Assembly (NCBI RefSeq): GCF_900176565.1
Contig: NZ_FXEH01000005.1
Location: 831,384 to 895,383 of the forward strand
Reading direction: 5' to 3'
From: Thalassobacillus devorans
GTDB taxonomy: Bacteria; Bacillota; Bacilli; Bacillales; Halobacillaceae
Length of the DNA stretch: 64,000 bases
Part shown: in pieces, positions 1-64,000 of the stretch
Numbering within the stretch: position 1 is the first letter of the stretch
How the letters are laid out: every line of letters begins with the position of its first letter
Notes under the pieces: model-generated
The model's input: only the letters and a program-made list of their open reading frames with translations
Told to the model about the DNA's origin: nothing
The model's database searches: none
Position numbers and translations under genes: made by a program

Positions 1-101
1 TCTCTTACAATAGTATTAGCAGTTATCGTCAGTTCCATCGCTTCTGTTTTTGATGTAATCGCCTGGATTTCACCAATTTCTTCTACAATACCTGTAAACA
101 T
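1..101 (-). CDS. ribE: Riboflavin synthase alpha chain, 5' part only
   Basis: The gene runs off the left edge; only the first 33 or so codons are present. The N-terminus MFTGIVEEIGEIQ is the typical start of riboflavin synthase, which converts two lumazine molecules into riboflavin and a pyrimidine. The ATG follows directly on the ribD stop codon with no gap, and its binding site AAAGGGGAG lies inside the end of ribD. It is the second gene of the rib operon controlled by the FMN riboswitch upstream of ribD. The identification rests on this N-terminal motif and the operon position. Confidence 0.93.
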   Translation of the reverse strand, partial: MFTGIVEEIGEIQAITSKTEAMELTITANTIVR

Positions 102-1199
102 TTATGTTCTCCCCTTTGGAATGGCTGTCAATTTGATATCTTCGCCCACCATCTCTGTCGATTGAATACGTAAATCCAGGGCCTGCTTTAATTGCTCGAA
201 GCCTTTTCCTTCTACGGGAGTAAGCGCGTTTTTACCACCTAGCAGTTTTGGAGCGATGTAGGTGATTAATTCGTTAATTTTACCTGCGCGTACAAAAGCA
301 TCAGCTATCGTTCCTCCGCCTTCTACCAGCAGGGAGGTGACCTCTTTCTCCCCTAAATAGCTGAGAACTTCCGCAATTTTAATGGCAGGAGATTTAAGGG
401 AAATTACTTCGACATGATTTTTAGAGCGATATGCTTTCAATTGATGAGGAGAGACTCTGCTGCTTGTAATAATCCAGGTCGGGGCCTCATCATTTTGAAG
501 CAATTGAGAAGAAAGCGGCGTCCTTAAATGGTTATCCAGAATAATACGAATTGGATTCTTACCGTTTCCATCGATTCGGGTAGTCAACTTCGGATCATCG
601 TTGATAACCGTCTGCACGCCGACCAGGATAGCATCACAGCGGCGACGGTAATTATGTCCGTCGTTCCTTGCCGCCTCTCCGGTTATCCATTTACTTTCCC
701 CGGAGGAGGTAGCAATTTTTCCATCCAGCGTCATCGCGGTTTTTAAAAATACATACGGTGTGCCCGTTTCAATGTAATGAAAAAAGTCGGTGTTCAGGTG
801 GTCTGCCTGTTCCTTCAATACGCCGGTCACTACTTCAATCCCGGCATTTTCCAACATCTTCACGCCTCTTCCCGCCACTTGGGGATTCGGATCGTTTGAT
901 GCGATGACCACCCGCTTCATACCAGCGTCAATGATAGCCTGGGCGCACGGCGGAGTTTTTCCATAATGGCTGCAAGGTTCCAATGTCACATAAATGGTAG
1001 CGTCTTTTGCCTTATCTCCAGCCATCTTTAATGCGTTTATCTCCGCATGGGCTTCCCCCGCTTTAATATGGACACCAAGCCCGACTACTTCATTATCTTT
1101 AACGACTACCGCTCCTACAGCGGGGTTCGGCGAGGTCTGGCCTACTGTAGGTTTCGCCATATCAATGGCAAGCTTGATATATTGTTCATCTCTCTCCAT
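102..1199 (-). CDS. ribD: Bifunctional riboflavin deaminase/reductase RibD
   Basis: RibD carries out the deamination and ribosyl reduction steps of riboflavin synthesis in the cytoplasm. The N-terminal deaminase domain shows the zinc site HAE (about residues 51-53) and PCSHYGKTPPC with its two cysteines (about 76 and 85). The reductase domain starts near residue 145 with LKTAMTLDGKIA and runs to the end. I chose the ATG of MERDEQYI because a GAGG sequence lies 5 nt upstream; an ATG one codon earlier and one seven codons earlier (MWSEE) are possible but poorly placed. Length (about 365 aa) is normal. It is the first gene of the operon, with ribE abutting. Confidence 0.95.
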   Translation of the reverse strand: MERDEQYIKLAIDMAKPTVGQTSPNPAVGAVVVKDNEVVGLGVHIKAGEAHAEINALKMAGDKAKDATIYVTLEPCSHYGKTPPCAQAIIDAGMKRVVIASNDPNPQVAGRGVKMLENAGIEVVTGVLKEQADHLNTDFFHYIETGTPYVFLKTAMTLDGKIATSSGESKWITGEAARNDGHNYRRRCDAILVGVQTVINDDPKLTTRIDGNGKNPIRIILDNHLRTPLSSQLLQNDEAPTWIITSSRVSPHQLKAYRSKNHVEVISLKSPAIKIAEVLSYLGEKEVTSLLVEGGGTIADAFVRAGKINELITYIAPKLLGGKNALTPVEGKGFEQLKQALDLRIQSTEMVGEDIKLTAIPKGRT

Positions 1200-1240
1200 C
1201 ATTTCCTCACTCCACATCTTTGCTGCAGAAATTCTACAAA

Positions 1241-1274
1241 GAAAAACCCTGAAGAAGGCATACTTCTCCAGGGT
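1241..1274 (-). terminator. Attenuator terminator of the rib operon
   Basis: On the minus strand an 11-bp stem (CCCTGGAGAAG paired with CTTCTTCAGGG) is followed by TTTTTC. It lies between the FMN aptamer and ribD, so it is the expected expression platform: FMN binding should favour this terminator and stop transcription before ribD. Confidence 0.85.
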
Positions 1275-1345
1275 CTGTAAACGTCTTTATTTTTGAGTAT
1301 GCTAAAGAAGCCATACTAACAGAATTTATGACCATTTACTTTTTT

Positions 1346-1517
1346 CCTTCTCCCATCCAGACTGTCACTGTCGGCTTTGGAATTTCACCAAATCAGGGGG
1401 AGAACCAGATGCAAAAGCACTTTTTCCATAGCCATTTATGGAGGTACTCCCCGTCGCGGGCTGAAAGCAATACGCTTATAACCGCCGGTTGAGAATTTCA
1501 CTCGACCCCGAAGGAAC
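1346..1517 (-). promoter_or_regulatory. FMN riboswitch (RFN element)
   Basis: Read on the minus strand, the region has RFN core blocks in order: TTCGGGGTCGAGTGAAATTC, then CAACCGGCGG, and finally GCCGACAGTGACAGTCTGGATG. The middle arm between them is variable, as usual. It precedes ribD by about 150 nt and is followed by an intrinsic terminator, so it controls the rib operon by transcription attenuation in response to FMN. Confidence 0.95.
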
Positions 1518-1545
1518 TTGATACGTATTCGATTGACTTATACTA

Positions 1546-1574
1546 AATATAAAGGAAAAAGTCGTATTTAGCAA
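1546..1574 (-). promoter_or_regulatory. Promoter of the rib operon
   Basis: A minus-strand sigma-A type promoter: TTGCTA at 1574-1569, a 17-nt spacer, and TATATT at 1551-1546. Transcription would start about 20 nt upstream of the FMN aptamer, as expected. Confidence 0.65.
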
Positions 1575-1670
1575 TTCATTAGTTTAATTAAGGCTTTACA
1601 CATATATTTCCACTATATTTTTCTTTTGCACGGCTACACTAAACATAAACATCATGAAGAGGTGCTGAGT

Positions 1671-1985
1671 ATGAAGCATAAAGAAAAACGAAAAGAACAA
1701 AAGTATACGGACTTCTCTAACGTAGAAACACAACGCAACTTTCTGGTACCAGAGGACTTTCCAGATGGCCCTTACGGTTCACCAATTCGAAAAGATGAGC
1801 CGGTGGAATATAAAAGCACCCCTTGGAAAGAGGGTCAACAATATTATAGTAATTTCGCTTATGAAAATCGCAATTTGCACGAGGATTTGCCCCGGCAATA
1901 TCCAGGAGCACATCCGACTCATGACGATAAAGAAATGGACAGTGAAGCCCCTTACGACAATGCTTCAAATAAAGGAGATAGTTAA
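1671..1985 (+). CDS. Small hydrophilic conserved protein, unassigned
   Basis: A 104-residue, highly charged protein with no membrane segment, rich in Asp, Glu, Lys and Tyr, with a central VPEDFPDGPYGSP stretch. The start is the ATG of MKHKEKRKEQ because GAGGTG lies just upstream; an in-frame start 15 codons earlier has no good binding site. I do not recognise its function. The motif reminded me of short Bacillaceae proteins of unknown function (possibly DUF3905), but I cannot verify that. It is a single gene, opposed by the osmC gene with a hairpin between the two. Confidence 0.7.
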   Translation: MKHKEKRKEQKYTDFSNVETQRNFLVPEDFPDGPYGSPIRKDEPVEYKSTPWKEGQQYYSNFAYENRNLHEDLPRQYPGAHPTHDDKEMDSEAPYDNASNKGDS

Positions 1986-2023
1986 AAAAAGTGCAAAGAG
2001 GGATTATTCCTTCTTTGCACTTA
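1984..2023 (-). terminator. Terminator between convergent genes
   Basis: The stem GTGCAAAG...CTTTGCAC has a run of seven T on the minus strand (1990-1984), so it is a good terminator for the osmC-like gene. On the plus strand the T tract is poor, though it may still help end the small upstream gene. Confidence 0.8.
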
Positions 2024-2027
2024 GCAT

Positions 2028-2480
2028 TTACGATTCAGCTATAAACGTGTCTGCTTCCAGGGTAAGTTTCACATTTCCCTGGATTGCTTTTGAAATCATG
2101 CAGCTGGTTTCCGCTTTTTTCACCAACTTATCCAGTTTCATTAGATCATTTCTTGCTGCTTCTTTTTTTAATGCAACTTTAGGACGGTGGATAATCTCCT
2201 GATAGGTAAAAATACCATCTGTCACATCGACAATCCCTTCTGATGTCAAACCCATTTCCTTTAATGGCAAACCGGCTCGTTCAATCATAGCTGCAAGAGT
2301 AATGATATAGCAAGTAGACGCAGCCCCCAATAGCATTTCGTCCGGATTTGTTCCAATATCAGGACCATCCATTTCTTTTGGAATCGATATTTCTGTTTTA
2401 AGTTTTCCAGCATCTATATAACCGACATTATTTCTTCCCCCAGGCCAATCTGCCTTTAAATGAAAATGATGTTCTGCCAT
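2028..2480 (-). CDS. OsmC family peroxidase-like protein
   Basis: A 150-residue OsmC/Ohr-fold protein. The family reduces organic hydroperoxides with two reactive cysteines. Both are visible: C57 in the helix GAASTCYII and C127 in ETSCMISKA, at the usual spacing. TNPDEMLLGA before the first cysteine is characteristic of the OsmC branch. The binding site GTGGAGGGG precedes the ATG. It stands between two terminators and is probably a single gene. The electron donor and real substrate cannot be told from sequence. The start and length fit the family well. Confidence 0.9.
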   Translation of the reverse strand: MAEHHFHLKADWPGGRNNVGYIDAGKLKTEISIPKEMDGPDIGTNPDEMLLGAASTCYIITLAAMIERAGLPLKEMGLTSEGIVDVTDGIFTYQEIIHRPKVALKKEAARNDLMKLDKLVKKAETSCMISKAIQGNVKLTLEADTFIAES

Positions 2481-2531
2481 TATATCCCCTCCACTTCTTT
2501 ATTCTATTGTATACAGGAACAAATTGTTATT

Positions 2532-2564
2532 CAAAAAAACAACCATGCCTCAAAGACATGATTG
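2532..2564 (-). terminator. Terminator downstream of the DUF488 gene
   Basis: On the minus strand CAATCATG pairs with CATGGTTG (one G-T pair) and is followed by seven T residues. It lies 2 nt after the DUF488 stop codon. Confidence 0.8.
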
Positions 2565-2566
2565 TA

Positions 2567-2926
2567 TCATTCATCATTTTCAATTAGTTCTTTTAATACA
2601 AGCGCGTGATTATAATCTTCATTCTTTGCCCCGAACAATAACACCAGTCGTTCGTTTTGCGCCATTTCCTTTAACTGATCGAGCTGTTGTTTACGTTCCT
2701 TACTGTTATCAATCTGTTCTTTGTAATAGTTTTTAAACTCTTCATATTTTTCAGGATCATGGTCGAACCACTGTCTTAGTTCCTTGCTTGGAGCAATTTC
2801 TTTCATCCATTCGTCTACTTTTGCTTTTTCTTTCGAGATTCCACGCGGCCAGATGCCATCGACCAGGACACGGTTACCTCCTAATGGTTCGGATTCATCA
2901 TAAATCCTTTGTAAAACTACAGACAT
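2567..2926 (-). CDS. DUF488 family protein (YeaO-like)
   Basis: A 119-residue soluble protein of the DUF488/YeaO family. The hallmark N-terminal segment VLVDGIWPRGISKEKAKVDEW and the later YEEFKNYYKEQ and LVLLFGAKNEDYNHALVL blocks are all there. The biochemical role of the family is unknown; a conserved Arg and Asp in the first motif suggest an enzyme. It is flanked by its own terminator and by a candidate stress promoter, so it is likely monocistronic. The start is the only reasonable ATG. Confidence 0.85.
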   Translation of the reverse strand: MSVVLQRIYDESEPLGGNRVLVDGIWPRGISKEKAKVDEWMKEIAPSKELRQWFDHDPEKYEEFKNYYKEQIDNSKERKQQLDQLKEMAQNERLVLLFGAKNEDYNHALVLKELIENDE

Positions 2927-2961
2927 TTCTCTAACCCCTTTCTCATCCTTATCCTTTTCTT

Positions 2962-2987
2962 ATAACCGGTTTACACATCAAATAAAC
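2962..2987 (-). promoter_or_regulatory. Candidate SigB-type promoter of the DUF488 gene
   Basis: On the minus strand GTTTAT (2987-2982), a 14-nt spacer and GGTTAT (2967-2962) resemble the general-stress consensus GTTTAA-N12..15-GGGTAT with one mismatch in each box. It lies about 35 nt upstream of the start codon. This rests on motif similarity only. Confidence 0.4.
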
Positions 2988-3078
2988 TACTTTTTTAAAA
3001 AAATTTCAGTAGTTCAGCATCGGGAGAAAAATCCCCCTATTGATGTTTTATTTTTGAGAAAGGATAGTCTGGGGTTCG

Positions 3079-3267
3079 TTACGCTTGCCAATCTTTTTGG
3101 AATCGTTCGATTTTGATCTGGAGGTCTTTCAGCATACGTGATAATTGTTCCAGCTCAGCACTGCCTGCTTCCTTTTCGTCCATCGAGTCTGCCACTTCAT
3201 GAAGCATTTTTATTCGGTTTTTAATATATTTCATTTGTTCGCTTGGCTGATCAGCCGCTTTCCCCAT
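3079..3267 (-). CDS. SE1561 family small protein
   Basis: A 62-residue protein, almost all predicted alpha-helix with heptad-like spacing (YIKNRIKMLHEVADSMD...LEQLSRMLKDLQIKIERFQKDWQ). The pattern, including the closing F-x-x-D-W, matches what I know of the Bacillaceae/staphylococcal SE1561 family, whose function is unknown. The binding site GGAGGTGGC precedes the ATG. It lies just upstream of the terC-like gene's 3' end, in the same direction, separated by a terminator. Confidence 0.75.
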   Translation of the reverse strand: MGKAADQPSEQMKYIKNRIKMLHEVADSMDEKEAGSAELEQLSRMLKDLQIKIERFQKDWQA

Positions 3268-3304
3268 CGTGCCACCTCCAAACCGTTACTACCTTAGTTT
3301 TATT

Positions 3305-3335
3305 TTAAAACAGCCGCACCATTAGGGTGCGGCTG
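3305..3335 (-). terminator. Terminator of the terC-like gene
   Basis: The stem CAGCCGCACC/GGTGCGGCTG is followed on the minus strand by TTTTAAAAT. It lies 6 nt after the stop of the TerC-family gene. Confidence 0.8.
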
Positions 3336-3340
3336 ATATG

Positions 3341-4108
3341 TTACTCCTCCGGGAGTTCTCTTTTGCTGGATAAGAACCAGCCTGCTGCTGCTATTAATAC
3401 CAATACAGAATAGAAAATAACTTTCCAGAGAGTTGAATGAGCAAAGTGCTCATCCAGTATTTGGATGTTCGGATGCGCCAGCACAGATACAACCAGCTTG
3501 ATACCGACCCAGCCGACAATAACGAAGGCTGCAATTTCAAGCCCCGGACGGGTGTGAAGCAGTTTTACGAAGACATTGGCAGCAAAACGCATAATGATAA
3601 TACCAATCATTCCACCTGCCAATACGACCGCAAACTGTCCACCATCCAAACTACCTACGTTCGGGAGACCAGTTTCCGGCAGTGCAACCGCCAAAGCCAC
3701 CGCTGCAAGAATGGAGTCGACAGCGAACGCCAAGTCTGCAATTTCTACTTTCAAGACAGTTGTCCAAAAACCACTGCCAGATTCCGGCGCTTTATCCTTC
3801 TCTTCTCTTTCGGCATCCGTTTCCCGCCATTTATCATACAGGTGCTTGACAGAAATGAAAATCAGGTAAGCAGCGCCCAGTGCTTGTACCTGCCATACAT
3901 CGACAAGGAAAGAAATGACAAATAAAGAGCCGAAACGTAATACGAACGCTCCTGCCAACCCATAGAAGAGCGCTTTTTTTCGTTTTTCCTCTGGAAGGTG
4001 TTTGACCATAATGGCAAGCACTAAGGCGTTGTCTGCTGCCAATATGCCTTCCAAACCAATGAGTACAATCAGTACCCATCCATATTCAATCAATAATTGC
4101 GTTTCCAT
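3341..4108 (-). CDS. TerC family integral membrane protein, likely Mn2+ exporter
   Basis: A 255-residue membrane protein with about seven hydrophobic segments. The TerC signatures are clear: LEGILAADNALVLAIMVKHLP near the N-terminus and IADLAFAVDSILAAVALA near the middle, each carrying the conserved acidic residues thought to bind metal. Members of this family in Bacillus (YceF/YkoY type) help export manganese, sometimes for metallation of secreted enzymes. The manganese-sensing yybP-ykoY riboswitch directly upstream strongly supports a Mn2+ role here. The gene is monocistronic, with its own promoter and terminator. The binding site GGAGGAGCTGGAG precedes the ATG. The exact substrate is inferred from family and riboswitch. 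Confidence 0.93.
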   Translation of the reverse strand: METQLLIEYGWVLIVLIGLEGILAADNALVLAIMVKHLPEEKRKKALFYGLAGAFVLRFGSLFVISFLVDVWQVQALGAAYLIFISVKHLYDKWRETDAEREEKDKAPESGSGFWTTVLKVEIADLAFAVDSILAAVALAVALPETGLPNVGSLDGGQFAVVLAGGMIGIIIMRFAANVFVKLLHTRPGLEIAAFVIVGWVGIKLVVSVLAHPNIQILDEHFAHSTLWKVIFYSVLVLIAAAGWFLSSKRELPEE

Positions 4109-4163
4109 GCTAACTCCAGCTCCTCCAAATAAAAAATGATCTTCACCTCATGGCAAAGATCAT

Positions 4164-4197
4164 AAAAACAGACCTTTACCATGAGTGGTAAAGGTCT
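4164..4197 (-). terminator. Expression-platform terminator of the Mn riboswitch
   Basis: On the minus strand GACCTTTACC pairs with GGTAAAGGTC and is followed by TGTTTTTA. It overlaps the 3' strand of the aptamer, so manganese binding should release the 5' arm and prevent termination (an ON switch). Confidence 0.8.
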
Positions 4198-4283
4198 CGC
4201 TCACAACGAATGTTGCCAATAAAGCCGGGGAATACATCCCGAAATGACGACTTTACTGTTTAAAGCTACTCCCCTTTAAGGAA
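4167..4283 (-). promoter_or_regulatory. yybP-ykoY (manganese) riboswitch
   Basis: The two invariant parts are present on the minus strand: AAAGGGGAGTAGCTTT at the 5' end and GTGAGCGAGACC at the 3' end, separated by a hairpin region with GGGATGTATTCCCCGGCTTT. It ends 58 nt upstream of the TerC-family gene. The family is known to bind Mn2+ and turn on exporter genes. Confidence 0.93.
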
Positions 4284-4300
4284 ATACTAATGTACTGAAT

Positions 4301-4328
4301 ATCATACCACGAAGCGACTGAAAGTCAA
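4301..4328 (-). promoter_or_regulatory. Promoter of the riboswitch-terC unit
   Basis: TTGACT (4328-4323), a 16-nt spacer and TATGAT (4306-4301) on the minus strand. The start point would fall just upstream of the AAAGGGGAGTAG block. The rest of the gap up to 4608 is AT-rich; I see no other convincing element in it. Confidence 0.7.
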
Positions 4329-4608
4329 TTACTCTCTATCGCTTGTAGTGGCTTTATTTTTTATCATAGCTGCTATATTCTTCCTATACCCATATCCAGC
4401 TATAATAATCCTATTATTAATATTTTTTTAGAACGACCTACCACTATCATTATTGTTTACAGGAAGTCTATAATGGATACATAAGGAAAGTATTATCTAC
4501 ATAGAAAAACATCGTTACTCGATAAGTACTTATGGCGATTGCTTTCGTTTTTTCTCAAACGTTCATTCTTTAAGTGAGGTAAACTTTTATAAAGTACAAA
4601 AAAGGTGT

Positions 4609-5700
4609 GTGTATAGCTTGTTGGATAAAACGTGGTTTAAAGTACTGGTTGCTGCTATCCTTATTTCTTTATTGATTTTCTTGTTGGCTAAAATCGATTT
4701 CATCTTTGATCCGCTCTGGTCTACTATTGGTGCCGTAGGTGTCCCGATAATTGGTGCAGGGATACTCTTTTATGTAACGCGCCCTATCATGTATTTTTTG
4801 GAACGATATAAATTTCCAAGGCTGCTTGCTATTTTAACTGTCTATTTAATTCTTATATTCATCGGATTTATCATCTCTAAGTTTATTGCACCGATTGCTC
4901 AGGAGCAGTTCTCCCGTCTGATTGATAATCTGCCTAAGATGATGGAGAGCGCCCAGGAATTTATTGTGTATTGGCAAACGAACCAATCACTTCTTCCAGC
5001 ACAGGTCACGGAAACCATTAATCCAGATAACATCATGGAAAATATTGAGAAATATTCAGAGAGTGTTACTACTGCGATCATAAACTTTATCACCTACCTT
5101 GTCAGCTTTGTTATCGCATTGGTTTTGGTTCCATTCTTCTTATTTTTCATGCTGAAGGATGGCGAAAAATTAGTCCCATTCATTCGGCAGTACCTGAACA
5201 GACGTGTTGGTGACAGCTTCACACGATTAGCAAGCTCTGTCGATCACACGCTGCAGGCTTTCATTCAGGGTCAGCTGATAGTCAGCTTCTTTGTCGGTGT
5301 ATTGCTGTTCATCGGTTATGCGATCATAGGGTTGCAGTATTCTCTTACCCTGGCATTATTCGGGATGGTCACTAACGTTATTCCATTTGTCGGTCCATTT
5401 TTAGCAGTCATTCCCGCGATACTGGTTGCTTTATTTCAGGATCCCATCATGGCGGTTTATGTAGCCATTATCATGCTTGTCGCCCAGCAGATCGAAAGCA
5501 ACTTAATTTCCCCGAATGTCATGGGAAAAGCACTCAGCATCCACCCGCTTACCATCATTACGATTATATTAGCCGCGGGAAGTATTGCAGGTTTCCTTGG
5601 AATCCTGTTCGCAATCCCGGTTTATGCTGTTTTTAAAACTATCATCCATCATCTCTACCAGGAATGGCTGACAAGTAAAGAAAAACAGTACACGGATTAA
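4609..5700 (+). CDS. AI-2E family transporter
   Basis: A 363-residue polytopic membrane protein of the AI-2E exporter/YueF-YhhT family. Two hydrophobic N-terminal segments, a soluble stretch (about residues 95-165, EQFSRLIDNLPKMMESAQEF) and then five or more transmembrane helices are visible. The C-terminal half holds PFVGPFLAVIPAI and the VAQQIESNLISPNVMGK motif typical of the family. Substrates differ between members (AI-2 export or Na+/H+ exchange), so none is assigned. The start is uncertain: GTG at 4609 lies very close to AAAGGTG, and TTG at 4618 has better spacing. Confidence 0.88.
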   Translation: MYSLLDKTWFKVLVAAILISLLIFLLAKIDFIFDPLWSTIGAVGVPIIGAGILFYVTRPIMYFLERYKFPRLLAILTVYLILIFIGFIISKFIAPIAQEQFSRLIDNLPKMMESAQEFIVYWQTNQSLLPAQVTETINPDNIMENIEKYSESVTTAIINFITYLVSFVIALVLVPFFLFFMLKDGEKLVPFIRQYLNRRVGDSFTRLASSVDHTLQAFIQGQLIVSFFVGVLLFIGYAIIGLQYSLTLALFGMVTNVIPFVGPFLAVIPAILVALFQDPIMAVYVAIIMLVAQQIESNLISPNVMGKALSIHPLTIITIILAAGSIAGFLGILFAIPVYAVFKTIIHHLYQEWLTSKEKQYTD

Positions 5701-5733
5701 ATTTCTCCCTGCAGCTCCTGCAGGGAGAAATTT
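5699..5733 (+). terminator. Perfect hairpin after the AI-2E gene
   Basis: A perfect 16-bp stem (AAATTTCTCCCTGCAG and its complement) with a CTC loop sits on the stop codon. Only TTTAA follows, so it may act as a weak terminator or as a 3'-end stabiliser. Confidence 0.65.
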
Positions 5734-5775
5734 AATGCCAGGCCATCAGCAAAAATAGAAAGAAGGAGAATCAAT

Positions 5776-6963
5776 ATGCAAGAGACACCCCGGCTTTGGA
5801 CAAGGCCGTTTATTTTTCTTTTACTAGGAAACTTGTTCACTTTTATGAGCTTCCAAATGCTGTTGCCCAACCTTCCTCCTTACATTGAAGCCATAGGTGG
5901 AAACAAAATGGAAATTGGCCTTGTCACCACCATGTTTTCCATTGCAGCTATTTTAATCCGTCCATTTATCGGACATATTTTAATGACCAAAGAACGAAAG
6001 GCACTTATACTTGCCGGTGCCATTTCCCTATTGTTGATGACACTGCTTTACCCGGTAACCCAGGTTGTTCTCATCGTTTTGCTGCTCCGGTTCGCCCACG
6101 GACTGGCATGGGGGTGGTCGACCACTACAAACGGAACCGCCGCTGTAGATATTGTACCCAGAAAGCGGGTCGGAGAAGGTATGGGGTATTTCGGATTATC
6201 GATTACCGTCGGGATGATTATTGCCCCCAGTCTTGGAATTTACATTTATCAGAACTATACTTTCCATTTATTGATATGGATTTCTGCAGCACTGGGTATT
6301 ATAGCCATTGTTTTATTTACCCTAACCACCTTTCATACTCCTGAAAGTGTAAAAGAAAATCAGGAAGCTCCTCCTAAGTTTTCGTTTATCGGTTCCCTTG
6401 TTGAAAAAAGAAGCTGGTATCCAGCTTTCGTCACTTTTCTCACTACATTTGGTTATGGGTCGATTGTTACCTATATCGTAATATTCGGAAACGAACGAGG
6501 GTTAAGCGGCACCTATTTGTTCTATTTATTTAATGCTTTGCTTGCTACCATTTCACGTCCTGTTACTGGCCGATATTTTGATAAGCGTGGACCGTGGAAC
6601 CTTATTATGTTCTGTACATCCATCACTTTCATAGCTATGTGGATTCTTGCCAGTGCGGATACTAATATGGATTTAATTATCGCCGGAGCTTTATTTGGTC
6701 TTGGTTATGGTTCCATGATGCCAGCCTTCCAGGCCTGGGTCATCTCTAAAACGACTACTGCAAGAAGCGGGATAGCTAATGGGATGTTTTATTCTTCCAT
6801 AGACCTTGGCATCGGCTTAAGCGCTGTAGTATTAGGGGTAATCTATCAATTTGTTGAAACAGCTTCATTATTTAAAATATCCAGCTTTTTATTTATTCTT
6901 GTCTTCATCCTGACCTGGCTGGATGCCAGGAAGCAGACAGAGCCCTGGCAGCCTGTCAGTTAA
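5776..6963 (+). CDS. MFS transporter
   Basis: A 395-residue major facilitator superfamily protein with 12 predicted membrane helices. The loop between helices 2 and 3 carries RPFIGHILMTKERKALI, a form of MFS motif A, and the second half repeats it as RPVTGRYFDKRGPW. The pattern resembles the Bacillus YwoG/YfkF drug-type exporters, but the substrate is not evident. The binding site AGAAGGAGAATCAAT precedes the ATG. It is in the same direction as the AI-2E gene but separated by a hairpin, and ends at a bidirectional terminator facing the TRAP operon. Confidence 0.9.
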   Translation: MQETPRLWTRPFIFLLLGNLFTFMSFQMLLPNLPPYIEAIGGNKMEIGLVTTMFSIAAILIRPFIGHILMTKERKALILAGAISLLLMTLLYPVTQVVLIVLLLRFAHGLAWGWSTTTNGTAAVDIVPRKRVGEGMGYFGLSITVGMIIAPSLGIYIYQNYTFHLLIWISAALGIIAIVLFTLTTFHTPESVKENQEAPPKFSFIGSLVEKRSWYPAFVTFLTTFGYGSIVTYIVIFGNERGLSGTYLFYLFNALLATISRPVTGRYFDKRGPWNLIMFCTSITFIAMWILASADTNMDLIIAGALFGLGYGSMMPAFQAWVISKTTTARSGIANGMFYSSIDLGIGLSAVVLGVIYQFVETASLFKISSFLFILVFILTWLDARKQTEPWQPVS

Positions 6964-6971
6964 ATCAAAAG

Positions 6972-7006
6972 AAAAGGGCGACTCCCAAAAAGAGTCGCCC
7001 TTTTCT
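6972..7006. terminator. Bidirectional terminator, MFS gene and TRAP operon
   Basis: The 13-bp stem AAAAGGGCGACTC/GAGTCGCCCTTTT has A and T tracts on both sides and lies between the MFS stop and the TRAP dctP stop, so it can serve both convergent transcripts. Confidence 0.9.
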
Positions 7007-7017
7007 TATAAATATAA

Positions 7018-8094
7018 TTATTCGCCTGCGATATCTTTAATTTCCTGCTCAAGTTTATCAAGGATTTCGCCGTCTACAGTTGAAACTTCCTCACGGTAGA
7101 AATCACGTACAGGCATTGCTTTTTCCCTGAACTGATCACGTTGTTCTTCTGTCAACTCGATGATTTCCGTCTTGTTTTCTTCATCGTTTTTAATGGTTTC
7201 GAGATACTCTTCATTTTGCTTTTTCTGTTCTTCAAATACCCATTCCTGCATCTCTTCTGTTGTTTCTGTCACCATGTTCTGCAGATCCTCTGATAGCCCA
7301 TCAAACCAATCACTATTTACAGTAGTCATGGCTACGTAGTTGTTATGATTAGAAATGGTCATATAATCTTGAACTTCATGGAAAGAAGCATCTCCAATGA
7401 AGAAGATCGGGTTCTCTTGCCCTTCTACAGTTCCACGGTCAAGAGCCGTATATAGTTCTGACCAGGACATTGGAGTCGGCTGAGCTCCATAAGCCTTGTA
7501 AGATTCAAGAATCAAAGGAGACGTCTGGGTACGCATTTTGAAGTTTTGAAAATCTTCAGGTGTTTCAATTTTCTTGCTGGAAGTCCACTGCATCGCACCT
7601 TCCGTCCAGAAAGAAAGCGGTGTGATGGAATGTTCTTTATACTTTTCTACTAAATCCGTGTTCAATGCTTCACTCGTATTCAGAATTTCCTGCGTTTGTT
7701 CTACACTGTCTGGGAACAAGAAATGAAGAGCGAAAACTTGTCCTTCTTTTACCATGTTACCAGTGAACCCTGGAGACATAACAGCCATCTCTACAGCCCC
7801 GCCCTGCAGCTGCTCGACCTGGTCACTTTCTGTTCCAAGCCCACCGTACTCATACACTTCAATGTTCACTTGGCCGTCGGACTTTTCATTCATACGATCC
7901 GCAAATTCTTGGGCATATTCATACTGAACCTGCCCTTCAACTTCTTCCGTGACGAATTTCCAGTTTTGTGTGCCTTCACCACCAGATTCGCCACCATCTC
8001 CGCCGCCTTCATTACCTCCACAAGCAGCTAAAACCATACCAATCGACAACAACAGTATGAAACTAAGTAACCCTTGTTTGTTAAAAATAATCAT
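7018..8094 (-). CDS. dctP: TRAP transporter substrate-binding lipoprotein (DctP type)
   Basis: The solute-binding subunit of a TRAP transporter, anchored outside the membrane. The signal peptide ends in the lipobox LAAC (Cys25), followed by a Gly/Glu-rich linker to about residue 43. DctP features follow: an N-terminal domain with YGGLGTESDQVEQLQGGAVEMAV and the FKMRTQTSP motif, whose Arg (about 188) normally forms the salt bridge with the carboxylate of the ligand. The 358-aa length is normal. The order of transcription is dctQ-dctM-dctP. The ligand must be an organic acid (C4-dicarboxylate, sugar acid or similar); ectoine-type ligands are also possible in halophiles. No regulator is adjacent. 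Confidence 0.93.
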   Translation of the reverse strand: MIIFNKQGLLSFILLLSIGMVLAACGGNEGGGDGGESGGEGTQNWKFVTEEVEGQVQYEYAQEFADRMNEKSDGQVNIEVYEYGGLGTESDQVEQLQGGAVEMAVMSPGFTGNMVKEGQVFALHFLFPDSVEQTQEILNTSEALNTDLVEKYKEHSITPLSFWTEGAMQWTSSKKIETPEDFQNFKMRTQTSPLILESYKAYGAQPTPMSWSELYTALDRGTVEGQENPIFFIGDASFHEVQDYMTISNHNNYVAMTTVNSDWFDGLSEDLQNMVTETTEEMQEWVFEEQKKQNEEYLETIKNDEENKTEIIELTEEQRDQFREKAMPVRDFYREEVSTVDGEILDKLEQEIKDIAGE

Positions 8095-8130
8095 TACCCC
8101 CTACAAGTTTTTTATATTATCCCCCACTCC

Positions 8131-9396
8131 TTACAATAAAATGAGTGAGAGCTCCTCAAAGAAAATCAGCAGGAACGAAACAAATACCAGCATGATGATG
8201 TATGGCGGTGTTCCTTTGATAACTTCCAGGTACGGCTTATTGAACACCGCACTGGCTGTAAATATGTCGACACCGAATGGTGGTGTTGCAGATCCTAGTG
8301 CTGCCTGGAATGTGATAACTACTCCTAAATGAATAGGATCGATACCCGCACTCATTGCAGCCGGATAGAAGATCGGTGTCAATACCAGAATGACGACGAT
8401 TGGATCTACGAACATACATCCGATGAAGAAAAATAAGGTAACCATAAGTAATACGAAAATCGCACTAGGTTCAGGGCCAAGGACAGCCTCAGTGATCATT
8501 TGAGGAATTCTGGCAAACGAAATGACCCAAGTGAATGCCTGTCCACCTGCTACCAGCACAAATACAGCAGAGGTTACTAAACCGGTGGAACGTGCAATCT
8601 TCGGCAATTCTTTTATATGGATGGAACGATAAATCAATACTTCGAGAACAAAAGCATAGAGGACAGAAACCCCCGCCGCTTCTGTAGGACTAAAGATACC
8701 CTCATAAATACCACCTATGATGATAATCGGGAATCCCAGCGGAAGCAATGCTTTACGGAAGGATCGGAAACGTTCTCCCCAGCTCGCTTTTGCTGTCAAT
8801 GGAATGTCAGCGACTTTCGCATAAATAACACTATAAATGGCAAATAATAGAAAAACAATAACCCCTGGAACAATACCGGCAATAAACAAATCACCGACAG
8901 ATGTTCCCGACACAAGTCCATACATGATCATTCCGATACTTGGTGGAACGAGCAATGCGATATCACTGGAGTTAATAATCAGTGCTATTGCAGTAGGATC
9001 TTTGTAGCCCACTTTCAATAACCTTTCCCTCATCGGTGTACCGATTGCAACAACTGTCGCCTGTGTCGATCCTGAAATAGCACCGAACAACGTACAGGCA
9101 GCCGCGGTGGTAATCGCATATCCCCCGCGCAGATGACCAATGAAAGAACTGATGAAATCCAACAGCCGTTTAGAAGTCTTACCAGTCGTCATGATATCAG
9201 CCGCAAAAATAAACAATGGAACAGCCAGTAGTACATAAGGCTCGATTCCTGTAGCGAACTGCTTCATCAATAGCATCGGATCTAAGTTTGGAAAATATAA
9301 GAATAGGACAACCATTGGCGCCGCCATAAGCGGGATCATCATTGGGAAGTTCAATAACAATAGTACAACCATGATTGTTAACAGAGTAGCTACCAT
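8131..9396 (-). CDS. dctM: TRAP transporter large permease (DctM type)
   Basis: A 421-residue protein with about 12 membrane helices, the large transmembrane subunit of the TRAP transporter that couples uptake to an ion gradient. Family motifs include VPLFIFAADIMTTG near residues 58-71, AAACTLFGAISGSTQATVVAIG, IALLVPPSIGMIMYG and, near the end, ALGSATPPFGVDIFTASAV. It starts 49 nt after dctQ and ends 36 nt before dctP, so the three are one operon. The binding site GGAAAGGAAAACAAT precedes the ATG. Confidence 0.95.
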   Translation of the reverse strand: MVATLLTIMVVLLLLNFPMMIPLMAAPMVVLFLYFPNLDPMLLMKQFATGIEPYVLLAVPLFIFAADIMTTGKTSKRLLDFISSFIGHLRGGYAITTAAACTLFGAISGSTQATVVAIGTPMRERLLKVGYKDPTAIALIINSSDIALLVPPSIGMIMYGLVSGTSVGDLFIAGIVPGVIVFLLFAIYSVIYAKVADIPLTAKASWGERFRSFRKALLPLGFPIIIIGGIYEGIFSPTEAAGVSVLYAFVLEVLIYRSIHIKELPKIARSTGLVTSAVFVLVAGGQAFTWVISFARIPQMITEAVLGPEPSAIFVLLMVTLFFFIGCMFVDPIVVILVLTPIFYPAAMSAGIDPIHLGVVITFQAALGSATPPFGVDIFTASAVFNKPYLEVIKGTPPYIIMLVFVSFLLIFFEELSLILL

Positions 9397-9445
9397 ATTG
9401 TTTTCCTTTCCTGAATAGATTTGTTTGCATCAATTTAATTATCGT

Positions 9446-10009
9446 CTACAAATGAACTTCATCCTGGACGTCCCGTTCACTCAATTCTTTATCATTATAA
9501 TCTGTAGCATCTGTGCCCAGATAAACGGTGTCCCTGTCTGTTATATTGATTAACATATTCCGTATAAATTGGATTCCTCCCAGCGCGAAGCCGATCGGTA
9601 TCGCAATGTACATATAATATAAAGGTGTTTGCATCGCTGAAGTTACTCGCCCTGAATTTTTGATATCGATTACATATAAATAAGAATAATAAGCGAGTAC
9701 AAACAAGAAAAGAGCTGTTATCGCGGGGATGAGAATCATAAGTACCTTTCTTATTTTAAACGGAGCCATATCGTAAAATGCCGACATACTGATATGCCTG
9801 CCTTTGCGTGCGGCGTAACTGATACCCATAAAAGTTGCGATAATGACGGAAAACTGACTGACCTCGTCAGCAAATGGAGGGGAATAAGTAAACAGCGCTC
9901 TCATCAGAGCTTTACCGACAACCATGACTGCAATGATGATTACAGCATAGCTTAATATGAATTCTTCTAATTTAAGTATAAAATTGTCTAGCATCCTAAG
10001 TAATTTCAA
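9446..10009 (-). CDS. dctQ: TRAP transporter small permease (DctQ type)
   Basis: A 187-residue protein with four membrane helices, the small TRAP subunit. The helix-2 region with YSPPFADEVSQFSVIIATFMG and the AARKGRHISMSAFYD loop are diagnostic. The last 30 residues are a polar cytoplasmic tail. Translation starts at TTG, about 10 nt after AGGAGG. It is the first gene of the TRAP operon. The 275-nt gap upstream is AT-rich, with short repeats of the kind CATATATAG/CATATAG around 10140-10165 that could be operator half-sites, though I cannot assign a regulator. Confidence 0.92.
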   Translation of the reverse strand: MKLLRMLDNFILKLEEFILSYAVIIIAVMVVGKALMRALFTYSPPFADEVSQFSVIIATFMGISYAARKGRHISMSAFYDMAPFKIRKVLMILIPAITALFLFVLAYYSYLYVIDIKNSGRVTSAMQTPLYYMYIAIPIGFALGGIQFIRNMLINITDRDTVYLGTDATDYNDKELSERDVQDEVHL

Positions 10010-10284
10010 TGTAAGTATTCCTCCTAATAAATTGCAGGAATTATCTAAAAAAGCTCATGTATTCATTATCATACCGAATGGCTTTCCTACATTCAAACTC
10101 CCCACTTCGCTATAAGACGCTTTCACTACATAAATATTGGCATATATAGCAGTTACGTCGCATATAGTTATATATTATCTCAAATGCTGGGTAATAATGC
10201 TTACTCTATATATTATCAGAAAATTCACTATAATTCTACCTAAAATATGACAGCTTCTAAAGGATGGAAGATTATAGGGTGTTA

Positions 10285-11124
10285 TTATTCACGCGAAAAG
10301 CGATAGACCACCGATTCCCCGATAGGATAATATCCTATCTTCTTATAAATTGAATTAGATGTGGGATTTTCGGCATCGGTATAAAGGCTGCAAAACCGGT
10401 AACCTTGCTCTAATAGTTTTTCCGTCAATGCCCAGACCGCTTGGGTAGCGTATCCTTTCCGTTTGTATTCATCAGGAGTATAAACAGCGTTGACTGTTGC
10501 ACCATGTTTCGTACTCCTTGACTGATTAACCATCGATACCGGGGTCCCATTCACAATCCATAAGTGCATGGAACCAGACTTAACCATATGTTCCGCCAGC
10601 GTTTCGGCGTCCTCCATAATCGATCTTTCTCCTGCTTCTCTTCCAAAGAAACGCAGCCATTCCGCAATCAAGGCTTTATCGCTTTCTTCTGCAACTTTTA
10701 GCTTTCCTCCATTTACATGAATTTGTTCAAGCTGGTCTAACCGATAGACAAGCTGTTTCATATGGATGTAGCTCGTACGTTTACTCTTCTTAGAACAAGC
10801 ATCTTTAAACACGGCAGCACCCTCTGCTTTCCCTACTATCCCATCAACCGGATAGCCATTATCATATAGATAGCAGGCTGCCATTTCGATGACTGATTGA
10901 TCGGTATCACATGCAGGAAGCACCCACTGATTCCGCATCGTATGTAACAGGGTATAGACTACCTCGCCGCCATTTTCAATTGTAATCAAGTCCGCTTCTG
11001 CAGGCTGTTTCTTTAAACGCTCTGCGATACCTAAAGGCAAGTTATTCATCGCCTCCTGTTTCATCAGCAGAGGCTCTACCTTATGTAAATACTCCTTTGG
11101 ATCTTTGTATTCCTTTACCTCCAT
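10285..11124 (-). CDS. GNAT family N-acetyltransferase
   Basis: A 279-residue protein with two parts. The C-terminal half is a clear GNAT domain: VNAVYTPDEYKRKGYATQAVWALTEKLLEQG carries the acetyl-CoA pyrophosphate loop (RKGYAT), followed by SLYTDAENPTSNSIYKKIGYYPIGE. The N-terminal half is a GNAT-like region without a good loop. The ATG of MEVKEYKDP is chosen because GGGGGAGGG lies upstream. The acceptor substrate is unknown. It is divergent from the SE1832 gene, with the two start regions only about 80 nt apart. Confidence 0.88.
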   Translation of the reverse strand: MEVKEYKDPKEYLHKVEPLLMKQEAMNNLPLGIAERLKKQPAEADLITIENGGEVVYTLLHTMRNQWVLPACDTDQSVIEMAACYLYDNGYPVDGIVGKAEGAAVFKDACSKKSKRTSYIHMKQLVYRLDQLEQIHVNGGKLKVAEESDKALIAEWLRFFGREAGERSIMEDAETLAEHMVKSGSMHLWIVNGTPVSMVNQSRSTKHGATVNAVYTPDEYKRKGYATQAVWALTEKLLEQGYRFCSLYTDAENPTSNSIYKKIGYYPIGESVVYRFSRE

Positions 11125-11207
11125 GTTACCCTCCCCCTTTTGGCTAAAAGTGCACTTACTATACCACACTTGACAGCTCCTCTACAATGGAATTAGAGGT
11201 GATGACA

Positions 11208-11387
11208 GTGACAAATAATGAAATCAAAGATCAGATTGCCGAGCTGAAATCCGATTACGTCCGCATCCAGGGTGATTTAGATAAAATAGAAGCTACTGGT
11301 GGAAATGTCACGAATGCGGAAAAGCAGCTTCATCATATTGAAGAAGAGTTGAAACGTCTGAATCATAAACTTGCTGAAAACAAATAG
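11208..11387 (+). CDS. SE1832 family small protein
   Basis: A 59-residue helical, charged protein (EIKDQIAELKSDYVRIQGDLDKIEATGGNV...) that matches the pattern of the SE1832 family of Bacillaceae and staphylococci, function unknown. Two helices flank the TGGNV turn, as in a helical hairpin. GTG at 11208 has the best spacing (8 nt) from GAGG; ATG at 11202 is also possible but is too close. It is monocistronic and ends at a strong terminator shared with the antiporter gene. Confidence 0.78.
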   Translation: MTNNEIKDQIAELKSDYVRIQGDLDKIEATGGNVTNAEKQLHHIEEELKRLNHKLAENK

Positions 11388-11390
11388 AGC

Positions 11391-11430
11391 AAAAAACGGC
11401 AGTCCGTAACGTGACGGACTGCCGTTTTTT
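11391..11430. terminator. Bidirectional terminator, SE1832 gene and antiporter gene
   Basis: The 12-bp stem ACGGCAGTCCGT/ACGGACTGCCGT is flanked by six A and six T residues. It reads as a terminator in both directions; the antiporter stop codon overlaps its edge. Confidence 0.92.
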
Positions 11431-13282
11431 ATGACTCATCCCTACCGTTCCGCTGTTCTTCCAGTCGGGATTGAATTTTATCTTTTTCTTTATCAGGCGG
11501 CATCAAACTGACGACAGTATCGCCCTGTTCTGCCTTCGTGGGGAAATCTTCCGTAAAGAAATCAATTTTACCTGATGGCTTTTTAATAAATAACAGAATG
11601 GCACCGGGGTTTTTGTTCTCTAAATAATCTTTAAAGGTAAACTTCTGCGTAATACTTGTTTTCCGGAATTTATACCCTTCCTTTGCCAACTCGTTCAGTT
11701 TTTCCCAGGAAGCTCCTTCCTCAAAAAGGATACGGCCACCGATGGAGTGTACCAGACCTTCTAAATTATCTCCACTTTGGTTGCGCAAGCTTAATTGATA
11801 GAGGTTATTCCTGCCAAAAGTTGGTACAAAGGTAGTACAAATCAGAGCGTTATACGAATCAAGCTCCGACGCGGCAATCAAGTATTCGAACGGGGTCATA
11901 TCCATCGTATATTCCGTCTGTTCAGACAGAATTTCTCCATGGTAGATTGGTACCCCTGCCTGCCTTGCTATTGATAAACGTTCCCATGAAGAATCAATAA
12001 TCATTACTGGCACTTTTAATTCTTCCAGCGTTTTCGCTAAGGTTACCGTAAAAGAGCTGCTCCCGTTAATCAGGACACCTGGAGGCCCCTCCATGGATAA
12101 ATTCAGTTTCTTTGCAAGCCATTGGATAGAAAAACCATGGGCAACCACGGTAGAAAACACAAGAGCAAAAGTAATCGAAAGCAGTAAGTTCGCATCTTCA
12201 TACCCCTCATCCAGCAGGGCACTGGCGAAATAACTGGATACGGTCAACGCGACTATTCCTCGGGGAGCAATCCAGCCGACAAGCAGCTTCTCCGATTTGG
12301 TCAGGTCCGTTCCCATAGTAGAAATCCAAATAGAAAGCGGCCTTACGACAAATAACATTAACAGCACAAAACCGATGATTTGGAAATTGAGTATTTGAAA
12401 TAAGGTATCTGTCGTCAAAGAAGCCGTCAGCATGATAAAGATTGTCGATATCAATAGCAAAGAAATATTTTCTTTAAAGTGTCTCATATCTGAAATAGAT
12501 GGGATATGAAGATTAGCGAGTGTCATCCCCATCGCCGTCACAGCCAGCAACCCTGTCTCATGCATGATTTCATCCGATATGGTAAAGCAGGCGATGACGA
12601 CCGTAAACACAACAGGTGATTTTAAATATTCCGGCACATAGCCGGTCTCGAACATCCACCCGACTCCTTTTCCGCAGGCCCAACCAAGCACAGCGGCGAA
12701 CAGGGATGCAAGGAAAAACGCCAGCAGCGCCGGTACGCCAACTTCATCACTGAGAATAAATTGTATGAATTCAAAAGCGAAAACGGCTAACAAGGCTCCA
12801 ATAGGATCGACGATAATACCTTCCCACTTTAGAATTTTAGCAGGTCGAGCCTTCAGTTTCGCTTGTCTTAATAATGGTAAAATTACGGTTGGACCAGTAA
12901 CAATAAATAACCCGGCGATGACAATAGCTACGGTCCAGGACAAACCGGCAACGTAATGGGCAGCCAGTGCACCTAAAACCCAGCCAAGAAAGGCCCCAAA
13001 CGTTACTATCCTGACAACCGGACGGCCGAGACCTTTAATTTCTTTAATATCGAGGTTAAGACTTCCCTCAAACAGGATAATCGCTACCGCCATCGCAATG
13101 ATTGGACGGTATACATCGCCAAAGTCCTGCTCGGGGTTAATCAATCCCAGTATAGGACCTGCCAGTAAACCCGCAATTGACATGAGTACGATTGCGGGCA
13201 GCCGGAATCGCCATGCCGCCCATTGGGACCCTATTCCAAGCAGACCAATCAGCATGAATTGTAGTAAAATTGAATCAATCAT
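11429..13282 (-). CDS. CPA1-type sodium/proton antiporter with C-terminal RCK-like region
   Basis: A 617-residue protein. Residues 1 to about 390 hold 12 to 13 membrane helices of the monovalent cation:proton antiporter-1 family, with FIVTGPTVILPLLRQA and WEGIIVDPIGALLAVFAFE carrying the Asp of the ion-binding site. From about 400 a cytoplasmic Rossmann-like segment follows (GVLINGSSSFTVTLAKTLEELKVPVMIID), then a TrkA-C-like end (QKFTFKDYLENKNPGAILLFI). This layout fits NhaP-type exporters used for Na+ or K+ extrusion and pH homeostasis. The binding site AAAAGGAGTT precedes the ATG. The gene stands alone. Whether the soluble domain binds a nucleotide is inferred. Confidence 0.9.
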   Translation of the reverse strand: MIDSILLQFMLIGLLGIGSQWAAWRFRLPAIVLMSIAGLLAGPILGLINPEQDFGDVYRPIIAMAVAIILFEGSLNLDIKEIKGLGRPVVRIVTFGAFLGWVLGALAAHYVAGLSWTVAIVIAGLFIVTGPTVILPLLRQAKLKARPAKILKWEGIIVDPIGALLAVFAFEFIQFILSDEVGVPALLAFFLASLFAAVLGWACGKGVGWMFETGYVPEYLKSPVVFTVVIACFTISDEIMHETGLLAVTAMGMTLANLHIPSISDMRHFKENISLLLISTIFIMLTASLTTDTLFQILNFQIIGFVLLMLFVVRPLSIWISTMGTDLTKSEKLLVGWIAPRGIVALTVSSYFASALLDEGYEDANLLLSITFALVFSTVVAHGFSIQWLAKKLNLSMEGPPGVLINGSSSFTVTLAKTLEELKVPVMIIDSSWERLSIARQAGVPIYHGEILSEQTEYTMDMTPFEYLIAASELDSYNALICTTFVPTFGRNNLYQLSLRNQSGDNLEGLVHSIGGRILFEEGASWEKLNELAKEGYKFRKTSITQKFTFKDYLENKNPGAILLFIKKPSGKIDFFTEDFPTKAEQGDTVVSLMPPDKEKDKIQSRLEEQRNGRDES

Positions 13283-13463
13283 TACATAACTCCTTTTCTA
13301 TCACAAAAACAACACCTTTCTCCACCGTTTCTATCAACTTAAAATCATTCTATATTTCTATGATTCTACTGTAAATCATGTTGTTTAAGACTCTTTCCTT
13401 TACCCAAACAGAACTCCTTCTAACCATCCGGTTAAAATTGTCAACAAGCAATATAAAAATATA

Positions 13464-13492
13464 TTGACATCGAATTTCGCCCCTGATAATAT
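13464..13492 (+). promoter_or_regulatory. Promoter of the brnQ leader
   Basis: A consensus promoter: TTGACA (13464-13469), a 17-nt spacer and TAATAT (13487-13492). Transcription would start near 13499, leaving a leader of about 180 nt before brnQ. Confidence 0.8.
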
Positions 13493-13498
13493 TAGCTC

Positions 13499-13640
13499 GT
13501 CTTATAAATATTCAAAAAAATCAGAGCTGGTGCAACAGTTTGAAGATAACTATTCTTAGTCCTATCGTAATACATGAAAATTATAGGTAAGGGTTAAAGT
13601 AAGTAGAGGGTCGTCCCTGCGGTCAGGGGCGGTTTTTTTA
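13499..13640 (+). promoter_or_regulatory. Unclassified transcription-attenuation leader of brnQ
   Basis: Between the promoter and brnQ lies a structured leader ending in a terminator (13612-13639: CGTCCCTG, CAGGGGCG and seven T). It contains GGTGCAA near 13533, reminiscent of the conserved loop of T-box stem I, and AGAGGG next to CGTCCCT, but the diagnostic TGGNACCGCG block is missing. It is therefore a candidate attenuator of unknown class, perhaps a degenerate T-box. Confidence 0.5.
13612..13639 (+). terminator. Leader terminator upstream of brnQ
   Basis: An 8-bp GC-rich stem (one G-T pair) with the loop CGGT is followed by TTTTTTT. It lies 38 nt before the brnQ start, so it must be regulated or leaky for brnQ to be expressed. 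Confidence 0.75.
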
Positions 13641-13677
13641 CGCCTTCACCCTTTTGCCCATAAAGGAGGAAATATAA

Positions 13678-14991
13678 GTGAAAACAAGAGATACGGTCTT
13701 TATTGGTTTTATGTTATTTGCATTATTTTTCGGGGCAGGAAACCTCATTTATCCGCCTACACTGGGGATAGAAGCAGGCACTTCTTACTGGCCCGCTATC
13801 TTTGGCTTTGTATTGACCGGAGTAGGAATTCCAGTATTGACAGTTACCGCCCTTTCTTTAGTAAACAATGGAACCATAGAATTAGGGGCGAGAGTACATC
13901 CCTTATTCGGACTTATTTTCACTTCCGTCGTATACCTTGCTATCGGACCCTTTTTTGGCATACCACGAGCTGCCAACGTAGCTTATGAAATGGGCGTGCA
14001 GCCGTTGGTTAATGGAGGGAACTCCGCCGTATTATTGGTATTTACGCTTATCTTTTTTGCCCTTGTATTCTGGATAAGCCTAAATCCATCTAAACTCGTG
14101 GACCGTGTCGGTCAATGGCTTACACCGCTATTGTTAGCCGCCATTATAGCGTTAGTGATTGGAAGCTTCTTTTTATTGGATGGTACTGTTCAGCAGCCAG
14201 TTGAGAAGTATCAGTCTTCCCCATTTACCACTGGCTTTCTTGAAGGGTATTTAACGATGGACGCGATTGCGGCGCTTGCATTCGGTATCCTTGTGATTAC
14301 CGCTTTAAAAGATCGCGGGGTAACAGACCGCCGACAACTCACCCGCTTCACCTTAAAAGTGGGAGCCGTAACAGCCATTGGTCTCACAGCAGTCTATACA
14401 GCGATTGGGTGGATTGGAGCGAAAATGGCTACGGAAGGCTCCTATACCAATGGCGGAGAAATTTTATCCGGAGCAGCGCAATTCATGTATGGACAGCCAG
14501 GGACGCTTCTCCTCGGAATCATTGTAGCACTGGCTTGTTTCACGACATCTGTCGGTTTGACGGTTGCCTGCGGACAATTTTTCAGCAAAACCTTTTCCGG
14601 TCTTTCTTATAAATTAGTTATTTCTATCGTGATCATCGGCAGTTTTGCTGCGGCCAATTTAGGGTTGGAGCAGATCATCGCATTTTCCGTTCCGGTGTTG
14701 GTCTTCATCTATCCGATTGCCATCGTACTGATTGCGCTTGCCTTTGCCAACAGGGTGTTTAACGGTTCTACCTTTGTTTATCAAGGTGCTATTTTGCTTA
14801 CAGCAATCACCAGCTTATATGATGGGTTAGTAGCATTCGGGTTGGACTTATCCAATTTGGAACCATTGATGCAGCAATTACCTTTCTTTTCGCTTGGACT
14901 CGGCTGGGTTTTCCCTGCCCTCGCAGGAGCGTTAGCAGGCGGACTAATACAATTGCTTGTAACGTCCAACGATAAAAAACTAACAAACTAA
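13678..14991 (+). CDS. brnQ: Branched-chain amino acid transport protein BrnQ
   Basis: A 437-residue LIVCS-family symporter that imports leucine, isoleucine and valine with Na+ or H+. The N-terminus FIGFMLFALFFGAGNLIYPPTLG is the family signature, and about 12 helices follow. YLAIGPFFGIPRAANVAYEMG is a second typical block. The start is GTG, with AGGAGG spaced 8 nt upstream. A promoter and leader with a terminator precede it, so expression is probably controlled by attenuation. It is a single gene closed by a strong terminator. Confidence 0.95.
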   Translation: MKTRDTVFIGFMLFALFFGAGNLIYPPTLGIEAGTSYWPAIFGFVLTGVGIPVLTVTALSLVNNGTIELGARVHPLFGLIFTSVVYLAIGPFFGIPRAANVAYEMGVQPLVNGGNSAVLLVFTLIFFALVFWISLNPSKLVDRVGQWLTPLLLAAIIALVIGSFFLLDGTVQQPVEKYQSSPFTTGFLEGYLTMDAIAALAFGILVITALKDRGVTDRRQLTRFTLKVGAVTAIGLTAVYTAIGWIGAKMATEGSYTNGGEILSGAAQFMYGQPGTLLLGIIVALACFTTSVGLTVACGQFFSKTFSGLSYKLVISIVIIGSFAAANLGLEQIIAFSVPVLVFIYPIAIVLIALAFANRVFNGSTFVYQGAILLTAITSLYDGLVAFGLDLSNLEPLMQQLPFFSLGLGWVFPALAGALAGGLIQLLVTSNDKKLTN

Positions 14992-15009
14992 CCTTTGGAC
15001 TCAATTATT

Positions 15010-15058
15010 AAAAGGGCTGTCCTGCTGGTCTTCAAAAGACTTCCAGGACAGCCCTTTT
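15010..15058. terminator. Terminator after brnQ
   Basis: A 15-bp stem AAAAGGGCTGTCCTG and its complement closes a 19-nt loop; A and T tracts form the outer part of the stem. Confidence 0.88.
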
Positions 15059-15117
15059 GGTTATGATTATATTTGAGAACAGAACACGAAATAGTTGATC
15101 AAAACTTTCTTATCACA

Positions 15118-15969
15118 TCATTGCTCTAATAATGTGACACTGACTTTTACATCGAGCGTCTGCTGACCGCCCCGATATACACCCTGCAGCGGACTGACAT
15201 CGGCATAGTCACGTCCCGTTCCAATACGGACATGCTGCTCAAGAGCCTCTACGTTATTCGTCGGATCAAGGCCGACCCAGCCGATGCCGGGAACCATTAC
15301 TTCCACCCAGGCATGAGTAGCAGCATCCCCTATTAGCGCAGAATCTTCCCCAACATACAAATAACCGCTGACATATCGTGCCGGAATCCCTTTGGCCCGC
15401 AACACTGCCAGCATGATATGTGCATAATCCTGGCAGACACCTTTTTTATTCGGCCAGCTTTCATACGCCTTCGTATCTACATGGGTGGCTGTTCCATCAT
15501 AAACAATCAATTGATGGATATAGGCCATCAAATCGAGCGAAAATCTGACCGGATCAGCGGGGTCTCCGACAGCTTGCGTAATCTCCTCTATCTGTTCTTT
15601 ATACAAAAACGTATAGGGCGTCTCATTCAAGTATGCCAAATAATGTTTATGAAACAGGTCCGAGTGGAAAATCTCTCTCATTTCATCTGTGAAATGAATC
15701 ATTCGGATAAACGGACTTTTCTGAATACTGACGATCGAATTCGTCTTCACTTCTAAATGTTCATGTTTCTCCGGTATGAAAAACGTCTCGACGTGGTTTC
15801 CCCACAAATCAATGTGTTCCTTTGTCATGGAAGCAGGCGTGATTTCAGTACGATAAGACAATAGCCGCTGACACTCATCTGTTCTCGGCTTAAGCCTGAT
15901 ATGGTTCATACTTTGGTCCACGAAACTTTCATAATAAAAGATATTCGTATGTTCAATTTTATACTTCAT
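15118..15969 (-). CDS. Transglutaminase-like cysteine protease family protein
   Basis: A 283-residue protein with an N-terminal bacterial transglutaminase-like beta domain (HIRLKPRTDECQRLLSYRTEI) and the transglutaminase core. The catalytic triad is visible: Cys in KKGVCQDYAHIML, His in ATHAWVEVMVPG and Asp in GLDPTNN. No signal peptide is seen, so it is cytoplasmic. I chose the ATG of MKYKIEHTN because GGGGGA lies 8 nt upstream; a TTG five codons earlier is possible. It is the third gene of a conserved set with the alpha-E and ATP-grasp genes, thought from comparative genomics to make or process a peptide-like bond. The substrate is unknown. Confidence 0.9.
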   Translation of the reverse strand: MKYKIEHTNIFYYESFVDQSMNHIRLKPRTDECQRLLSYRTEITPASMTKEHIDLWGNHVETFFIPEKHEHLEVKTNSIVSIQKSPFIRMIHFTDEMREIFHSDLFHKHYLAYLNETPYTFLYKEQIEEITQAVGDPADPVRFSLDLMAYIHQLIVYDGTATHVDTKAYESWPNKKGVCQDYAHIMLAVLRAKGIPARYVSGYLYVGEDSALIGDAATHAWVEVMVPGIGWVGLDPTNNVEALEQHVRIGTGRDYADVSPLQGVYRGGQQTLDVKVSVTLLEQ

Positions 15970-16065
15970 GATGCCATCCCCCAACCGCGAAAAAATTCGT
16001 TACGTACTAATTTATGATAAGCGTACTCTTATAGTACCCGCTCTTTGTCGTGAAACCCTTACCTT

Positions 16066-17028
16066 CTATTTTATTTCAACTGGCTCAATCAAATAGTAAG
16101 TTTCCGAGAAGACCCTGCTCACCTGTATACAGCGGTTTTGGAAGTGATCCAGAAAGCCCATCAGCTCTTCCATTGCCATTGCCTCGAGGTTGAAATCAGA
16201 TACTTCCTGCTGGATCGTTTCAAGCAGGTGGAACAACCTTTCTGAATAATGGTGGATTTCCCCTTTTTCTAATTTGCGAATGGTTTCCATTACATGATCA
16301 ACACAGTAACGAATCGAGCGCGGGAACCTTTCTTCTTCAATGATGAAATGAAGGACGTGCATCGCATTCATTTTTGGAGGATATTCCTTGATATAGGCAT
16401 CATATCCATTTACCAGCCTTAAGGCAGCGAGCCAGTAATAATGATGATTGACCGATCCCTGTTTTTCCTTTCTGGCTTTCTCACAGATGACGTTCAGAAT
16501 TCTCGCCGTCTTCTCTGCCCGCTCCAGCCATTTGCCTATTTTTATGAAGGAATAAGGGACACCGCGAGTCATTGTTGATTCAATGACACCCTGGGCATTC
16601 ATCGATGTCATCGTAATTGTGTTTAGGAAATTTTGAATTTCCTGGATCGTAAATTCATTTCGGCGGACTGCCGGAAGTTCCAGATAAAAACGATTCAGCC
16701 CTTCCCAAACTCCTTCAGGAATAATGTCCCTTGTAGCACGAGCGTTCTCACGCGCATAAGTCATGCAATTGACGAGCGAATTAAAATTTCCCGGCTCAAA
16801 CGCCACGTAATGGATAATCTCTTCTGACTTCAAGTTTGGATACTGGACTTGATAATCCGCTAAAGAAGCAGTGATTTCTAATACTTCCTCCCAGTCACGA
16901 TTCAGTACCTCTCTGTCGTTCGCTTCCAGCATATTGATCAACTGGACATCAAGAACCCGGGCATTATTTTCCGAGCGTTCCAGGTTACGCGCCATCCAAT
17001 ATAACGAGTCAGCCACTCGACTAAGCAT
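16066..17028 (-). CDS. Alpha-E domain protein
   Basis: A 320-residue helical protein of the bacterial alpha-E (DUF403) family. The start MLSRVADSLYWMARNLERSEN is diagnostic, and EYRE-like helices with IEEERFPRSIRYCVDHV follow. The family nearly always occurs next to a circularly permuted ATP-grasp protein, as here, and is thought to be its partner. The ATG at 17028 overlaps the stop region of the upstream ATP-grasp gene by 8 nt, indicating translational coupling, and GAGGGGGA lies at good distance. No catalytic motif is recognised in it. Confidence 0.93.
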   Translation of the reverse strand: MLSRVADSLYWMARNLERSENNARVLDVQLINMLEANDREVLNRDWEEVLEITASLADYQVQYPNLKSEEIIHYVAFEPGNFNSLVNCMTYARENARATRDIIPEGVWEGLNRFYLELPAVRRNEFTIQEIQNFLNTITMTSMNAQGVIESTMTRGVPYSFIKIGKWLERAEKTARILNVICEKARKEKQGSVNHHYYWLAALRLVNGYDAYIKEYPPKMNAMHVLHFIIEEERFPRSIRYCVDHVMETIRKLEKGEIHHYSERLFHLLETIQQEVSDFNLEAMAMEELMGFLDHFQNRCIQVSRVFSETYYLIEPVEIK

Positions 17029-18481
17029 AGCCATTCCCCCTCTTTTGCAATACCCATGTGTCTTTTCCGCCGCCACCTTGGGAAGAATTGACGACAAGCG
17101 ATCCTTCTTTCAAGGCTACCCGGGATAACCCGCCAGGCAATACGTGACTTTCCTGCCCGCTCATGACAAATACCCGCAGGTCGACATGGCATGGATAAAA
17201 ACGTCCTTTCTGAAAAGCTGGAGCCCGTGACAATTTAATGGTTGGCTGGGCGATATATTGATTCGGTTTTTCTAAAATCTTTTCACGGAAGACAGCAATT
17301 TCTTCCTTACCCGCATGAGGACCGATCAGCATATCATAACCGCCGGATGCTCCCACATTCTTCACTACTAATTCATCCAGATGATCAAGCACATAAGTAC
17401 GCTGTTCCTCATTACGCAAAAAATATGTTTCTACATTTGGAATGATTGGTTCCTCATCTAAGTAATAGCGAATCATGTCGGGCACGTACGCATACATAGC
17501 TTTATCATCGGCTACTCCATTACCGATGCCATTTACGATCGCTACATTGCCTTTACGATAGGCATTTAACAGTCCTCGTACACCTAACACAGATTTAGGG
17601 TCGAAAGCATCGGGATCCAGAAAATCATCATCGATCCGACGATATATAATATCGACTCGCTTCAATCCTCGAATCGTTTTCATGTACACGACGTCATCCC
17701 TGACGAGCAGGTCTCGTCCTTCGACAAGCTCAATGCCCATTTGCTGGGCAAGGAACACATGATCATAATACGCAGAATTATAACTTCCCGGTGTTAAAAG
17801 GACGGCACAGGGGTTGTCCGGTGAGGTAGAGTTAGCTGGAACATGAGCCATCAGTGCCTGATGAAGTTCCGACAACTGATGCTCGAGTGTTTCAATGGCA
17901 TGCTCAAAAAATAATTCCGGGTAGACCTGGCGCATGACATAGCGGTTTTGAAATACATAGGATAAGCCTGATGGGTTGCGCAGGTTATCTTCGAGTACCC
18001 GGTATTCCCCATGCTCATCACGAATTAAGTCGATTCCAGCGAGGAAAATATGGTTTTGGTAAGGGATATCAAGCCCTGATGCTTGCTGGCGATAGTAATA
18101 AGGGTTTTGTTCTACTAATTCTCCAGGAATGATACCATCTTTGATAATCTCCTGATTCCGGTAAATATCTTCCAAGAATAGATTTAGTGCTTTGACACGC
18201 TGCTTCATTCCTTTTTCTATGCGCTGCCAATTTTCAGAGGGAATGATGATCGGCACGAAATCAAACGGCATGGTACGTTCCGTGCCGACAGTGTCGTTAT
18301 AAACGGTAAAAGTGATTCCTTTTCGTAAGAAGCTTAATTGGGCTGTTTCATTTTTTTCATGGAGGTTATCAATCGAAAAGCGGCGAAGCATTTGGTAGAA
18401 GTGTTCATAATGAGGCTTAGGCTGTTCTTTGTCTTCCATCATTTCATCAAAAAAACTTTCCATTTCATATTGATCCAGCAT
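17021..18481 (-). CDS. Circularly permuted ATP-grasp protein
   Basis: A 486-residue protein of the circularly permuted ATP-grasp type 2 (DUF404/407) family. Recognisable blocks are RVLEDNLRNPSGLSYVFQNR, VLLTPGSYNSAYYDHVFLAQ, VDIIYRRIDDDFLDP, VAIVNGIGNGVADDKAMYAY and the late LVVNSSQGGGGKDTWVL. ATP-grasp enzymes join a carboxylate to an amine with ATP, so it probably forms an amide bond. First gene of the three-gene operon with alpha-E and transglutaminase genes. The binding site TAGGGGGG lies 7 nt before the ATG. The product of the operon is not known to me. Confidence 0.93.
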   Translation of the reverse strand: MLDQYEMESFFDEMMEDKEQPKPHYEHFYQMLRRFSIDNLHEKNETAQLSFLRKGITFTVYNDTVGTERTMPFDFVPIIIPSENWQRIEKGMKQRVKALNLFLEDIYRNQEIIKDGIIPGELVEQNPYYYRQQASGLDIPYQNHIFLAGIDLIRDEHGEYRVLEDNLRNPSGLSYVFQNRYVMRQVYPELFFEHAIETLEHQLSELHQALMAHVPANSTSPDNPCAVLLTPGSYNSAYYDHVFLAQQMGIELVEGRDLLVRDDVVYMKTIRGLKRVDIIYRRIDDDFLDPDAFDPKSVLGVRGLLNAYRKGNVAIVNGIGNGVADDKAMYAYVPDMIRYYLDEEPIIPNVETYFLRNEEQRTYVLDHLDELVVKNVGASGGYDMLIGPHAGKEEIAVFREKILEKPNQYIAQPTIKLSRAPAFQKGRFYPCHVDLRVFVMSGQESHVLPGGLSRVALKEGSLVVNSSQGGGGKDTWVLQKRGNGYA

Positions 18482-18580
18482 AAAATCCCCCCTATTTTAA
18501 ATGGTATAAGTTCTTATACCCTAAAAAAGCACCAATTAGTCAGAAAATTATCCAAACTACCTGGTGCTTCTGTTATACTA

Positions 18581-19516
18581 TTATTTGATAGAAATAGCAA
18601 TCTTTCCTTGCGCGTGGTGCGTTTCACTCAGTTCATGCGCCTCTTTCAACCCTTCTTCAGAAAAGTCGAATTGATGGCCGACAACCGCTCTTACCTTGCC
18701 GTTCTTAATCAGGTCTGCGATTTTAGCAAGCTGCTCTCCTTCTGGCTCCAGCCAATGGAATCCTGCTTTGATTCCTAGTTCTTTTGCTTTTTCTTCTTCA
18801 GGCGGCTGGACGATAGAAACAAGCTTTCCGCCCTCTTTCAAGACTTCATAGCTTTTCTCCTGAACCTCACCACCGATCGTATCAACGACAATGTCAAAAT
18901 CTTCGAGTACTTCACTGAAATCTTCTTCCTGATAATTGATGAAGCGATCGACACCAAGTTCTGTCACCCAATCCTGGTTCTTGCCGCTCGCTGTGGCAGC
19001 GACATAGGCACCGAAATGCTTCGCCAGCTGGATCGCATAGCTCCCTACTCCTCCAGAACCGGCGTGAATCAATACTTTATCGCCGTCCTTAATTTCAGAA
19101 AAGTCGACGAGACATTGCCATGCAGTCAGCCCTGCCAATGGGACAGATGCCGCTTCTTCGTAAGTGATATTTTCCGGCATGTGGGCAAGCAGCCGTTCAT
19201 CGACTGCTGCATATTCCGCATATGTTCCAAGTCGTGTTAAATCCGGACGTGCGAACACATTGTCACCCTTTTTAAATTTCGTTACATTTTTACCTGTCTC
19301 TGCGACAACACCAGCCAAGTCCCAGCCAAGGATGATCGGAAAATCAAAATCAATATTTTCTTTCAAATATCCTTGTCGCAGCTTCCAATCAATCGGGTTG
19401 ATCGAGGTCGCATGAAGTTCGACAAGGACTTGATCTTCTGTAATTTCCGGTTTATCTATCTCTCTCATTTTCAACTGTTCTTTATCGCCATAATTGTCAA
19501 TGACAATTGCTTTCAT
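18581..19516 (-). CDS. Zinc-independent quinone oxidoreductase/NADP oxidoreductase (MDR family)
   Basis: A 311-residue medium-chain dehydrogenase/reductase. The GroES-like N-terminal domain holds VELHATSINPIDWKLRQG and PIILGWDLAGVV; the Rossmann domain has the nucleotide loop HAGSGGVGSYAIQLAKHFGA. The zinc ligands of alcohol dehydrogenases are absent, so it resembles quinone oxidoreductases reducing activated double bonds or quinones with NADPH. The length is normal. It is transcribed divergently from recQ, about 100 nt apart, and probably alone. The substrate is unknown. Confidence 0.9.
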   Translation of the reverse strand: MKAIVIDNYGDKEQLKMREIDKPEITEDQVLVELHATSINPIDWKLRQGYLKENIDFDFPIILGWDLAGVVAETGKNVTKFKKGDNVFARPDLTRLGTYAEYAAVDERLLAHMPENITYEEAASVPLAGLTAWQCLVDFSEIKDGDKVLIHAGSGGVGSYAIQLAKHFGAYVAATASGKNQDWVTELGVDRFINYQEEDFSEVLEDFDIVVDTIGGEVQEKSYEVLKEGGKLVSIVQPPEEEKAKELGIKAGFHWLEPEGEQLAKIADLIKNGKVRAVVGHQFDFSEEGLKEAHELSETHHAQGKIAISIK

Positions 19517-19616
19517 GAATCATCCCTCCAGAATTGATATTCTTACATCATTTTTCCCCTGTCAGATTGAACTAAACATGATACGATTAACAAAGGATTT
19601 ATAAAGGAGATACATT

Positions 19617-21761
19617 ATGTTAGAACAAGCACGAAAAAAATTACAAGAATACTTCGGATATCCAACCTTCCGCCCCGGCCAGGAGGATGCCATCAGCCAG
19701 ATTCTTCAAGGAAAAAACACCCTTGCTGTTATGCCGACCGGTGGTGGGAAATCAATCTGTTATCAAATACCAGGGCTCGTTCAACCTGGGACAGCTATTA
19801 TCATTTCGCCATTGATTTCCTTAATGAAAGATCAGGTTGATGCGCTTACTTCTATGGGGGTAGCCGCTACCTATATCAACAGTTCCTTAAGTATGGAAGA
19901 GCAGCAGGAACGCCTGCGCGCAATGAGACAGGGGCGTTACCATTTTGTCTATGTCGCACCGGAACGTTTTGATTCCTCCAACTTCTTTTATGCGATTCAG
20001 TCGATTCCGTTATCGTTGATCGCCTTTGATGAAGCCCACTGTATCTCGCAATGGGGGCACGATTTCCGGCCGAGCTACCGATCGATTGTTCCATTGCTGA
20101 AAAAACTCACGAACCTTCCAACCATGATGGCTTTAACTGCCACAGCCACCAAGGAAGTCATCAACGACATACAGCATTTGCTGCATGTTCCTGAAACCTC
20201 GGTTATCAACACAGGGTTTGCACGGAGTAATCTATCCTTCCGCTTGATCAAAGGGCAGGATAAGCGTGATTTCCTGCTGAATTATGCTACGGAACGAAAA
20301 AGTGAGTCCGGAATCATTTATGCAGCAACTCGAAAAGACGTCGATTTTATCCACCAATTTTTACTGAGAAAAGGGTTCCAGGCAGGCAAATATCACGCCG
20401 GCCTTTCGGAAGACGAACGAAAAGAAGCCCAAAACAGCTTTATTCAGGATGAAACGCTGATAATGGTGGCGACCAATGCATTTGGTATGGGGATCGATAA
20501 ATCAAACGTCCGCTACGTCATCCACTACTCGATGCCGATGAACATTGAATCCTACTACCAGGAAGCGGGGCGCGCCGGAAGAGACGGTGAACCGAGTGAG
20601 TGCATCCTGCTATTCTCGGGACAGGACGTCAACTTGCAGAAATATATGATCGAGCAGTCGACCTTGCCTGAAGACAAAAAAGCAAAAGAATACGAAAAGC
20701 TCCAGTCGATGGTGAATTACTGTCATACCCACCATTGTCTGCAACAGTATATCCTAGATTATTTCCATGACCCGACAGGCAGTGAGCCATGCGGCCGTTG
20801 TTCGAACTGCTTGTACGATGGTGAGCGGGAGGACATGACGAAGGAAGCACAAATGGTTTTATCCTGTGTGAAACGGATGGGGGAACGATTTGGAGCAGGC
20901 TTAACCGCCAAGGTGCTCCGCGGGTCCTCTGACCAAAAGGTAAAAGAGTTCGGTTTTAACCGGCTGAGTACTTACGGGTTAATGTCGCAATACACAGAAA
21001 AGGAACTGACGAGCTTCATTCACTTTTTGACAGCAGAGGAATTGTTGAACCCTGGTCAGGGTAAATTCCCAACATTACAGCTGACACCAAAAGCAGTCGA
21101 GGTTTTGAAAGGGGAAAAGCAGGTCTGGATGAAAATCGAAAAAACAGCCAGGAGAACGGAAGTGGATTACCACGAAGAACTGTTCGAGTCCCTGCGCAGC
21201 CTGAGGAAAGAAATTGCTGATGAGCATAACCTGCCGCCATATGTCATCTTTTCTGATGCTACCCTTAAAGATTTGGCTCGCTATTTACCAGCATCCAAGT
21301 CAGAGATGCTATCCATAAAAGGTGTGGGTGAACGGAAATACGAACAATACGGAGAGACATTCCTGGCTGCTATCGAGCCATTTAAAGAACGACAGCCAGC
21401 CAATAAATCTGTCAAAGGGCCGACGCCGATTTTCCAAAAGAAAACCGAGCAGGATAAAGAACCTAGTTATATGATTTCTTACCGGTTGTGGAAAGAAAAA
21501 GGAAAGGATCTTCCGGCAATCGCCCGCGATCGAGGAATGAGTGAAATCACCATCGAAAACCATCTGTTCCGCGCTGCCAGCGAGGGTCACGAGTTTGACT
21601 GGAGTCAATGGTTTGACGAACAAACCGAAGCAGAAGTGCTTCGGGCACGGGAAACGTTGGACGAGGATGAAGGTTTAAAAGTATTAAGAGAAGCGTTGGA
21701 TCATGCTTACGATTACACCACGATTAAAGGTGTACTTGTCAAAAACGGATTAGCCAAATAA
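19617..21761 (+). CDS. recQ: ATP-dependent DNA helicase RecQ
   Basis: A 714-residue RecQ helicase, which unwinds DNA 3' to 5' in recombination and repair. Walker A is PTGGGKS (about 40-46) and the Walker B box DEAH (138-141), followed by CISQWGHDFRPSY of the aromatic-rich loop. The second RecA domain has YHAGLS and QEAGRAGRDGEPS. A zinc site is seen as CHTHHC...PCGRCSNC, then a winged-helix RQC region, an HRDC domain (about 515-590, ending in IKGVGERKYEQYG) and a C-terminal helix-turn-helix (SYRLWKEKGKDLPAIARDRGMSE, HTH_40 type). The full domain set makes it intact. The binding site AAAGGAG precedes the ATG. Confidence 0.97.
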   Translation: MLEQARKKLQEYFGYPTFRPGQEDAISQILQGKNTLAVMPTGGGKSICYQIPGLVQPGTAIIISPLISLMKDQVDALTSMGVAATYINSSLSMEEQQERLRAMRQGRYHFVYVAPERFDSSNFFYAIQSIPLSLIAFDEAHCISQWGHDFRPSYRSIVPLLKKLTNLPTMMALTATATKEVINDIQHLLHVPETSVINTGFARSNLSFRLIKGQDKRDFLLNYATERKSESGIIYAATRKDVDFIHQFLLRKGFQAGKYHAGLSEDERKEAQNSFIQDETLIMVATNAFGMGIDKSNVRYVIHYSMPMNIESYYQEAGRAGRDGEPSECILLFSGQDVNLQKYMIEQSTLPEDKKAKEYEKLQSMVNYCHTHHCLQQYILDYFHDPTGSEPCGRCSNCLYDGEREDMTKEAQMVLSCVKRMGERFGAGLTAKVLRGSSDQKVKEFGFNRLSTYGLMSQYTEKELTSFIHFLTAEELLNPGQGKFPTLQLTPKAVEVLKGEKQVWMKIEKTARRTEVDYHEELFESLRSLRKEIADEHNLPPYVIFSDATLKDLARYLPASKSEMLSIKGVGERKYEQYGETFLAAIEPFKERQPANKSVKGPTPIFQKKTEQDKEPSYMISYRLWKEKGKDLPAIARDRGMSEITIENHLFRAASEGHEFDWSQWFDEQTEAEVLRARETLDEDEGLKVLREALDHAYDYTTIKGVLVKNGLAK

Positions 21762-21765
21762 CAAG

Positions 21766-21792
21766 AGCCCCGGCAAATGGCGCCGGGGCTAC
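21766..21792 (+). terminator. GC-rich hairpin after recQ
   Basis: The stem AGCCCCGGC with GCGCCGGGGCT lies 5 nt after the recQ stop. The T tract is short (ACTTTG), so termination may be partial; the repeat array begins directly downstream. Confidence 0.65.
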
Positions 21793-21802
21793 TTTGCATT
21801 TA

Positions 21803-21960
21803 TTTGTCTCATATATGCTTAGCTTTTCTCATTTAAATTTGAAATTGTCTCTCATAATTTTAATATTGTCTCGTTTATTTTAAAAATTGTCTCTCTTTTC
21901 TTGAAAATTTGCTCATATAGCTTTGTTTTTTCTCATAACTCTACCAATCGTCTCTCATAC
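21803..21960 (-). repeat. Array A: eight degenerate units with about 21-nt period
   Basis: Read on the minus strand, the AT-rich gap between recQ and rbsK consists of eight copies of a degenerate unit with consensus TATGAGAGACAATTT plus a short A/T-rich tail. The complement of the core (GTCTC or a one-base variant) falls at 21806, 21826, 21847, 21868, 21889, 21910, 21930 and 21950, so steps are 20 or 21 nt. Units differ by several bases, unlike a CRISPR or a simple tandem repeat. The same unit makes up array B at 51862-52016 in the opposite orientation. There is no open reading frame over the array. Confidence 0.85.
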
Positions 21961-22000
21961 AAGCTTTTTTTAGGATGTTCAAGTGAGGTTTAAATCTGAA

Positions 22001-22891
22001 TTACTTCCCTCGTTCGCGCAGAAACCGTACAACTTCCGATTCTGTCGGCATGCCTCCTTGCGCGCCCGGTTTCGTCACAGATAATGCCGCACCAGCATTA
22101 GCAAATTGGCACGCCTCCTCTAACGAATATCCTTGAGCGATACGCGTACTCATCAAGCCACAGAAGGTGTCACCTGCACCAGTTGTATCGACTGGGGTGA
22201 CCGGGAACCCTGGGACAGTGACTGCTCTCCCCTTCTCATAGAACATCACCCCTTGTTTCCCTTTTGTAATAATTAGCTTCTCTTCAAGAGCTTCCCTATT
22301 TTCATCATCGGTCATTAAATCTGCTGCTTCCGATTCATTCGGCGTAAGGTATGTAATTTTATCCAGCAACTCTTTGCTTAACGGCTGTGAAGGTGCAGGA
22401 TTCAGCATAATGGGTACATTCGCTTCGAACGCGATTTCCGCTGCTTTCTTCACAGACTCCATCGGTATTTCCAACTGTAGCAGAACAATATCACTAGCGG
22501 TAAGCAAATCACGCTGTTCTTCTACATGTTCTGGTGTCACTTCGCCATTTGCTCCGGGTACGACAATAATCCGGTTGTCCCCCTCGGTTAAAAGGATTGT
22601 CGCCGTTCCCGTCCCCATTCCTGTCATCGTTTTAATTCCTGCAGTAGTTATTTTTTCTTTTGCTAAAATTGTTTTCAGAGATTCTCCAAAAGCATCATCC
22701 CCAATAGCGCCAACCATGGAAACCTCAGCTCCGCCTCTTGCGGCTGCTACTGCCTGATTGAAACCTTTTCCGCCAGGGTAGGTAGCAAATGACGTGCCAA
22801 GTACTGTTTCTCCCTGGTGCGGCATTCGGTCAAAAGAAGTAGTCAGATCCATATTGATGCTCCCAACAACTGCTATTTTCGGTTTTGTCAT
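22001..22891 (-). CDS. rbsK: Ribokinase
   Basis: A 296-residue PfkB-family sugar kinase that phosphorylates ribose to ribose-5-phosphate. Signature 1 is seen as YPGGKGFNQAVAAARGG and signature 2 as PVDTTGAGDTFCGL, whose Asp is the catalytic base. The start NMDLTTSFDRMPHQGETVLG is typical of RbsK. The ATG of MTKPKIAVVG is chosen because AAGGGGAG lies 8 nt upstream. It is the last gene of an operon of GNAT, FAH-family, GNAT and kinase genes; no ribose transporter is nearby, so another furanose substrate remains possible. Confidence 0.9.
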   Translation of the reverse strand: MTKPKIAVVGSINMDLTTSFDRMPHQGETVLGTSFATYPGGKGFNQAVAAARGGAEVSMVGAIGDDAFGESLKTILAKEKITTAGIKTMTGMGTGTATILLTEGDNRIIVVPGANGEVTPEHVEEQRDLLTASDIVLLQLEIPMESVKKAAEIAFEANVPIMLNPAPSQPLSKELLDKITYLTPNESEAADLMTDDENREALEEKLIITKGKQGVMFYEKGRAVTVPGFPVTPVDTTGAGDTFCGLMSTRIAQGYSLEEACQFANAGAALSVTKPGAQGGMPTESEVVRFLRERGK

Positions 22892-22918
22892 TGGCATTAC
22901 TCCCCTTATCACCCATCT

Positions 22919-23416
22919 CTATAATAACTTGGCCATAAAATACTCATCAACATAACGTTGGTTGATATATAATGAGTTTCGTTTCACACCTTCAATTTCA
23001 AATCCTGATTTCTTATACAAACCAAGACCGCCTTCATTCGGTACGGCTACCGTAAGTTCCAGGCGATGGATACCTTGTTCCTCCGCCCATGCTTCCATCG
23101 TTTGAAAAAGAAGGGTTCCTACCCCTCTCCCTCTGAAACCAGCAAGGATTCCAATCACAAGATACACGGAGTGACGGGTACGTTTCGTCTTTCCGCCTAC
23201 AGCAATTAAGTACCCGACCAACTCTGTCTCTTCTTCTGCCAGAAAAATAGCAGCATTGGGCTGCTCTGTAATCGATTCGATCATTGCGTGCTGTTGCTCC
23301 ACATTTATCGCCCGTTCGCCAGCTTCATATAGCATATAATCTGATTCTGCTTCGACTTGCTGTACAAGCTTTCTAAACTTATTAGCATCTGCCGCTTTAA
23401 TTTGTCGTATCTGCAT
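22919..23416 (-). CDS. GNAT family N-acetyltransferase
   Basis: A 165-residue single-domain GNAT. The acetyl-CoA loop is GFRGRGVGTLLFQTMEAWAEEQG (about residues 103-125), followed by RLELTVAVPNEGGLGLYKKSGFEIEG, as in ribosomal-protein and small-molecule acetyltransferases. The ATG of MQIRQIKAAD follows GAGGAGA. It starts 11 nt after the FAH-family gene and ends 27 nt before rbsK, so it is cotranscribed. The acceptor is unknown. Confidence 0.9.
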   Translation of the reverse strand: MQIRQIKAADANKFRKLVQQVEAESDYMLYEAGERAINVEQQHAMIESITEQPNAAIFLAEEETELVGYLIAVGGKTKRTRHSVYLVIGILAGFRGRGVGTLLFQTMEAWAEEQGIHRLELTVAVPNEGGLGLYKKSGFEIEGVKRNSLYINQRYVDEYFMAKLL

Positions 23417-23427
23417 GGTTCTTCTCC

Positions 23428-24054
23428 TCAGGCTAACCTGAATGTGCAATGTCCAAGAGGTTTACCGTCCCATAAAAACTCTATATGATCACCATTAGAG
23501 ATAGGCCCCACTCCTTCTGGTGTTCCGGTGAAAATGATATCCCCTTCTCCTGCCCCTAGATGCATGCCACAATAATCAATTAACGTCTGTAAATCAAAAA
23601 TCATCTGTTTGGTATTTCCTCGTTGTGCTTGTTCACCATTTTTCAAAAGCACAAAATCATTTTCCTTACACTCTTCTACTCCAGGAAACGGAATGAAATC
23701 GCCTATTACTGCTGCGTTAGGAAAGCCCTTGGCCAACAACCAGGGATGCCCTTTTTTCTTTAGCTCACTTTGGACATCTCTCAAAGTAAGATCAAGCCCA
23801 ATCGCCATGCTATCGACAATGTCATCCACTTGGATGCCTTGTTCATAATTTTTCCCAAGACGAATGACCAGTTCGGCCTCATAATGGACTTCCCCTTTAT
23901 CGCCTGGGAGCATAACTTCCCGACCATCCGCTTTCACAAGCGAACGATTAGGCTTGGAAAATAACAACGGTGAACTCGGTACGTCATTATTCAATTCCTT
24001 TGCGTGGGCTACGTAATTACGTCCCACACAATAAATGTTATGTATATCACTCAT
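23428..24054 (-). CDS. Fumarylacetoacetate hydrolase family protein
   Basis: A 208-residue FAH-superfamily protein. Metal-binding acidic residues appear in [14 protein letters not shown] (E-x-E) and in [19 protein letters not shown] (Asp), and the ending [15 protein letters not shown] is the family hallmark. Members include oxaloacetate decarboxylases, acylpyruvases and 2-keto-pentonate hydratases; the N-terminal [16 protein letters not shown] resembles the acylpyruvase/FAHD1 branch. The ATG of MSDIHNIYC follows GAGGATG and overlaps the previous gene by 8 nt. The actual substrate is not determined. Confidence 0.9.
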
Positions 24055-24496
24055 GTTCTTCATCCTCTCGATTTTTAAACACATAGCTTACTTTGTCATA
24101 ATTCATTTTATCTTCATAAAAGCGGTGGGCATCTTTTCTATTTAATCCAGAAGACAAAGCCACACTTTCATAGCCATTCTCCTCTGCCCATCCTTCGACA
24201 AACCTGAGCAATTCATCACCATAACCACGAGAACGCTGTTTACTGTCTGTCACCAAATCACACACCCACACAAATCGGCCGTAATACAGGGTAGTCATCG
24301 GTTCAAAACCTACGACTGCTACTATATCCTCTCCTTCAACTAAGGCAAACAATTTATATCTATCTTTGGCCTGAGCTTCTGTTACAAGCTCCATGTAGGT
24401 ATCTTTATCCAAATGAGTACGTAATTGATTCATAATTGGATACGCTTGAAGAATTTCTTCATCAGATTCCAGTTCTTTTATGGTTATAGCTCGCAT
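24047..24496 (-). CDS. GNAT family N-acetyltransferase
   Basis: A 149-residue GNAT protein and first gene of the GNAT-FAH-GNAT-rbsK operon. The acetyl-CoA loop is [23 protein letters not shown], preceded by [10 protein letters not shown] (beta strand 4) and followed by [22 protein letters not shown], typical of the family. It overlaps the downstream FAH-family gene by 8 nt. No substrate can be assigned. Confidence 0.88.
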
Positions 24497-24668
24497 TACA
24501 AAGCTCCTTATCTGAATTTTTTTAATATCACTAGATTAACATATTTACCTCCTTCACTGGGTAATAGACTGGGGACGTTTTATTTGTCAGTCGCTGTCAA
24601 AAAAAGTATAATCTTATAATTAGTCTGTGAAACTATCATTTGATTTATATAGAAAAGGAGGAAGCAGT

Positions 24669-26093
24669 ATGCCGGATCAGAATTACAACAAAGTCTTAAT
24701 GGCAGGATTATTACTGGCGGGTTCGTTTATCACCATTCTTAACCAAACATTGATGATTACGGCGATTCCTCCGATCATGCACGAAATGAATGTCTCAGCC
24801 AATTCAGCACAGTGGCTTACGACCGTTTTTATGCTCGTGAATGGAATAATGATTCCAATCAGTGCGTTTTTAATCGAAAGGTTTACAACAAGGCAGCTCT
24901 TCCTTACCGCTATGAGTGTATTTACATTTGGTACGGTCGTCGGTGGTCTTGCCCTGAACTTTCCAATGCTGCTGGCAGGAAGAGTCATCCAGTCAGCTGG
25001 TGCCGGAGTATTACTGCCATTGATGCAAACCGTTTTTCTATTGATTTTCCCTGTTAATAGACGTGGAGCTGCGATGGGATATATCGGTCTGGTCATTTCC
25101 TTTGCTCCTGCAATCGGCCCGGCATTATCGGGGTGGATCACGGAAAATTATTCATGGCGGGCATTGTTTTGGCTGGTGCTTCCACTGGCACTGGGTATCA
25201 TTGCTATCGCGTATTTCATCTTAAAAAATGTTACCGAGCTTACGTATCCGAGGGTCGATATACCATCCATCGTCATGTCTTCCATCGGATTCGGGAGCCT
25301 TTTATACGGGTTTACCAGTGCTGGCAACAATGGGTGGGAGAGTTCCATAACCATGACGTCGCTAAGTGTGGGTGTTATCACCCTGATGCTATTCATTACG
25401 CGACAATTGAAAATGCATCATCCAATGCTTGAATTCCGCGTCTTCAAACTACGCACGTTCACGATTGCGACGATCATTGGGATGATCGCCTTCATGGGGC
25501 TGATTGGTTCAGAAACACTGATCCCATTATATATGCAAAACATGCGTGATTTCACTGCGATGGAATCCGGGCTGGTGCTTTTGCCAGGGGCCCTGATTTC
25601 AGGCTTCATGTCCCCAATTACAGGAAGGATTTTTGATAGAATCGGCGCCCGCCTGCTTGGTATTGTAGGGATGACGCTGATCACGGGTGCTACCCTTGCC
25701 CTTTCCTTCCTGGACACCCAAACGACAATGGTCTATTTAACCGTCATGTATGCCATCCGTATGTTTGGATTGTCGATGGTGATGATGCCCGTGACTACAG
25801 CCGGACTCAACCAGCTTCCGAAAAAGCTGATCCCACACGGGGCGGCCATGAATAATACGATGAGGCAAATCGCTGCATCAATCGGAACTGCTATTATTGT
25901 CACTGTGATGACAACAACTGCTCAAACAGCTTCCCAGAAGCCTGATATTGCTAACCCTGATATTTACGGTGTAAATGTAGCATTTCTAGTGATCACAGCA
26001 TTATCATTTATTGGTATCTTCTTATCGATTTATGTAAAGAAAACTTCCCCTCCAACAGAGGAAGAAGCGGAAACAGGAACAGAAGACAGCTAA
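24669..26093 (+). CDS. MFS drug exporter of the DHA2 (EmrB/QacA) family
   Basis: A 474-residue protein with 14 predicted membrane helices, a proton-driven multidrug exporter type. Family features are LNQTLMITAIPPIMHEMNVSANSAQWLTT at the start (motif D1 region), GRVIQSAGAGVLLPLMQ (motif B/C area) and GPALSGWITENYSWRALFW. The ATG of MPDQNYNKV is chosen because AAAAGGAGGAAGCAGT lies directly upstream; an in-frame codon 14 triplets earlier has none. It stands alone with no linked regulator. The drug specificity is unknown. Confidence 0.92.
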   Translation: MPDQNYNKVLMAGLLLAGSFITILNQTLMITAIPPIMHEMNVSANSAQWLTTVFMLVNGIMIPISAFLIERFTTRQLFLTAMSVFTFGTVVGGLALNFPMLLAGRVIQSAGAGVLLPLMQTVFLLIFPVNRRGAAMGYIGLVISFAPAIGPALSGWITENYSWRALFWLVLPLALGIIAIAYFILKNVTELTYPRVDIPSIVMSSIGFGSLLYGFTSAGNNGWESSITMTSLSVGVITLMLFITRQLKMHHPMLEFRVFKLRTFTIATIIGMIAFMGLIGSETLIPLYMQNMRDFTAMESGLVLLPGALISGFMSPITGRIFDRIGARLLGIVGMTLITGATLALSFLDTQTTMVYLTVMYAIRMFGLSMVMMPVTTAGLNQLPKKLIPHGAAMNNTMRQIAASIGTAIIVTVMTTTAQTASQKPDIANPDIYGVNVAFLVITALSFIGIFLSIYVKKTSPPTEEEAETGTEDS

Positions 26094-26105
26094 TGCAAAA
26101 AGAAC

Positions 26106-26140
26106 GGGCACTGCTTAAATAGTCGCAGTGCCCATTATTT
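26106..26140. terminator. Terminator between MFS exporter and yfkAB
   Basis: The stem GGGCACTGC/GCAGTGCCC is followed by ATTATTTTT on the plus strand and by GTTCTTTTT on the minus strand, so it can end both convergent genes. Confidence 0.82.
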
Positions 26141-26141
26141 T

Positions 26142-27266
26142 TCACATTTCTATAGAAGCTTTTCTTTTCCGAAAGTCAGTAGTTTTATAATACGTGTCTT
26201 TCACTAAGATATTAGGACCGAGACATTTAACTGCCGGACAATGACAGTTCAACCTTTTGGCTGTTTCTGTCTTCATCCAACGCGAATAAGCTTCAGGCAG
26301 TGAAGTATCTTTAATGTTTCCTAACGGGGGTTCATCCCCAAAGTCAGTCACAATCACCTCACCTGTAAAGATATTGACATTCAACCTGGACCTGCCATCT
26401 GGATCATTTCTAACCGTGACATTTTTTTCGTCATATAGTCGACGAAGTAGATTCAAATCATCCTGAGATGAACTGCATGCGTAAAAAGGCAATGTCCCAA
26501 ATAGCATCCATACCTTCTCATTCCGGTGATCCAGCAGTCTTGTAATAGCCGTACGCATCTCATTTAAATCAAGGGTTTCTAAGTTGCTGGCAAAGTCAAC
26601 CGGGTACATGGGATGGATTTCATGGCGGGCACACCCCATCTCTAAGATGTGATCATGGATTTTTTCCAAATAAGGAAACGTGCGTTTGTTCAGCATTGTT
26701 TCGGCAGATACCATAACCCCTGCTTCCGATAACCTTTGTGAATTTTCTACCATCCGGACAAAAAAAGATTCTCGTTTCTCAAGAGATGGTTTTCTATCCA
26801 TTCGTGTAAAACCAGTTTCTGCGAATTCTTCTGAAGTGCCCCAGTTATGGGAAATATGTAAAACATCTAAAAATGGGATGATCGGGTCGTAACGCTGGTA
26901 GGGCAAAGTTAAATTAGAATTTATTTGAGTTTTCACCCCACGGCTTTGAGCATATTTTAATAACGGCAACACATGATTTCTTATTGATTTCCTCGACATC
27001 ATCGGTTCCCCGCCGGTAATACTAAGTGTACGCAAGTTAGGTACTTCATCCAGACGTTTCAAAATCAGATCCATAGAAAGAGATTCCGGGTCTTTATATG
27101 ACAATGTTTCACCTACAGCGCAATGAGCACAGCGCATATTACAAAGTGTAGTTGTGGTGAATTCAATATTTGATAGTGTCATTTCTCCGAATGCTTCAAC
27201 ATCCATATAAGCTTCCCACGGGTCATTGGAAGGAGTTATTTCTTTATTGTTTAGTTGCGTTTTCAC
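26142..27266 (-). CDS. yfkAB: Radical SAM/CxCxxxxC motif protein YfkAB
   Basis: A 374-residue radical SAM protein. The iron-sulfur motif CNMRCAHC (C-x3-C-x2-C, about residues 42-49) binds the 4Fe-4S cluster; SITGGEPMMS is the SAM-binding GGE block. Near the C-terminus CHCPAVKC gives the C-x-C-x4-C motif that names the family. In B. subtilis the gene was first described as yfkA and yfkB; here it is one frame. The reaction is unknown. It is monocistronic and divergent from kynU. Confidence 0.93.
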   Translation of the reverse strand: MKTQLNNKEITPSNDPWEAYMDVEAFGEMTLSNIEFTTTTLCNMRCAHCAVGETLSYKDPESLSMDLILKRLDEVPNLRTLSITGGEPMMSRKSIRNHVLPLLKYAQSRGVKTQINSNLTLPYQRYDPIIPFLDVLHISHNWGTSEEFAETGFTRMDRKPSLEKRESFFVRMVENSQRLSEAGVMVSAETMLNKRTFPYLEKIHDHILEMGCARHEIHPMYPVDFASNLETLDLNEMRTAITRLLDHRNEKVWMLFGTLPFYACSSSQDDLNLLRRLYDEKNVTVRNDPDGRSRLNVNIFTGEVIVTDFGDEPPLGNIKDTSLPEAYSRWMKTETAKRLNCHCPAVKCLGPNILVKDTYYKTTDFRKRKASIEM

Positions 27267-27368
27267 ATCGGGTTGCTCCCTTCCTTCATTAAGTTTTTAA
27301 ATCTATCAAAATGAAGCTCTTCCTATTCTATCATCTCCAGCACCTATTATTACAGAGCTGACCGGTTA

Positions 27369-27402
27369 GTTATTGGAAGGCTCAACAATAACAGGCTATA
27401 AT
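27369..27402 (+). promoter_or_regulatory. kynU promoter with overlapping inverted repeat
   Basis: TTGGAA (27373-27378), an 18-nt spacer and TATAAT (27397-27402) form the likely promoter of kynUB. The inverted repeat GTTATTG-N10-CAATAAC (27369-27392) covers the -35 box and spacer, placed as a repressor operator would be. The regulator is unknown. Confidence 0.6.
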
Positions 27403-27421
27403 ATAGCCAGGAGGCGATTTG

Positions 27422-28702
27422 ATGAAAAATTCCAAACTTTCCCGTCAACACGCAATTGATAAAGACCAAAAAGATCAGCTAAAGCAATTCAAACAAGAAT
27501 TTTACATAAAAGAAGGAACGTTATATATGGATGGAAACTCGCTGGGACTTTTATCAAAGCGAGCGGAAAAAACACTGCTCACTTCCCTGGAAGACTGGAA
27601 GGAGCACGGCATCGAAGGCTGGACGGAAGGCGAACAGCCATGGTATTACATGTCTGAAAAGCTTGGGGAAATGACAGCCCCGTTGATCGGTGCCAAAAAA
27701 GAAGAAGTGATCAATACCGGTTCGATTACAACGAACCTTCATCAGCTGCTGGCAACCTTCTTTAAACCGGATAATAAGAGAAACAAAATACTGGCCGACA
27801 CCTTGAATTTCCCCTCCGATATCTATGCCTTGAAAAGCCAACTGCGCTTACACGGCCTGGATCCTGAAAACCATTTAATCCAGGTAAACAGCGACGACGG
27901 CCGCACCTTGAATGAGGCGGAAATCATTGCGCAAATGAATGAAGAGACAGCTTTACTCCTCCTCCCTTCCGTTTTATATCGAAGCGGTCAGCTGCTTGAT
28001 ATGAAGAGGATCACCGAAGCCGCACATGCCAAGAGGATTATCGTCGGGTTTGATCTGGCACATTCCATTGGCGCCCTGCCACATCAGCTTCATGATTGGG
28101 GTGTCGACTTCGCTGTCTGGTGCACTTATAAATATTTGAACAGCGGCCCAGGAGGCGTTGGCGGCCTGTTTGTCCATGAAAAGCATTTCGGACAGGCTCC
28201 TGGTCTTGCCGGCTGGTTCAGTTCCAGAAAAGATAAACAGTTCGACATGGACCACACCCTGACTCCGGCAGAAACAGCAGGAGCTTATCAAATCGGCACG
28301 CCTCACATACTAAGCTCGGCACCTTTGCTGGGATCCCTGGAGATCTTTAAAGAAGCAGGTATCGATTCTATCCGGGAAAAATCCCTCGATCAGACTTCCT
28401 TTATGATGGAGCTTATTGAGCAGGAACTTGATGGTTACGGCTTTGAGATAGCCAATCCACGGGAATCAGAGCGCCGGGGTGGCCATGTCAGCCTCGAACA
28501 TGAAGAAGCTGCCAGGATTTGCAAAGCACTGAAAGAAAAACAAGTTATCCCGGATTTCCGTGCGCCTAACGTCATCCGGCTTGCACCTATCGCCCTTTAT
28601 GTCTCTTATGAAGATATTTACGAGATGGTCATGCGGTTAAAAGAGATTATGGATAAGGAAACCTATAAAAAATTTGAAAACAAACGAGGAATTATTGCAT
28701 AA
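27422..28702 (+). CDS. kynU: Kynureninase
   Basis: A 426-residue PLP-dependent hydrolase that cleaves kynurenine to anthranilate and alanine. [18 protein letters not shown] at the start, [39 protein letters not shown] with the PLP-binding Lys (about 237) and GWFSS are family signatures. The ATG at 27422 is 8 nt after AGGAGG. It is followed by kynB 13 nt downstream, forming a two-gene operon of tryptophan breakdown. The first enzyme, KynA, is not adjacent; its 3' end lies at the right edge of the window. Confidence 0.96.
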
Positions 28703-28715
28703 AGGAGGCCCCATC

Positions 28716-29336
28716 TTGAAAATCATTGATATTTCGATGAAGCTAGACGTAACTACTCCCTCATGGCCGGGGGATGAGCGTTATAACTATAGCCTGACCT
28801 GGTCCATGGAAGAAACAGGATCCGTCAATGTCGGCAGTATCAAAATGAGCAATCACACCGGCACCCATGTCGATGCTCCTTTTCATTATGATTCCACCGG
28901 ACTGAAAATTGCAGACTTACCTTTGGAGAGATTCCACGGCAAAGCCCTCGTCGTTGATGTAGCCGGCAAAAAAACGATTGAAGCGAAAGATTTGCAGGAC
29001 ACGGATTTATCAGGGATCTCTAAGCTGATTTTGCAAACGAAGAGCTGGCGGGATCGAACAGAGTTTCCAACTTCTTATACCGTACTCGGCGAAGATTTAG
29101 GTTCATTTTTAAAAACAAATGGCATTGATCTGGTAGGAGTCGATACGCCGTCGGTCGACCCGGAAACAAGCAAAGAATTGAAAGCACATCATAGCTTGTA
29201 TAAAAATGATGTACTGATTCTTGAAGGGCTCGTGCTCGATCACGTAAAGGCTGGGCTTTACGAGCTTAGTGCTTTTCCTTTAAAAATGACGGAAGCTGAC
29301 GGCAGTCCCGTACGTGCCGTGTTAAAACAGATTTAA
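28716..29336 (+). CDS. kynB: Kynurenine formamidase
   Basis: A 206-residue cyclase-family hydrolase that converts N-formylkynurenine to kynurenine. The metal-binding motif HTGTHVDAP (H47, H51, D53) and GVDTPSVDPETSKELKAHHSLYKNDVLILEGL are diagnostic of bacterial KynB. The start is TTG, 7 nt after AAAGGAGG; an in-frame TTG further upstream would overlap kynU and lacks this site. Length fits the family. It closes the kynUB operon at a terminator. Confidence 0.95.
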   Translation: MKIIDISMKLDVTTPSWPGDERYNYSLTWSMEETGSVNVGSIKMSNHTGTHVDAPFHYDSTGLKIADLPLERFHGKALVVDVAGKKTIEAKDLQDTDLSGISKLILQTKSWRDRTEFPTSYTVLGEDLGSFLKTNGIDLVGVDTPSVDPETSKELKAHHSLYKNDVLILEGLVLDHVKAGLYELSAFPLKMTEADGSPVRAVLKQI

Positions 29337-29344
29337 TAGTAAAA

Positions 29345-29376
29345 CAACCCCAGCATCATTGGATGCTGGGGTTTCT
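29345..29376. terminator. Terminator between kynB and the BCCT gene
   Basis: The 11-bp stem ACCCCAGCATC/GATGCTGGGGT is followed by TTCT on the plus strand; it also lies at the 3' end of the convergent BCCT gene. Confidence 0.78.
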
Positions 29377-29379
29377 AGG

Positions 29380-30897
29380 TCATAATTTTTGATAGCGTGC
29401 CATTTCATTCGCTACCTTAGGGGCTAACCAGACTACTGGAAGTAATAGTAACGAAACAGGTACAGCGGTCACAACAATGAAAGATTGTAATGCACTAACG
29501 CCGCCTTCCCCAATGAATAACAAGATAGCAGCTACTGTTCCCATGACTACAGACCAGAAAATACGAAGCCATCGTTGCGGGTTCCCCTCTCCTGTAACGG
29601 CCATCGATATGGTATAGGACATCGAATCATTTGTAGTAACTACAAATAATATAGTCAGCAGCAAGAAAAGCGGAGAAATAATTTCACTTAGTGGGAACTT
29701 CTCCGTAATTGCGAACATGGCAGCTCGCTTTCCTGCTTCATTCAATGCTTCAGATACAGAGCCTGCTGTTTCCATTTCGAAGAAAATACCCGAACCGCCA
29801 AGCACGGTAAACCAAAAGGCTGAAATTACTGGAGCCATAATTGAAATTGCAAGGATAATCTCCCTTATCGTCCGGCCTCGAGAAATACGACTGACTAAAA
29901 TCGCCATCATCGGACCATAACCGATAAACCATCCCCAGAAGAACACCGTCCACAACGACAGCCATTCTTCATCGGCACGGAACGTACTCATCGGAATGAA
30001 TTCTTGTACGTAAAATCCGAAAGAAGAGATAAAGTAATCAATAATAAAACCACCGGGACCAAATAACAGTACAAATAACATCAAAGCAACTGCCATCCGG
30101 ACATTGAAGCTGCTTAACCATTGAATCCCCCGGTATAAACCAGTGACTGCTGAGATTGTGGATATGGTTACAACAGCAATAATAATGGATAGCTGTGTCC
30201 CGAACGTATCCGGAATACCAAAAATCACGTTCAGTCCATAACTTGCCTGCGCCCCTAAGAAGCCGATTGGTCCAATCGTTCCTGCGGCAACCGCAATAAC
30301 TGAAAAGGCATCAATAACCGTCCCAAACCAACTGTCCCTGAGCTTTTCACCGAAAATAGGATACAACAGGGTTCGCGGCTTCAGCGGCATCCCCTTGTGA
30401 TAGTGGCCATACATCATGACGACAGCACTGATGGTACCTAATATCGCCCAGGCAAGAAAACCCCAGTGCATAAAACTTTGTGCTAATGCTGCGTTAATTG
30501 CTTCTGTGGTTCCGGCTTCTATTCCTTCATGAACCGGAGGAACAGTAAGAAAATGATACATCGGTTCTGCAGCTGCCCAAAATACTCCGCCTCCTGCAAG
30601 CAAAGTGGCCATTATGATCGATAACCATTTCCATAACCCGATTTCCGGCTTATCTAATCCTCCCATCTTAACCTTTCCTCTTTTAGAAAAGGCCAGCCAA
30701 AGGCCGACGAAGAAGGTAGCCAACATCAACACCTGCCAAAAGGCTCCAAAATAATTCGAAGAAAGAACAAGCCCTTCCGTTACCAGTTCAGAAACCATAG
30801 GTAAATCTATAAATGCCAGTAAAATAAAAAGAAGCAGAGCTCCTCCACTTATAATTAAAACAGGCCAGTCTATCCGACCGTATTTCTTTTTTTCCAT
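29380..30897 (-). CDS. BCCT family betaine/choline/carnitine transporter
   Basis: A 505-residue protein with 12 membrane helices of the betaine-choline-carnitine transporter family, which import osmoprotectants with Na+ or H+. The diagnostic blocks are LLAGGGVFWAAAEPMYHFL, FFWGWFIGYGPMMAILVSRI and SRGRTIREIILA. The ATG of MEKKKYGRID is chosen because AAAGGAG lies just upstream; an in-frame start 24 codons earlier has no such site. Tails are short, so strong osmosensing of the BetP type is less likely. The substrate is probably glycine betaine or choline, by family only. Confidence 0.92.
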   Translation of the reverse strand: MEKKKYGRIDWPVLIISGGALLLFILLAFIDLPMVSELVTEGLVLSSNYFGAFWQVLMLATFFVGLWLAFSKRGKVKMGGLDKPEIGLWKWLSIIMATLLAGGGVFWAAAEPMYHFLTVPPVHEGIEAGTTEAINAALAQSFMHWGFLAWAILGTISAVVMMYGHYHKGMPLKPRTLLYPIFGEKLRDSWFGTVIDAFSVIAVAAGTIGPIGFLGAQASYGLNVIFGIPDTFGTQLSIIIAVVTISTISAVTGLYRGIQWLSSFNVRMAVALMLFVLLFGPGGFIIDYFISSFGFYVQEFIPMSTFRADEEWLSLWTVFFWGWFIGYGPMMAILVSRISRGRTIREIILAISIMAPVISAFWFTVLGGSGIFFEMETAGSVSEALNEAGKRAAMFAITEKFPLSEIISPLFLLLTILFVVTTNDSMSYTISMAVTGEGNPQRWLRIFWSVVMGTVAAILLFIGEGGVSALQSFIVVTAVPVSLLLLPVVWLAPKVANEMARYQKL

Positions 30898-30965
30898 AAT
30901 AATCTCCTTTGAATTTAAAATAAAGCACAATGACGGACTATACCATTTATAATAAAAGTTGTAAA

Positions 30966-30995
30966 ACAAAAAAACTCATCCTTTAAAGGATGAGG
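30966..30995 (-). terminator. Terminator of the zinc-ribbon gene
   Basis: The perfect stem CTCATCC(TTTAAA)GGATGAG is followed on the minus strand by TTTTTTTG. It lies just after the small zinc-ribbon gene and before the BCCT gene. Confidence 0.85.
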
Positions 30996-31015
30996 CATTC
31001 TCTCGTATTTTATTC

Positions 31016-31189
31016 TTAGTCACCAGCAATATCCTGGTCCTCTCCAGGATTCAATCGTTCCTGACACTCTGCGCATAGTTTTACTTTTTCTTCCTGTTTG
31101 CTGGTCAACAGCTTACCACAGTTACTGCATTTACCAAATTCATTCGGATTAGCCTGAAAGCCCATTAAATGCTTATCCGGACCAGTCAT
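31016..31189 (-). CDS. Small zinc-ribbon protein (57 aa)
   Basis: A short open frame encoding 57 residues, starting MTGPDKHLMGFQANPNEFGK. Two CxxC pairs, CSNC and CAEC, separated by 15 residues, form a likely zinc ribbon; the tail is acidic (NPGEDQDIAGD). AAGGAG lies 10 nt upstream of the ATG, and a good terminator follows, which supports a real gene despite the small size. The function is unknown; ribbons of this type bind nucleic acid or partner proteins. It is monocistronic. Confidence 0.8.
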   Translation of the reverse strand: MTGPDKHLMGFQANPNEFGKCSNCGKLLTSKQEEKVKLCAECQERLNPGEDQDIAGD

Positions 31190-31339
31190 ATACAAACAAC
31201 TCCTTGTACAAGGGATTATATCTTTGCTTTACCCGCCTCAAGGAAATCGAAACTTTCTGGTTAAAGAAGATGATTGAGCCCTTAAAAATAAGGGCAGTGT
31301 ATATTAAAATGAAAGCAGTTCGCACCAGGAGGACATCAT

Positions 31340-32218
31340 ATGTTCAAGCAGATGATTAAAAAACATAAACTCTTATCACTTCTTACTGTTTCTATAGCGT
31401 TAGGGGTTTCGATATTTTTTATAAAGTCCCCTTATACGAGTTCCCAGGACAATTCTTCTATCACTCCGACTTTGTTCATCCATGGGTATAAAGGTGGTCC
31501 TGGATCGTTTAATACGATGATGGATCGTTTGGAGGATAACCGATTGGGAGAGAAAGAAATGACCGTGCGTGTGTCTTCTAAAGGGAAAATTATGATGCGA
31601 GGACGATTCTCAGCTGAACAGCATCCATTTATTCAAGTGATCTTTCACGACAATCGTGCCTCACTTACTAATCAGACACTTTGGCTGCAGAAAATCATGC
31701 ATAAACTGAAAGTGGATTACGGGATACAGCAGGTAAATCTCGTCGGCCATTCCATGGGTGGCTTGGCTGCTGCGAACTTCATGACTCAAAAAAACAATTC
31801 CCTCCCAACGGTTGAGAAGCTGATTGTAATGGGAAGCCCGTTTAAAGGAATAGATAAGGAAGAGTATTTTGACATCAATTCCGGGGAAGCTCTTACAGAT
31901 TTACGACCAGACGCTCAATTATTGTCAAGGCTGACAGGGAATAAAAACTCATTTCCTAACCACCTGAAAGTGCTGGCAATCGCTGGCGCTATCGACGCAA
32001 AATATACGAGTGAAAATGCAGATACTATAGTAAAACAAAAAAATTACGATGGAGGCGACGGACTCGTCAGCGTATCCAGTGCTCTTGGTATCCAAGAGGT
32101 TGTACCAGCGAACAACTACCACGAAGTAATCGTACGAGATATCGAAGCCACCCATTCCGGTTTGCATGAACATCCAGATGTGGACAAGGAAGTTGCAGCG
32201 TTTCTCCGGAAAAAATAA
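31340..32218 (+). CDS. Alpha/beta hydrolase, DUF915 family, secreted or membrane-anchored
   Basis: A 292-residue protein with one N-terminal hydrophobic segment (LLSLLTVSIALGVSIFFI), so it is exported or anchored. The alpha/beta hydrolase core follows: PTLFIHGYKGGPGSFNTM (oxyanion HG), VNLVGHSMGGLAAANF with the nucleophile Ser, a DGLVSVSSAL acidic region and a late His in THSGLHEH. This matches the DUF915 family of Firmicutes. The substrate is unknown. AGGAGG precedes the ATG. It is a single gene with its own terminator. Confidence 0.92.
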   Translation: MFKQMIKKHKLLSLLTVSIALGVSIFFIKSPYTSSQDNSSITPTLFIHGYKGGPGSFNTMMDRLEDNRLGEKEMTVRVSSKGKIMMRGRFSAEQHPFIQVIFHDNRASLTNQTLWLQKIMHKLKVDYGIQQVNLVGHSMGGLAAANFMTQKNNSLPTVEKLIVMGSPFKGIDKEEYFDINSGEALTDLRPDAQLLSRLTGNKNSFPNHLKVLAIAGAIDAKYTSENADTIVKQKNYDGGDGLVSVSSALGIQEVVPANNYHEVIVRDIEATHSGLHEHPDVDKEVAAFLRKK

Positions 32219-32219
32219 A

Positions 32220-32247
32220 CCCTCCCGCCAGGCGGGAGGGAATTTTT
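32220..32247 (+). terminator. Terminator of the DUF915 gene
   Basis: The stem CCCTCCCGCC/GGCGGGAGGG has a near-zero loop and is followed by AATTTTTAT, immediately after the stop codon. Confidence 0.85.
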
Positions 32248-32331
32248 ATAAAGTTCACTTTTGTTAAAGGGTTAATGGATACGAAGTTACTAAAGCTTGC
32301 GCCATAAATACTTGGTGACAAGCCAGGATTT

Positions 32332-32793
32332 TCACTTCGCCTCTATGATAAAGCTTGCGAATTCCTCACCTTCGACGGTTACTTCCATCAGCCATAATCC
32401 GGCTTTATCCAAACCGAATTTCGCACCACTGGAAGCATCGGCACTGACTTCTGAGGAATTGTTACCGCTGATCCTCCATTCATAAAGCGTAACCGATTCA
32501 TCTGCTTCCTCATGAGTGGCTGTCAGGGTATAGGTTTTTCCTATCAATTCATCTGATTCGCCCCAGAAATAGACGGAATAATGACGTCCTTGAGGACCGG
32601 CAGGAAAGGCAGGTTCATTTTCATTCCCGTTCTCTTTGACGATGGCAAATTTCCCTTCTTTTCCATAAAAAGTCCTTTCATCGACTTGGAACGTCTCATC
32701 CTGGCTCCATACTTCCTGCGGTTCTTCTGCTTCACTTGTACATGCAATTAAAATTAAAAGCATTAGTATTGTACTGACAGCTGCTCTTTTCAT
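32332..32793 (-). CDS. Small lipoprotein, DUF4871-like
   Basis: A 153-residue exported lipoprotein: the signal peptide ends in LIAC (Cys18). The mature part has GKEGKFAIVKENG, RHYSVYFWGESDELIGKTYTL and the closing AGLWLMEVTVEGEEFASFIIE, a beta-rich layout that reminds me of the Bacillus DUF4871 family (YhfM type). That assignment is from memory and tentative. It is monocistronic. The molecular role is unknown. Confidence 0.75.
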   Translation of the reverse strand: MKRAAVSTILMLLILIACTSEAEEPQEVWSQDETFQVDERTFYGKEGKFAIVKENGNENEPAFPAGPQGRHYSVYFWGESDELIGKTYTLTATHEEADESVTLYEWRISGNNSSEVSADASSGAKFGLDKAGLWLMEVTVEGEEFASFIIEAK

Positions 32794-32888
32794 GGCGCTC
32801 CCACCCCTTCACTATCATCATCCATTACTAAGGATATTCGAGACTAGCTTGAAATAACCTGCTACTTTTTCATTAAAGCTCCCTTTAA

Positions 32889-32999
32889 TGGAAGACTCAG
32901 TTTCAAGATATATTGTTTCCGTTACGGTAGTAACTGTGGGGAGTTCCGGGAAATCACTCGCTTTCCATGTGCGTAAGGTGAGCTTCCTCGGGCTAAAGC
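32889..32999. repeat. Truncated copy of the long-inverted-end intergenic repeat
   Basis: The segment beginning GAAGACTCAGTTTCAAGATA and passing through TCCGTTAC, ACTCGCTTTCC and GAGCTTCCTCGGGCTAAAGCC matches, in order, the right end of the 44260-44925 element read on the minus strand. The middle is shortened. It ends just before the aminopeptidase terminator. This is a one-ended relic. Confidence 0.75.
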
Positions 33000-33007
33000 C
33001 TACATAT

Positions 33008-33052
33008 AAAAATGCAAATGCCGGATGTCTGAGGCATCCGGCATTTGCATGT
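33008..33052 (-). terminator. Terminator of the aminopeptidase gene
   Basis: A 16-bp stem (ATGCAAATGCCGGATG and complement) with a 7-nt loop is followed on the minus strand by TTTTTATA. It begins 8 nt past the stop codon of the M29 gene. Confidence 0.88.
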
Positions 33053-33059
33053 TATAAAA

Positions 33060-34301
33060 CTAATCGAATTTTATTGCCCAGCTGCCATTTCGCATGACCG
33101 CTTCTGTTGTTCCGTCTTCTAACACACCATCGATATCCAATTCCCCGGATCCCATCATGAAGTCGACATGGGAGAGGCTATCATTGACACCGTGCTTGTC
33201 CAGTTCTTCTTCATTCATATCAGAACCACCCTCCAGGCTGTTCGGATATGCTTTACCTAACGCCAAATGACAGGAAGCATTTTCATCATAAAGGGTATTA
33301 TAAAAAATCAGCCCGGATTGAGAAATCGGTGATTCATTCGGTACAAGTGCCAGCTCGCCAAGACGGGTTGAACCTTCGTCCGTCTCCAAAAGATGCTTCA
33401 GCGTAGCTTCTCCTTGTCCTGCTTTATAATCAACAACCATTCCATCCTTGAAAGTCAATGTAAAATCATCAATCAGGTTTCCTCCATAGTTCAATGGCTT
33501 CGTACTGGAAACCTGGCCGTTGACACCATATTTATGCGGTACAGTAAACACTTCTTCTGTTGGCATATTTGCATTGAATGGGATACCTTCTTTTTCAGTT
33601 TTAGAAGCTCCGCCCTTCCATATATGTCCTGCTGGAAGCTCAACTTCTAAGTCTGTTCCTGGTGCTTTATAAACAAGCTTTTTATATTTTTTGCGATTCA
33701 AAAATTCACGTGCCTGCGCCAGAATGCTGTTGTGTTCTTCCCATGCAGACACTGGATCTTCTTTATCGACCCTTACAATAGTAAAGATTTGTTCCCACAA
33801 GCTGGCCACTGCCTCTTCTTCATTGGCCTCGGGAAAAATCTTTTGTGCCCAGGTCGTGATCGGGATTGAAACGATGGACCACTGAATGCGGTCATTCATC
33901 GTATAATTACGGAAGTTCTTCATCGCTTGTGCCCCTGCTTTATTCGCTGCGGAAATCTTATCTCCATCTATCCCCTGAAGCAAGTCAGGATCAGTAGAGC
34001 GGATAGATAAAATGGCGGCGCCTCCTTCAGCAAAGTAGTCATACATATCCACTTTCCATTGGGGGACCTCTGAAAGTGTTTCTTTGGATTCATGTTCGTA
34101 TTTAGTACGAGTGATGGCATCATCCGACCAATTGATATGGACCGTTTTTGCACCCATTTCATAAGCTTTCTTCACGACGATACGGGTAAAGTCTGCGCCT
34201 TCAATGGTCGAGTTTACCATCAGCATTTGATTTTTCTGCAGGTTAACACCTGTTTTCAATGCTAATTCGGCATACTTTTCTAACATTTTTTGTTCTGGCA
34301 T
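33060..34301 (-). CDS. M29 family aminopeptidase (AmpS/PepS)
   Basis: A 413-residue metallo-aminopeptidase of family M29 that trims N-terminal residues from peptides in the cytoplasm. The signature region FNANMPTEEVFTVPHKYGVNGQV holds a metal-binding Glu. ELALVPNESPISQSGLIFYNTLYDENASCHLALG and HVDFMMGSGELDIDGV supply further Glu, His and Asp ligands. Length and order fit AmpS of Staphylococcus and Bacillus. GGGAG precedes the ATG at 6 nt. It is monocistronic. Confidence 0.94.
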   Translation of the reverse strand: MPEQKMLEKYAELALKTGVNLQKNQMLMVNSTIEGADFTRIVVKKAYEMGAKTVHINWSDDAITRTKYEHESKETLSEVPQWKVDMYDYFAEGGAAILSIRSTDPDLLQGIDGDKISAANKAGAQAMKNFRNYTMNDRIQWSIVSIPITTWAQKIFPEANEEEAVASLWEQIFTIVRVDKEDPVSAWEEHNSILAQAREFLNRKKYKKLVYKAPGTDLEVELPAGHIWKGGASKTEKEGIPFNANMPTEEVFTVPHKYGVNGQVSSTKPLNYGGNLIDDFTLTFKDGMVVDYKAGQGEATLKHLLETDEGSTRLGELALVPNESPISQSGLIFYNTLYDENASCHLALGKAYPNSLEGGSDMNEEELDKHGVNDSLSHVDFMMGSGELDIDGVLEDGTTEAVMRNGSWAIKFD

Positions 34302-34369
34302 ATGTAACTCCCTCTCTCCATTTTCGTGATCTCGCTAATTTTTATTATTCCATAATTTGTCTTGATAAA

Positions 34370-34400
34370 CAAAAATATCCCACAACAATAGCTGTGGGAA
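34370..34400 (-). terminator. Terminator of the ABC-F gene
   Basis: The stem TCCCACA/TGTGGGA is followed on the minus strand by TATTTTTG, 10 to 40 nt past the stop of the ABC-F gene. Confidence 0.72.
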
Positions 34401-34410
34401 TTTTTTACAT

Positions 34411-36315
34411 TCAGCTGTTTTCTAACTCTTCGACGAGCAGTGACAACTCCTCCCATCGTTCCATCGCCTGCTCTAATTCCGTTTCCAGGTTTTCCTGTTC
34501 CCTGTACAACTCCTGTACTTTGCCAAGGTCGCTGCCTGCTTCCGCAATAGATGCCTGTAACCCTTCCATTCTTCCTTCCAGGTCGGCGATTTTATCTTCA
34601 ATGCCTTCCCATTCTTTTTGTTCATGGTAAGAAAGTTTCCTTTTCTTGCGTACTGGTTTCTGTGCAGCTTTTTCTTTTTCAGTCTGCTCTTTTCTTTCCA
34701 TACTCCTTATACGGTCGGCTTCTTTTTTCTCTTCAAGGTATTCGCTATAGTTGCCATGAAACTTTTTAATCTGTCCCATGCCTTCGAAAGCGATCAGGCG
34801 ATCCGCTATCCGATCAAGAAAGTAGCGATCGTGGGAAACCGTTACTACAGCCCCAGGAAAATGATCCAGGTAGTCTTCTAAAATACTTAATGTCTTTGTA
34901 TCCAAGTCATTGGTAGGCTCGTCCAAAAACAATACGTTCGGTTCCTGCATCAGTACACGCAGCAGATATAATCGGCGGCGCTCTCCCCCTGACAGTTTTC
35001 TGATATAGGTCCATTGCTGAGATCTTGGAAATAAAAATCGTTCCAGCATTTGTTCTGCAGTTATTTCCTGTCCATCCGCAGTAGTAATCACTTCGGCTAC
35101 TTGTTTGATATATTCGACTACTTTCAAGTTCCCATCGATTTCCTCGTGATCCTGGGTGTAGTAGCCGATTTTCACTGTTTCCCCTACATCTATTTCACCT
35201 GTATCGGGTTCCATCCGCTGCGACATGATGTTGAGTAATGTCGTCTTACCGCTTCCATTCGGACCGATAATACCCAACCGTTCTTCAGGGACAACCAAAT
35301 AACTGAAACCATCAATCAACGTTTTCCCTGCCATTCCTTTACTGACATTTTCCAGCTCGATGACTTTCTTGCCAAGGCGGTTCGAGCCGATAGCCATATC
35401 CATTTGCTCTTCTGTCTTTGGACCAGACTGGTTCTGCAATGATTCTACCCGTTGTTTGCGGGCCTTTTGCTTCGTTGTACGTGCTTTCGCTCCACGCTTT
35501 AACCACGCCAATTCCCGCCGAAGCGTATTTTGTCTCTTTTCCTCGGAAACCCGTTCCTGCTCGTCACGCTCGGCTTTCTTTTCTAAATAGGTTTCATAGT
35601 TTCCCTCATAAATATAAAGGCTGCCCCTGTCCAATTCATAAATCAGATTGGTCACTCTGTTTAAGAAATAACGGTCATGTGTGACGACTATTAATGCTCC
35701 CCGGTATTGGGAAAGATGCTCTTCCAGCCACTCGATCGTTTCATTATCTAAATGGTTGGTAGGCTCATCCAAAATCAACAGGTCGGCAGGCTGAATCAAT
35801 GCCCTTGCGATAGCGACCCGTTTTTTTTGGCCTCCAGACAGTGTGCTGATCTTTTTGTCAAACGTATCAATTCCCAGCTTCGTCAGGATAGTCTTAGCAG
35901 TGGTGTTCGCTTCCCAGGCATCATTTTCATCCATTTGCTGCTGGTTCTTCAGTAACTCTGCCTGATACCTGGTATTTTCGGGATCCCTTTCAAGATGCTG
36001 GAGAGATTGTTCGTATGCCCGCATCGTTTTCATAATTTCGGAATCACCGTAATAAATTTGCTCTAATACACTCAAATTCGGATCCAGTTTTGGTTCCTGA
36101 TGCAGATATTCAATCCGAAAATCCTTCGCATGCTTCATCTCTCCTGCTTCTTTTGAATCCAGACCGGCTAGTACTTTCAGCAATGTCGACTTCCCTGTAC
36201 CATTAACGCCAATCAAGCCAATCCGCTGGTTTTGAGAAATTGTAAATGAAATATGGTCAAACAGGGTTTTATCCCCATAGGTTTTTGTTAAATTCTCTAC
36301 TTGCAAAAGACTCAT
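34411..36315 (-). CDS. ABC-F family ribosomal ATPase (Uup/YfmR type)
   Basis: A 634-residue soluble protein with two ABC ATPase domains and no membrane part. Domain 1 has Walker A GVNGTGKST, signature LSGGQKKR and Walker B LLILDEPTNHLD; domain 2 has GPNGSGKTT, LSGGERRR and VLFLDEPTNDLD. The linker of about 80 residues is charged (YLEKKAERDEQERVSEEKRQ). A long coiled-coil tail (about 530-634) makes it of the Uup/YfmR kind, which act on stalled ribosomes. Start MSLLQVENL follows GGTAGGGTGA. No sign of an antibiotic-resistance subtype. Confidence 0.94.
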   Translation of the reverse strand: MSLLQVENLTKTYGDKTLFDHISFTISQNQRIGLIGVNGTGKSTLLKVLAGLDSKEAGEMKHAKDFRIEYLHQEPKLDPNLSVLEQIYYGDSEIMKTMRAYEQSLQHLERDPENTRYQAELLKNQQQMDENDAWEANTTAKTILTKLGIDTFDKKISTLSGGQKKRVAIARALIQPADLLILDEPTNHLDNETIEWLEEHLSQYRGALIVVTHDRYFLNRVTNLIYELDRGSLYIYEGNYETYLEKKAERDEQERVSEEKRQNTLRRELAWLKRGAKARTTKQKARKQRVESLQNQSGPKTEEQMDMAIGSNRLGKKVIELENVSKGMAGKTLIDGFSYLVVPEERLGIIGPNGSGKTTLLNIMSQRMEPDTGEIDVGETVKIGYYTQDHEEIDGNLKVVEYIKQVAEVITTADGQEITAEQMLERFLFPRSQQWTYIRKLSGGERRRLYLLRVLMQEPNVLFLDEPTNDLDTKTLSILEDYLDHFPGAVVTVSHDRYFLDRIADRLIAFEGMGQIKKFHGNYSEYLEEKKEADRIRSMERKEQTEKEKAAQKPVRKKRKLSYHEQKEWEGIEDKIADLEGRMEGLQASIAEAGSDLGKVQELYREQENLETELEQAMERWEELSLLVEELENS

Positions 36316-36410
36316 GTCTATCACCCTACCTTTTAAACTTCCCCTATTATAACATTCTCGCTCTTTTCATTAACACTTGTGACAAAACTGAAAAAAGTTA
36401 TCCATTAGAC

Positions 36411-36438
36411 TTGACTTGAGAATCATTTTCAGTAAAAT
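36411..36438 (+). promoter_or_regulatory. Promoter of the iron transporter
   Basis: TTGACT (36411-36416), a 16-nt spacer and TAAAAT (36433-36438). The first Fur box fills the spacer, so iron-loaded Fur would block RNA polymerase. Confidence 0.65.
36417..36431 (+). promoter_or_regulatory. Fur box 1
   Basis: TGAGAATCATTTTCA matches the 7-1-7 Bacillus Fur consensus TGATAATNATTATCA at all but two positions, and lies within the promoter spacer of the ferric binding-protein gene. Confidence 0.82.
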
Positions 36439-36450
36439 TGAAGATGACAT

Positions 36451-36465
36451 TGAAAACCATTATCA
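36451..36465 (+). promoter_or_regulatory. Fur box 2
   Basis: TGAAAACCATTATCA differs from the 7-1-7 Fur consensus at two positions and lies 34 nt from box 1, downstream of the -10 element. Confidence 0.78.
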
Positions 36466-36506
36466 TTTAAGCAATGCAAAAAAATTACATACGAGGTGAA
36501 AGGGAC

Positions 36507-37616
36507 ATGAAGAAAAGCAAGTTGTTTTTATTAGGTTTTGTATTTATTTTTTCCATCTTCGCATTAGCTGCCTGCGGTGGAAGTTCTGAAGAAGAAGGGG
36601 CAGATAATTCTTCAGAGAGTGAAGAAAATTCTTCTGAAGGAACAGAAGAGAATGCTGAAGCCGGTGGCGAACTAAACCTTTATACAGGACGTCACTATGA
36701 AACAGATCAACAGCTGTATGATAAATTTACAGAAGAAACAGGCATTAAAGTAAATGTCATTGAAGGTAAAGATGATGAGTTGATCGCACGCCTGGAGCGG
36801 GAAGGAAAAGCATCAGAAGCTGACCTTTTCATCACAGCTGATGCCGGTCGTCTGCACCGTGCTAAAGATAAAGATCTCCTTCAAGAAGTGGAAAGCGATA
36901 CACTGAACGAGAATATTCCAGAAAAGTTCCGTGATGAAGATAGCAACTGGTTTGGCCTGACCAAACGTGCTCGTGTTATTGTATATAACAAAGAAACAGT
37001 CAACGAGGACGATATCAAGAATTATGAAGACCTTACGAAAGACGAGTGGAATGGCAAAGTCCTGATTCGTTCTTCTGACAACATTTACAACCAGTCCTTG
37101 TTAGCATCCATGATCGCTACAGAAGGAGAAGAAGCTGCCAAAGAATGGGCTCAGGGAATTGTTGATAATATGGCACGTGATCCTAAAGGTGGCGACCGTG
37201 ATCAGGCGAAAGCTATTGCTGCCGGCGAAGGTGATGTCGCTGTCATGAATACGTATTACCTGGGGCAGATGTTGAACTCTGAAGATGAAGAAGAAGTAAA
37301 AGTCGCAGAGGATTTAGGAGTCATTTTCCCTAATCAGGACACTACCGGTACTCATGTCAATATCAGCGGTGTTGCTATGACTGCAAGCAGTAAGAATAAA
37401 GAGAATGCCGTGAAATTCATGGAATTCCTTTCCCAGGAAAAAGCTCAGAAAGATTTTGCTGAAGCGAATTATGAGTATCCAGTAAACCCTGATGTAGAGC
37501 CTGCTGAACTACTTCAATCCTGGGGCGAATTTGAAGAACAAGACATTAATCTGACAGAACTCGGTGAAAACAATGGAAAAGCTATCAAAATTATGAATGA
37601 AGTCGGTTGGAAATAA
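36507..37616 (+). CDS. Ferric iron ABC transporter substrate-binding lipoprotein
   Basis: A 369-residue periplasmic-binding-type lipoprotein (FbpA/FutA family). The signal peptide ends in LAAC (Cys23), followed by an acidic Ser/Glu linker to about residue 55. The binding domain begins GELNLYTGRHYETDQQLYDKF, where the Tyr-rich start is typical of Fe3+ binding, and continues with NTYYLGQML, which supplies two adjacent Tyr residues used as iron ligands. The ATG of MKKSKLFLL follows GGTGAAAGGGA. It heads a Fur-controlled set with the permease and ATPase genes. Confidence 0.94.
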   Translation: MKKSKLFLLGFVFIFSIFALAACGGSSEEEGADNSSESEENSSEGTEENAEAGGELNLYTGRHYETDQQLYDKFTEETGIKVNVIEGKDDELIARLEREGKASEADLFITADAGRLHRAKDKDLLQEVESDTLNENIPEKFRDEDSNWFGLTKRARVIVYNKETVNEDDIKNYEDLTKDEWNGKVLIRSSDNIYNQSLLASMIATEGEEAAKEWAQGIVDNMARDPKGGDRDQAKAIAAGEGDVAVMNTYYLGQMLNSEDEEEVKVAEDLGVIFPNQDTTGTHVNISGVAMTASSKNKENAVKFMEFLSQEKAQKDFAEANYEYPVNPDVEPAELLQSWGEFEEQDINLTELGENNGKAIKIMNEVGWK

Positions 37617-37637
37617 TTTGACCATTTCATGACACAT

Positions 37638-37663
37638 GGGCCGTACCAAAATAAGGTACGGCC
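37638..37663 (+). terminator. Hairpin after the iron-binding protein gene
   Basis: The stem GGCCGTACC/GGTACGGCC is followed by TTATGTA. It probably reduces read-through so that the binding protein is made in excess over the permease. Confidence 0.65.
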
Positions 37664-37685
37664 TTATGTATATGTACATTTTCAT

Positions 37686-37700
37686 TGAGAACTGTTATCA
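37686..37700 (+). promoter_or_regulatory. Fur box upstream of the permease
   Basis: TGAGAACTGTTATCA has three mismatches to the Fur consensus; the adjacent GTGAAAATGATAC adds a partial second site. The permease-ATPase pair therefore seems to have its own iron control. Confidence 0.65.
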
Positions 37701-37803
37701 TTAAAAGTGAAAATGATACATAAACCAATGTATATAAGTTAATTATGGGTATTGGTTTATGTTCCAAAGTCTTAATGTCGTCGCGTAGAAGGAAGTGTCC
37801 CAG

Positions 37804-39444
37804 TTGAAGTTTTACCGAAAGCTCCCAGGTTATATGAATATGTGGACAGTATTGAGTATGGTCATCGTCCTTCTAATTTTGATGCCTAACCTGACGATTC
37901 TGATCAGCTTTTTCACTCAAACAACTGATAATTGGGAGCATATCAAAGAACATATCTTACCATTACTCTTAAAAAATACTTCTATTATTATTGTGGTTAC
38001 CGGAGTTTTAACGATACTGATCGGTACCAGTCTGGCGTGGCTGATTTCTGCATACGATTTTCCGTTGAAGGGCTTTTTCAAATGGGGACTCATCCTGCCT
38101 TTGGCGATCCCTCCCTATATTGCGGCTTATACGTATAATGGAATTTTAAATTATACAGGGATCATCCAGACGACATTACGCAATGACTATGGTATCCGAG
38201 TGGATCAAAAATACTTTGACATCATGAATATTCCTGGTTCCATTTTTATTTTCACTTTATTTTTATTTCCCTATGTCTACACGATTACACGGGCCTTTTT
38301 AGCAAATCAATCTTCTTCCCTGATTGAAAACGCAAGACTCCTTGGCCGGAATGCCTTTGAGATTTTCTTCCGGGTAGTCCTCCCGATTTCCCGTGGGGCC
38401 ATCATTGGCGGAGCAAGCTTAGTGCTGCTCGAAGTGTTGAATGACTATGGGGTTGTCAAATACTTTGGTGTCCCGACTTTCAGTACAGCGATTTTTCAAA
38501 CATGGTTCAGCATGGGGGACTTGAATGCTGCTATTAAACTCTCAGCTACCCTGATGTTTATTGTCTTTGCTATATTAATCTTTGAAAAAGTGTTACGAGG
38601 CCGTAAAAAATACAGTTATACGACCGCGAAAGTGAAGCCGCTCACACCTATCAAACTCACCGGGTGGAAAGCCTGGACAGTGTTCTTCTATAGTCTGCTT
38701 ATATTCAGCCTGGGCTTTTTGATTCCTTTCATCCAGCTCCTGGACTGGATGTTCCTGACTTTTGAGAAAATCGCCAGTCCTGTGTTCACTCAATTAATCA
38801 TGAATTCATTATTAGTCGCCTTTACCGGAGCTTTCATGATTGTTATCTTTGCTGTCATCATTGCTAACTTTACCAGGATGCATAAAAGCTGGCTTTCTAA
38901 GTCGGCATCAAGAATCACCATTCTCGGTTACTCGATTCCTGGTGCCGTCATAGCTGTCGGTATCAGTTCTGTATTCATAGATATCGACAACCTGTTGTTC
39001 ACGTTTTACGAATCTTTCGGGATGGAAGCCAGCCTTTTTTTAAGCACGAGCCTATTTATGCTAATCTCAGCTTATGTTATCCGTTTTTTAGCAGTAGGCT
39101 ATAACTCTATCGAATCGGGTTTTGACAAAGTAGGCAATAAATTCACTGAAGCTTCCCGAATGCTCGGGATGGGCATGACGAAAACTTTCTTCAAAGTGGA
39201 TGTTCGCCTCATCAAAGGGGCGATATTCAGCGGATTCATCCTGGCATTCATCGATATTCTTAAAGAGCTGCCGCTCACATTAATTTTAAGGCCGTTCAAT
39301 TTTGACACGTTATCAACAAAAGCATTCCAATATGCCAGCGATGAGCAAATCCATGAAGCATCCTTGGCATCGATCATCATTATTGTCATCAGTGGTATTG
39401 CGATTTATCTTTTCCACCAAGTACTCGAAAAGGAGCCGAAGTGA
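37804..39444 (+). CDS. Ferric iron ABC transporter permease (fused, two-domain)
   Basis: A 546-residue permease of the FbpB type, with about 12 membrane helices in two repeats of the binding-protein-dependent permease fold. The EAA loops that contact the ATPase are ENARLLGRNAFEIFFRVVLPISRGAI (first half) and EASRMLGMGMTKTFFKVDVRLIKGAI (second half). The start is probably TTG at 37804, 10 nt after AAGGA; the GTG three codons earlier lies too close. It ends 1 nt before the ATPase gene, so the two are coupled. Confidence 0.92.
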   Translation: MKFYRKLPGYMNMWTVLSMVIVLLILMPNLTILISFFTQTTDNWEHIKEHILPLLLKNTSIIIVVTGVLTILIGTSLAWLISAYDFPLKGFFKWGLILPLAIPPYIAAYTYNGILNYTGIIQTTLRNDYGIRVDQKYFDIMNIPGSIFIFTLFLFPYVYTITRAFLANQSSSLIENARLLGRNAFEIFFRVVLPISRGAIIGGASLVLLEVLNDYGVVKYFGVPTFSTAIFQTWFSMGDLNAAIKLSATLMFIVFAILIFEKVLRGRKKYSYTTAKVKPLTPIKLTGWKAWTVFFYSLLIFSLGFLIPFIQLLDWMFLTFEKIASPVFTQLIMNSLLVAFTGAFMIVIFAVIIANFTRMHKSWLSKSASRITILGYSIPGAVIAVGISSVFIDIDNLLFTFYESFGMEASLFLSTSLFMLISAYVIRFLAVGYNSIESGFDKVGNKFTEASRMLGMGMTKTFFKVDVRLIKGAIFSGFILAFIDILKELPLTLILRPFNFDTLSTKAFQYASDEQIHEASLASIIIIVISGIAIYLFHQVLEKEPK

Positions 39445-39445
39445 T

Positions 39446-40165
39446 ATGTACATTCAAATCAAAGACTTATGCTTCTCTTATACAAACCAAGGGGATAAAA
39501 CTATTAATAACTTCTGCCTTGAGATTGAACAAGGGGAAATCATCTCTATTCTTGGGGAAAGTGGAAGCGGTAAGAGTACCGTATTACGTCTTCTGAGCGG
39601 GTTGGAGACACCGACAAAAGGTACCATTTCCATCGGCGGAAAAATCGTAACCGATGACCGTACCTTTATTCTTCCGGAAAAGCGCGGAATTGGAATGGTA
39701 TTCCAAGACTATGCGCTATTTCCACACATGACGGTTGCAGAAAATATCCAGTTCGGTCTCAAAGGGTATTCCCGCAGTGAAAAGAAAAAGCGTATCGATG
39801 AAGTACTTGAGCTTGTCAATATGGAAAAATTTAAGAAGCGCTATCCACATGAATTGAGCGGCGGCCAGCAGCAGCGGATTGCTCTTGCGCGGGCGCTCGC
39901 TCCAGAGCCTTCCCTGTTATTATTGGATGAACCTTTCAGTAACCTGGATGCTGACTTGCAAATCAAGATTCGAGAAGAATTGAAGCAAATCATCAAAAAA
40001 ACAGGCATTACATCGATTTTCGTGACACATGACCGGGAGGACTCCCGAGCAATTGCTGACCGGATCATTACCATGCGCGATGGTGCGGCACACGAATGGG
40101 AGTCATTATGCACCGTAAGAAACACTTCCAATACGTACGATTACGAAATGGAAATCATGTCGTAA
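39446..40165 (+). CDS. Ferric iron ABC transporter ATP-binding protein, short form
   Basis: A 239-residue ABC ATPase: Walker A GESGSGKST (about 36-44), Q-loop FQDYALFPHMTVAENI, signature LSGGQQQR, Walker B LLLLDEPFSNLD and H-loop VTHDRED are all intact. FbpC-type proteins usually have about 350 residues with a C-terminal regulatory domain; that domain is missing here and the sequence ends after NTYDYEMEIMS. It may have lost feedback control, or belong to a naturally short branch. The ATG follows AAAAGGAG and begins 1 nt after the permease stop. Confidence 0.92.
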   Translation: MYIQIKDLCFSYTNQGDKTINNFCLEIEQGEIISILGESGSGKSTVLRLLSGLETPTKGTISIGGKIVTDDRTFILPEKRGIGMVFQDYALFPHMTVAENIQFGLKGYSRSEKKKRIDEVLELVNMEKFKKRYPHELSGGQQQRIALARALAPEPSLLLLDEPFSNLDADLQIKIREELKQIIKKTGITSIFVTHDREDSRAIADRIITMRDGAAHEWESLCTVRNTSNTYDYEMEIMS

Positions 40166-40186
40166 AGCCTAGCCAGTTAATCAATG

Positions 40187-40225
40187 AAAAAGCCAGATGC
40201 CGCGTTAGCTGCATCTGGCTTTTTC
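40187..40225. terminator. Bidirectional terminator, iron operon and thioesterase
   Basis: The 14-bp stem AAAAAGCCAGATGC/GCATCTGGCTTTTT lies between the convergent ATPase and thioesterase genes and has T runs in both directions. Confidence 0.92.
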
Positions 40226-40234
40226 ACTATACCC

Positions 40235-40747
40235 CTATTTCCAAGGAAAGTCTGTTCCGAATTCTTTGGCCAGTTGTTTTGATTCTTTACTGCGTTCCTT
40301 CCTCTGTTCATGACGTGCCGGTGCCCCGGAATGCAGCAATTTTTCTTCATCGGATTCCGGCTTCACAGGAGGGACTGGCGTTGGCCGGTTATTCTCATCT
40401 ACCGCAACCATCGAGACAAAAGCGGTCGTACAGACTTTCCGCTCTCCTGTCAACAGGTTTTCCGTAATAGCTTTCACAAAAACCTCCATCGAAGTCTTAT
40501 GCGTCCAAGTCACATAGCTGACGAGACATATGGTATCCCCTTCAAACACCGGTGCCAAAAAGTCGATGGAATCAATCGACGCAGTAACGACAGGTTTTCG
40601 GCAGTGACGGGTGGCAGAAATCGCCGCCACGTCATCAATGTATGCCATCAATTTGCCTCCGAATAACGTCCCATGACTATTCGTATCTGGCGGCAGAACG
40701 TGTGAATTCTTTACTGTCAATGAATCAATGCATGCTTTTGTTTCCAT
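40235..40747 (-). CDS. Acyl-CoA thioesterase (YkhA-like hotdog protein)
   Basis: A 170-residue hotdog-fold thioesterase that hydrolyses acyl-CoA in the cytoplasm. The block NSHGTLFGGKLMAYIDDVAAISATRH carries the catalytic Asn/Gly/Asp residues of the YkhA/YciA group, and SIDFLAPVFEGDTICLVSYVTWTHKTSMEVFV is the central helix-sheet region. The last 30 residues are a charged tail. It is monocistronic, next to the cssRS genes in the same direction. Confidence 0.9.
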   Translation of the reverse strand: METKACIDSLTVKNSHVLPPDTNSHGTLFGGKLMAYIDDVAAISATRHCRKPVVTASIDSIDFLAPVFEGDTICLVSYVTWTHKTSMEVFVKAITENLLTGERKVCTTAFVSMVAVDENNRPTPVPPVKPESDEEKLLHSGAPARHEQRKERSKESKQLAKEFGTDFPWK

Positions 40748-40760
40748 ATCTATCTCTCCT

Positions 40761-42116
40761 TCATTGCTCGTTACGGTTGGACCGTTGTTTCGGCAATATT
40801 ATTCTAAAAGTTGCTCCAGTTGACTTTTCATTGTTACGTGCAATAATTTTCCCACCACTCCGCTCGATAATCGCTCTCGAAATGGCTAGCCCTAAACCGG
40901 TTTCTCCTTCTTTTCCTTTGATGAAGCGTTCAAAAAGCTGAGGAAGGATGTCCTCAGGAATTCCCGCCCCATCATCCTGGACTTCAATAATAATTTCATC
41001 TGAGGATTGCATCGTTACAATAGTTACGGAAGAAGTAGCATGTCGAATAGCGTTGGCAATGATATTAATGAACGCCTGCATCACTTTTTCCGGGTCAATC
41101 GATAAATAATAAGAGTCCTTTTGATTATGGACGAGTTCTACCCCTTTTTCCCTGGCTAGCGGGTAAAGGCCTTCCGTCGCCTGTTCCACTAACTCATGAA
41201 TATCGACTTCTTCCGGGTGATACACGTTCTCATCACTATCCAGTTTTGCCAATAAAATCATTTCATTAACAATTTTCTTCAATCTTTCTGTTTCTTTTAT
41301 CATAACGTTTAGTCCTTTATCCGCTGCCTCCCCTTCAAACACCCCGTCCCGGATCCCTTCTGCATAACCCTGTATGGACATTAATGGTGTCTTCAATTCA
41401 TGGGAAGCATTTTGAAAAAACTGCTTTTGTGTGCGGATATAATTTTCTAATTCAGCTGCCATCGTTCGGATACTGTGCTCCACTTCTTCAATTTCCCCAC
41501 TCGCTTTTACTGGCTGAAGCTCCTGGAATTTACGGTGTTCTATTTTTTTCAGTTCTTTCTTCAACCGGATCAGCGGTGTCACCAGGCGCCGGTTAAGCAT
41601 ATGACTGATACCTATCGCGAGCAGAAGCCCAATGAACAATACATAAATCATCCGCCAGGCAAACATCGTCTGCACCGCCTGTAAATCTTTAAGTGGTGTG
41701 GCCAAAACTAAAATAACACCATCGGCCTTGGGGGTGAATGCAATATCATAAACGACAAAGTCCTGCCCCTGACTTTCCCAAAGATCCTCTTCATGTAGTT
41801 GTTCATCGTATTGGCTGGCCCAAAGGGTGGCAGTTTCAAACGGCAAACTGGAAAACAGGATTTCCCTTTGTCCTCGGTCGAACATCAACACCCTCAAATC
41901 ACTATCTCGAAGCAGCTGTGATAACTGATTCACCTTCACGGGACTGTCTTCTTCGTTCAATAAATCGATCAACAGTTCCCCTTTATCTTCCAGTTGTCGT
42001 TTTTCATCTTCAATCAGCATATTGAGAATCAATGAATATAAAATAATCGCAGTTATCGACATTACAATGATGATCAGCACAGCGAATGCCGTATTCAATT
42101 GATGCAAAAGCTTCAT
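40761..42116 (-). CDS. cssS: Sensor histidine kinase, CssS-like
   Basis: A 451-residue membrane kinase. Two membrane helices (about 8-30 and 155-177) flank an extracellular sensor of about 120 residues; a HAMP segment follows. HisKA has FFQNASHELKTPLMSIQGYAEG with the phosphorylated His, and the ATPase domain has NIIANAIRH (N box), DDGAGIPE (G1) and GETGLGLAIS (G2). It overlaps the response regulator by 4 nt. The gene layout, with a divergent HtrA-type protease gene, matches the CssRS secretion-stress system of B. subtilis, which senses misfolded exported proteins. That role is inferred from context. Confidence 0.9.
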   Translation of the reverse strand: MKLLHQLNTAFAVLIIIVMSITAIILYSLILNMLIEDEKRQLEDKGELLIDLLNEEDSPVKVNQLSQLLRDSDLRVLMFDRGQREILFSSLPFETATLWASQYDEQLHEEDLWESQGQDFVVYDIAFTPKADGVILVLATPLKDLQAVQTMFAWRMIYVLFIGLLLAIGISHMLNRRLVTPLIRLKKELKKIEHRKFQELQPVKASGEIEEVEHSIRTMAAELENYIRTQKQFFQNASHELKTPLMSIQGYAEGIRDGVFEGEAADKGLNVMIKETERLKKIVNEMILLAKLDSDENVYHPEEVDIHELVEQATEGLYPLAREKGVELVHNQKDSYYLSIDPEKVMQAFINIIANAIRHATSSVTIVTMQSSDEIIIEVQDDGAGIPEDILPQLFERFIKGKEGETGLGLAISRAIIERSGGKIIARNNEKSTGATFRIILPKQRSNRNEQ

Positions 42117-42808
42117 GATTCGATGCCATCTTTTCTAAGACGGTAGCCATAGCCCCACACGGTTTCGAGTGGAAAATCGGCCAGCTTTTTTCTTAGCCGT
42201 TTCACTAAGTCATCAACTGCACGATCACTGCCAAAGTAATCTTCCCCCCAGATTTGCACCAGCAGTTCTTCTCTGGAAAAAGCACGGTTCGGATGCTGAG
42301 CAAGCAACTTTAACATATCGAATTCCTTAGCAGTCACTTCCACTTCTGCTCCTCTCCAAACAGCCCGGCGTTCCGCCATGTACAGGGATAATTCCCCGAC
42401 TTCCAGTATCTCTTTGTCCGCTGAGGCAGTATTCGTATTCATTACTTCCCACCTGGTCAGCTGCCGTTTAACCCTTGCGACAAGCTCACGAGGACTGAAT
42501 GGCTTAGTCAGATAGTCATCGCCTCCCAGTTCCAAGCCTAAAATCCTGTCCACTTCCTCATCTTTAGCTGAGATGATGATGATTGGAACCTGGGAATCCT
42601 TACGTACTTGTTTACAGAATTCGTAACCATCCATTCCAGGCAGCATGATATCCAGCACCCATAAATCCGGCGGGTCTTGCTGAAACAATTCCCAGGCCGC
42701 TTCCGCAGATTCCATCTCGGCTACGTGATAACCTTCTTTTTCTAAATAAGCTTTGACAATGTCGCGAATGTTCGGATCGTCTTCCACTATTCCAATGGTT
42801 TGTTTCAT
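42113..42808 (-). CDS. cssR: Response regulator, CssR-like (OmpR family)
   Basis: A 231-residue regulator: a receiver domain with the acidic pair (EDD), phospho-acceptor Asp in LWVLDIMLPGMDGYEF and the conserved Thr/Lys in LTKPFSPREL, then a winged-helix DNA-binding domain (VTAKEFDMLKLLAQHPNRAFSREELLVQIWG...DYFGSDRAVDDLVKRLRKKL). From memory, several stretches (LWVLDIMLP, ISAKDEEVDRILGLELG, DYFGSDRAVDDLV) are close to B. subtilis CssR. It should activate htrB across the divergent intergenic region. Confidence 0.92.
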   Translation of the reverse strand: MKQTIGIVEDDPNIRDIVKAYLEKEGYHVAEMESAEAAWELFQQDPPDLWVLDIMLPGMDGYEFCKQVRKDSQVPIIIISAKDEEVDRILGLELGGDDYLTKPFSPRELVARVKRQLTRWEVMNTNTASADKEILEVGELSLYMAERRAVWRGAEVEVTAKEFDMLKLLAQHPNRAFSREELLVQIWGEDYFGSDRAVDDLVKRLRKKLADFPLETVWGYGYRLRKDGIES

Positions 42809-42991
42809 GGAAAAGCCTCCTTCTCCATATAAGTCTGCTCTTATTCTCCCACAATTCTATAATTGATGTTCCATTTCTTTTTTATTTTACACATTTATTC
42901 CACATTTTCTCCAATCTCGTGCCATAACTCAAGTGTAGACTAAGAATTGTTCAGGAAACAGATAAACTATTTTCAAAGGAGATCTGCCTAT

Positions 42992-44137
42992 ATGGATACA
43001 GAACAACAGCGGCAAAGGCGCGCCAAAAAACGTGCTTATTTTGCCTATGTCGTTTTTGGAGCAATCGCAGCTATATTCCTTGTGACTACTGTATTTCAAT
43101 GGAAAGGAATCTCCATTCAAATCAATACCGATGAACCGACAGCCCAAGCTAATGAACTGCAGATCGGCGAAGAGAAAGAGCCGGTTACTCAGGCGGTTGA
43201 AAAAGCTGGAGGCGCAGTCGTCGGTATCTCAAACATTAAACAAAGCAACCCGGTATCTCAAAATTCCGGTACAGGCTCAGGGGTCATCTATAAAAAAGAA
43301 CAAGGTAACGCCTACATCGTCACCAATCATCACGTAGTTGAAAATGCGGAACAACTGGAAGTGATTTTGAATGACGGTACGAAAATCAAAGCAGAATTAG
43401 AAGGAAGTGACCCGTTGACTGACCTTGCCGTTTTGAAAATAAATGATAAGCATGTCAAACAGGTTGCCAAATTAGGTGACGCAAAAGACGTAGAAGTAGG
43501 GCAGACAGCCATCGCCATTGGCAACCCGCTTGGAATGGAATTCGCTGGTTCCGCCACCAAAGGCATCGTCAGTGGATTGAACCGCAACATTCCGGTAGAT
43601 ATGAATAAAGATGGCCAAGCCGACTGGCAGACAGAAGTCATCCAGACAGATGCGGCCATCAACCCTGGTAACAGCGGCGGTGCACTCATCAACCTTCAAG
43701 GCGAAGTTATCGGAATTAACACGATGAAAATCGCTCAGAACGAAGTGGAAGGATTAGGATTTTCCATCCCGATGGATGTAGCCAAACCAGTCATTAAAGA
43801 CTTGGAAAACAATGGTGAAGTGAAACGTCCTTATATGGGAGTATCCTTACAGGACATCAAGCAGATTCCTGCTAATATCCTGACCGAGCAATTGAACCTC
43901 CCAAGAGACATTCAGCATGGTGTCATTGTAGGAGGCGTCGAGCCCGGGTCACCAGCGGATAAAGCCGGACTTAAAAAGAGCGATGTTATTACAGAGATTG
44001 AGGGTAATAAAATAGAGTCACTGGTTAACTTACGTCAATTCCTATATAAAGAGACAGAGGAAGGCAATGAAGTAGAATTGACGATCTACCGGAATGGCGA
44101 GAAGATCAAATCTGATTTACAGTTGTCTTCCCAATAG
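42992..44137 (+). CDS. htrB: HtrA/DegP-type membrane-anchored serine protease
   Basis: A 381-residue protease with one membrane helix near residues 15-40 and a short cytoplasmic start. The trypsin-like triad is His in TNHHVVENAEQ, Asp in DPLTDLAVLKI and Ser in NPGNSGGALINLQGEVIGIN. A PDZ domain (about 285-375) with RPYMGVSLQDIKQIP and SPADKAGLKKSDVI follows. HtrA-family enzymes degrade misfolded exported proteins outside the membrane. The ATG of MDTEQQRQ is chosen because AAAGGAGATC lies 8 nt upstream. It is divergent from cssRS, as in B. subtilis. Confidence 0.93.
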   Translation: MDTEQQRQRRAKKRAYFAYVVFGAIAAIFLVTTVFQWKGISIQINTDEPTAQANELQIGEEKEPVTQAVEKAGGAVVGISNIKQSNPVSQNSGTGSGVIYKKEQGNAYIVTNHHVVENAEQLEVILNDGTKIKAELEGSDPLTDLAVLKINDKHVKQVAKLGDAKDVEVGQTAIAIGNPLGMEFAGSATKGIVSGLNRNIPVDMNKDGQADWQTEVIQTDAAINPGNSGGALINLQGEVIGINTMKIAQNEVEGLGFSIPMDVAKPVIKDLENNGEVKRPYMGVSLQDIKQIPANILTEQLNLPRDIQHGVIVGGVEPGSPADKAGLKKSDVITEIEGNKIESLVNLRQFLYKETEEGNEVELTIYRNGEKIKSDLQLSSQ

Positions 44138-44171
44138 AACAGTATGAAACAACCTCCCCCCTAAACGATAT

Positions 44172-44220
44172 AAAAAAGAACCTGTACCTTTTCCAGCAGC
44201 AAAAGGCACAGGTTCTTTTT
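44172..44220 (+). terminator. Terminator of the HtrA-type gene
   Basis: The stem AAAAAAGAACCTGTaCCTTTT with its near-perfect complement is followed by GTATTT; the T run is in the stem's 3' arm. Confidence 0.85.
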
Positions 44221-44259
44221 GTATTTCTCCTCAGAAGATTATTCAATCAAAAGACCAAC

Positions 44260-44925
44260 AAGTCGAAGACTTGATTTCAAGATGCTTTGGGTCCGTTACC
44301 AAATCAGTAGTAAGGGCGGCTGGGAAACGGTTCGCTTTCCAGCTTCATCGCCTAGACACTCGCGACATAAGCAGTCCATCAACGGGAAGAAAAAACACTT
44401 CCCTTTTGATGTTCTGCTTATGCGTGTCGTGTCTCCCAAGGCGATTACGCATTCATTTCTATCCTGTGGGGGAACCGCCGAGCCTCCTCGGTCGTTTCAC
44501 TCCCTGCGGGGTCTCGTCTGGGTCCTACTCCCACGGGAGTCTCACCGTTTCCCTGCCGCCCAGCTGTTATAGGTTAACGAACCCACAAAATCTCCGAATC
44601 AAGATTCTTTTCATTGTATATTGCATAGCACTTTTTTGTTGTCTTATAGCTTTTCGTACTAACTTATAGCGTTTCCGTGACACATACAAATGCAAGGAGG
44701 TCCGGGAAATTGCGAGACTCCTCGAAAATGCTACGCATTTTCTTCGTGCGGTGTCTATTCAAGAAGCTTATTCAAAGTCCTATGGGAGGATAGTACATGG
44801 TGAGATCCCGCAGGGCTTTAGCCCGAGGAAGCTCGCCAGATCCCCCGCAGGAAAGCGAGTCGTTTCACAGCCCATCCCTTACCTTTCGGTAACGGACCAA
44901 ACTATCTTGAAACTGGGTCTTCAGC
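44260..44925. repeat. 666-bp intergenic repeat element with long inverted ends
   Basis: The ends are imperfect inverted repeats of about 80 bp. Left: GAAGACTTGATTTCAAGAT, TCCGTTACC, AAGGG, GGGAAACG and TCGCTTTCC (44265-44342). Right, read on the minus strand: GAAGACCCAGTTTCAAGATA, TCCGTTACC, AAGGG, GTGAAACG and TCGCTTTCC (44925-44840). The middle has a 99-nt hairpin and GC-rich blocks of the kind GAGACCCCGCAG and GAGGAGGCTCGG that are frequent in Bacillaceae intergenic DNA. There is no coding frame of note. It fills the gap between the protease and cls genes and looks like a non-autonomous mobile element or structured RNA gene. Confidence 0.75.
44347..44445. other. Long near-complete hairpin inside the repeat element
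   Basis: Complementary arms pair over about 99 nt: ATCGCC with GGCGAT, GACAC with GTGTC, CATAAGCAG with CTGCTTATG, CATCAA with TTTGATG and GGGAA with TTCCC, around a loop near AAAAAACAC. RNA from either strand could fold into a long rod. Confidence 0.75.
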
Positions 44926-44950
44926 AAAAGGGAGCTTAGCTGGAAAATAA

Positions 44951-46402
44951 TCAAAGGATTGGTGATAATAATCTTGCGATGGATTCCTTGAAACGTATCC
45001 ATTTTGACCTGCTCTTATAAAGACGAAGCGTCAATTGGGTGGATTCTACGATATCATCCAGGAAAGAATCCGATAACTCCTTAGCTACATCCGGGTGATA
45101 AAGGAATGCATTCACTTCAAAATTGAGACGGAAACTGCGAACATCAATATTTGCTGTACCAACAGAGGCGATCTTATCATCTACCACAATCGACTTCGCA
45201 TGCAGGAAACCTTTTTGATAGATATAGATTTTTGCGCCGGCTTCCAGCAAATCCCCGACATTGGAATAAGTCGCCCAATAAACAAAAGGATGATCCGGCA
45301 TTTTGGGAATCATGACTCTGACATCGACTCCGGATAGCGTGGCAATCCGGACAGCATCCAACAGGCTGTCATCCGGAATGAAATAAGGAGTTTGAATGTA
45401 TATAGATTCCTTTGCCGAAAGTATCATTTTGATATAACCATGCTTGATTTGTTCCCATTCTGAATCAGGTCCGCTGGAAACAATTTGCATGGCAACATCC
45501 CCTTTTGCTTCGGCTTGATAATAGCGGTCCTCATACCCGATGTCCCTTCGGGAAGCGTGATTCCAGTCAAGGATGAACCGCGTCTGCATATTATGCACCG
45601 CACCGCCTTCAACGCGCAAATGGGTATCACGCCAATAACCAAACCTCTGATTGTAACCGAGGTATTCATCTCCGACATTAAAACCGCCAATATAACCGAT
45701 TTTCCCGTCAATGATTGCAAGCTTACGATGGTTGCGATAATTGATTTTCATATTTAATTTAGGAATTAGAGCAGGAAAAAATGCTTCCATCTCCCCGCCT
45801 GCTTTTTTTATCCGTTTGATGTACTTCCTGCTCAATGTCCTTGAGCCCATATCATCATATAATACTCTTACTTTGACGCCTTCCTCTATCTTCTTAATAA
45901 GTAATTCTGATAACCTTTGGCCAAGCTGATCATCCCGCCATATATAATAAAGCAAATGGACATGATCGGTTGCACTTTCTATGTCTTCTAACAGAGCATG
46001 AAATTTCTCTTGACCATCGGTGAATATTTCCACTTCATTATCTTTGGTTAATAAGGCATCATTATTTTTGAGATGCAAATAAAAGAGGTCTTCAAATTCT
46101 TCTAATTCGGGATGGTCCAGCTTTAATGTATCCTCTTCAATGGAACGAAGCTGGTCCTGAACGGCTGTCAAAAGCCCTAAACGATTCTTTTTATCCCAGG
46201 TAAATATCTCTTTTTTGCTCAACCTTCTGCCAAAAATCAAATAAAGCAAGAATCCACCAACAGGGATGAAGAGCAGTACCATCAGCCATGCCCATGTAGC
46301 ACTGGCATCCCGTCTTTCCAAGAAGATGATGGCGAAGGCAAGGAATACGTTGATAATAATAACAATTGTAAATAAATAAGGGCCTACTTCAAAATTTGGC
46401 AT
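44951..46402 (-). CDS. cls: Cardiolipin synthase
   Basis: A 483-residue phospholipase D-family enzyme that joins two phosphatidylglycerol molecules into cardiolipin at the membrane. Two N-terminal membrane helices (about 8-30 and 35-57) precede two HKD motifs: NHRKLAIIDGKIGYIGGFNVGDEY and LHAKSIVVDDKIASVGTANID. The start MPNFEVGPYLF follows GGGTGAAGGTGA. Length is normal. It is alone between the repeat element and niaR. Cardiolipin rise is common in salt-stressed Bacillaceae, which fits the context. Confidence 0.95.
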   Translation of the reverse strand: MPNFEVGPYLFTIVIIINVFLAFAIIFLERRDASATWAWLMVLLFIPVGGFLLYLIFGRRLSKKEIFTWDKKNRLGLLTAVQDQLRSIEEDTLKLDHPELEEFEDLFYLHLKNNDALLTKDNEVEIFTDGQEKFHALLEDIESATDHVHLLYYIWRDDQLGQRLSELLIKKIEEGVKVRVLYDDMGSRTLSRKYIKRIKKAGGEMEAFFPALIPKLNMKINYRNHRKLAIIDGKIGYIGGFNVGDEYLGYNQRFGYWRDTHLRVEGGAVHNMQTRFILDWNHASRRDIGYEDRYYQAEAKGDVAMQIVSSGPDSEWEQIKHGYIKMILSAKESIYIQTPYFIPDDSLLDAVRIATLSGVDVRVMIPKMPDHPFVYWATYSNVGDLLEAGAKIYIYQKGFLHAKSIVVDDKIASVGTANIDVRSFRLNFEVNAFLYHPDVAKELSDSFLDDIVESTQLTLRLYKSRSKWIRFKESIARLLSPIL

Positions 46403-46472
46403 TCACCTTCACCCTTTCTTCTATAACTGCCTGAATAAAATATAGCATATTTCCTTCCTGCACAGTAAAATC

Positions 46473-46513
46473 AAAGGAAGAGATATTACCTTTTAATGGT
46501 ATATCTCTTCCCT
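46473..46513 (-). terminator. Hairpin downstream of niaR
   Basis: A 14-bp imperfect stem, GGAAGAGATATTACC with GGTATATCTCTTCC, lies in the cls-niaR gap and is followed on the minus strand by TTTGATTTT. Confidence 0.65.
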
Positions 46514-46541
46514 TATCCTATTCTTATGAATGGGTTTTGCT

Positions 46542-47084
46542 TCAAGATTTTAATAGGATGCCTTCTCTCTGCAATGCTTCTAACGCTTCATCCAATGCTT
46601 CCTCACTGTCGGCAGCGATCGTATGAAGATGAATGCCATCGGTAAGCTCTGAAAGAAAAGAGGCTTCTGTCTCTTTGATATTTTCCAGGAACTTTTGGAC
46701 ATCACGACGATTCCAAATCAATACAGAGGCTGTCAAATCTCCATATACGGGATGTTCGACTGTTACATCTTTTATAAAAACGCCATGATCGACTAAGATC
46801 GTCAGTTCCTTCTCTGTTTCTTGCGGGGTGTGCTTTACAGCTATCGTTCGTTCAATAGGAGGACTATCGGCCTTATCCGTCATATAGATATACCCCTGGC
46901 TTGTTGCTACAATCGGTTCACCCTTTGCTTTCAGCAAGGATATATCACCGACGATTACCTGGCGGGATACTTCCATTTTATCGGCTAATTCACGGCCGGT
47001 TATGGGATCTTCCCTGTTCTTCAACATGAACAGAACCTCTTCACGCCGCTCGGAAGCTGTTGATTTCCTTTGCTCCTTCGCCAT
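46542..47084 (-). CDS. niaR: Niacin-responsive transcription repressor NiaR
   Basis: A 180-residue repressor (YrxA/NiaR family) of NAD synthesis and niacin uptake genes. An N-terminal winged HTH (ASERREEVLFMLKNREDPITGRELADKMEVSRQVIVGDISLLKAKG) is followed by the 3H ligand domain, named after three His: visible in HGVFIKDVTVEHPVYGDL and in DGIHLHTIAADSEEA. No nad gene is adjacent, so it acts in trans. It is monocistronic. Confidence 0.92.
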   Translation of the reverse strand: MAKEQRKSTASERREEVLFMLKNREDPITGRELADKMEVSRQVIVGDISLLKAKGEPIVATSQGYIYMTDKADSPPIERTIAVKHTPQETEKELTILVDHGVFIKDVTVEHPVYGDLTASVLIWNRRDVQKFLENIKETEASFLSELTDGIHLHTIAADSEEALDEALEALQREGILLKS

Positions 47085-47160
47085 GCCTATCTTCCTTTCC
47101 TGTCGGTATATTATGTTCTCATTTTACCATAAACATACGACAGTAAAGGAGTGACAACTC

Positions 47161-47976
47161 TCACGCTTTGGCTGCCCGGTGAATATGAAGGGTAAGATAT
47201 CCAACTTCAGCAGAAGGGAAGTGAATATAGTATTCATCGGATAGGTAAGCCGCTATATCGACGGCGCACTGGTATGCCGTTTGATATTTATTCTGAATCA
47301 TCACTAACATGTCTTTATCAACAACCTGTCGTTCTTCCCGCCGTCCTATCGCTCGGTTCAAGTGAGTGACTAAATGCTGATAGGCAACATTCTCCCTGGC
47401 CAGGTACCTCTGGTAAACTCGTTCAATGATATCAATTAAATCCCGGATAATAGCAGCTTTTTTTACAGATTGGTCATTGTTTGAATCAGAGGATCGCCCT
47501 CCGTGGATGAAAACAGCAATATGACCTGCTTCCTTTTCCGGAAGCTCACGATTAAAGCGCTCTTTGATGAGTCTGACAGCCCGAAGCCCCACCTGATACT
47601 CCTTAGCATAAAGAATATCTATTTCTTCAATCAAACCATTCTGGATGGTCACATGTTTTGGAGGATCGGCTAATAAAAATGCCAGATGATCAGCTAGCTC
47701 CATGTGCAATGATTCACTTAAATCAGTTTGAAGAAATTCTTCTGCATGTGTAATGATATCTTCCGTCAATCGAATGACTTCTTCTGACACCAGGTGAAAA
47801 AATCCTTCATATCGGCTGATATCGCCCTCCATACTAATTACTATTTCAATCGCTTCCGAATCAAGGTAATCTCCCCTTTTCTTTTCATGAGCTATATCCT
47901 GCCCCAGAACCAACTTGTTCTGTTGATTATCTGCGGCAATTACAATATTCTCATTGAGTATACGTTCAATCCTCAC
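47161..47976 (-). CDS. BglG/SacY-type transcription antiterminator
   Basis: A 271-residue RNA-binding antiterminator regulated by the PTS. The CAT domain (residues 1-55, RIERILNENIVIAADNQQNKLVLGQDIA) binds an RNA antiterminator hairpin. Two PRD domains follow, each with His residues for phosphorylation (SLHMELADHLAFL and HIAVFIHGG in the first, YQHLVTHLNRAIGRR and LTLHIHRA in the second). It starts 28 nt after the EIIA gene and shares its operon. No RNA antiterminator or EIIBC gene is recognised in the window, so its target sugar system lies elsewhere. Confidence 0.9.
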   Translation of the reverse strand: MRIERILNENIVIAADNQQNKLVLGQDIAHEKKRGDYLDSEAIEIVISMEGDISRYEGFFHLVSEEVIRLTEDIITHAEEFLQTDLSESLHMELADHLAFLLADPPKHVTIQNGLIEEIDILYAKEYQVGLRAVRLIKERFNRELPEKEAGHIAVFIHGGRSSDSNNDQSVKKAAIIRDLIDIIERVYQRYLARENVAYQHLVTHLNRAIGRREERQVVDKDMLVMIQNKYQTAYQCAVDIAAYLSDEYYIHFPSAEVGYLTLHIHRAAKA

Positions 47977-48004
47977 TCCGTCATCTCCCTCTCCAGATAG
48001 CCTG

Positions 48005-48499
48005 CTACTTCATTTGAATCATCATAATTTCGGTTTCTCCGCGAATAGCATTATCCATCGTATGCTGTTCCATATTTGCAGCGACATCATTATAATTTGT
48101 AATAATAATTGGTGTTATCGTACTTTTTGCTTTTTCCTGTACAAGATTCATATCAAACGTAATTAATTTATCACCGGTTTTCACTTTATCTCCGGCTTTC
48201 ACATGGCCCTCGAATCCCTCTCCTTCCATACTCACTGTTTCTAATCCAATATGAACCAGGACTTCAACACCGGATTTCGTTTTGATCCCTACCGCATGGT
48301 TCGTATGGAATAACTGGACGATTTCCCCATCCACCGGACTGACGACTTCTCCATTGACTGGTTCAATCGCTACTCCCTCTCCCATCATTCGCTCGGCAAA
48401 AACAGGATCAGGAACTTCGTTCAGATCGACTACTTTCCCTTCTAATGGAGCATAAATTTTTAATTCACCTGTATTCTTTTTGAATAAATTTTTTAACAT
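48005..48499 (-). CDS. PTS glucose-type EIIA component
   Basis: A 164-residue EIIA of the glucose family: IYAPLEGKVVDLNEVPDPVFAERMMGEGVAIEP at the start, VSPVDGEIVQLFHTNHAVGIKT with the first active-site His and VLVHIGLETVSMEGEGF with the phosphorylated His. It takes phosphate from HPr and hands it to an EIIB domain. The ATG of MLKNLF follows GAAAGG. It is a stand-alone EIIA next to an antiterminator gene, so it may serve several EIICB permeases. The 340-nt upstream gap is AT-rich and I see no definite element apart from the mdeA terminator. Confidence 0.92.
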   Translation of the reverse strand: MLKNLFKKNTGELKIYAPLEGKVVDLNEVPDPVFAERMMGEGVAIEPVNGEVVSPVDGEIVQLFHTNHAVGIKTKSGVEVLVHIGLETVSMEGEGFEGHVKAGDKVKTGDKLITFDMNLVQEKAKSTITPIIITNYNDVAANMEQHTMDNAIRGETEIMMIQMK

Positions 48500-48741
48500 A
48501 ACTTTCACCCTTTCCTAAATTAAATAGTTTGAAGCGGAATTACAAAATCGCGGTCTTATCCTGGGAATAAACATAACAACTACTTATTTATATTTGTTCT
48601 ATTACCCTTAACCACGATTAATCATTCATCAATAATTTGACCTAAATAAATTAATCATTATGTTCTCCTAAAATTATAAACTATAGGGGAGTCTGAAGAA
48701 GGGGGTATGGTACCCTGAATCCAAAATCAATACATTAATAT

Positions 48742-48776
48742 AAAAAGCAGGAACCGCCCCTTCGGTCCCTGCTTTT
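48742..48776 (-). terminator. Terminator of mdeA
   Basis: The stem AGCAGGGACCG/CGGTTCCTGCT on the minus strand is followed by TTTTTATA, about 70 nt after the mdeA stop. Confidence 0.85.
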
Positions 48777-48843
48777 CCTTTTGTCAAATTATAGTAGTAT
48801 TATTGATAGAAGAACGAATTACCTCCCCTTCCTGCAACAAACA

Positions 48844-50052
48844 CTAATTTTTTATTCCTTCTTTTGCAGCTGGCAATTTGCTTAATGCTTTCTCCAAATC
48901 AGTCCAGATATCTTCCCATGCTTCTAAGCCGACAGACAGCCGGATCATTTGATCGGTAATCCCCATCTTCAACCTTTCTTTTTCCGGTACTACCGCATGC
49001 GTCATCGTTGCCGGATGCTGGATTAGGCTCTCTGCGTCGCCGAGACTGACCGCTATTTGAATGAACGATAAATTATTCAATAACTGCTGGGCATCTTCCT
49101 TGGTCCCTTCGATTTCAAATGCAATGATGCCTCCTCCCTGCTTCATTTGTTTTTCTTTGATTGAATAATCCGGGTGCTGGACATCATCTGGATAATAGAC
49201 ACGTTTGATACCAGCGTGCTTTTCCATTTCTTTAAATATCATTGCAGCGTTATAGGAATGACGGTCCATTCTCACCGGAAGCGTCTTTAAACCTCTGAGC
49301 AGGAGCCAGGCATCAAATGGTGATATAACCCCGCCAATATCTTTTTGCGTCATCATTGCCACTTCACTTAAAAACTCCTTTTTCGCCACGACAAGTCCAG
49401 CGATGACATCTCCATGCCCACAGATATATTTCGTCGCACTGTGGATGACAATATCACATCCCAGCTCGAGCGGACGCTGCAGATACGGAGTCGAAAACGT
49501 ATTATCGACAACGACTGGTATGTTATATTCTTTTGCTACACGTGCAATCATTTCCAAATCCAAAAGACGCATCGTCGGGTTGATTGGCGTTTCAATGTAA
49601 ATGCAGCTGGTATTAGGCTGAATCAGCTCCCGTACCTCTTCTTCTGTTTCCATCAAACTGAAATCACTGGTGATATTGTATTTTTCATTCATCATACGCA
49701 GTAATCCGAATGTGCACCCATACAGCCCCTGAGAGCAGAGGATATGGTCACCTGTTTTCGTCAGCGCTACCAGTACCGCAGAGACGGCAGCCATCCCGGA
49801 ACCGAATGCAAGTCCCATTTCCCCTCCTTCCAGCTCCGCTATTTTTTCTTCCAAAGAACGTACTGTCGGATTTCCTAACCGGGAATATATATAGCCTTCC
49901 TCTTCACCCGCAAACCGTCTTTCCCCTTGTTCCGCAGAATCAAAAGTGAATGTAGACGTTTGGAAAATCGGTGTGGATAGACTTCCTAAATGTTGTTTCG
50001 AGTCATACCCCGCATGAATGACGGAGGTTTCAAAGCGTTTAGATTTGTTCAT
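48844..50052 (-). CDS. mdeA: Methionine gamma-lyase
   Basis: A 402-residue PLP enzyme of the Cys/Met metabolism family. The PLP Lys is K208 in HSATKYICGHGD. Cys113 in LYGCTFGLL is the residue characteristic of methionine gamma-lyase and absent from most cystathionine synthases and lyases, so the likely reaction is methionine to methanethiol, ammonia and 2-oxobutyrate. A cre site lies 65 nt upstream over a likely -35 box (TTTCAA, 17 nt, TATCAT), suggesting repression by CcpA when sugar is plentiful. Monocistronic. Confidence 0.88.
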   Translation of the reverse strand: MNKSKRFETSVIHAGYDSKQHLGSLSTPIFQTSTFTFDSAEQGERRFAGEEEGYIYSRLGNPTVRSLEEKIAELEGGEMGLAFGSGMAAVSAVLVALTKTGDHILCSQGLYGCTFGLLRMMNEKYNITSDFSLMETEEEVRELIQPNTSCIYIETPINPTMRLLDLEMIARVAKEYNIPVVVDNTFSTPYLQRPLELGCDIVIHSATKYICGHGDVIAGLVVAKKEFLSEVAMMTQKDIGGVISPFDAWLLLRGLKTLPVRMDRHSYNAAMIFKEMEKHAGIKRVYYPDDVQHPDYSIKEKQMKQGGGIIAFEIEGTKEDAQQLLNNLSFIQIAVSLGDAESLIQHPATMTHAVVPEKERLKMGITDQMIRLSVGLEAWEDIWTDLEKALSKLPAAKEGIKN

Positions 50053-50116
50053 TCTATCTTCTCCCCTTTTTCAAAAATCTCCCTCTTCCCTTATGATATG
50101 TGAAAACCTTATTTTT

Positions 50117-50130
50117 TGAAAGCGTTTTCA
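50117..50130. promoter_or_regulatory. cre site (CcpA operator)
   Basis: TGAAAGCGTTTTCA matches the catabolite-responsive consensus TGWAARCGYTWNCW at every position. It lies between mdeA and the divergent Rieske oxidoreductase gene and overlaps the probable -35 box of mdeA. Confidence 0.85.
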
Positions 50131-50222
50131 GTTAAGTATTTGTTTTCTCTCCTTCCTTTTTCACATGAAAAATACACAGTTGGTAAACCTAAATAGAAAT
50201 GAAATCATTAGGAGGATTTCTT

Positions 50223-51800
50223 ATGAAAGAAACGAGAAAATGGGAACAGCCTGAACCAATATGGCGGAAAGATACAAAGATAAAGCAGTTCGACGCTCTT
50301 CAAGAGAATACGACTGCTGAGACAGTGATCGTTGGCGGTGGAATCACCGGAATCACAACCGCTTACCTGCTGGCAAAAGAAGGGCAGGACGTGGTGCTTC
50401 TTGAAGCTGATGAGCTGTTGAATGGGACGACCGGACATACGACCGCTAAGGTCACTGCCCAGCACGGCTTGATTTACCATGAGCTTTTGCAGCACTTTGG
50501 TAAAGAAGGTGCCCAGGCTTATTTTAAAGCTAATGACGATGCTATCCGTTTCATACGTGGCACAGTGGAACAGAACCAAATCGACTGTAACCTTCATAAC
50601 GAAGATGCCTGCATTTATTCGACAACAGACCAATACACAAGAAAACTAGAAAAAGAATATAACGCTTATCAAAAACTCGGAATTCCTTGTGAATACACCG
50701 ATGATGTCCCTTTTGATGCCGAGGCCCAAAAAGCTCTTTATATGAAAGATCAATCGCACTTTCACCCTTTAAAGTACTTGAACTTTTTGCTGGGTGAATT
50801 CACAAAGCTCGGCGGACGTGTGTATGAACAAACAGTAGCTGTCGATGTTGAACATGATCCGGAACTTCGGGTTGTTACTAAGAATGGAAACCGTATCTCT
50901 TGCGACCATATCATCTCCTGTTCGCACTTCCCTTTTTATGATGGGACTGGTTTTTATTTTGCACGTATGTATGCAGAACGTTCTTATGTAGTGGCCATTG
51001 AACCTGAACAGGAATTTGCAGGCGGAATGTATTTATCGGTCGACCAGCCCGTACGCTCTGTTCGCAAGGCACATTATGACGGAAGAAATGTATTATTAAT
51101 TGGTGGAGAAAGCCATCGTACCGGCGAGGGAGTCGATACGGACTTCCATTACCGTGCACTTGAAGAATTTGCAGCCGAGACCTTTGGAATAAAAGAAAAA
51201 CTGTTCCAATGGTCAGCACAAGACCTTTATACCTTAGATAAAGTACCATATATCGGACAAATCACCCGGAACAAAGAAAATATTTATATAGCTACTGGTT
51301 ATAAAAAATGGGGAATGACTTCAGGAACTGCTGCAGCTTTGATGTTGCGGGATCAGTTAACCGGAAAGGAAAACCCATACGCCCATTTATTCAGCCCATC
51401 CCGTTTCCAGGCAGACCCAAGCTTGAAAAAATTCTTCTCTAATAACTTGAACGTTGCGGGTCACCTTTTGGAAGGTAAATCAGAGCGGGTAGGCTTTAGC
51501 CATGAAGCCCTGAAAAAAGGAGAAGGCGGAGTCATACAATATAACGGCCAGCGCGCAGGTGCCTATAAGGATGAAGATGGCCAGGTCTACCTGGTCGATA
51601 CCAAATGTACCCACATGGGATGTGAAGTGGAATGGAATAGCGGCGAGCATAGCTGGGACTGCCCATGCCACGGTTCCCGCTTCTCAATCCAAGGGGAAGT
51701 AATGGAAGGACCGGCTAAACAACCATTGAAGCGCATAGCTATGGAAAAAGATATTCAAACAAACGAGCATCCAGAAAAAGACATGCCAGAGCCGGTATAA
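50223..51800 (+). CDS. FAD-dependent oxidoreductase with C-terminal Rieske domain (YhfW-like)
   Basis: A 525-residue two-domain protein. The N-terminal DAO-type flavin domain begins with TVIVGGGITGITTAYLLAKEG, and the FAD-binding end shows YIATGYKKWGMTSGTAAALM. From about residue 430 a Rieske 2Fe-2S domain has CTHMGC and CPCHGS, supplying two Cys and two His ligands. It should pass electrons from an amine or similar donor via flavin and iron-sulfur cluster; substrate unknown. The B. subtilis counterpart is YhfW. The ATG follows TTAGGAGG. Confidence 0.92.
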   Translation: MKETRKWEQPEPIWRKDTKIKQFDALQENTTAETVIVGGGITGITTAYLLAKEGQDVVLLEADELLNGTTGHTTAKVTAQHGLIYHELLQHFGKEGAQAYFKANDDAIRFIRGTVEQNQIDCNLHNEDACIYSTTDQYTRKLEKEYNAYQKLGIPCEYTDDVPFDAEAQKALYMKDQSHFHPLKYLNFLLGEFTKLGGRVYEQTVAVDVEHDPELRVVTKNGNRISCDHIISCSHFPFYDGTGFYFARMYAERSYVVAIEPEQEFAGGMYLSVDQPVRSVRKAHYDGRNVLLIGGESHRTGEGVDTDFHYRALEEFAAETFGIKEKLFQWSAQDLYTLDKVPYIGQITRNKENIYIATGYKKWGMTSGTAAALMLRDQLTGKENPYAHLFSPSRFQADPSLKKFFSNNLNVAGHLLEGKSERVGFSHEALKKGEGGVIQYNGQRAGAYKDEDGQVYLVDTKCTHMGCEVEWNSGEHSWDCPCHGSRFSIQGEVMEGPAKQPLKRIAMEKDIQTNEHPEKDMPEPV

Positions 51801-51807
51801 GATCAGC

Positions 51808-51850
51808 AAGCCAGAATCCTATGTTGAAACAGGGTTCTGGCTTTCTTTTT
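51808..51850 (+). terminator. Terminator of the Rieske oxidoreductase gene
   Basis: The 13-bp stem AAGCCAGAATCCT/AGGGTTCTGGCTT (one wobble) with a 10-nt loop is followed by TCTTTTTG; array B starts a few nt later. Confidence 0.85.
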
Positions 51851-51861
51851 GTTGGCGTATT

Positions 51862-52016
51862 AGAGACAAAACGTACGTAAAATAGACAATGCTTAACTTA
51901 AGAGAGACAGAATCAAAATTAAGAGTGACAATTTTGAAGAAAAGAGAGAGGTTAGGAAGCATTTGAGAGACACTTTGGCGAATTTATGAGAGTTTTTTCA
52001 AGTATATGAGCATCAT
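51862..52016 (+). repeat. Array B: eight degenerate units with about 21-nt period
   Basis: On the plus strand eight copies of the GAGAGACA core, or variants of it, begin a degenerate unit. The equivalent core base falls near 51865, 51885, 51906, 51927, 51948, 51969, 51990 and 52011, steps of 20-23 nt, mostly 21. The best units (51902 and 51965) read GAGAGACA followed by an A/T-rich tail. The unit matches array A after recQ, which lies in reverse orientation 30 kb away. The array occupies the gap between the Rieske gene terminator and rarD. Confidence 0.85.
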
Positions 52017-52116
52017 CTTATCCGGTACTCATCCCACAAAAACCCTATTGCTTTATCACGATAAATTACCTTATAGTGGAAAGATAATGAGATGCATGTA
52101 AAGGGGATAAGCAAGA

Positions 52117-53016
52117 ATGAATGATAATAAATTAGGAGTTATCTATACAGGCGGGGCTTACGTGCTATGGGGATTCCTGCCGATATACTGGAAGCTGGTG
52201 CAAGAGGTTTCCCCGATCGCTATTCTCGGCCATCGTATTGTCTGGTCTTTCGTATTTATGATCGGGGTTATCTTGATATGGCGGAAATGGAATGAGTTTC
52301 GCTCAGAAATAAAAAGAACATGGAAAAACAAAAAAAGCGCGCTCGGTATTACTTTCGCTTCCATTGCCATCAGCATCAATTGGCTGACATACATATGGGC
52401 GGTAAACAGCGAGCATGTCGTCGAAGCCAGTCTGGGCTATTATATCAACCCTCTGGTGAGTATTTTACTTGGTATGATATTCTTCAAAGAAACTTTTAAC
52501 CGGCCGCAATGGCTGGCATTCATACTGGCAGCTGCCGGTGTAGCTTATATGACCATCAATTTTGGTTCTGTTCCATGGCTCGCATTGATGCTGGCGTTCA
52601 GTTTCGGGATTTATGGCCTCTTGAAAAAGACAGTCGATTTAAACGCCATGTTCGGTTTAACAATTGAAACATTGATCATGACTCCGATTGCTGCCATCTA
52701 CTTGCTGAGCCTGCCGCAAGCAAACTGGGGAAGCATCGACTGGCTGTCCACCACTTCGTTATTATTATTCGGAGCCGGTGTGGCTACCGCCATTCCACTG
52801 CTGCTGTTTGCTGCCGGAGCAAAACGGATTCCATTATCCATGGTTGGCTTTTTGCAATATATTGCTCCTACCATCATGCTGATCATCGGCGTATTTCTAT
52901 ACAAGGAACCATTTACACACGTTCATCTGGTGTCATTTTTATTCATCTGGGCGGGCTTATTAATCTATACGTATGCCAGAGTGAAACGACTGCGGCGATA
53001 TGACCAGGCCGCCTAG
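52117..53016 (+). CDS. rarD: EamA family transporter RarD
   Basis: A 299-residue protein with 10 membrane helices in the two EamA repeats of the drug/metabolite transporter superfamily. The start YTGGAYVLWGFLPIYWKLVQEVSPIAILGHRIVWS is characteristic of RarD, and helix 5 region SLGYYINPLVSILLGMIFFKE is conserved too. Substrate is unknown; the name comes from chloramphenicol sensitivity of E. coli mutants. AAAGGGGA lies upstream of the ATG. It is a single gene. Confidence 0.93.
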   Translation: MNDNKLGVIYTGGAYVLWGFLPIYWKLVQEVSPIAILGHRIVWSFVFMIGVILIWRKWNEFRSEIKRTWKNKKSALGITFASIAISINWLTYIWAVNSEHVVEASLGYYINPLVSILLGMIFFKETFNRPQWLAFILAAAGVAYMTINFGSVPWLALMLAFSFGIYGLLKKTVDLNAMFGLTIETLIMTPIAAIYLLSLPQANWGSIDWLSTTSLLLFGAGVATAIPLLLFAAGAKRIPLSMVGFLQYIAPTIMLIIGVFLYKEPFTHVHLVSFLFIWAGLLIYTYARVKRLRRYDQAA

Positions 53017-53088
53017 GCAAGCTGGTTGAAGCTGGACACTTCACTTGTGGTATGATGAAGCTAAGAACCGAGGAAAGGTGGAATAAGA

Positions 53089-53466
53089 ATGGGTCTATTA
53101 GATGGATTGATGGGGAACGCCTCTGAGGTTGATTTGAAAGATGTAGAAAAACAACTAGAAAAAGTCATTACTTCAAACGAACGGATTGAAAAGGCATATA
53201 GAATCCTTCGTGATATGATGATTTTCACGGATAAACGAATGATCATGGTAGATAAACAGGGGATGACCGGAAAGAAAATCGAGTTTCACTCTGTACCTTA
53301 TAAGTCGATCACCCACTTCAGCGTGGAAACCGCTGGAACGTTCGATTTGGATGCTGAACTGAAAATCTGGCTATCTGGTGCATCAGAACCGATCTATAAG
53401 CAGTTCCGTAAAGATAAAAGTATTTATGATATCCAGCGGGCGATTGCTGAATATGTCACCCAGTAA
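53089..53466 (+). CDS. Bacterial PH-domain protein (bPH_1 family)
   Basis: A 125-residue protein made of a single bacterial pleckstrin-homology domain of the YvbH/YozO type: LRDMMIFTDKRMIMVDKQGMTGKKIEFHSVPYKSITHFSVETAGTFDLDAELKIWLSG. The role is unknown. AGGAAAGGTGG precedes the ATG. Its 3' terminator is the stem-loop into which the downstream IS element inserted. Confidence 0.9.
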   Translation: MGLLDGLMGNASEVDLKDVEKQLEKVITSNERIEKAYRILRDMMIFTDKRMIMVDKQGMTGKKIEFHSVPYKSITHFSVETAGTFDLDAELKIWLSGASEPIYKQFRKDKSIYDIQRAIAEYVTQ

Positions 53467-53468
53467 AA

Positions 53469-53490
53469 AGCACAGGATTGCTCCTGTGCT
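53469..53490. repeat. Left target-site duplication of the IS element
   Basis: The 22-bp palindromic stem-loop AGCACAGGA-TTGC-TCCTGTGCT is identical to the copy at 55150-55171. It is preceded by AAAAA, the left half of the original bidirectional terminator. Confidence 0.9.
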
Positions 53491-53599
53491 CAGGCTGTCG
53501 AGAAAGTCTCGACAGCCTTTACTTATTTCACTCATCTTTAATAAATCACCGCGTTAATTTGTTATAATACTTATAACTAATAATTTGAAAGGTGATTTG

Positions 53600-54955
53600 A
53601 TGTTTCAATCAAAAAAAGAACGACAAAGTGAAATGGAAATAGTCACGATTGAAGAGCTTGTGCCCGAAAATCATCTCCTCCGTAAAATTGATCAATACAT
53701 AGATTTTTCTTTCATCCCTGAAAAGGTTCGTCCTTACTATTCAGAAGATAATGGTCGCCCTTCACTAGATCCACTTGTATTATTTAAAATGATGTTCATT
53801 GGTTATATCTATGGCGTTCGTTCCGAACGCGAATTGGCACGACAAATCGAAACTAATATTGCTTATCGTTGGTTCTTAGGGTTGAACCTTAAAGATCCCG
53901 TTCCCCATCATTCCACCATTAGCTGGAACCGCCGTACTCGTTTCAAAGATACGGATATCTTCCAAGAAATATTTGATGAAATTGTATTACAAGCGATGAA
54001 TCACCGTATGGTATCAGGGCGTGTGTTATTTACAGATTCCACACACTTGAAAGCTAATGCGAATAAGAAGAAATTCTCGAAACAAGAAGTTGAAGAAGAA
54101 ACGTTAGACTACATCGAAGATTTGGAAGAGGCAGTAAGGAAAGATCGTGAAGATCATGGAAAAAAGCCTCTGAAGGAAAAGGAGGAGGCGAAAAAGAAAA
54201 AAGAAATCAAGGTCAGTGACACGGATAGCGAGAGTGGTTATCTCTATCGGGAAAATAAGCCGGAAGGCTTCTTCTATCTTGATCACCGCACCACAGATTT
54301 GAAGCATAACATTATTACTGATGTTCATGTGACTCCGGGAAATATTCATGATTCCAGACCTTACTTACAACGGTTGGATCGTCAGATCGAACGGTTTGGC
54401 TTTGACGTGGAAGCCGTAGGTTTGGATTCCGGATATTTGACGAACCCTATATGTCATGGGCTTATTATGGAAAGAGGAATATTCGGAGTAATTGCTCATC
54501 GGAGGTATCAGTCAAAAAAGGGGTTCCTTCCGAAATGGAAATATACATATGATGAAAAGCGAGATGTGTATGTGTGCCCGCAGGGTGAAGTGTTGAGTTA
54601 TGCGACAACCGACCGTGAGGGATATCGGCATTACAAATCAAACCCTGAAAATTGTGCGGACTGTCCTCTTCTTACGAAGTGTACACAAAATAAGAAACAC
54701 CAGAAAACCGTTACCCGTCATGTGTGGGAAGGCTCGAAAGAGCAGGTTCGATTGAACCGACTTTCTAATGAAGGTAAATGGATTTATCGAATGAGAAAAG
54801 AGAAAGTGGAACGTAGCTTCGCAGATTCAAAAGAACTGCATGGGCTGCGTTATTGTCGCTTGCGCGGAAAAGAAAATGTACGCGAACAAGCGTTACTGAC
54901 GGCTGCCTGCCAGAACATGAAGAAGATTGCCCTTCACCTATCCAAGGTGAGTTAG
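53600..54955 (+). CDS. IS1182 family transposase
   Basis: A 451-residue DDE transposase. An N-terminal DUF772-type domain (LVLFKMMFIGYIYGVRSERELARQIETNIAYRWFLGL) precedes the catalytic domain with Asp in LFTDSTHLKANANKK, Asp in AVGLDSGYLTNP and Glu in KEKVERSFADSKELHGLRYCRLRG. A charged insert (about 170-210, EKEEAKKKKEIKVS) separates the first two. No frameshift or internal stop is seen, so it may be active. The ATG follows AAAGGTGA. Confidence 0.95.
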   Translation: MFQSKKERQSEMEIVTIEELVPENHLLRKIDQYIDFSFIPEKVRPYYSEDNGRPSLDPLVLFKMMFIGYIYGVRSERELARQIETNIAYRWFLGLNLKDPVPHHSTISWNRRTRFKDTDIFQEIFDEIVLQAMNHRMVSGRVLFTDSTHLKANANKKKFSKQEVEEETLDYIEDLEEAVRKDREDHGKKPLKEKEEAKKKKEIKVSDTDSESGYLYRENKPEGFFYLDHRTTDLKHNIITDVHVTPGNIHDSRPYLQRLDRQIERFGFDVEAVGLDSGYLTNPICHGLIMERGIFGVIAHRRYQSKKGFLPKWKYTYDEKRDVYVCPQGEVLSYATTDREGYRHYKSNPENCADCPLLTKCTQNKKHQKTVTRHVWEGSKEQVRLNRLSNEGKWIYRMRKEKVERSFADSKELHGLRYCRLRGKENVREQALLTAACQNMKKIALHLSKVS

Positions 54956-54984
54956 GTGAAGGAGAGTCTTTTTCGGTGAAGGGC

Positions 54985-55105
54985 GGACGAATACCAGGAG
55001 ACTCCTGCGGAAAAACGGGCGATCCGAGACCCCGCAGTGTGGTTTTCACGAGGAGGCTCGGGCGTTCGTCCGCGGAAAGCGAGTGGTATTCGCCCGCACG
55101 GGCGC
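54985..55105. repeat. GC-rich Bacillaceae-type intergenic repeat inside the IS tail
   Basis: Between the transposase stop and the right end lies a GC-rich block with GGAGACTCCTGCGG, CGAGACCCCGCAG, GAGGAGGCTCGGG and CCGCGGAAAGCGAGTGG. This pattern, from memory, is common as a solo intergenic repeat in Bacillaceae. Its position inside the IS suggests the solo copies could spread with it. The flanks GGGCGGACGAATACC and GGTATTCGCCC form an outer inverted repeat. Confidence 0.7.
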
Positions 55106-55149
55106 ACAAAAAAAGCTTGTAGAAAAACACGGGGTTTCTCTACAAGCTG

Positions 55150-55171
55150 AGCACAGGATTGCTCCTGTGCT
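55150..55171. repeat. Right target-site duplication of the IS element
   Basis: Identical to 53469-53490 and followed by TTTTCTATG, the right half of the original terminator. Confidence 0.9.
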
Positions 55172-55175
55172 TTTT

Positions 55176-55628
55176 CTATGCCTTTTCGGCTTCTACTACT
55201 TCATCTAAGATCGGGTAAGCTTCCTCTACCCCTTTTTCGGCGACAAGGCATGCGACACCGAGCGGGGTTTGCCAGAAGGAATCAGGAATCTGTGGTGTTT
55301 TTAGTCCAGCTGGCTTAAACAATGCCCGGTACACCCGCTGTACATGTTCCTGGGTCAACTGCCTGTCCTCCACCCGTTCTCCCCGTGCAATCAAGAAAAT
55401 GTAACGCATGGATTGGAATAGGTTATCACCCGGCATGAACGTATATTCCTTGAATAACTTCAATTGCTTTTCGACATCCTCTTTCAGTCCATTCCTAGCC
55501 TGTAAATCATCCAGATGAGCGAGTAGATGACTGTACACTTGTTGAAATACACGCCGTTTTTCTTCCTGCATGACTTGATCTGTATAGATCTCCTGTAACT
55601 TTTCGTAAGCTGCTGCCTTTGTCCACAA
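55176..55628 (-). CDS. Unrecognised 150-aa helical protein
   Basis: A 150-residue, largely helical, soluble protein beginning MWTKAAAYEKLQEIYTD, with no membrane segment or known motif that I can name. A central stretch FKEYTFMPGDNLFQSMRYIFLIARGERVED is the most distinctive part. The start is TTG at 55628, 6 nt after GGAGGAAGG. It lies downstream of no obvious operon partner; its terminator is the stem-loop duplicated by the IS. No function is proposed. Confidence 0.72.
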   Translation of the reverse strand: MWTKAAAYEKLQEIYTDQVMQEEKRRVFQQVYSHLLAHLDDLQARNGLKEDVEKQLKLFKEYTFMPGDNLFQSMRYIFLIARGERVEDRQLTQEHVQRVYRALFKPAGLKTPQIPDSFWQTPLGVACLVAEKGVEEAYPILDEVVEAEKA

Positions 55629-55689
55629 AGTTGACCTTCCTCCCCTTCGCTATGTTACTGACTACATTCATTTTAACATTATTTTCCGT

Positions 55690-55729
55690 TAAAAAAAGGA
55701 CCACCCTGTTCATCATCCGGGTGATCCTT
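55690..55729 (-). terminator. Terminator of the gene upstream on the minus strand
   Basis: On the minus strand AAGGATCACCC pairs with GGGTGGTCCTT (G-T pairs) and TTTTTTT follows. However, it lies upstream of the 55176-55628 gene and downstream of phoA, so it ends phoA transcription. Confidence 0.85.
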
Positions 55730-55743
55730 CCTTTGTTTAAAAA

Positions 55744-57243
55744 CTATTTGTTATGCCCATTCCCTTTTCCTTTTTCATGACCTTTTCCATTGCTATTTTC
55801 ATGGCCATGGCCTTTTTCTTTATCCGGCTTGGCAGGGTTGGCAATTAAATTGATGATATCACTATTATCCATGACGCCCTCAAAGTCCTCGCTGCCTGCA
55901 CCAGTCGCAAATACCGGCACCATGTTACCTGTATGGCCGCCAGTATCACTTTCTGCCCGGATGTCCGTATCCACAGCACCAACTTTGTAGTAATCTGCAA
56001 TAATAGAGCCGATTTCCCAGCCAACGCGGTATTCTGCATATACTTCGCCATCATTGTCCCTTACATTGACCAAAAACTCATCTACTTCTTCATCTGTCAA
56101 ATCAATATTCGCATGCTCGCTGAATACTTGCTTGACACTGTCCACGGTAAATGTCCCTGTCTCTTCATCTGTCTCAAGCTGCTGGGCCATGTATTCAGGT
56201 GATACTTCAATATTTTTCAACCCATCAATGTCCATCGGCTCCGTTGCTGACATCCCCATGGTTTCATGGTCTGCCAAAACAACAACCATGGTGTCATCGC
56301 GGTCTTCTGCCCATTTGACTACTTGTTCAACTGTGCGGTCAAATTCCATTGTCTCCTGCCATATTCCGGTAGCATCCGCAGCATGAGAAGCATGGTCGAT
56401 TCGTGCACCTTCCACCATCAGGAAGAATCCGTCTTCATCCTGAGACAGGACATCCAATGCTTTATCTGTCATCGCTTCTAATGTTGGTTCCTCACTATTC
56501 AGTTCATCACGATCTGTTTTATAGCTCATATAAGAATCATGGAATAAACCTAGCAGCTTATCAGGTGTACCGGTATCCTCAAGACTGTTTGCATCATCAA
56601 CAAACGCATACCCTTTATCCTGGAAGTCATCAACAAGACCATCTCCTCCCTGACGCTCTGCACTAAAGTAGTCCGCTCCTCCGCCCAGGAGAACATCGTA
56701 CTCATGTGCCAGCATCTGGCGCGCGATTTCATCTTGACCGCTGCGGTCCGACACACTTGCTGTAAAAGCTGCCGGTGTCGCATCTGTCACTGTATTAGTA
56801 GAGATAACCCCCACTTTTTTACCAGCGTCCTGGTAAAGGTCTAAAATACTATCTGTTTCTTCCCCTGCGCTGTCTACACCTATTCCGCCATTATAGGTTT
56901 TCTCCCCGGTAGCAATAGCTGTTCCTGCTGCCGCAGAATCTGTTACAAAGTTGTCAGCTGAATATGTACGCATTAAGCCGACGTTATCAAGAGATTCCAT
57001 GAAAAGATCGCCCTGACCCTCATATTCTAGCAATCTGGCAATCTCTAACTGTCCGACTCCCATGCCATCACCCACCATGACGATAACATTTTCCGGTGAT
57101 TTTTTATTAACTTCGACTTGTTCTTTCTCTTCACTATCCGCTGTAATGGACATAGGCAGTGAATCTGAAGCAAACCCGAAGGCGCTTCCAGAAACGATTA
57201 CTCCAGCCGTAATGGCAGCTGATATTTTTTTCTTAACTGACAT
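55744..57243 (-). CDS. phoA: Alkaline phosphatase
   Basis: A 499-residue secreted alkaline phosphatase with a signal peptide (KKKISAAITAGVIVSGSAFGFAS, cut near residue 26). NVIVMVGDGMGVGQ carries the first metal Asp; VTDSAAAGTAIATG carries the nucleophile Ser; GARIDHASHAADATG and VLADHETMG give more metal ligands, and SDTGGHTGNMVPVFATG closes the active site. The last 25 residues are rich in His, Gly, Lys and Asn, an unusual tail. AGGGAGAAAT precedes the ATG. It frees phosphate from organic esters outside the cell. Confidence 0.94.
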   Translation of the reverse strand: MSVKKKISAAITAGVIVSGSAFGFASDSLPMSITADSEEKEQVEVNKKSPENVIVMVGDGMGVGQLEIARLLEYEGQGDLFMESLDNVGLMRTYSADNFVTDSAAAGTAIATGEKTYNGGIGVDSAGEETDSILDLYQDAGKKVGVISTNTVTDATPAAFTASVSDRSGQDEIARQMLAHEYDVLLGGGADYFSAERQGGDGLVDDFQDKGYAFVDDANSLEDTGTPDKLLGLFHDSYMSYKTDRDELNSEEPTLEAMTDKALDVLSQDEDGFFLMVEGARIDHASHAADATGIWQETMEFDRTVEQVVKWAEDRDDTMVVVLADHETMGMSATEPMDIDGLKNIEVSPEYMAQQLETDEETGTFTVDSVKQVFSEHANIDLTDEEVDEFLVNVRDNDGEVYAEYRVGWEIGSIIADYYKVGAVDTDIRAESDTGGHTGNMVPVFATGAGSEDFEGVMDNSDIINLIANPAKPDKEKGHGHENSNGKGHEKGKGNGHNK

Positions 57244-57391
57244 ATTTCTCCCTCCAATTGAATTTTTTGTAAAAACAATGAATCCGCTTTCAGTGTAAAT
57301 TCGCTAATATAATATCGTCAACAAAGGCTTCTCGAAAATTAACAGACAAAATGAAAATGAATCTTTTCTACTAGATTGCCAGATTTCCAAA

Positions 57392-57426
57392 CCAATAATA
57401 GGGCTTAAACAATATCCTATTATTGG
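57392..57426 (-). terminator. Perfect hairpin over the 3' end of the FAD oxidoreductase gene
   Basis: CCAATAATAGG pairs perfectly with CCTATTATTGG over a 13-nt loop and includes the stop codon of the gene. No T run follows, so it may be a weak terminator or an RNA stabiliser. Confidence 0.5.
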
Positions 57427-58649
57427 CAGGAACCTTTATTCATTATAATTTCTGCTTCTTGCTTCACTGCCTCCCATAAAATTGGACTGTCCTTTGAATG
57501 ATGTTCGAGCAGCTCCGGTAAATGAGGAGTTAATTTGTTCCATACAATGGGATTAGCGGCTATAGTATTAATAAATGCCCTTTCTTTTTCTGACCATGGA
57601 CGAACAGATTGTATGTAATCAAGCGTCAATTGATAGGAGGGTATCAATTGCTTGTCCCGCTGCTGATGAAATCTCTCCATCGATTGTTTCCAGTCTGCTC
57701 CCTTACTGTATTGGTCAATTGCTTCAGCAAGCAGAAAAGATTGCAGGAAAGCATCATTAATACCAAGACCAGTGCTCGGATCTTTGCTATGTGCCGCATC
57801 CCCAATCAATGCCCAGCCTTTCCCATAGGGCTTCCGAAAAAAGTTCTCCACTCCGGCACCGCCTGTTATTCTCCCTTGGAGCTTCGCTTGCTTCAACCGT
57901 ATATTCATGCGGTAAAACTGGCCATAATAATGTTCAAACATTTGTTGAGGATTTCTCGTAAATTCTTTGAATTCCTCCGGATGAATTTCTAACCCGAGAC
58001 AATCCCTCCCTGGCTCCATCGGAAACAAAAAGCCAATCCTGCCATCCTGGAGAAAAATTTCGGTGGCAGGCTCCTCCAATGGGTCTACACCTTCATAATA
58101 ACCATAAAACACCGGTCTAAGGGCAGGCAAAGCGTTATACTTTTCCGCTTGTACCCATTGGGCTACTCGGGAACGCATCCCGTCTGCTCCCACGACAAGA
58201 TCGCCGTAAATTTCACTTCGTTCGCCATTGTTATGTACAACTTCCACTCCAAAAACCCGGTCTGAGTCCCAGACTAGTCCGTCCACTCGTGTTTTTTCCA
58301 TCACTTCTACCTGAGGGTATTCAAGCGCGCGCTTAAGTAATGTATAATCCAGAAAATCCCGCCTTGGAGCCATGGTATATGCCTGTCGGGGCCCTTCCAT
58401 CAAGCTGTCTCCAATATATGTACGCATCCTTGTAATTTTCCTCAGTCCACCTTTTTCAACCTCCTCCAGCACACCTAATTGTTTTAAATAATTCAGGTGT
58501 GAAAGGTGGTGCGTGGACAACGTATCGCTGGGAAATGATGCTTTATCAATCAGCAGCACCTTTTTCCCTTGCCGGCCTAATAAAATTCCGAGGCTCGCTC
58601 CGGCCGCTCTTGCCCCAACAATGATGACATCATAATCTGCTCGCTTCAT
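57420..58649 (-). CDS. FAD-dependent monooxygenase/reductase of the geranylgeranyl-reductase-like group
   Basis: A 409-residue flavoprotein. The dinucleotide loop is DVIIVGARAAGASLGILLGRQGKKVLLIDKA (GxRxxG variant), the middle GD motif is LVVGADGMRSRVA and the FAD ribityl site is WALIGDAAHSKDPSTGLGINDAF. This is the layout of FAD_binding_3 proteins, including aromatic hydroxylases and geranylgeranyl reductases. The substrate is unknown and no partner gene is adjacent. The ATG at 58649 has GGCGGG nearby. Confidence 0.88.
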   Translation of the reverse strand: MKRADYDVIIVGARAAGASLGILLGRQGKKVLLIDKASFPSDTLSTHHLSHLNYLKQLGVLEEVEKGGLRKITRMRTYIGDSLMEGPRQAYTMAPRRDFLDYTLLKRALEYPQVEVMEKTRVDGLVWDSDRVFGVEVVHNNGERSEIYGDLVVGADGMRSRVAQWVQAEKYNALPALRPVFYGYYEGVDPLEEPATEIFLQDGRIGFLFPMEPGRDCLGLEIHPEEFKEFTRNPQQMFEHYYGQFYRMNIRLKQAKLQGRITGGAGVENFFRKPYGKGWALIGDAAHSKDPSTGLGINDAFLQSFLLAEAIDQYSKGADWKQSMERFHQQRDKQLIPSYQLTLDYIQSVRPWSEKERAFINTIAANPIVWNKLTPHLPELLEHHSKDSPILWEAVKQEAEIIMNKGSCQ

Positions 58650-58765
58650 GTAATCCCGCCTTTGCCGATTTTCTCTTACTTAAGGTTAGCCGATTACACA
58701 AATTGCGCCAAGAAAAAAACCTGATTATTTTCAAAGAAATGGAGAAACAAAAGCGCCCTAAATAA

Positions 58766-58804
58766 AACAAGCCCAGAGCCAAATAGTGAACTCTGAGCTT
58801 GTTT
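58766..58804 (-). terminator. Terminator of the DUF2188 gene
   Basis: AAACAAGC(c)CAGAG pairs with CTCTG(a)GCTTGTTT; on the minus strand TTTTATTT follows. Confidence 0.78.
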
Positions 58805-58827
58805 GCATTTATGAATTAACTTGTTTG

Positions 58828-59025
58828 TTAAAAGGTTCTTTCTTCGATTACTTCTTTATTTTCATCCTGGATGGATACTTTGCTTGGTTTATTTTCTTTT
58901 GCCAGCTCTTCCGCTTTTTCAATGGCTACTGATTTTTCATCGTATAGATCTGTAGGAGCTGTATCCTCAATTTTTACAAACCAGCCTGTTACATCTTTGT
59001 TAGGTTCTACGCTATATTTTTTCAT
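58828..59025 (-). CDS. DUF2188 family small protein (YdaT-like)
   Basis: A 65-residue acidic protein: MKKYSVEPNKDVTGWFVKIED, then SVAIEKAEELAKENKPSKVSI and IQDENKEV. The GWFVK beta-strand and the AxxxAxxLA helix are typical of DUF2188, small proteins of unknown role widespread in bacteria. The ATG follows GAGGAGTGGATGAC; an in-frame codon 29 triplets upstream has no binding site. It is monocistronic. Confidence 0.82.
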   Translation of the reverse strand: MKKYSVEPNKDVTGWFVKIEDTAPTDLYDEKSVAIEKAEELAKENKPSKVSIQDENKEVIEERTF

Positions 59026-59126
59026 GTCATCCACTCCTCTATCTTTTGTTCTTGGTACTCCTGTTCCCACTAACCTGCACAGCAAAACATCGCCTGCTCT
59101 ATAAATCACCATTAAGTCTTTCCTGG

Positions 59127-59156
59127 TCGAAAAGTCGAAGACTTGATTTCGAAATG
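59127..59156. repeat. Short relic of the long-inverted-end repeat
   Basis: AAGTCGAAGACTTGATTTC is identical to the left end of the element at 44260-44278, followed by a slightly changed GAAATG. Nothing else of the element is present here. The rest of 59026-59219 is AT-rich without another clear feature. Confidence 0.7.
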
Positions 59157-59219
59157 TTTATTGGAGTTAAAATCAACACTAGGATTAACAGGTAATCTTT
59201 CTTAAAAATAAAAAATTGT

Positions 59220-59248
59220 TTGACTTTAAATTTGTAATCATCTAGAAT
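59220..59248 (+). promoter_or_regulatory. Promoter of the SAM-riboswitch operon
   Basis: TTGACT (59220-59225), a 17-nt spacer and TAGAAT (59243-59248). Transcription would start near 59255, about 30 nt before the riboswitch. Confidence 0.75.
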
Positions 59249-59283
59249 ACGTAGCAAGCATAAATATTGCATTAACCAATCGA

Positions 59284-59395
59284 ATCTCTTATCGAGAGCG
59301 GCGGAGGGACTAGGCCCGACGATGCCCGGCAACCATCAAGCATTGCTTGAAAAGGTGCTAATTCCTACAGATCTGTGGATCTGAAAGATAAGAGG
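59284..59395 (+). promoter_or_regulatory. SAM-I riboswitch (S-box)
   Basis: The S-box core is present: TCTTATCGAGAGCGGCGGAG, GGCCCGACGATGCCCGGCAACC, AAGGTGCTAATTCCTACAG and AAAGATAAGAGG. The first and last parts form P1. It is followed by a terminator, so SAM should turn the metY-hom operon off. Confidence 0.97.
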
Positions 59396-59408
59396 AGGAC
59401 CGTATATA

Positions 59409-59437
59409 CGCCCTCTTCTTAGGAAGAGGGCTTTTTG
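59409..59437 (+). terminator. Expression-platform terminator of the SAM riboswitch
   Basis: GCCCTCTTC pairs with GAAGAGGGC and is followed by TTTTTG. Its 5' side can instead pair with the GAGG of the anti-terminator strand. Confidence 0.9.
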
Positions 59438-59527
59438 TTTTCCCTTCAAAATCTTTCCCCCACTTTTTCTGCGTGGAATACCTTTACATCCGAATCAATC
59501 ATTTACAATTTTTAAGGAGGAATATTA

Positions 59528-61237
59528 ATGAGTCTACCATTCAATCAATACAACCCGGAAACATTATTATTACACGGAGGACAGGAAGTCGACCCTTCGA
59601 CCGGCTCCCGTGCTGTTCCAATCTATCAAACTACTTCCTATGTATTCCGTGATACGGAGCACGCTAAAAACCTGTTTGGTCTTGCTGAGCCAGGAAACAT
59701 TTATTCCCGAATCATGAACCCGACTGTCGATGCTTTCGAGCAACGAATCGCTTTACTGGAAGATGGTGCGGCTGCAGTAGCTACTTCTTCCGGAATGGCT
59801 GCAATTACGTTGGCCATTCTTAATATCGCTTCTGCCGGGGATGAAATTGTTGCGTCCACCAACTTGTATGGTGGGACGTATAATTTATTCACTCATACTT
59901 TGCCGCGTTATGGCATTACAGTTAATTTCGTCGACAGTACGGACCCGGAAAATATCAAAAAAGCTATTACGCCAAATACGAAAGCTGTTTTTTCTGAAAT
60001 CATTGGCAACCCGAGTTTAAATGTACTAGATATTGAAGCAGTGGCAGATGTCGCTCATGAAAATGGTATCCCACTCATTATCGACAACACATTTGCTACT
60101 CCATATATTTGCAAACCGATATCCTGGGGAGCAGATATCGTCGTTCACTCGGCTACTAAATGGATTGGGGGGCATGGCACCACCATCGGCGGCGTAGTGG
60201 TAGACAGTGGCCGGTTCGATTGGACGAACGGCAAGTTCCCAGGTTTCACGGAACCTGATGAAAGTTACAACGGACTTCGTTATGCCTATGATGTCGGTCC
60301 ATTGGCTTTCGCCATCAAACTGCGTGTCCAGCTGCTTAGGGATATCGGTGCTTGCCTAAGCCCACAAAACGCATTCCTGTTATTACAAGGTCTGGAAACT
60401 CTCCACCTTCGTATCAAGCAGCACACACAAAACGCGCGTGAAGTAGCACAACATCTAGTGGAACATGATGGAGTCGAATGGGTGAATTATCCTGGTCTTG
60501 AAAGCCACCCTACCCATCACCTGGCCAAAAAATATTTAAACCATGGCGCAGGTTCTATTGTCGTATTTGGTATCAAGGGCGGACGAGAAGCCGGCCGGAA
60601 AGTAATCGATAACATCAACCTGTGGTCACATGTTGCCAATGTCGGTGATGCCAAGTCATTGATCATCCACCCAGCTTCTACGACACACCAGCAGCTAAGC
60701 GCCCAGGACCTTGAGAAAACGGGTGTTACTGAAGAATTGATCCGTTTATCCATTGGTCTGGAATCTACCACCGACCTGATCGCTGAACTGGATCAGGCAA
60801 TTGAATTAGCAACAGGAGCGGAAACTCCTGCTCCTAAGATTTCAAAAGATACTGTTCATTCTGTTCTTGGTTCCTCGCTGGACCGCGAAAATGGAGAATT
60901 GAGAAGACGTGTGATTGTGACGACAGGTGAATTTTCTGAGACTGGTAAAACAGAAATCAAGAAATTGGAACGTCTAGGGTTCCAAGTGAAAGATATATCA
61001 GAAAAAGATGAGCTGCTCGATACTAAAGTCGATATTGTATACAGTGAATCTGCCACTGAAATCAGAAATAACCGGGAGGAAGTTACTCAACTGGCTCCTG
61101 CATTGGTTTGGGTGAAAGAGAACGAAGACATTACTTTAGAAGAAGGACCAGAAACGATTACCGGGGAAAATTTATATGAACGTGCCGTCACATTAAGACA
61201 AGCGACCGATCATTCTGATGTAGCCCTTACGCTATAA
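59528..61237 (+). CDS. metY: O-acetylhomoserine sulfhydrylase with C-terminal extension
   Basis: A 569-residue protein. Residues 1 to about 430 are a complete Cys/Met metabolism PLP enzyme of the MetY type: [38 protein letters not shown], and the PLP Lys211 in [16 protein letters not shown]. It makes homocysteine from O-acetylhomoserine and sulfide. The last 139 residues ([27 protein letters not shown]... to end) form an extra alpha/beta domain that recalls a small CoA-binding-like Rossmann fold. Normal family length is about 430. AAGGAGG lies 7 nt before the ATG. It heads the operon with hom. Confidence 0.93.
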
Positions 61238-61268
61238 GTCCCTTATCAAGCGTTCGTATTTTCAAAAA

Positions 61269-61294
61269 CAGCCGGGGAATCAGCACCCCGGCTG
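61269..61294 (+). other. Intercistronic hairpin between metY and hom
   Basis: The 9-bp GC-rich stem CAGCCGGGG/CCCCGGCTG has no T tract. It probably is not a strong terminator but may stabilise or process the mRNA between the two genes. Confidence 0.6.
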
Positions 61295-61312
61295 ATATTA
61301 AGGAGGATAACT

Positions 61313-62320
61313 ATGCAAAAAATCAAAGCCGCACTGCTTGGGTATGGCACAGTCGGCCAGGGAATACAGGAAGTGATTTATCAGCATCAAGAGCGGTTCC
61401 GCCTCCTCCTGGGTAAGGAAGTAGAAATTGTGGCTGTTCTTGTCCAAAACCCTGCGAAACAAAGAAACTTGCCGGAAAACATTCTTGTTACAACTGATTT
61501 TGAAGAAATTATCTCTCTTCCTGATTTGAATGTTGTATTCGAAGCGATTGTTGGTGAAGAACCAGCGCTCACCTACTTAAGAAAATCGTTGAATAAAGGC
61601 ATCCATGTCATTACGGCGAATAAAATGATGTTCGCGAAGCATGCCAAAGAATTGCTTGAAACAGCCAGGGAAAACAATGTGCATATCGGCTTTGAGGCAA
61701 CTACTGCAGGCGGTACACCAATCATCCGTACAATCGATCAACTGCTTCAAGTGAATCGGGTAGAAAAAGTAGAAGCAATCCTCAATGGCACCAGCAACTA
61801 CATTTTAACGGCAATGAACGACCGTTTTATTGATTTTGATACCGCTTTGAAAGAGGCCCAGGAAAAAGGGTATGCCGAGGCCGATCCAACTCATGATATA
61901 GATGGCACCGATGCTTTTAATAAATTGATGATACTCAGCCAGCTGATCTATGGAGAGCAGCCCAACTGGCTGAACGTAAGAAAAATGGGAATCAATGGCC
62001 TGACAGAAGCAGATATAAATCACGCAAAACAAGAAAACAAAAAGTATAAGCATATTGGAGTCATTAAAAAAGTGGAGAATGACATCATAGCGGAAGTCTC
62101 CCCGGTGTTACTCTCTTCTACCCACCCATTACATCATATTGACGGTGTCGATAATGCACTTGCCATTACAAGTGATATCGTAGGTACGATCACGCTGACT
62201 GGTCCAGGCGCAGGAAAGCTGCCAACAGCCAGTGCCATGGTAGAAGATTTAGTACAGATTTTTCAGACGGAACATGCGGAGTTCTACGAAAAAATCTATG
62301 AAAAACAGGCCGCAGGATAA
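61313..62320 (+). CDS. hom: Homoserine dehydrogenase, ACT-less form
   Basis: A 335-residue enzyme that reduces aspartate semialdehyde to homoserine, the precursor of methionine and threonine. The NAD(P)-binding start is ALLGYGTVGQGIQEVI, and NGTSNYILTAMN with YAEADPTHDIDGTDAFNKLMILSQLI are the catalytic signatures. Most homologues have about 430 residues with a C-terminal ACT domain for threonine inhibition; here the chain ends without one. Placement behind metY under the SAM riboswitch suggests a methionine-dedicated isozyme. AAGGAGG precedes the ATG. Confidence 0.94.
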   Translation: MQKIKAALLGYGTVGQGIQEVIYQHQERFRLLLGKEVEIVAVLVQNPAKQRNLPENILVTTDFEEIISLPDLNVVFEAIVGEEPALTYLRKSLNKGIHVITANKMMFAKHAKELLETARENNVHIGFEATTAGGTPIIRTIDQLLQVNRVEKVEAILNGTSNYILTAMNDRFIDFDTALKEAQEKGYAEADPTHDIDGTDAFNKLMILSQLIYGEQPNWLNVRKMGINGLTEADINHAKQENKKYKHIGVIKKVENDIIAEVSPVLLSSTHPLHHIDGVDNALAITSDIVGTITLTGPGAGKLPTASAMVEDLVQIFQTEHAEFYEKIYEKQAAG

Positions 62321-62357
62321 AAAAGAGCAACAAGCTTCAGGCTTGCTGCTCTTTTTT
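62321..62357. terminator. Bidirectional terminator, hom and deacetylase genes
   Basis: AAAAGAGCA(a)CAAGC pairs with GCTTG(c)TGCTCTTTT, with T and A tracts either side, between the convergent hom and PdaC-like genes. Confidence 0.9.
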
Positions 62358-63786
62358 ATGGGCGCCATGACGACAGAGTTGGTTGTCCTGTTATTTCCGG
62401 TTGTTTTTCCTGCAACAGCTGACTTACGGTTACCAGCTGGAACCCTTCCTCGGTCAGACGCTTTATTAGTGGTTCAATCACTTCTTGCATATGAGGTGAG
62501 ACCTCCTGCAAAGAAATAATTGCTCTGTCTTCCGCGTGCTTCATCACTTCGTTAATAATCGCCTTTTCTTCTGATAAACGCCAAATCTCTATGTCATGAC
62601 TATTCTCGATGACAGGAAGTTCAGTAATTCTTTGGATTTCCCGCTTTCCACGATTATAAGGAGCCTTAATAACACTTGGCTGGTGACCGGTCAATTCCTC
62701 TACTTTATCAGCAGTTCTCTGGAGCTGTTCTTCGATAGCAGCGTCACTCAATCGGCCCCATTGACGGTGATTCCATGAATGGTTACCAATTTCATGTCCT
62801 GCAGACGCAGCTTGGCTGATCAGTTCGGGATAATAAGTGAGCCTGTTTCCTAAGACGAAAAACGTAGCTTTTGCTTCATAGTTATCTAATACTTCCAAAA
62901 TCCGTTCTGTAATGGAATGATGGGGGCCATCATCAAAGGTTAAAGCAATTTGCTTCTTTTTCTCATTCATCAGTACCTGGTCGGCCGCCACAGGAGCACC
63001 TTCCGCTTTAACATTCAGCTTTTTAACTGGAATCTCTGTACGATACTTTTTCAATGCTTCCATATACCTGTCCTTCATAAGTCCTTCAAGTTTGTTTAAT
63101 GGTATGGTCACTTCAACTGATTCGCCCGGATTTTCACCAGCCGATATTTGATAATAAAAATTCATGCCGTTACTGTCCAGTGAAAACACATCGAAATTAG
63201 CTTCGTCGGGTGAAGTGATTTGTTTTACCCACGCTTTATCAAACGAGGTTCCGAGGTTTTCATGGGCAAGCAGCTGGTCTGAGACATGTTCTGACAGCTT
63301 ATCTACATAATCAATGTTACTTTTAAATAATCTATCCAGTTTCAAGCGCTTCCCATTACTCACGTCAAAATTAAGGACCGATGTATCCACAGATGGATGC
63401 TCGCCCCCTAGATCAACCACTTCATTGAAAGTTATGCTGACAATCTCCCCCGATTTATAAAGAATATCATAGTCAATGTTTAGTTCATGGGGAATATCGC
63501 CCTTTTTCTCTTGTTTCAACTGGTAACTGTCCTGCTTGAATTTAGCAATGCTCTTTTTCACATAATCCATGATCACTTGATTCAACTGATCACTGGAGGT
63601 CTGAGGATAATGGACAGCTAACCGGTACTCATCGTATTCTTCAATGATTGATTCTATCGATATATTCAGTTTTATTTCTTTTTCCTTATTAGATGATAAC
63701 GCTTGTTCTTCCCCTGAACTTGCCTGTGAAAAAGAGCAGGCAGTCATTAAAACAAGCATGATTAGTAATACAGTCATTTGCTTCAT
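62356..63786 (-). CDS. PdaC-like polysaccharide deacetylase lipoprotein with altered NodB motifs
   Basis: A 476-residue exported lipoprotein (lipobox LMTAC, Cys17). Residues about 40-260 resemble DUF4163/DUF3298, with GEVVDLGGEHP-like text (FNEVVDLGGEHPSVDTSV). From about 280 a NodB deacetylase domain follows: ALTFDDGPHHSITERIL (motif 1 intact) and HEIGNHSWNH (motif 2, both His present). Motif 3 has KAPYNRG in place of R-x-P-Y-G, motif 4 is IEIWRLSE, and motif 5 lacks the usual His (IISLQEV for I-x-L-H-D). The layout matches B. subtilis PdaC, a peptidoglycan deacetylase, but catalysis may be reduced or lost. Confidence 0.88.
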   Translation of the reverse strand: MKQMTVLLIMLVLMTACSFSQASSGEEQALSSNKEKEIKLNISIESIIEEYDEYRLAVHYPQTSSDQLNQVIMDYVKKSIAKFKQDSYQLKQEKKGDIPHELNIDYDILYKSGEIVSITFNEVVDLGGEHPSVDTSVLNFDVSNGKRLKLDRLFKSNIDYVDKLSEHVSDQLLAHENLGTSFDKAWVKQITSPDEANFDVFSLDSNGMNFYYQISAGENPGESVEVTIPLNKLEGLMKDRYMEALKKYRTEIPVKKLNVKAEGAPVAADQVLMNEKKKQIALTFDDGPHHSITERILEVLDNYEAKATFFVLGNRLTYYPELISQAASAGHEIGNHSWNHRQWGRLSDAAIEEQLQRTADKVEELTGHQPSVIKAPYNRGKREIQRITELPVIENSHDIEIWRLSEEKAIINEVMKHAEDRAIISLQEVSPHMQEVIEPLIKRLTEEGFQLVTVSQLLQEKQPEITGQPTLSSWRP

Positions 63787-63893
63787 AGTCAGGTTACCCT
63801 TCTATTCGTTAATAGTGAGCAACCTTATTGTAACATGTTTGTAATATTAATCGACATTTTTTTTGAAATCCACTAGAAAAGTTCCCTATTCTA

Positions 63894-64000
63894 TCACAAA
63901 TTCGTTCGAACATCCCATAATTCTGGAAAAAATCGGTGGTCCAGTACTTTTTTCAAGTAACCTACTCCCGATGAGCCGCCTGTACCAGTTTTATGACCAA
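63894..64000 (-). CDS. kynA: Tryptophan 2,3-dioxygenase, C-terminal part only
   Basis: Only the last 34 codons are inside the window. They contain [19 protein letters not shown] followed by [15 protein letters not shown], the highly conserved C-terminus of tryptophan 2,3-dioxygenase, whose GTGGSSG loop contacts the substrate. The enzyme opens the indole ring of tryptophan to N-formylkynurenine, the substrate of KynB. It is transcribed leftwards and is about 34.6 kb from kynUB. Confidence 0.93.

Follow-up and report, generated by a model that had tools for sequence, protein, structure and literature searches.

Direct-repeat arrays with a two-turn period at gene ends in Thalassobacillus devorans and related Bacillaceae

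Two arrays of one repeat in a 64-kb window

Between a gene for a Rieske-type oxidoreductase and rarD, Thalassobacillus devorans carries a short array of direct repeats, which we call array B. We studied it within a window of 64,000 nucleotides (the whole stretch of DNA that was analysed), which also holds a second array of the same element, array A. The main features, in window positions, are:

50199-51800, plus strand: gene upstream of array B, an FAD-dependent oxidoreductase with a C-terminal Rieske domain (Pfam scan)
51805-51846, plus strand: hairpin and then a T-rich stretch (inverted repeat I1), 3' of the oxidoreductase/Rieske gene; upstream border of array B
51858-52013, plus strand: array B of class 1a (GAGACA flavour), made up of eight direct-repeat units, each 19-23 bp; profile score 63.5
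51863-51868, plus strand: core GAGACA of unit 1 of array B (motif chain coordinates)
51883, 51904, 51925, 51944, 51967, 51988 and 52008, plus strand: first G of the GAGACA-type cores of units 2 to 8 (motif chain)
52048-52077, plus strand: block TTGCTT-18 nt-TATAGT, 3' of array B and upstream of rarD, common to the five aligned Thalassobacillus genomes
52117-53016, plus strand: gene downstream of array B, a rarD-like transporter with EamA domains (Pfam scan)
21800-21959, minus strand: array A, eight units of the same element as array B, in a gap between convergent genes

A first-pass annotation of this DNA had described about eight plus-strand units, mostly 21 nt apart, between the Rieske-gene hairpin and rarD. 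This agrees with what we measured: eight motif copies at 51863-52013, with steps between cores of 20, 21, 21, 19, 23, 21 and 20. It had also described array A as the same unit in the opposite orientation, and array A indeed has eight units on the minus strand, with steps of 20, 20, 21, 21, 21, 21 and 20.

The hairpin upstream of array B has 16-nt arms (51805-51820 and 51831-51846; 88%) and is likely a terminator. A comparable hairpin is present at this locus in T. devorans CECT 7046 (G004), T. devorans MSP14 (G002) and T. cyri (G001); T. pellis is G003 and the genome that contains the window is G000. Judging from its sequence, the TTGCTT/TATAGT block is a possible promoter of rarD. A consensus scan of 51780-52130 for promoters and terminators called none, that is, neither the hairpin nor the block. 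The Pfam scan covered five proteins from the window or from insertion sequences (IS). We also note a transposase gene at 53585-54955 (DUF772 and DDE_Tnp_1_6), which is presumably IS1182-like and which lies 1.6 kb downstream of array B and outside any array.

Array B is not a chance feature of A+T-rich DNA. A comparison with shuffled DNA had been proposed as the test that could refute the element, so we trained a motif profile without arrays A and B and scored 2000 dinucleotide-preserving shuffles of each array's gap. Array B scored 63.5 as compared to a mean of 5.8 for the shuffles (sd 2.7, maximum 28.8), and array A scored 79.2 as compared to a maximum of 20.6. None of the 2000 shuffles reached the score of the array in either case, and the next-best profile score anywhere in the 64-kb window was 13.7. 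We also built two models: R1, a sequence-only model from 17 arrays, and R2, from 17 arrays with A and B left out. In the window, R2, whose training set includes array A's orthologue in MSP14 (L186), finds array A with E = 2.9e-6 and array B with E = 0.0012. The stretch that scored 13.7 (9958-10062, minus strand) is a weak, decayed-looking resemblance to class 1 (R1 E = 0.74, R2 E = 0.019); it is possibly a relic or a chance match.

Tandem Repeats Finder does not list array B and lists array A only in part (21842-21909), and an inverted-repeat search found none whose two arms both fall within array B. The Rfam 15 scan of the window left the arrays unmatched; above the gathering score it found only an FMN riboswitch and a SAM riboswitch, at 1341-1519 (minus strand) and 59286-59394 (plus strand). 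Predicted RNA folds were no better than those of shuffles (z of -0.51 for array B and +0.66 for array A). With both the Rfam scan and the folds of A and B negative, we rejected an RNA element as the identity of the arrays.

Copy number, architecture and placement

The idea that the unit is a dispersed element rather than a local accident holds for the whole genome. A pilot search of both strands with a gapped pattern gave 96 matches, versus 56 with the reversed pattern. With model R1 there were 47 matches at E <= 0.005 among the best 150 of 1020 candidates. These correspond to 40 arrays, as an insertion sequence divides six arrays into two parts each and a further array was matched twice; 17 of the 40 are the arrays that R1 was trained on. 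The genome thus has at least 40 arrays, and R2 adds at least two more (C3:29681 and C4:833316).

We determined the architecture by chaining motifs across the 34 uninterrupted arrays. Exactly eight units are present in 27 of them. The other seven have other unit numbers and were omitted from the stacking; five of the 34 are partial arrays of three to six units. (In one scan with a threshold of 22, the reversed sequence gave three chance chains at 22-26, and partial arrays that score under about 30 there are uncertain.) Among the 27 eight-unit arrays, the first step is always 20 bp; steps 3, 4 and 5 are 21 bp in 25, 25 and 26 arrays; and the seventh and last step is 20 bp in 20 arrays. The commonest full pattern, 20, 21, 21, 21, 21, 21, 20, accounts for 8 of the 27. 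The repeat unit is an 11-bp motif plus a 9-10-bp spacer, with a period of two helical turns, and an array is about 156 bp long (145 bp from the first motif to the last, plus 11). The spacers after units 4-6 have the highest A+T content (74-80%, from the 27 eight-unit arrays).

The motif comes in two flavours. Flavour 1a (TATATGAGACA or TAAGAGAGACA) is found in 24 of the 34 arrays and flavour 1b (TTTACTAGACA) in 10. Among the loci that we fetched from relatives, which were chosen with a 1a-trained model, flavour 1b makes up 10 of 15 in T. cyri, 4 of 8 in MSP14 and 3 of 36 in CECT 7046.

The arrays lie preferentially between convergent genes. Simple ORF calls placed 39 of the 40 arrays (one could not be called), and as background we used 142 gaps of 150-600 bp from 24 sampled stretches, some of which were picked near arrays. 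On this basis, 23 of the 39 arrays are in convergent gaps versus 13% of the background gaps (p = 3e-11), and just one is in a divergent gap versus 20% of the background (p = 0.0015). In the 15 tandem gaps, the array runs with both genes in 11 cases and against them in 4. Terminator-like hairpins are on the 3' side of 14 of the 34 uninterrupted arrays, on the 5' side of 10, and on neither side of 14, and several arrays lie between a stop codon and a terminator.

Could the arrays act in the 3' untranslated region of the mRNA, by affecting its stability or processing or by binding a protein? The co-directional arrays in tandem gaps and the arrays between stop codon and terminator are what this would predict. 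On the other hand, some arrays lie behind terminators or between them, the hairpins show no consistent side, arrays A and B do not fold better than shuffles, and a 21-bp period matches the DNA helix. We consider an RNA-level role very unlikely.

We also rejected a replication-polar motif of the KOPS or SRS type, as there is no strand bias along the replichores: 19 of 38 arrays are on the leading strand (judged from the GC skew of sampled chunks, with the two arrays on C3 left out). Separately, a 0.87-Mb region of C4 (1.0-1.87 Mb), which holds a switch in GC skew at 1.15-1.3 Mb, contains none of the 40 arrays.

Inheritance, loss, exchange and a transposon that targets the arrays

The first-pass annotation had suggested that orthologous gaps in relatives be compared, and doing so revealed that most arrays are inherited at orthologous places. 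By reading of the alignments, an orthologue of at least 32 of the 40 arrays is present among the 36 loci fetched from CECT 7046. Loss occurs as well. Array B is intact in CECT 7046, has drifted and lost units in MSP14, and in T. cyri has been shortened by a deletion that removed three to four units. It is absent from T. pellis and from three other genera (G005, G007 and G008). T. pellis has no match to R1, to R2 or to a third model, R3, for a second class of arrays that is described below. Given the loss of array B in two species, and given that T. pellis matches none of these models, the element is not essential.

Between species, the motif is more conserved than the spacers, which drift. Across 27 orthologous pairs from our genome and CECT 7046, substitutions affect 120 of 1216 positions in GAGACA (0.099), 319 of 1700 spacer positions (0.188), and 1000 of 8059 positions in the 150-bp flanks, which include coding DNA (0.124). 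The central G of GAGACA is substituted at a rate of just 0.03. The rates for core, spacer and flank are 0.23, 0.45 and 0.30 in MSP14 and 0.18, 0.44 and 0.24 in T. cyri (6 pairs each).

The arrays might be neutral tandem repeats that change by slippage, as in a VNTR, and have no function. In favour of this, whole units have been lost in T. cyri and MSP14, and Lentibacillus and Oceanobacillus have some arrays in which the units are nearly identical. This explanation does not account for a motif shared by 40 loci whose spacers are mostly unrelated, for the usual eight units, or for the constraint on the motif, and we give it the least credence of the alternatives: it is extremely unlikely.

At two sites we can see how an array might be lost or replaced. 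At C4:724935, the array sits between two near-identical copies of one terminator (L096, about 9860-10150). CECT 7046 has one terminator and no array at this site, and T. cyri has the array and a remnant of the second terminator, so the array was likely lost by recombination. This empty site, the one that we read closely, fits loss between duplicated terminators better than it fits a clean insertion. For array B, there is no empty site in a close relative. (The terminator hairpins at 724.9 kb have a conserved internal loop, GGGACATCCA..TCTGGAGGACC. This hairpin recurs in T. cyri, MSP14 and CECT 7046, and in MSP14 a hairpin of this type flanks a 2.2-kb insertion.) At C1:955873, three species have a TACTAGACA (1b) array, and CECT 7046 has a GAGACA (1a) array in its place, even though the loci are 91% identical overall. 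Whole arrays can therefore be exchanged. The closest spacers to those of this GAGACA array are at another locus of CECT 7046 (L176, identity 0.67), although the two can be aligned directly, at 76%, over no more than 71 nt. Among the orthologous pairs that we classified, the two members are of different flavour in 1 of 27 for CECT 7046, 1 of 6 for MSP14 and 2 of 6 for T. cyri.

Copying within a genome has also left a trace. Two loci of CECT 7046 (L152 and L170) share a 250-nt block, comprising a terminator and the first units, that is 83% identical. Their spacer identity is 0.80, versus a mean of 0.44 (sd 0.05) over the 1065 comparable within-genome pairs; 126 more pairs were too short. Together with the exchange at C1:955873 and the restriction of arrays to particular lineages, this is what we would expect from a selfish or tolerated REP-like repeat. 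Such a repeat would spread by copying blocks of terminator plus array and by recombination between arrays, would persist at gene ends because insertions elsewhere do harm, and would have its motif read by the spreading machinery. Yet spacer identity is at or above 0.6 in only 4 of the 1065 pairs; most arrays are at orthologous places in CECT 7046; the motif is constrained relative to the spacers; and uninterrupted arrays of about 156 bp carry no gene of their own. We think that a selfish repeat is unlikely, and of the alternatives it is the one that we take most seriously.

The arrays are themselves a target. An IS3-family element (NF033516; Pfam rve and HTH_Tnp_1) has six copies in our genome, where all 19 candidates were scored. 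All six are inside class-1 arrays, in one orientation, and each is inserted precisely 9 nt past a motif's first G, in the third to fifth unit. Five of the six have a target duplication of 3-4 bp and the sixth has none. The element has no match in CECT 7046 (among the best 9 of 18 candidates). At five of the six orthologous loci in that genome, both flanks align with no room for an IS; at the sixth (L161), just one flank aligns. The arrays thus came before the IS.

Among 39 relatives, related copies of this IS are found only in G024, which is another genus of the family. It has at least nine copies (nine of 42 candidates were scored, all at 71%). At seven of these nine, the flanks form a 20/21-bp array of different words (GGGCAGAATC or GGGAACAATC). 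By eye, the break follows base nine of the motif at five of the seven and base eight or ten at two (L370 and L366). The joined flanks of these seven score 0.44-0.65 at lags of 19-23, and neighbouring lags give no more than 0.40; L369 is the weakest (0.44 versus 0.40). L362 and L363, the two exceptions, score 0.39. There is a parallel in the IS3-family elements IS1397, ISKpn1 and ISPsy8, which use REPs as targets (PMC1525189).

Other classes, a proposed role and known systems

A second class of arrays, with the unit GTTAGGGCAGAANNTNNNNNN and again with a period of 21 bp, came to light when 23 sampled stretches of our genome were put through an unbiased lag scan. We built model R3 from six arrays of this class. 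Class-2 arrays, with a GTTAGGGCAGAA unit, lie at:

L298:1938-2061, L298:7324-7428 and L298:19487-19612
L299:13210-13333
L310:1046-1172
L096:3111-3236

R3 has 15 class-2 matches in our genome, 21 in T. cyri, 10 in MSP14, 22 in CECT 7046, and none in T. pellis. Matches occur in 20 of 61 genomes (including our own) and in 5 of 30 genera; outside of Thalassobacillus, the loci read individually were those of G024. Of 30 class-2 loci, some of which are orthologous to each other, 10 are in convergent gaps, 20 in tandem gaps and none in divergent gaps. The class-2 arrays are clustered, with 7 of the 10 matches on C4 at 601-668 kb. Six proteins encoded beside class-2 arrays (NERD, N-acetyltransferase, Cu/Zn SOD, hexapeptide transferase, UbiA, and one with no Pfam match) do not point to a binding protein. 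T. pellis has one array of a different unit (ATCAGCGGA...) in the 240 kb that we sampled.

The period extends beyond Thalassobacillus. Around rarD in 80 named loci, 15 groups of noncoding repeats have lags of 19-23, and there are none at 14-18, 24-28, 29-33 or 34-38. There are also 14 groups at 39-43 and 10 at 59-63, which fit multiples of 20-21, as well as one at 44-48 and two at 54-58. A further 15 groups, from 11 loci, have lags of 49-53 (for example L242:13384-13895, L243:3824-4288 and L239:11462-11803). These tandem repeats, which are noncoding and in those that we read recur about every 52 bp (around five helical turns), are a set distinct from the 20/21-bp arrays, and 21 is not the only repeat period in the family.

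Hosts of 20/21-bp arrays include Halobacillus, Virgibacillus, Lentibacillus, Oceanobacillus, Ornithinibacillus and Salipaludibacillus. We suspected that the weak R1 matches in G012, G018 and G024 and the R2 match in G037 were noise, and rejected this when the five loci that we read turned out to be other 20/21-bp repeats. L306:4723 and several lag-21 matches in the stretches sampled from G000, G003, G007 and G008 resemble, on reading, coding repeats or low-complexity DNA and are not counted. At four loci (L235, L240, L244 and L246; for example in Lentibacillus jeotgali and Oceanobacillus chungangensis), two types of unit seem by eye to alternate, giving dimers of 40-42 bp. Convergent placement is less marked in other genera: among the 17 noncoding arrays whose neighbours could both be called, 7 are in convergent, 8 in tandem and 2 in divergent gaps. 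Arrays across genera share the period and the intergenic location, and in two genera the targeting by the IS, which does not suffice to show a single homologous family. Virgibacillus halodenitrificans ASH15 is reported to have 36 CRISPRs (PMC10556750). Our guess is that some of these may be misread 20/21-bp arrays; our locus L262 is from another strain of this species.

Class-1 arrays are predicted to be intrinsically curved, using wedge values that are general knowledge. The mean z is 3.1 above shuffles for 28 class-1 arrays and -0.1 for their flanks. It is 2.1 for 10 arrays from other genera and 0.0 for six class-2 arrays, so curvature is not what the arrays have in common.

Could DNA gyrase or another topoisomerase be what binds? 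By analogy with BIME-2 of E. coli, an array would offer about 150 bp for wrapping and a cleavage site at which supercoils between convergent genes are relaxed. The wrap length of gyrase, as generally known, can be set beside the length of the arrays, and their A+T-rich central core, helical phasing, convergent placement and (for class 1) predicted curvature are all suggestive. Also, REP elements bind gyrase and are often between convergent genes (PMC1525189). Against gyrase, the motifs are direct and lack dyad symmetry, the prediction of curvature does not extend to class 2, and the motif varies between species and even between the classes of one genome, which one conserved enzyme does not explain. 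We view a topoisomerase site as improbable.

Beyond what we observed of the arrays (their existence, copy number, architecture, motif constraint, 3'-end placement, orthology, loss, swapping and targeting by an IS), we propose, with a probability of about 0.45, that they are helically phased DNA platforms for a sequence-specific protein that acts between transcription units. With a spacing of two helical turns, the eight motifs would all point to one side of the DNA along an array of about 156 bp. A sequence-specific protein would bind the motifs and either assemble along one face of the helix or wrap the DNA. There might be a few paralogous binders instead of one, because more than one class of motif coexists. 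The bound array would then act as an insulator or topological node at the 3' ends of genes, and chiefly where two genes converge, in the manner proposed for BIMEs. We favour a protein platform at the DNA level because the period matches the helix, the motif is constrained, arrays A and B show no RNA structure, and at some loci the array is behind or between terminators. The stereotyped architecture, the convergent placement, the predicted curvature of class 1 and the insertion of IS elements into arrays in two genera speak for it as well. Several points count against it. Two motif classes per genome are not easily explained by one trans-acting protein, and a neutral repeat would also end up in convergent gaps if selection purges insertions near promoters. 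Seven of the 34 arrays depart from eight units, the placement is less marked in class 2 and in other genera, 21 is not the family's only repeat period, class 2 does not share the curvature, and array B is being lost in two species.

Taking all of the genera together, we tentatively suggest something broader, which may be right and which we would not bet on: that these are a kind of cis-element that has not been named. It would consist of helically phased two-turn arrays, with coexisting classes of motif and turnover of the motif between species, across the halophilic Bacillaceae (Thalassobacillus, Halobacillus, Virgibacillus, Lentibacillus, Oceanobacillus, Aquibacillus, Ornithinibacillus and others). 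The arrays would be read by a fast-evolving family of DNA-binding or DNA-wrapping proteins, and would be parasitised by an IS3 lineage whose register follows the arrays between genera even though the motif words differ.

How do the arrays compare to known repeats? Iteron or centromere-type arrays, such as plasmid origins or parC of the pSK41 type, consist of direct repeats spaced about 20-22 bp apart, on which proteins line up along one face of the DNA. Those are usually present as one set per replicon, beside a rep or par gene, whereas there are about 40 of our arrays per chromosome and the neighbours of array B are an oxidoreductase and a transporter. The regular alternation of motif and variable spacer recalls CRISPR and TIGR arrays, but our units are diverged, and between orthologous loci the spacers drift by substitution. 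The view in the first-pass annotation that the element fits poorly with CRISPR, IS or a classical MITE is therefore borne out: the units are not the near-identical repeats of a CRISPR, and array B lacks the terminal inverted repeats of an IS or MITE.

The REP and BIME elements of enterobacteria and pseudomonads are, like the arrays, dispersed, extragenic, common in convergent gaps and targeted by IS3-family elements (PMC1525189). The arrays share their location at 3' ends as well, and lack the palindromic hairpin unit. REPs are palindromes of 20-40 bp (PMC3733652), whereas the arrays have eight direct, non-palindromic motifs in helical register, and A and B have no fold beyond that of shuffles. 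The STAR elements of Staphylococcus are also interspersed intergenic direct repeats, with a short conserved motif, locus-specific spacers and species-specific loci. STAR has a 14-bp GC-rich motif, T(G/A/T)TGTTG(G/T)GGCCC(C/A), and its spacers are 40 bp or longer; three described loci have 1-7 units (PMC3532100). Our arrays have an 11-bp motif, a 9-10-bp spacer, a two-turn period and usually eight units; as both motif and period differ, we do not assign them to STAR.

Our best reading is that the arrays work most like BIMEs and yet are outside the REP, STAR, CRISPR and MITE families. We found no description of such arrays in the open-access literature that we searched, a search that did not extend to subscription papers. 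If the arrays do seat a dedicated protein, they would belong to a chromosome-organising or transcription-insulating system of the Bacillales that we likewise did not find described there. REP and STAR have long been known without a settled function. The arrays add handles that those families lack: the usual eight units, the two-turn period on one face of the helix, the constraint on the motif, the exchange of whole arrays, and a transposon that inserts at one register in six of six cases.
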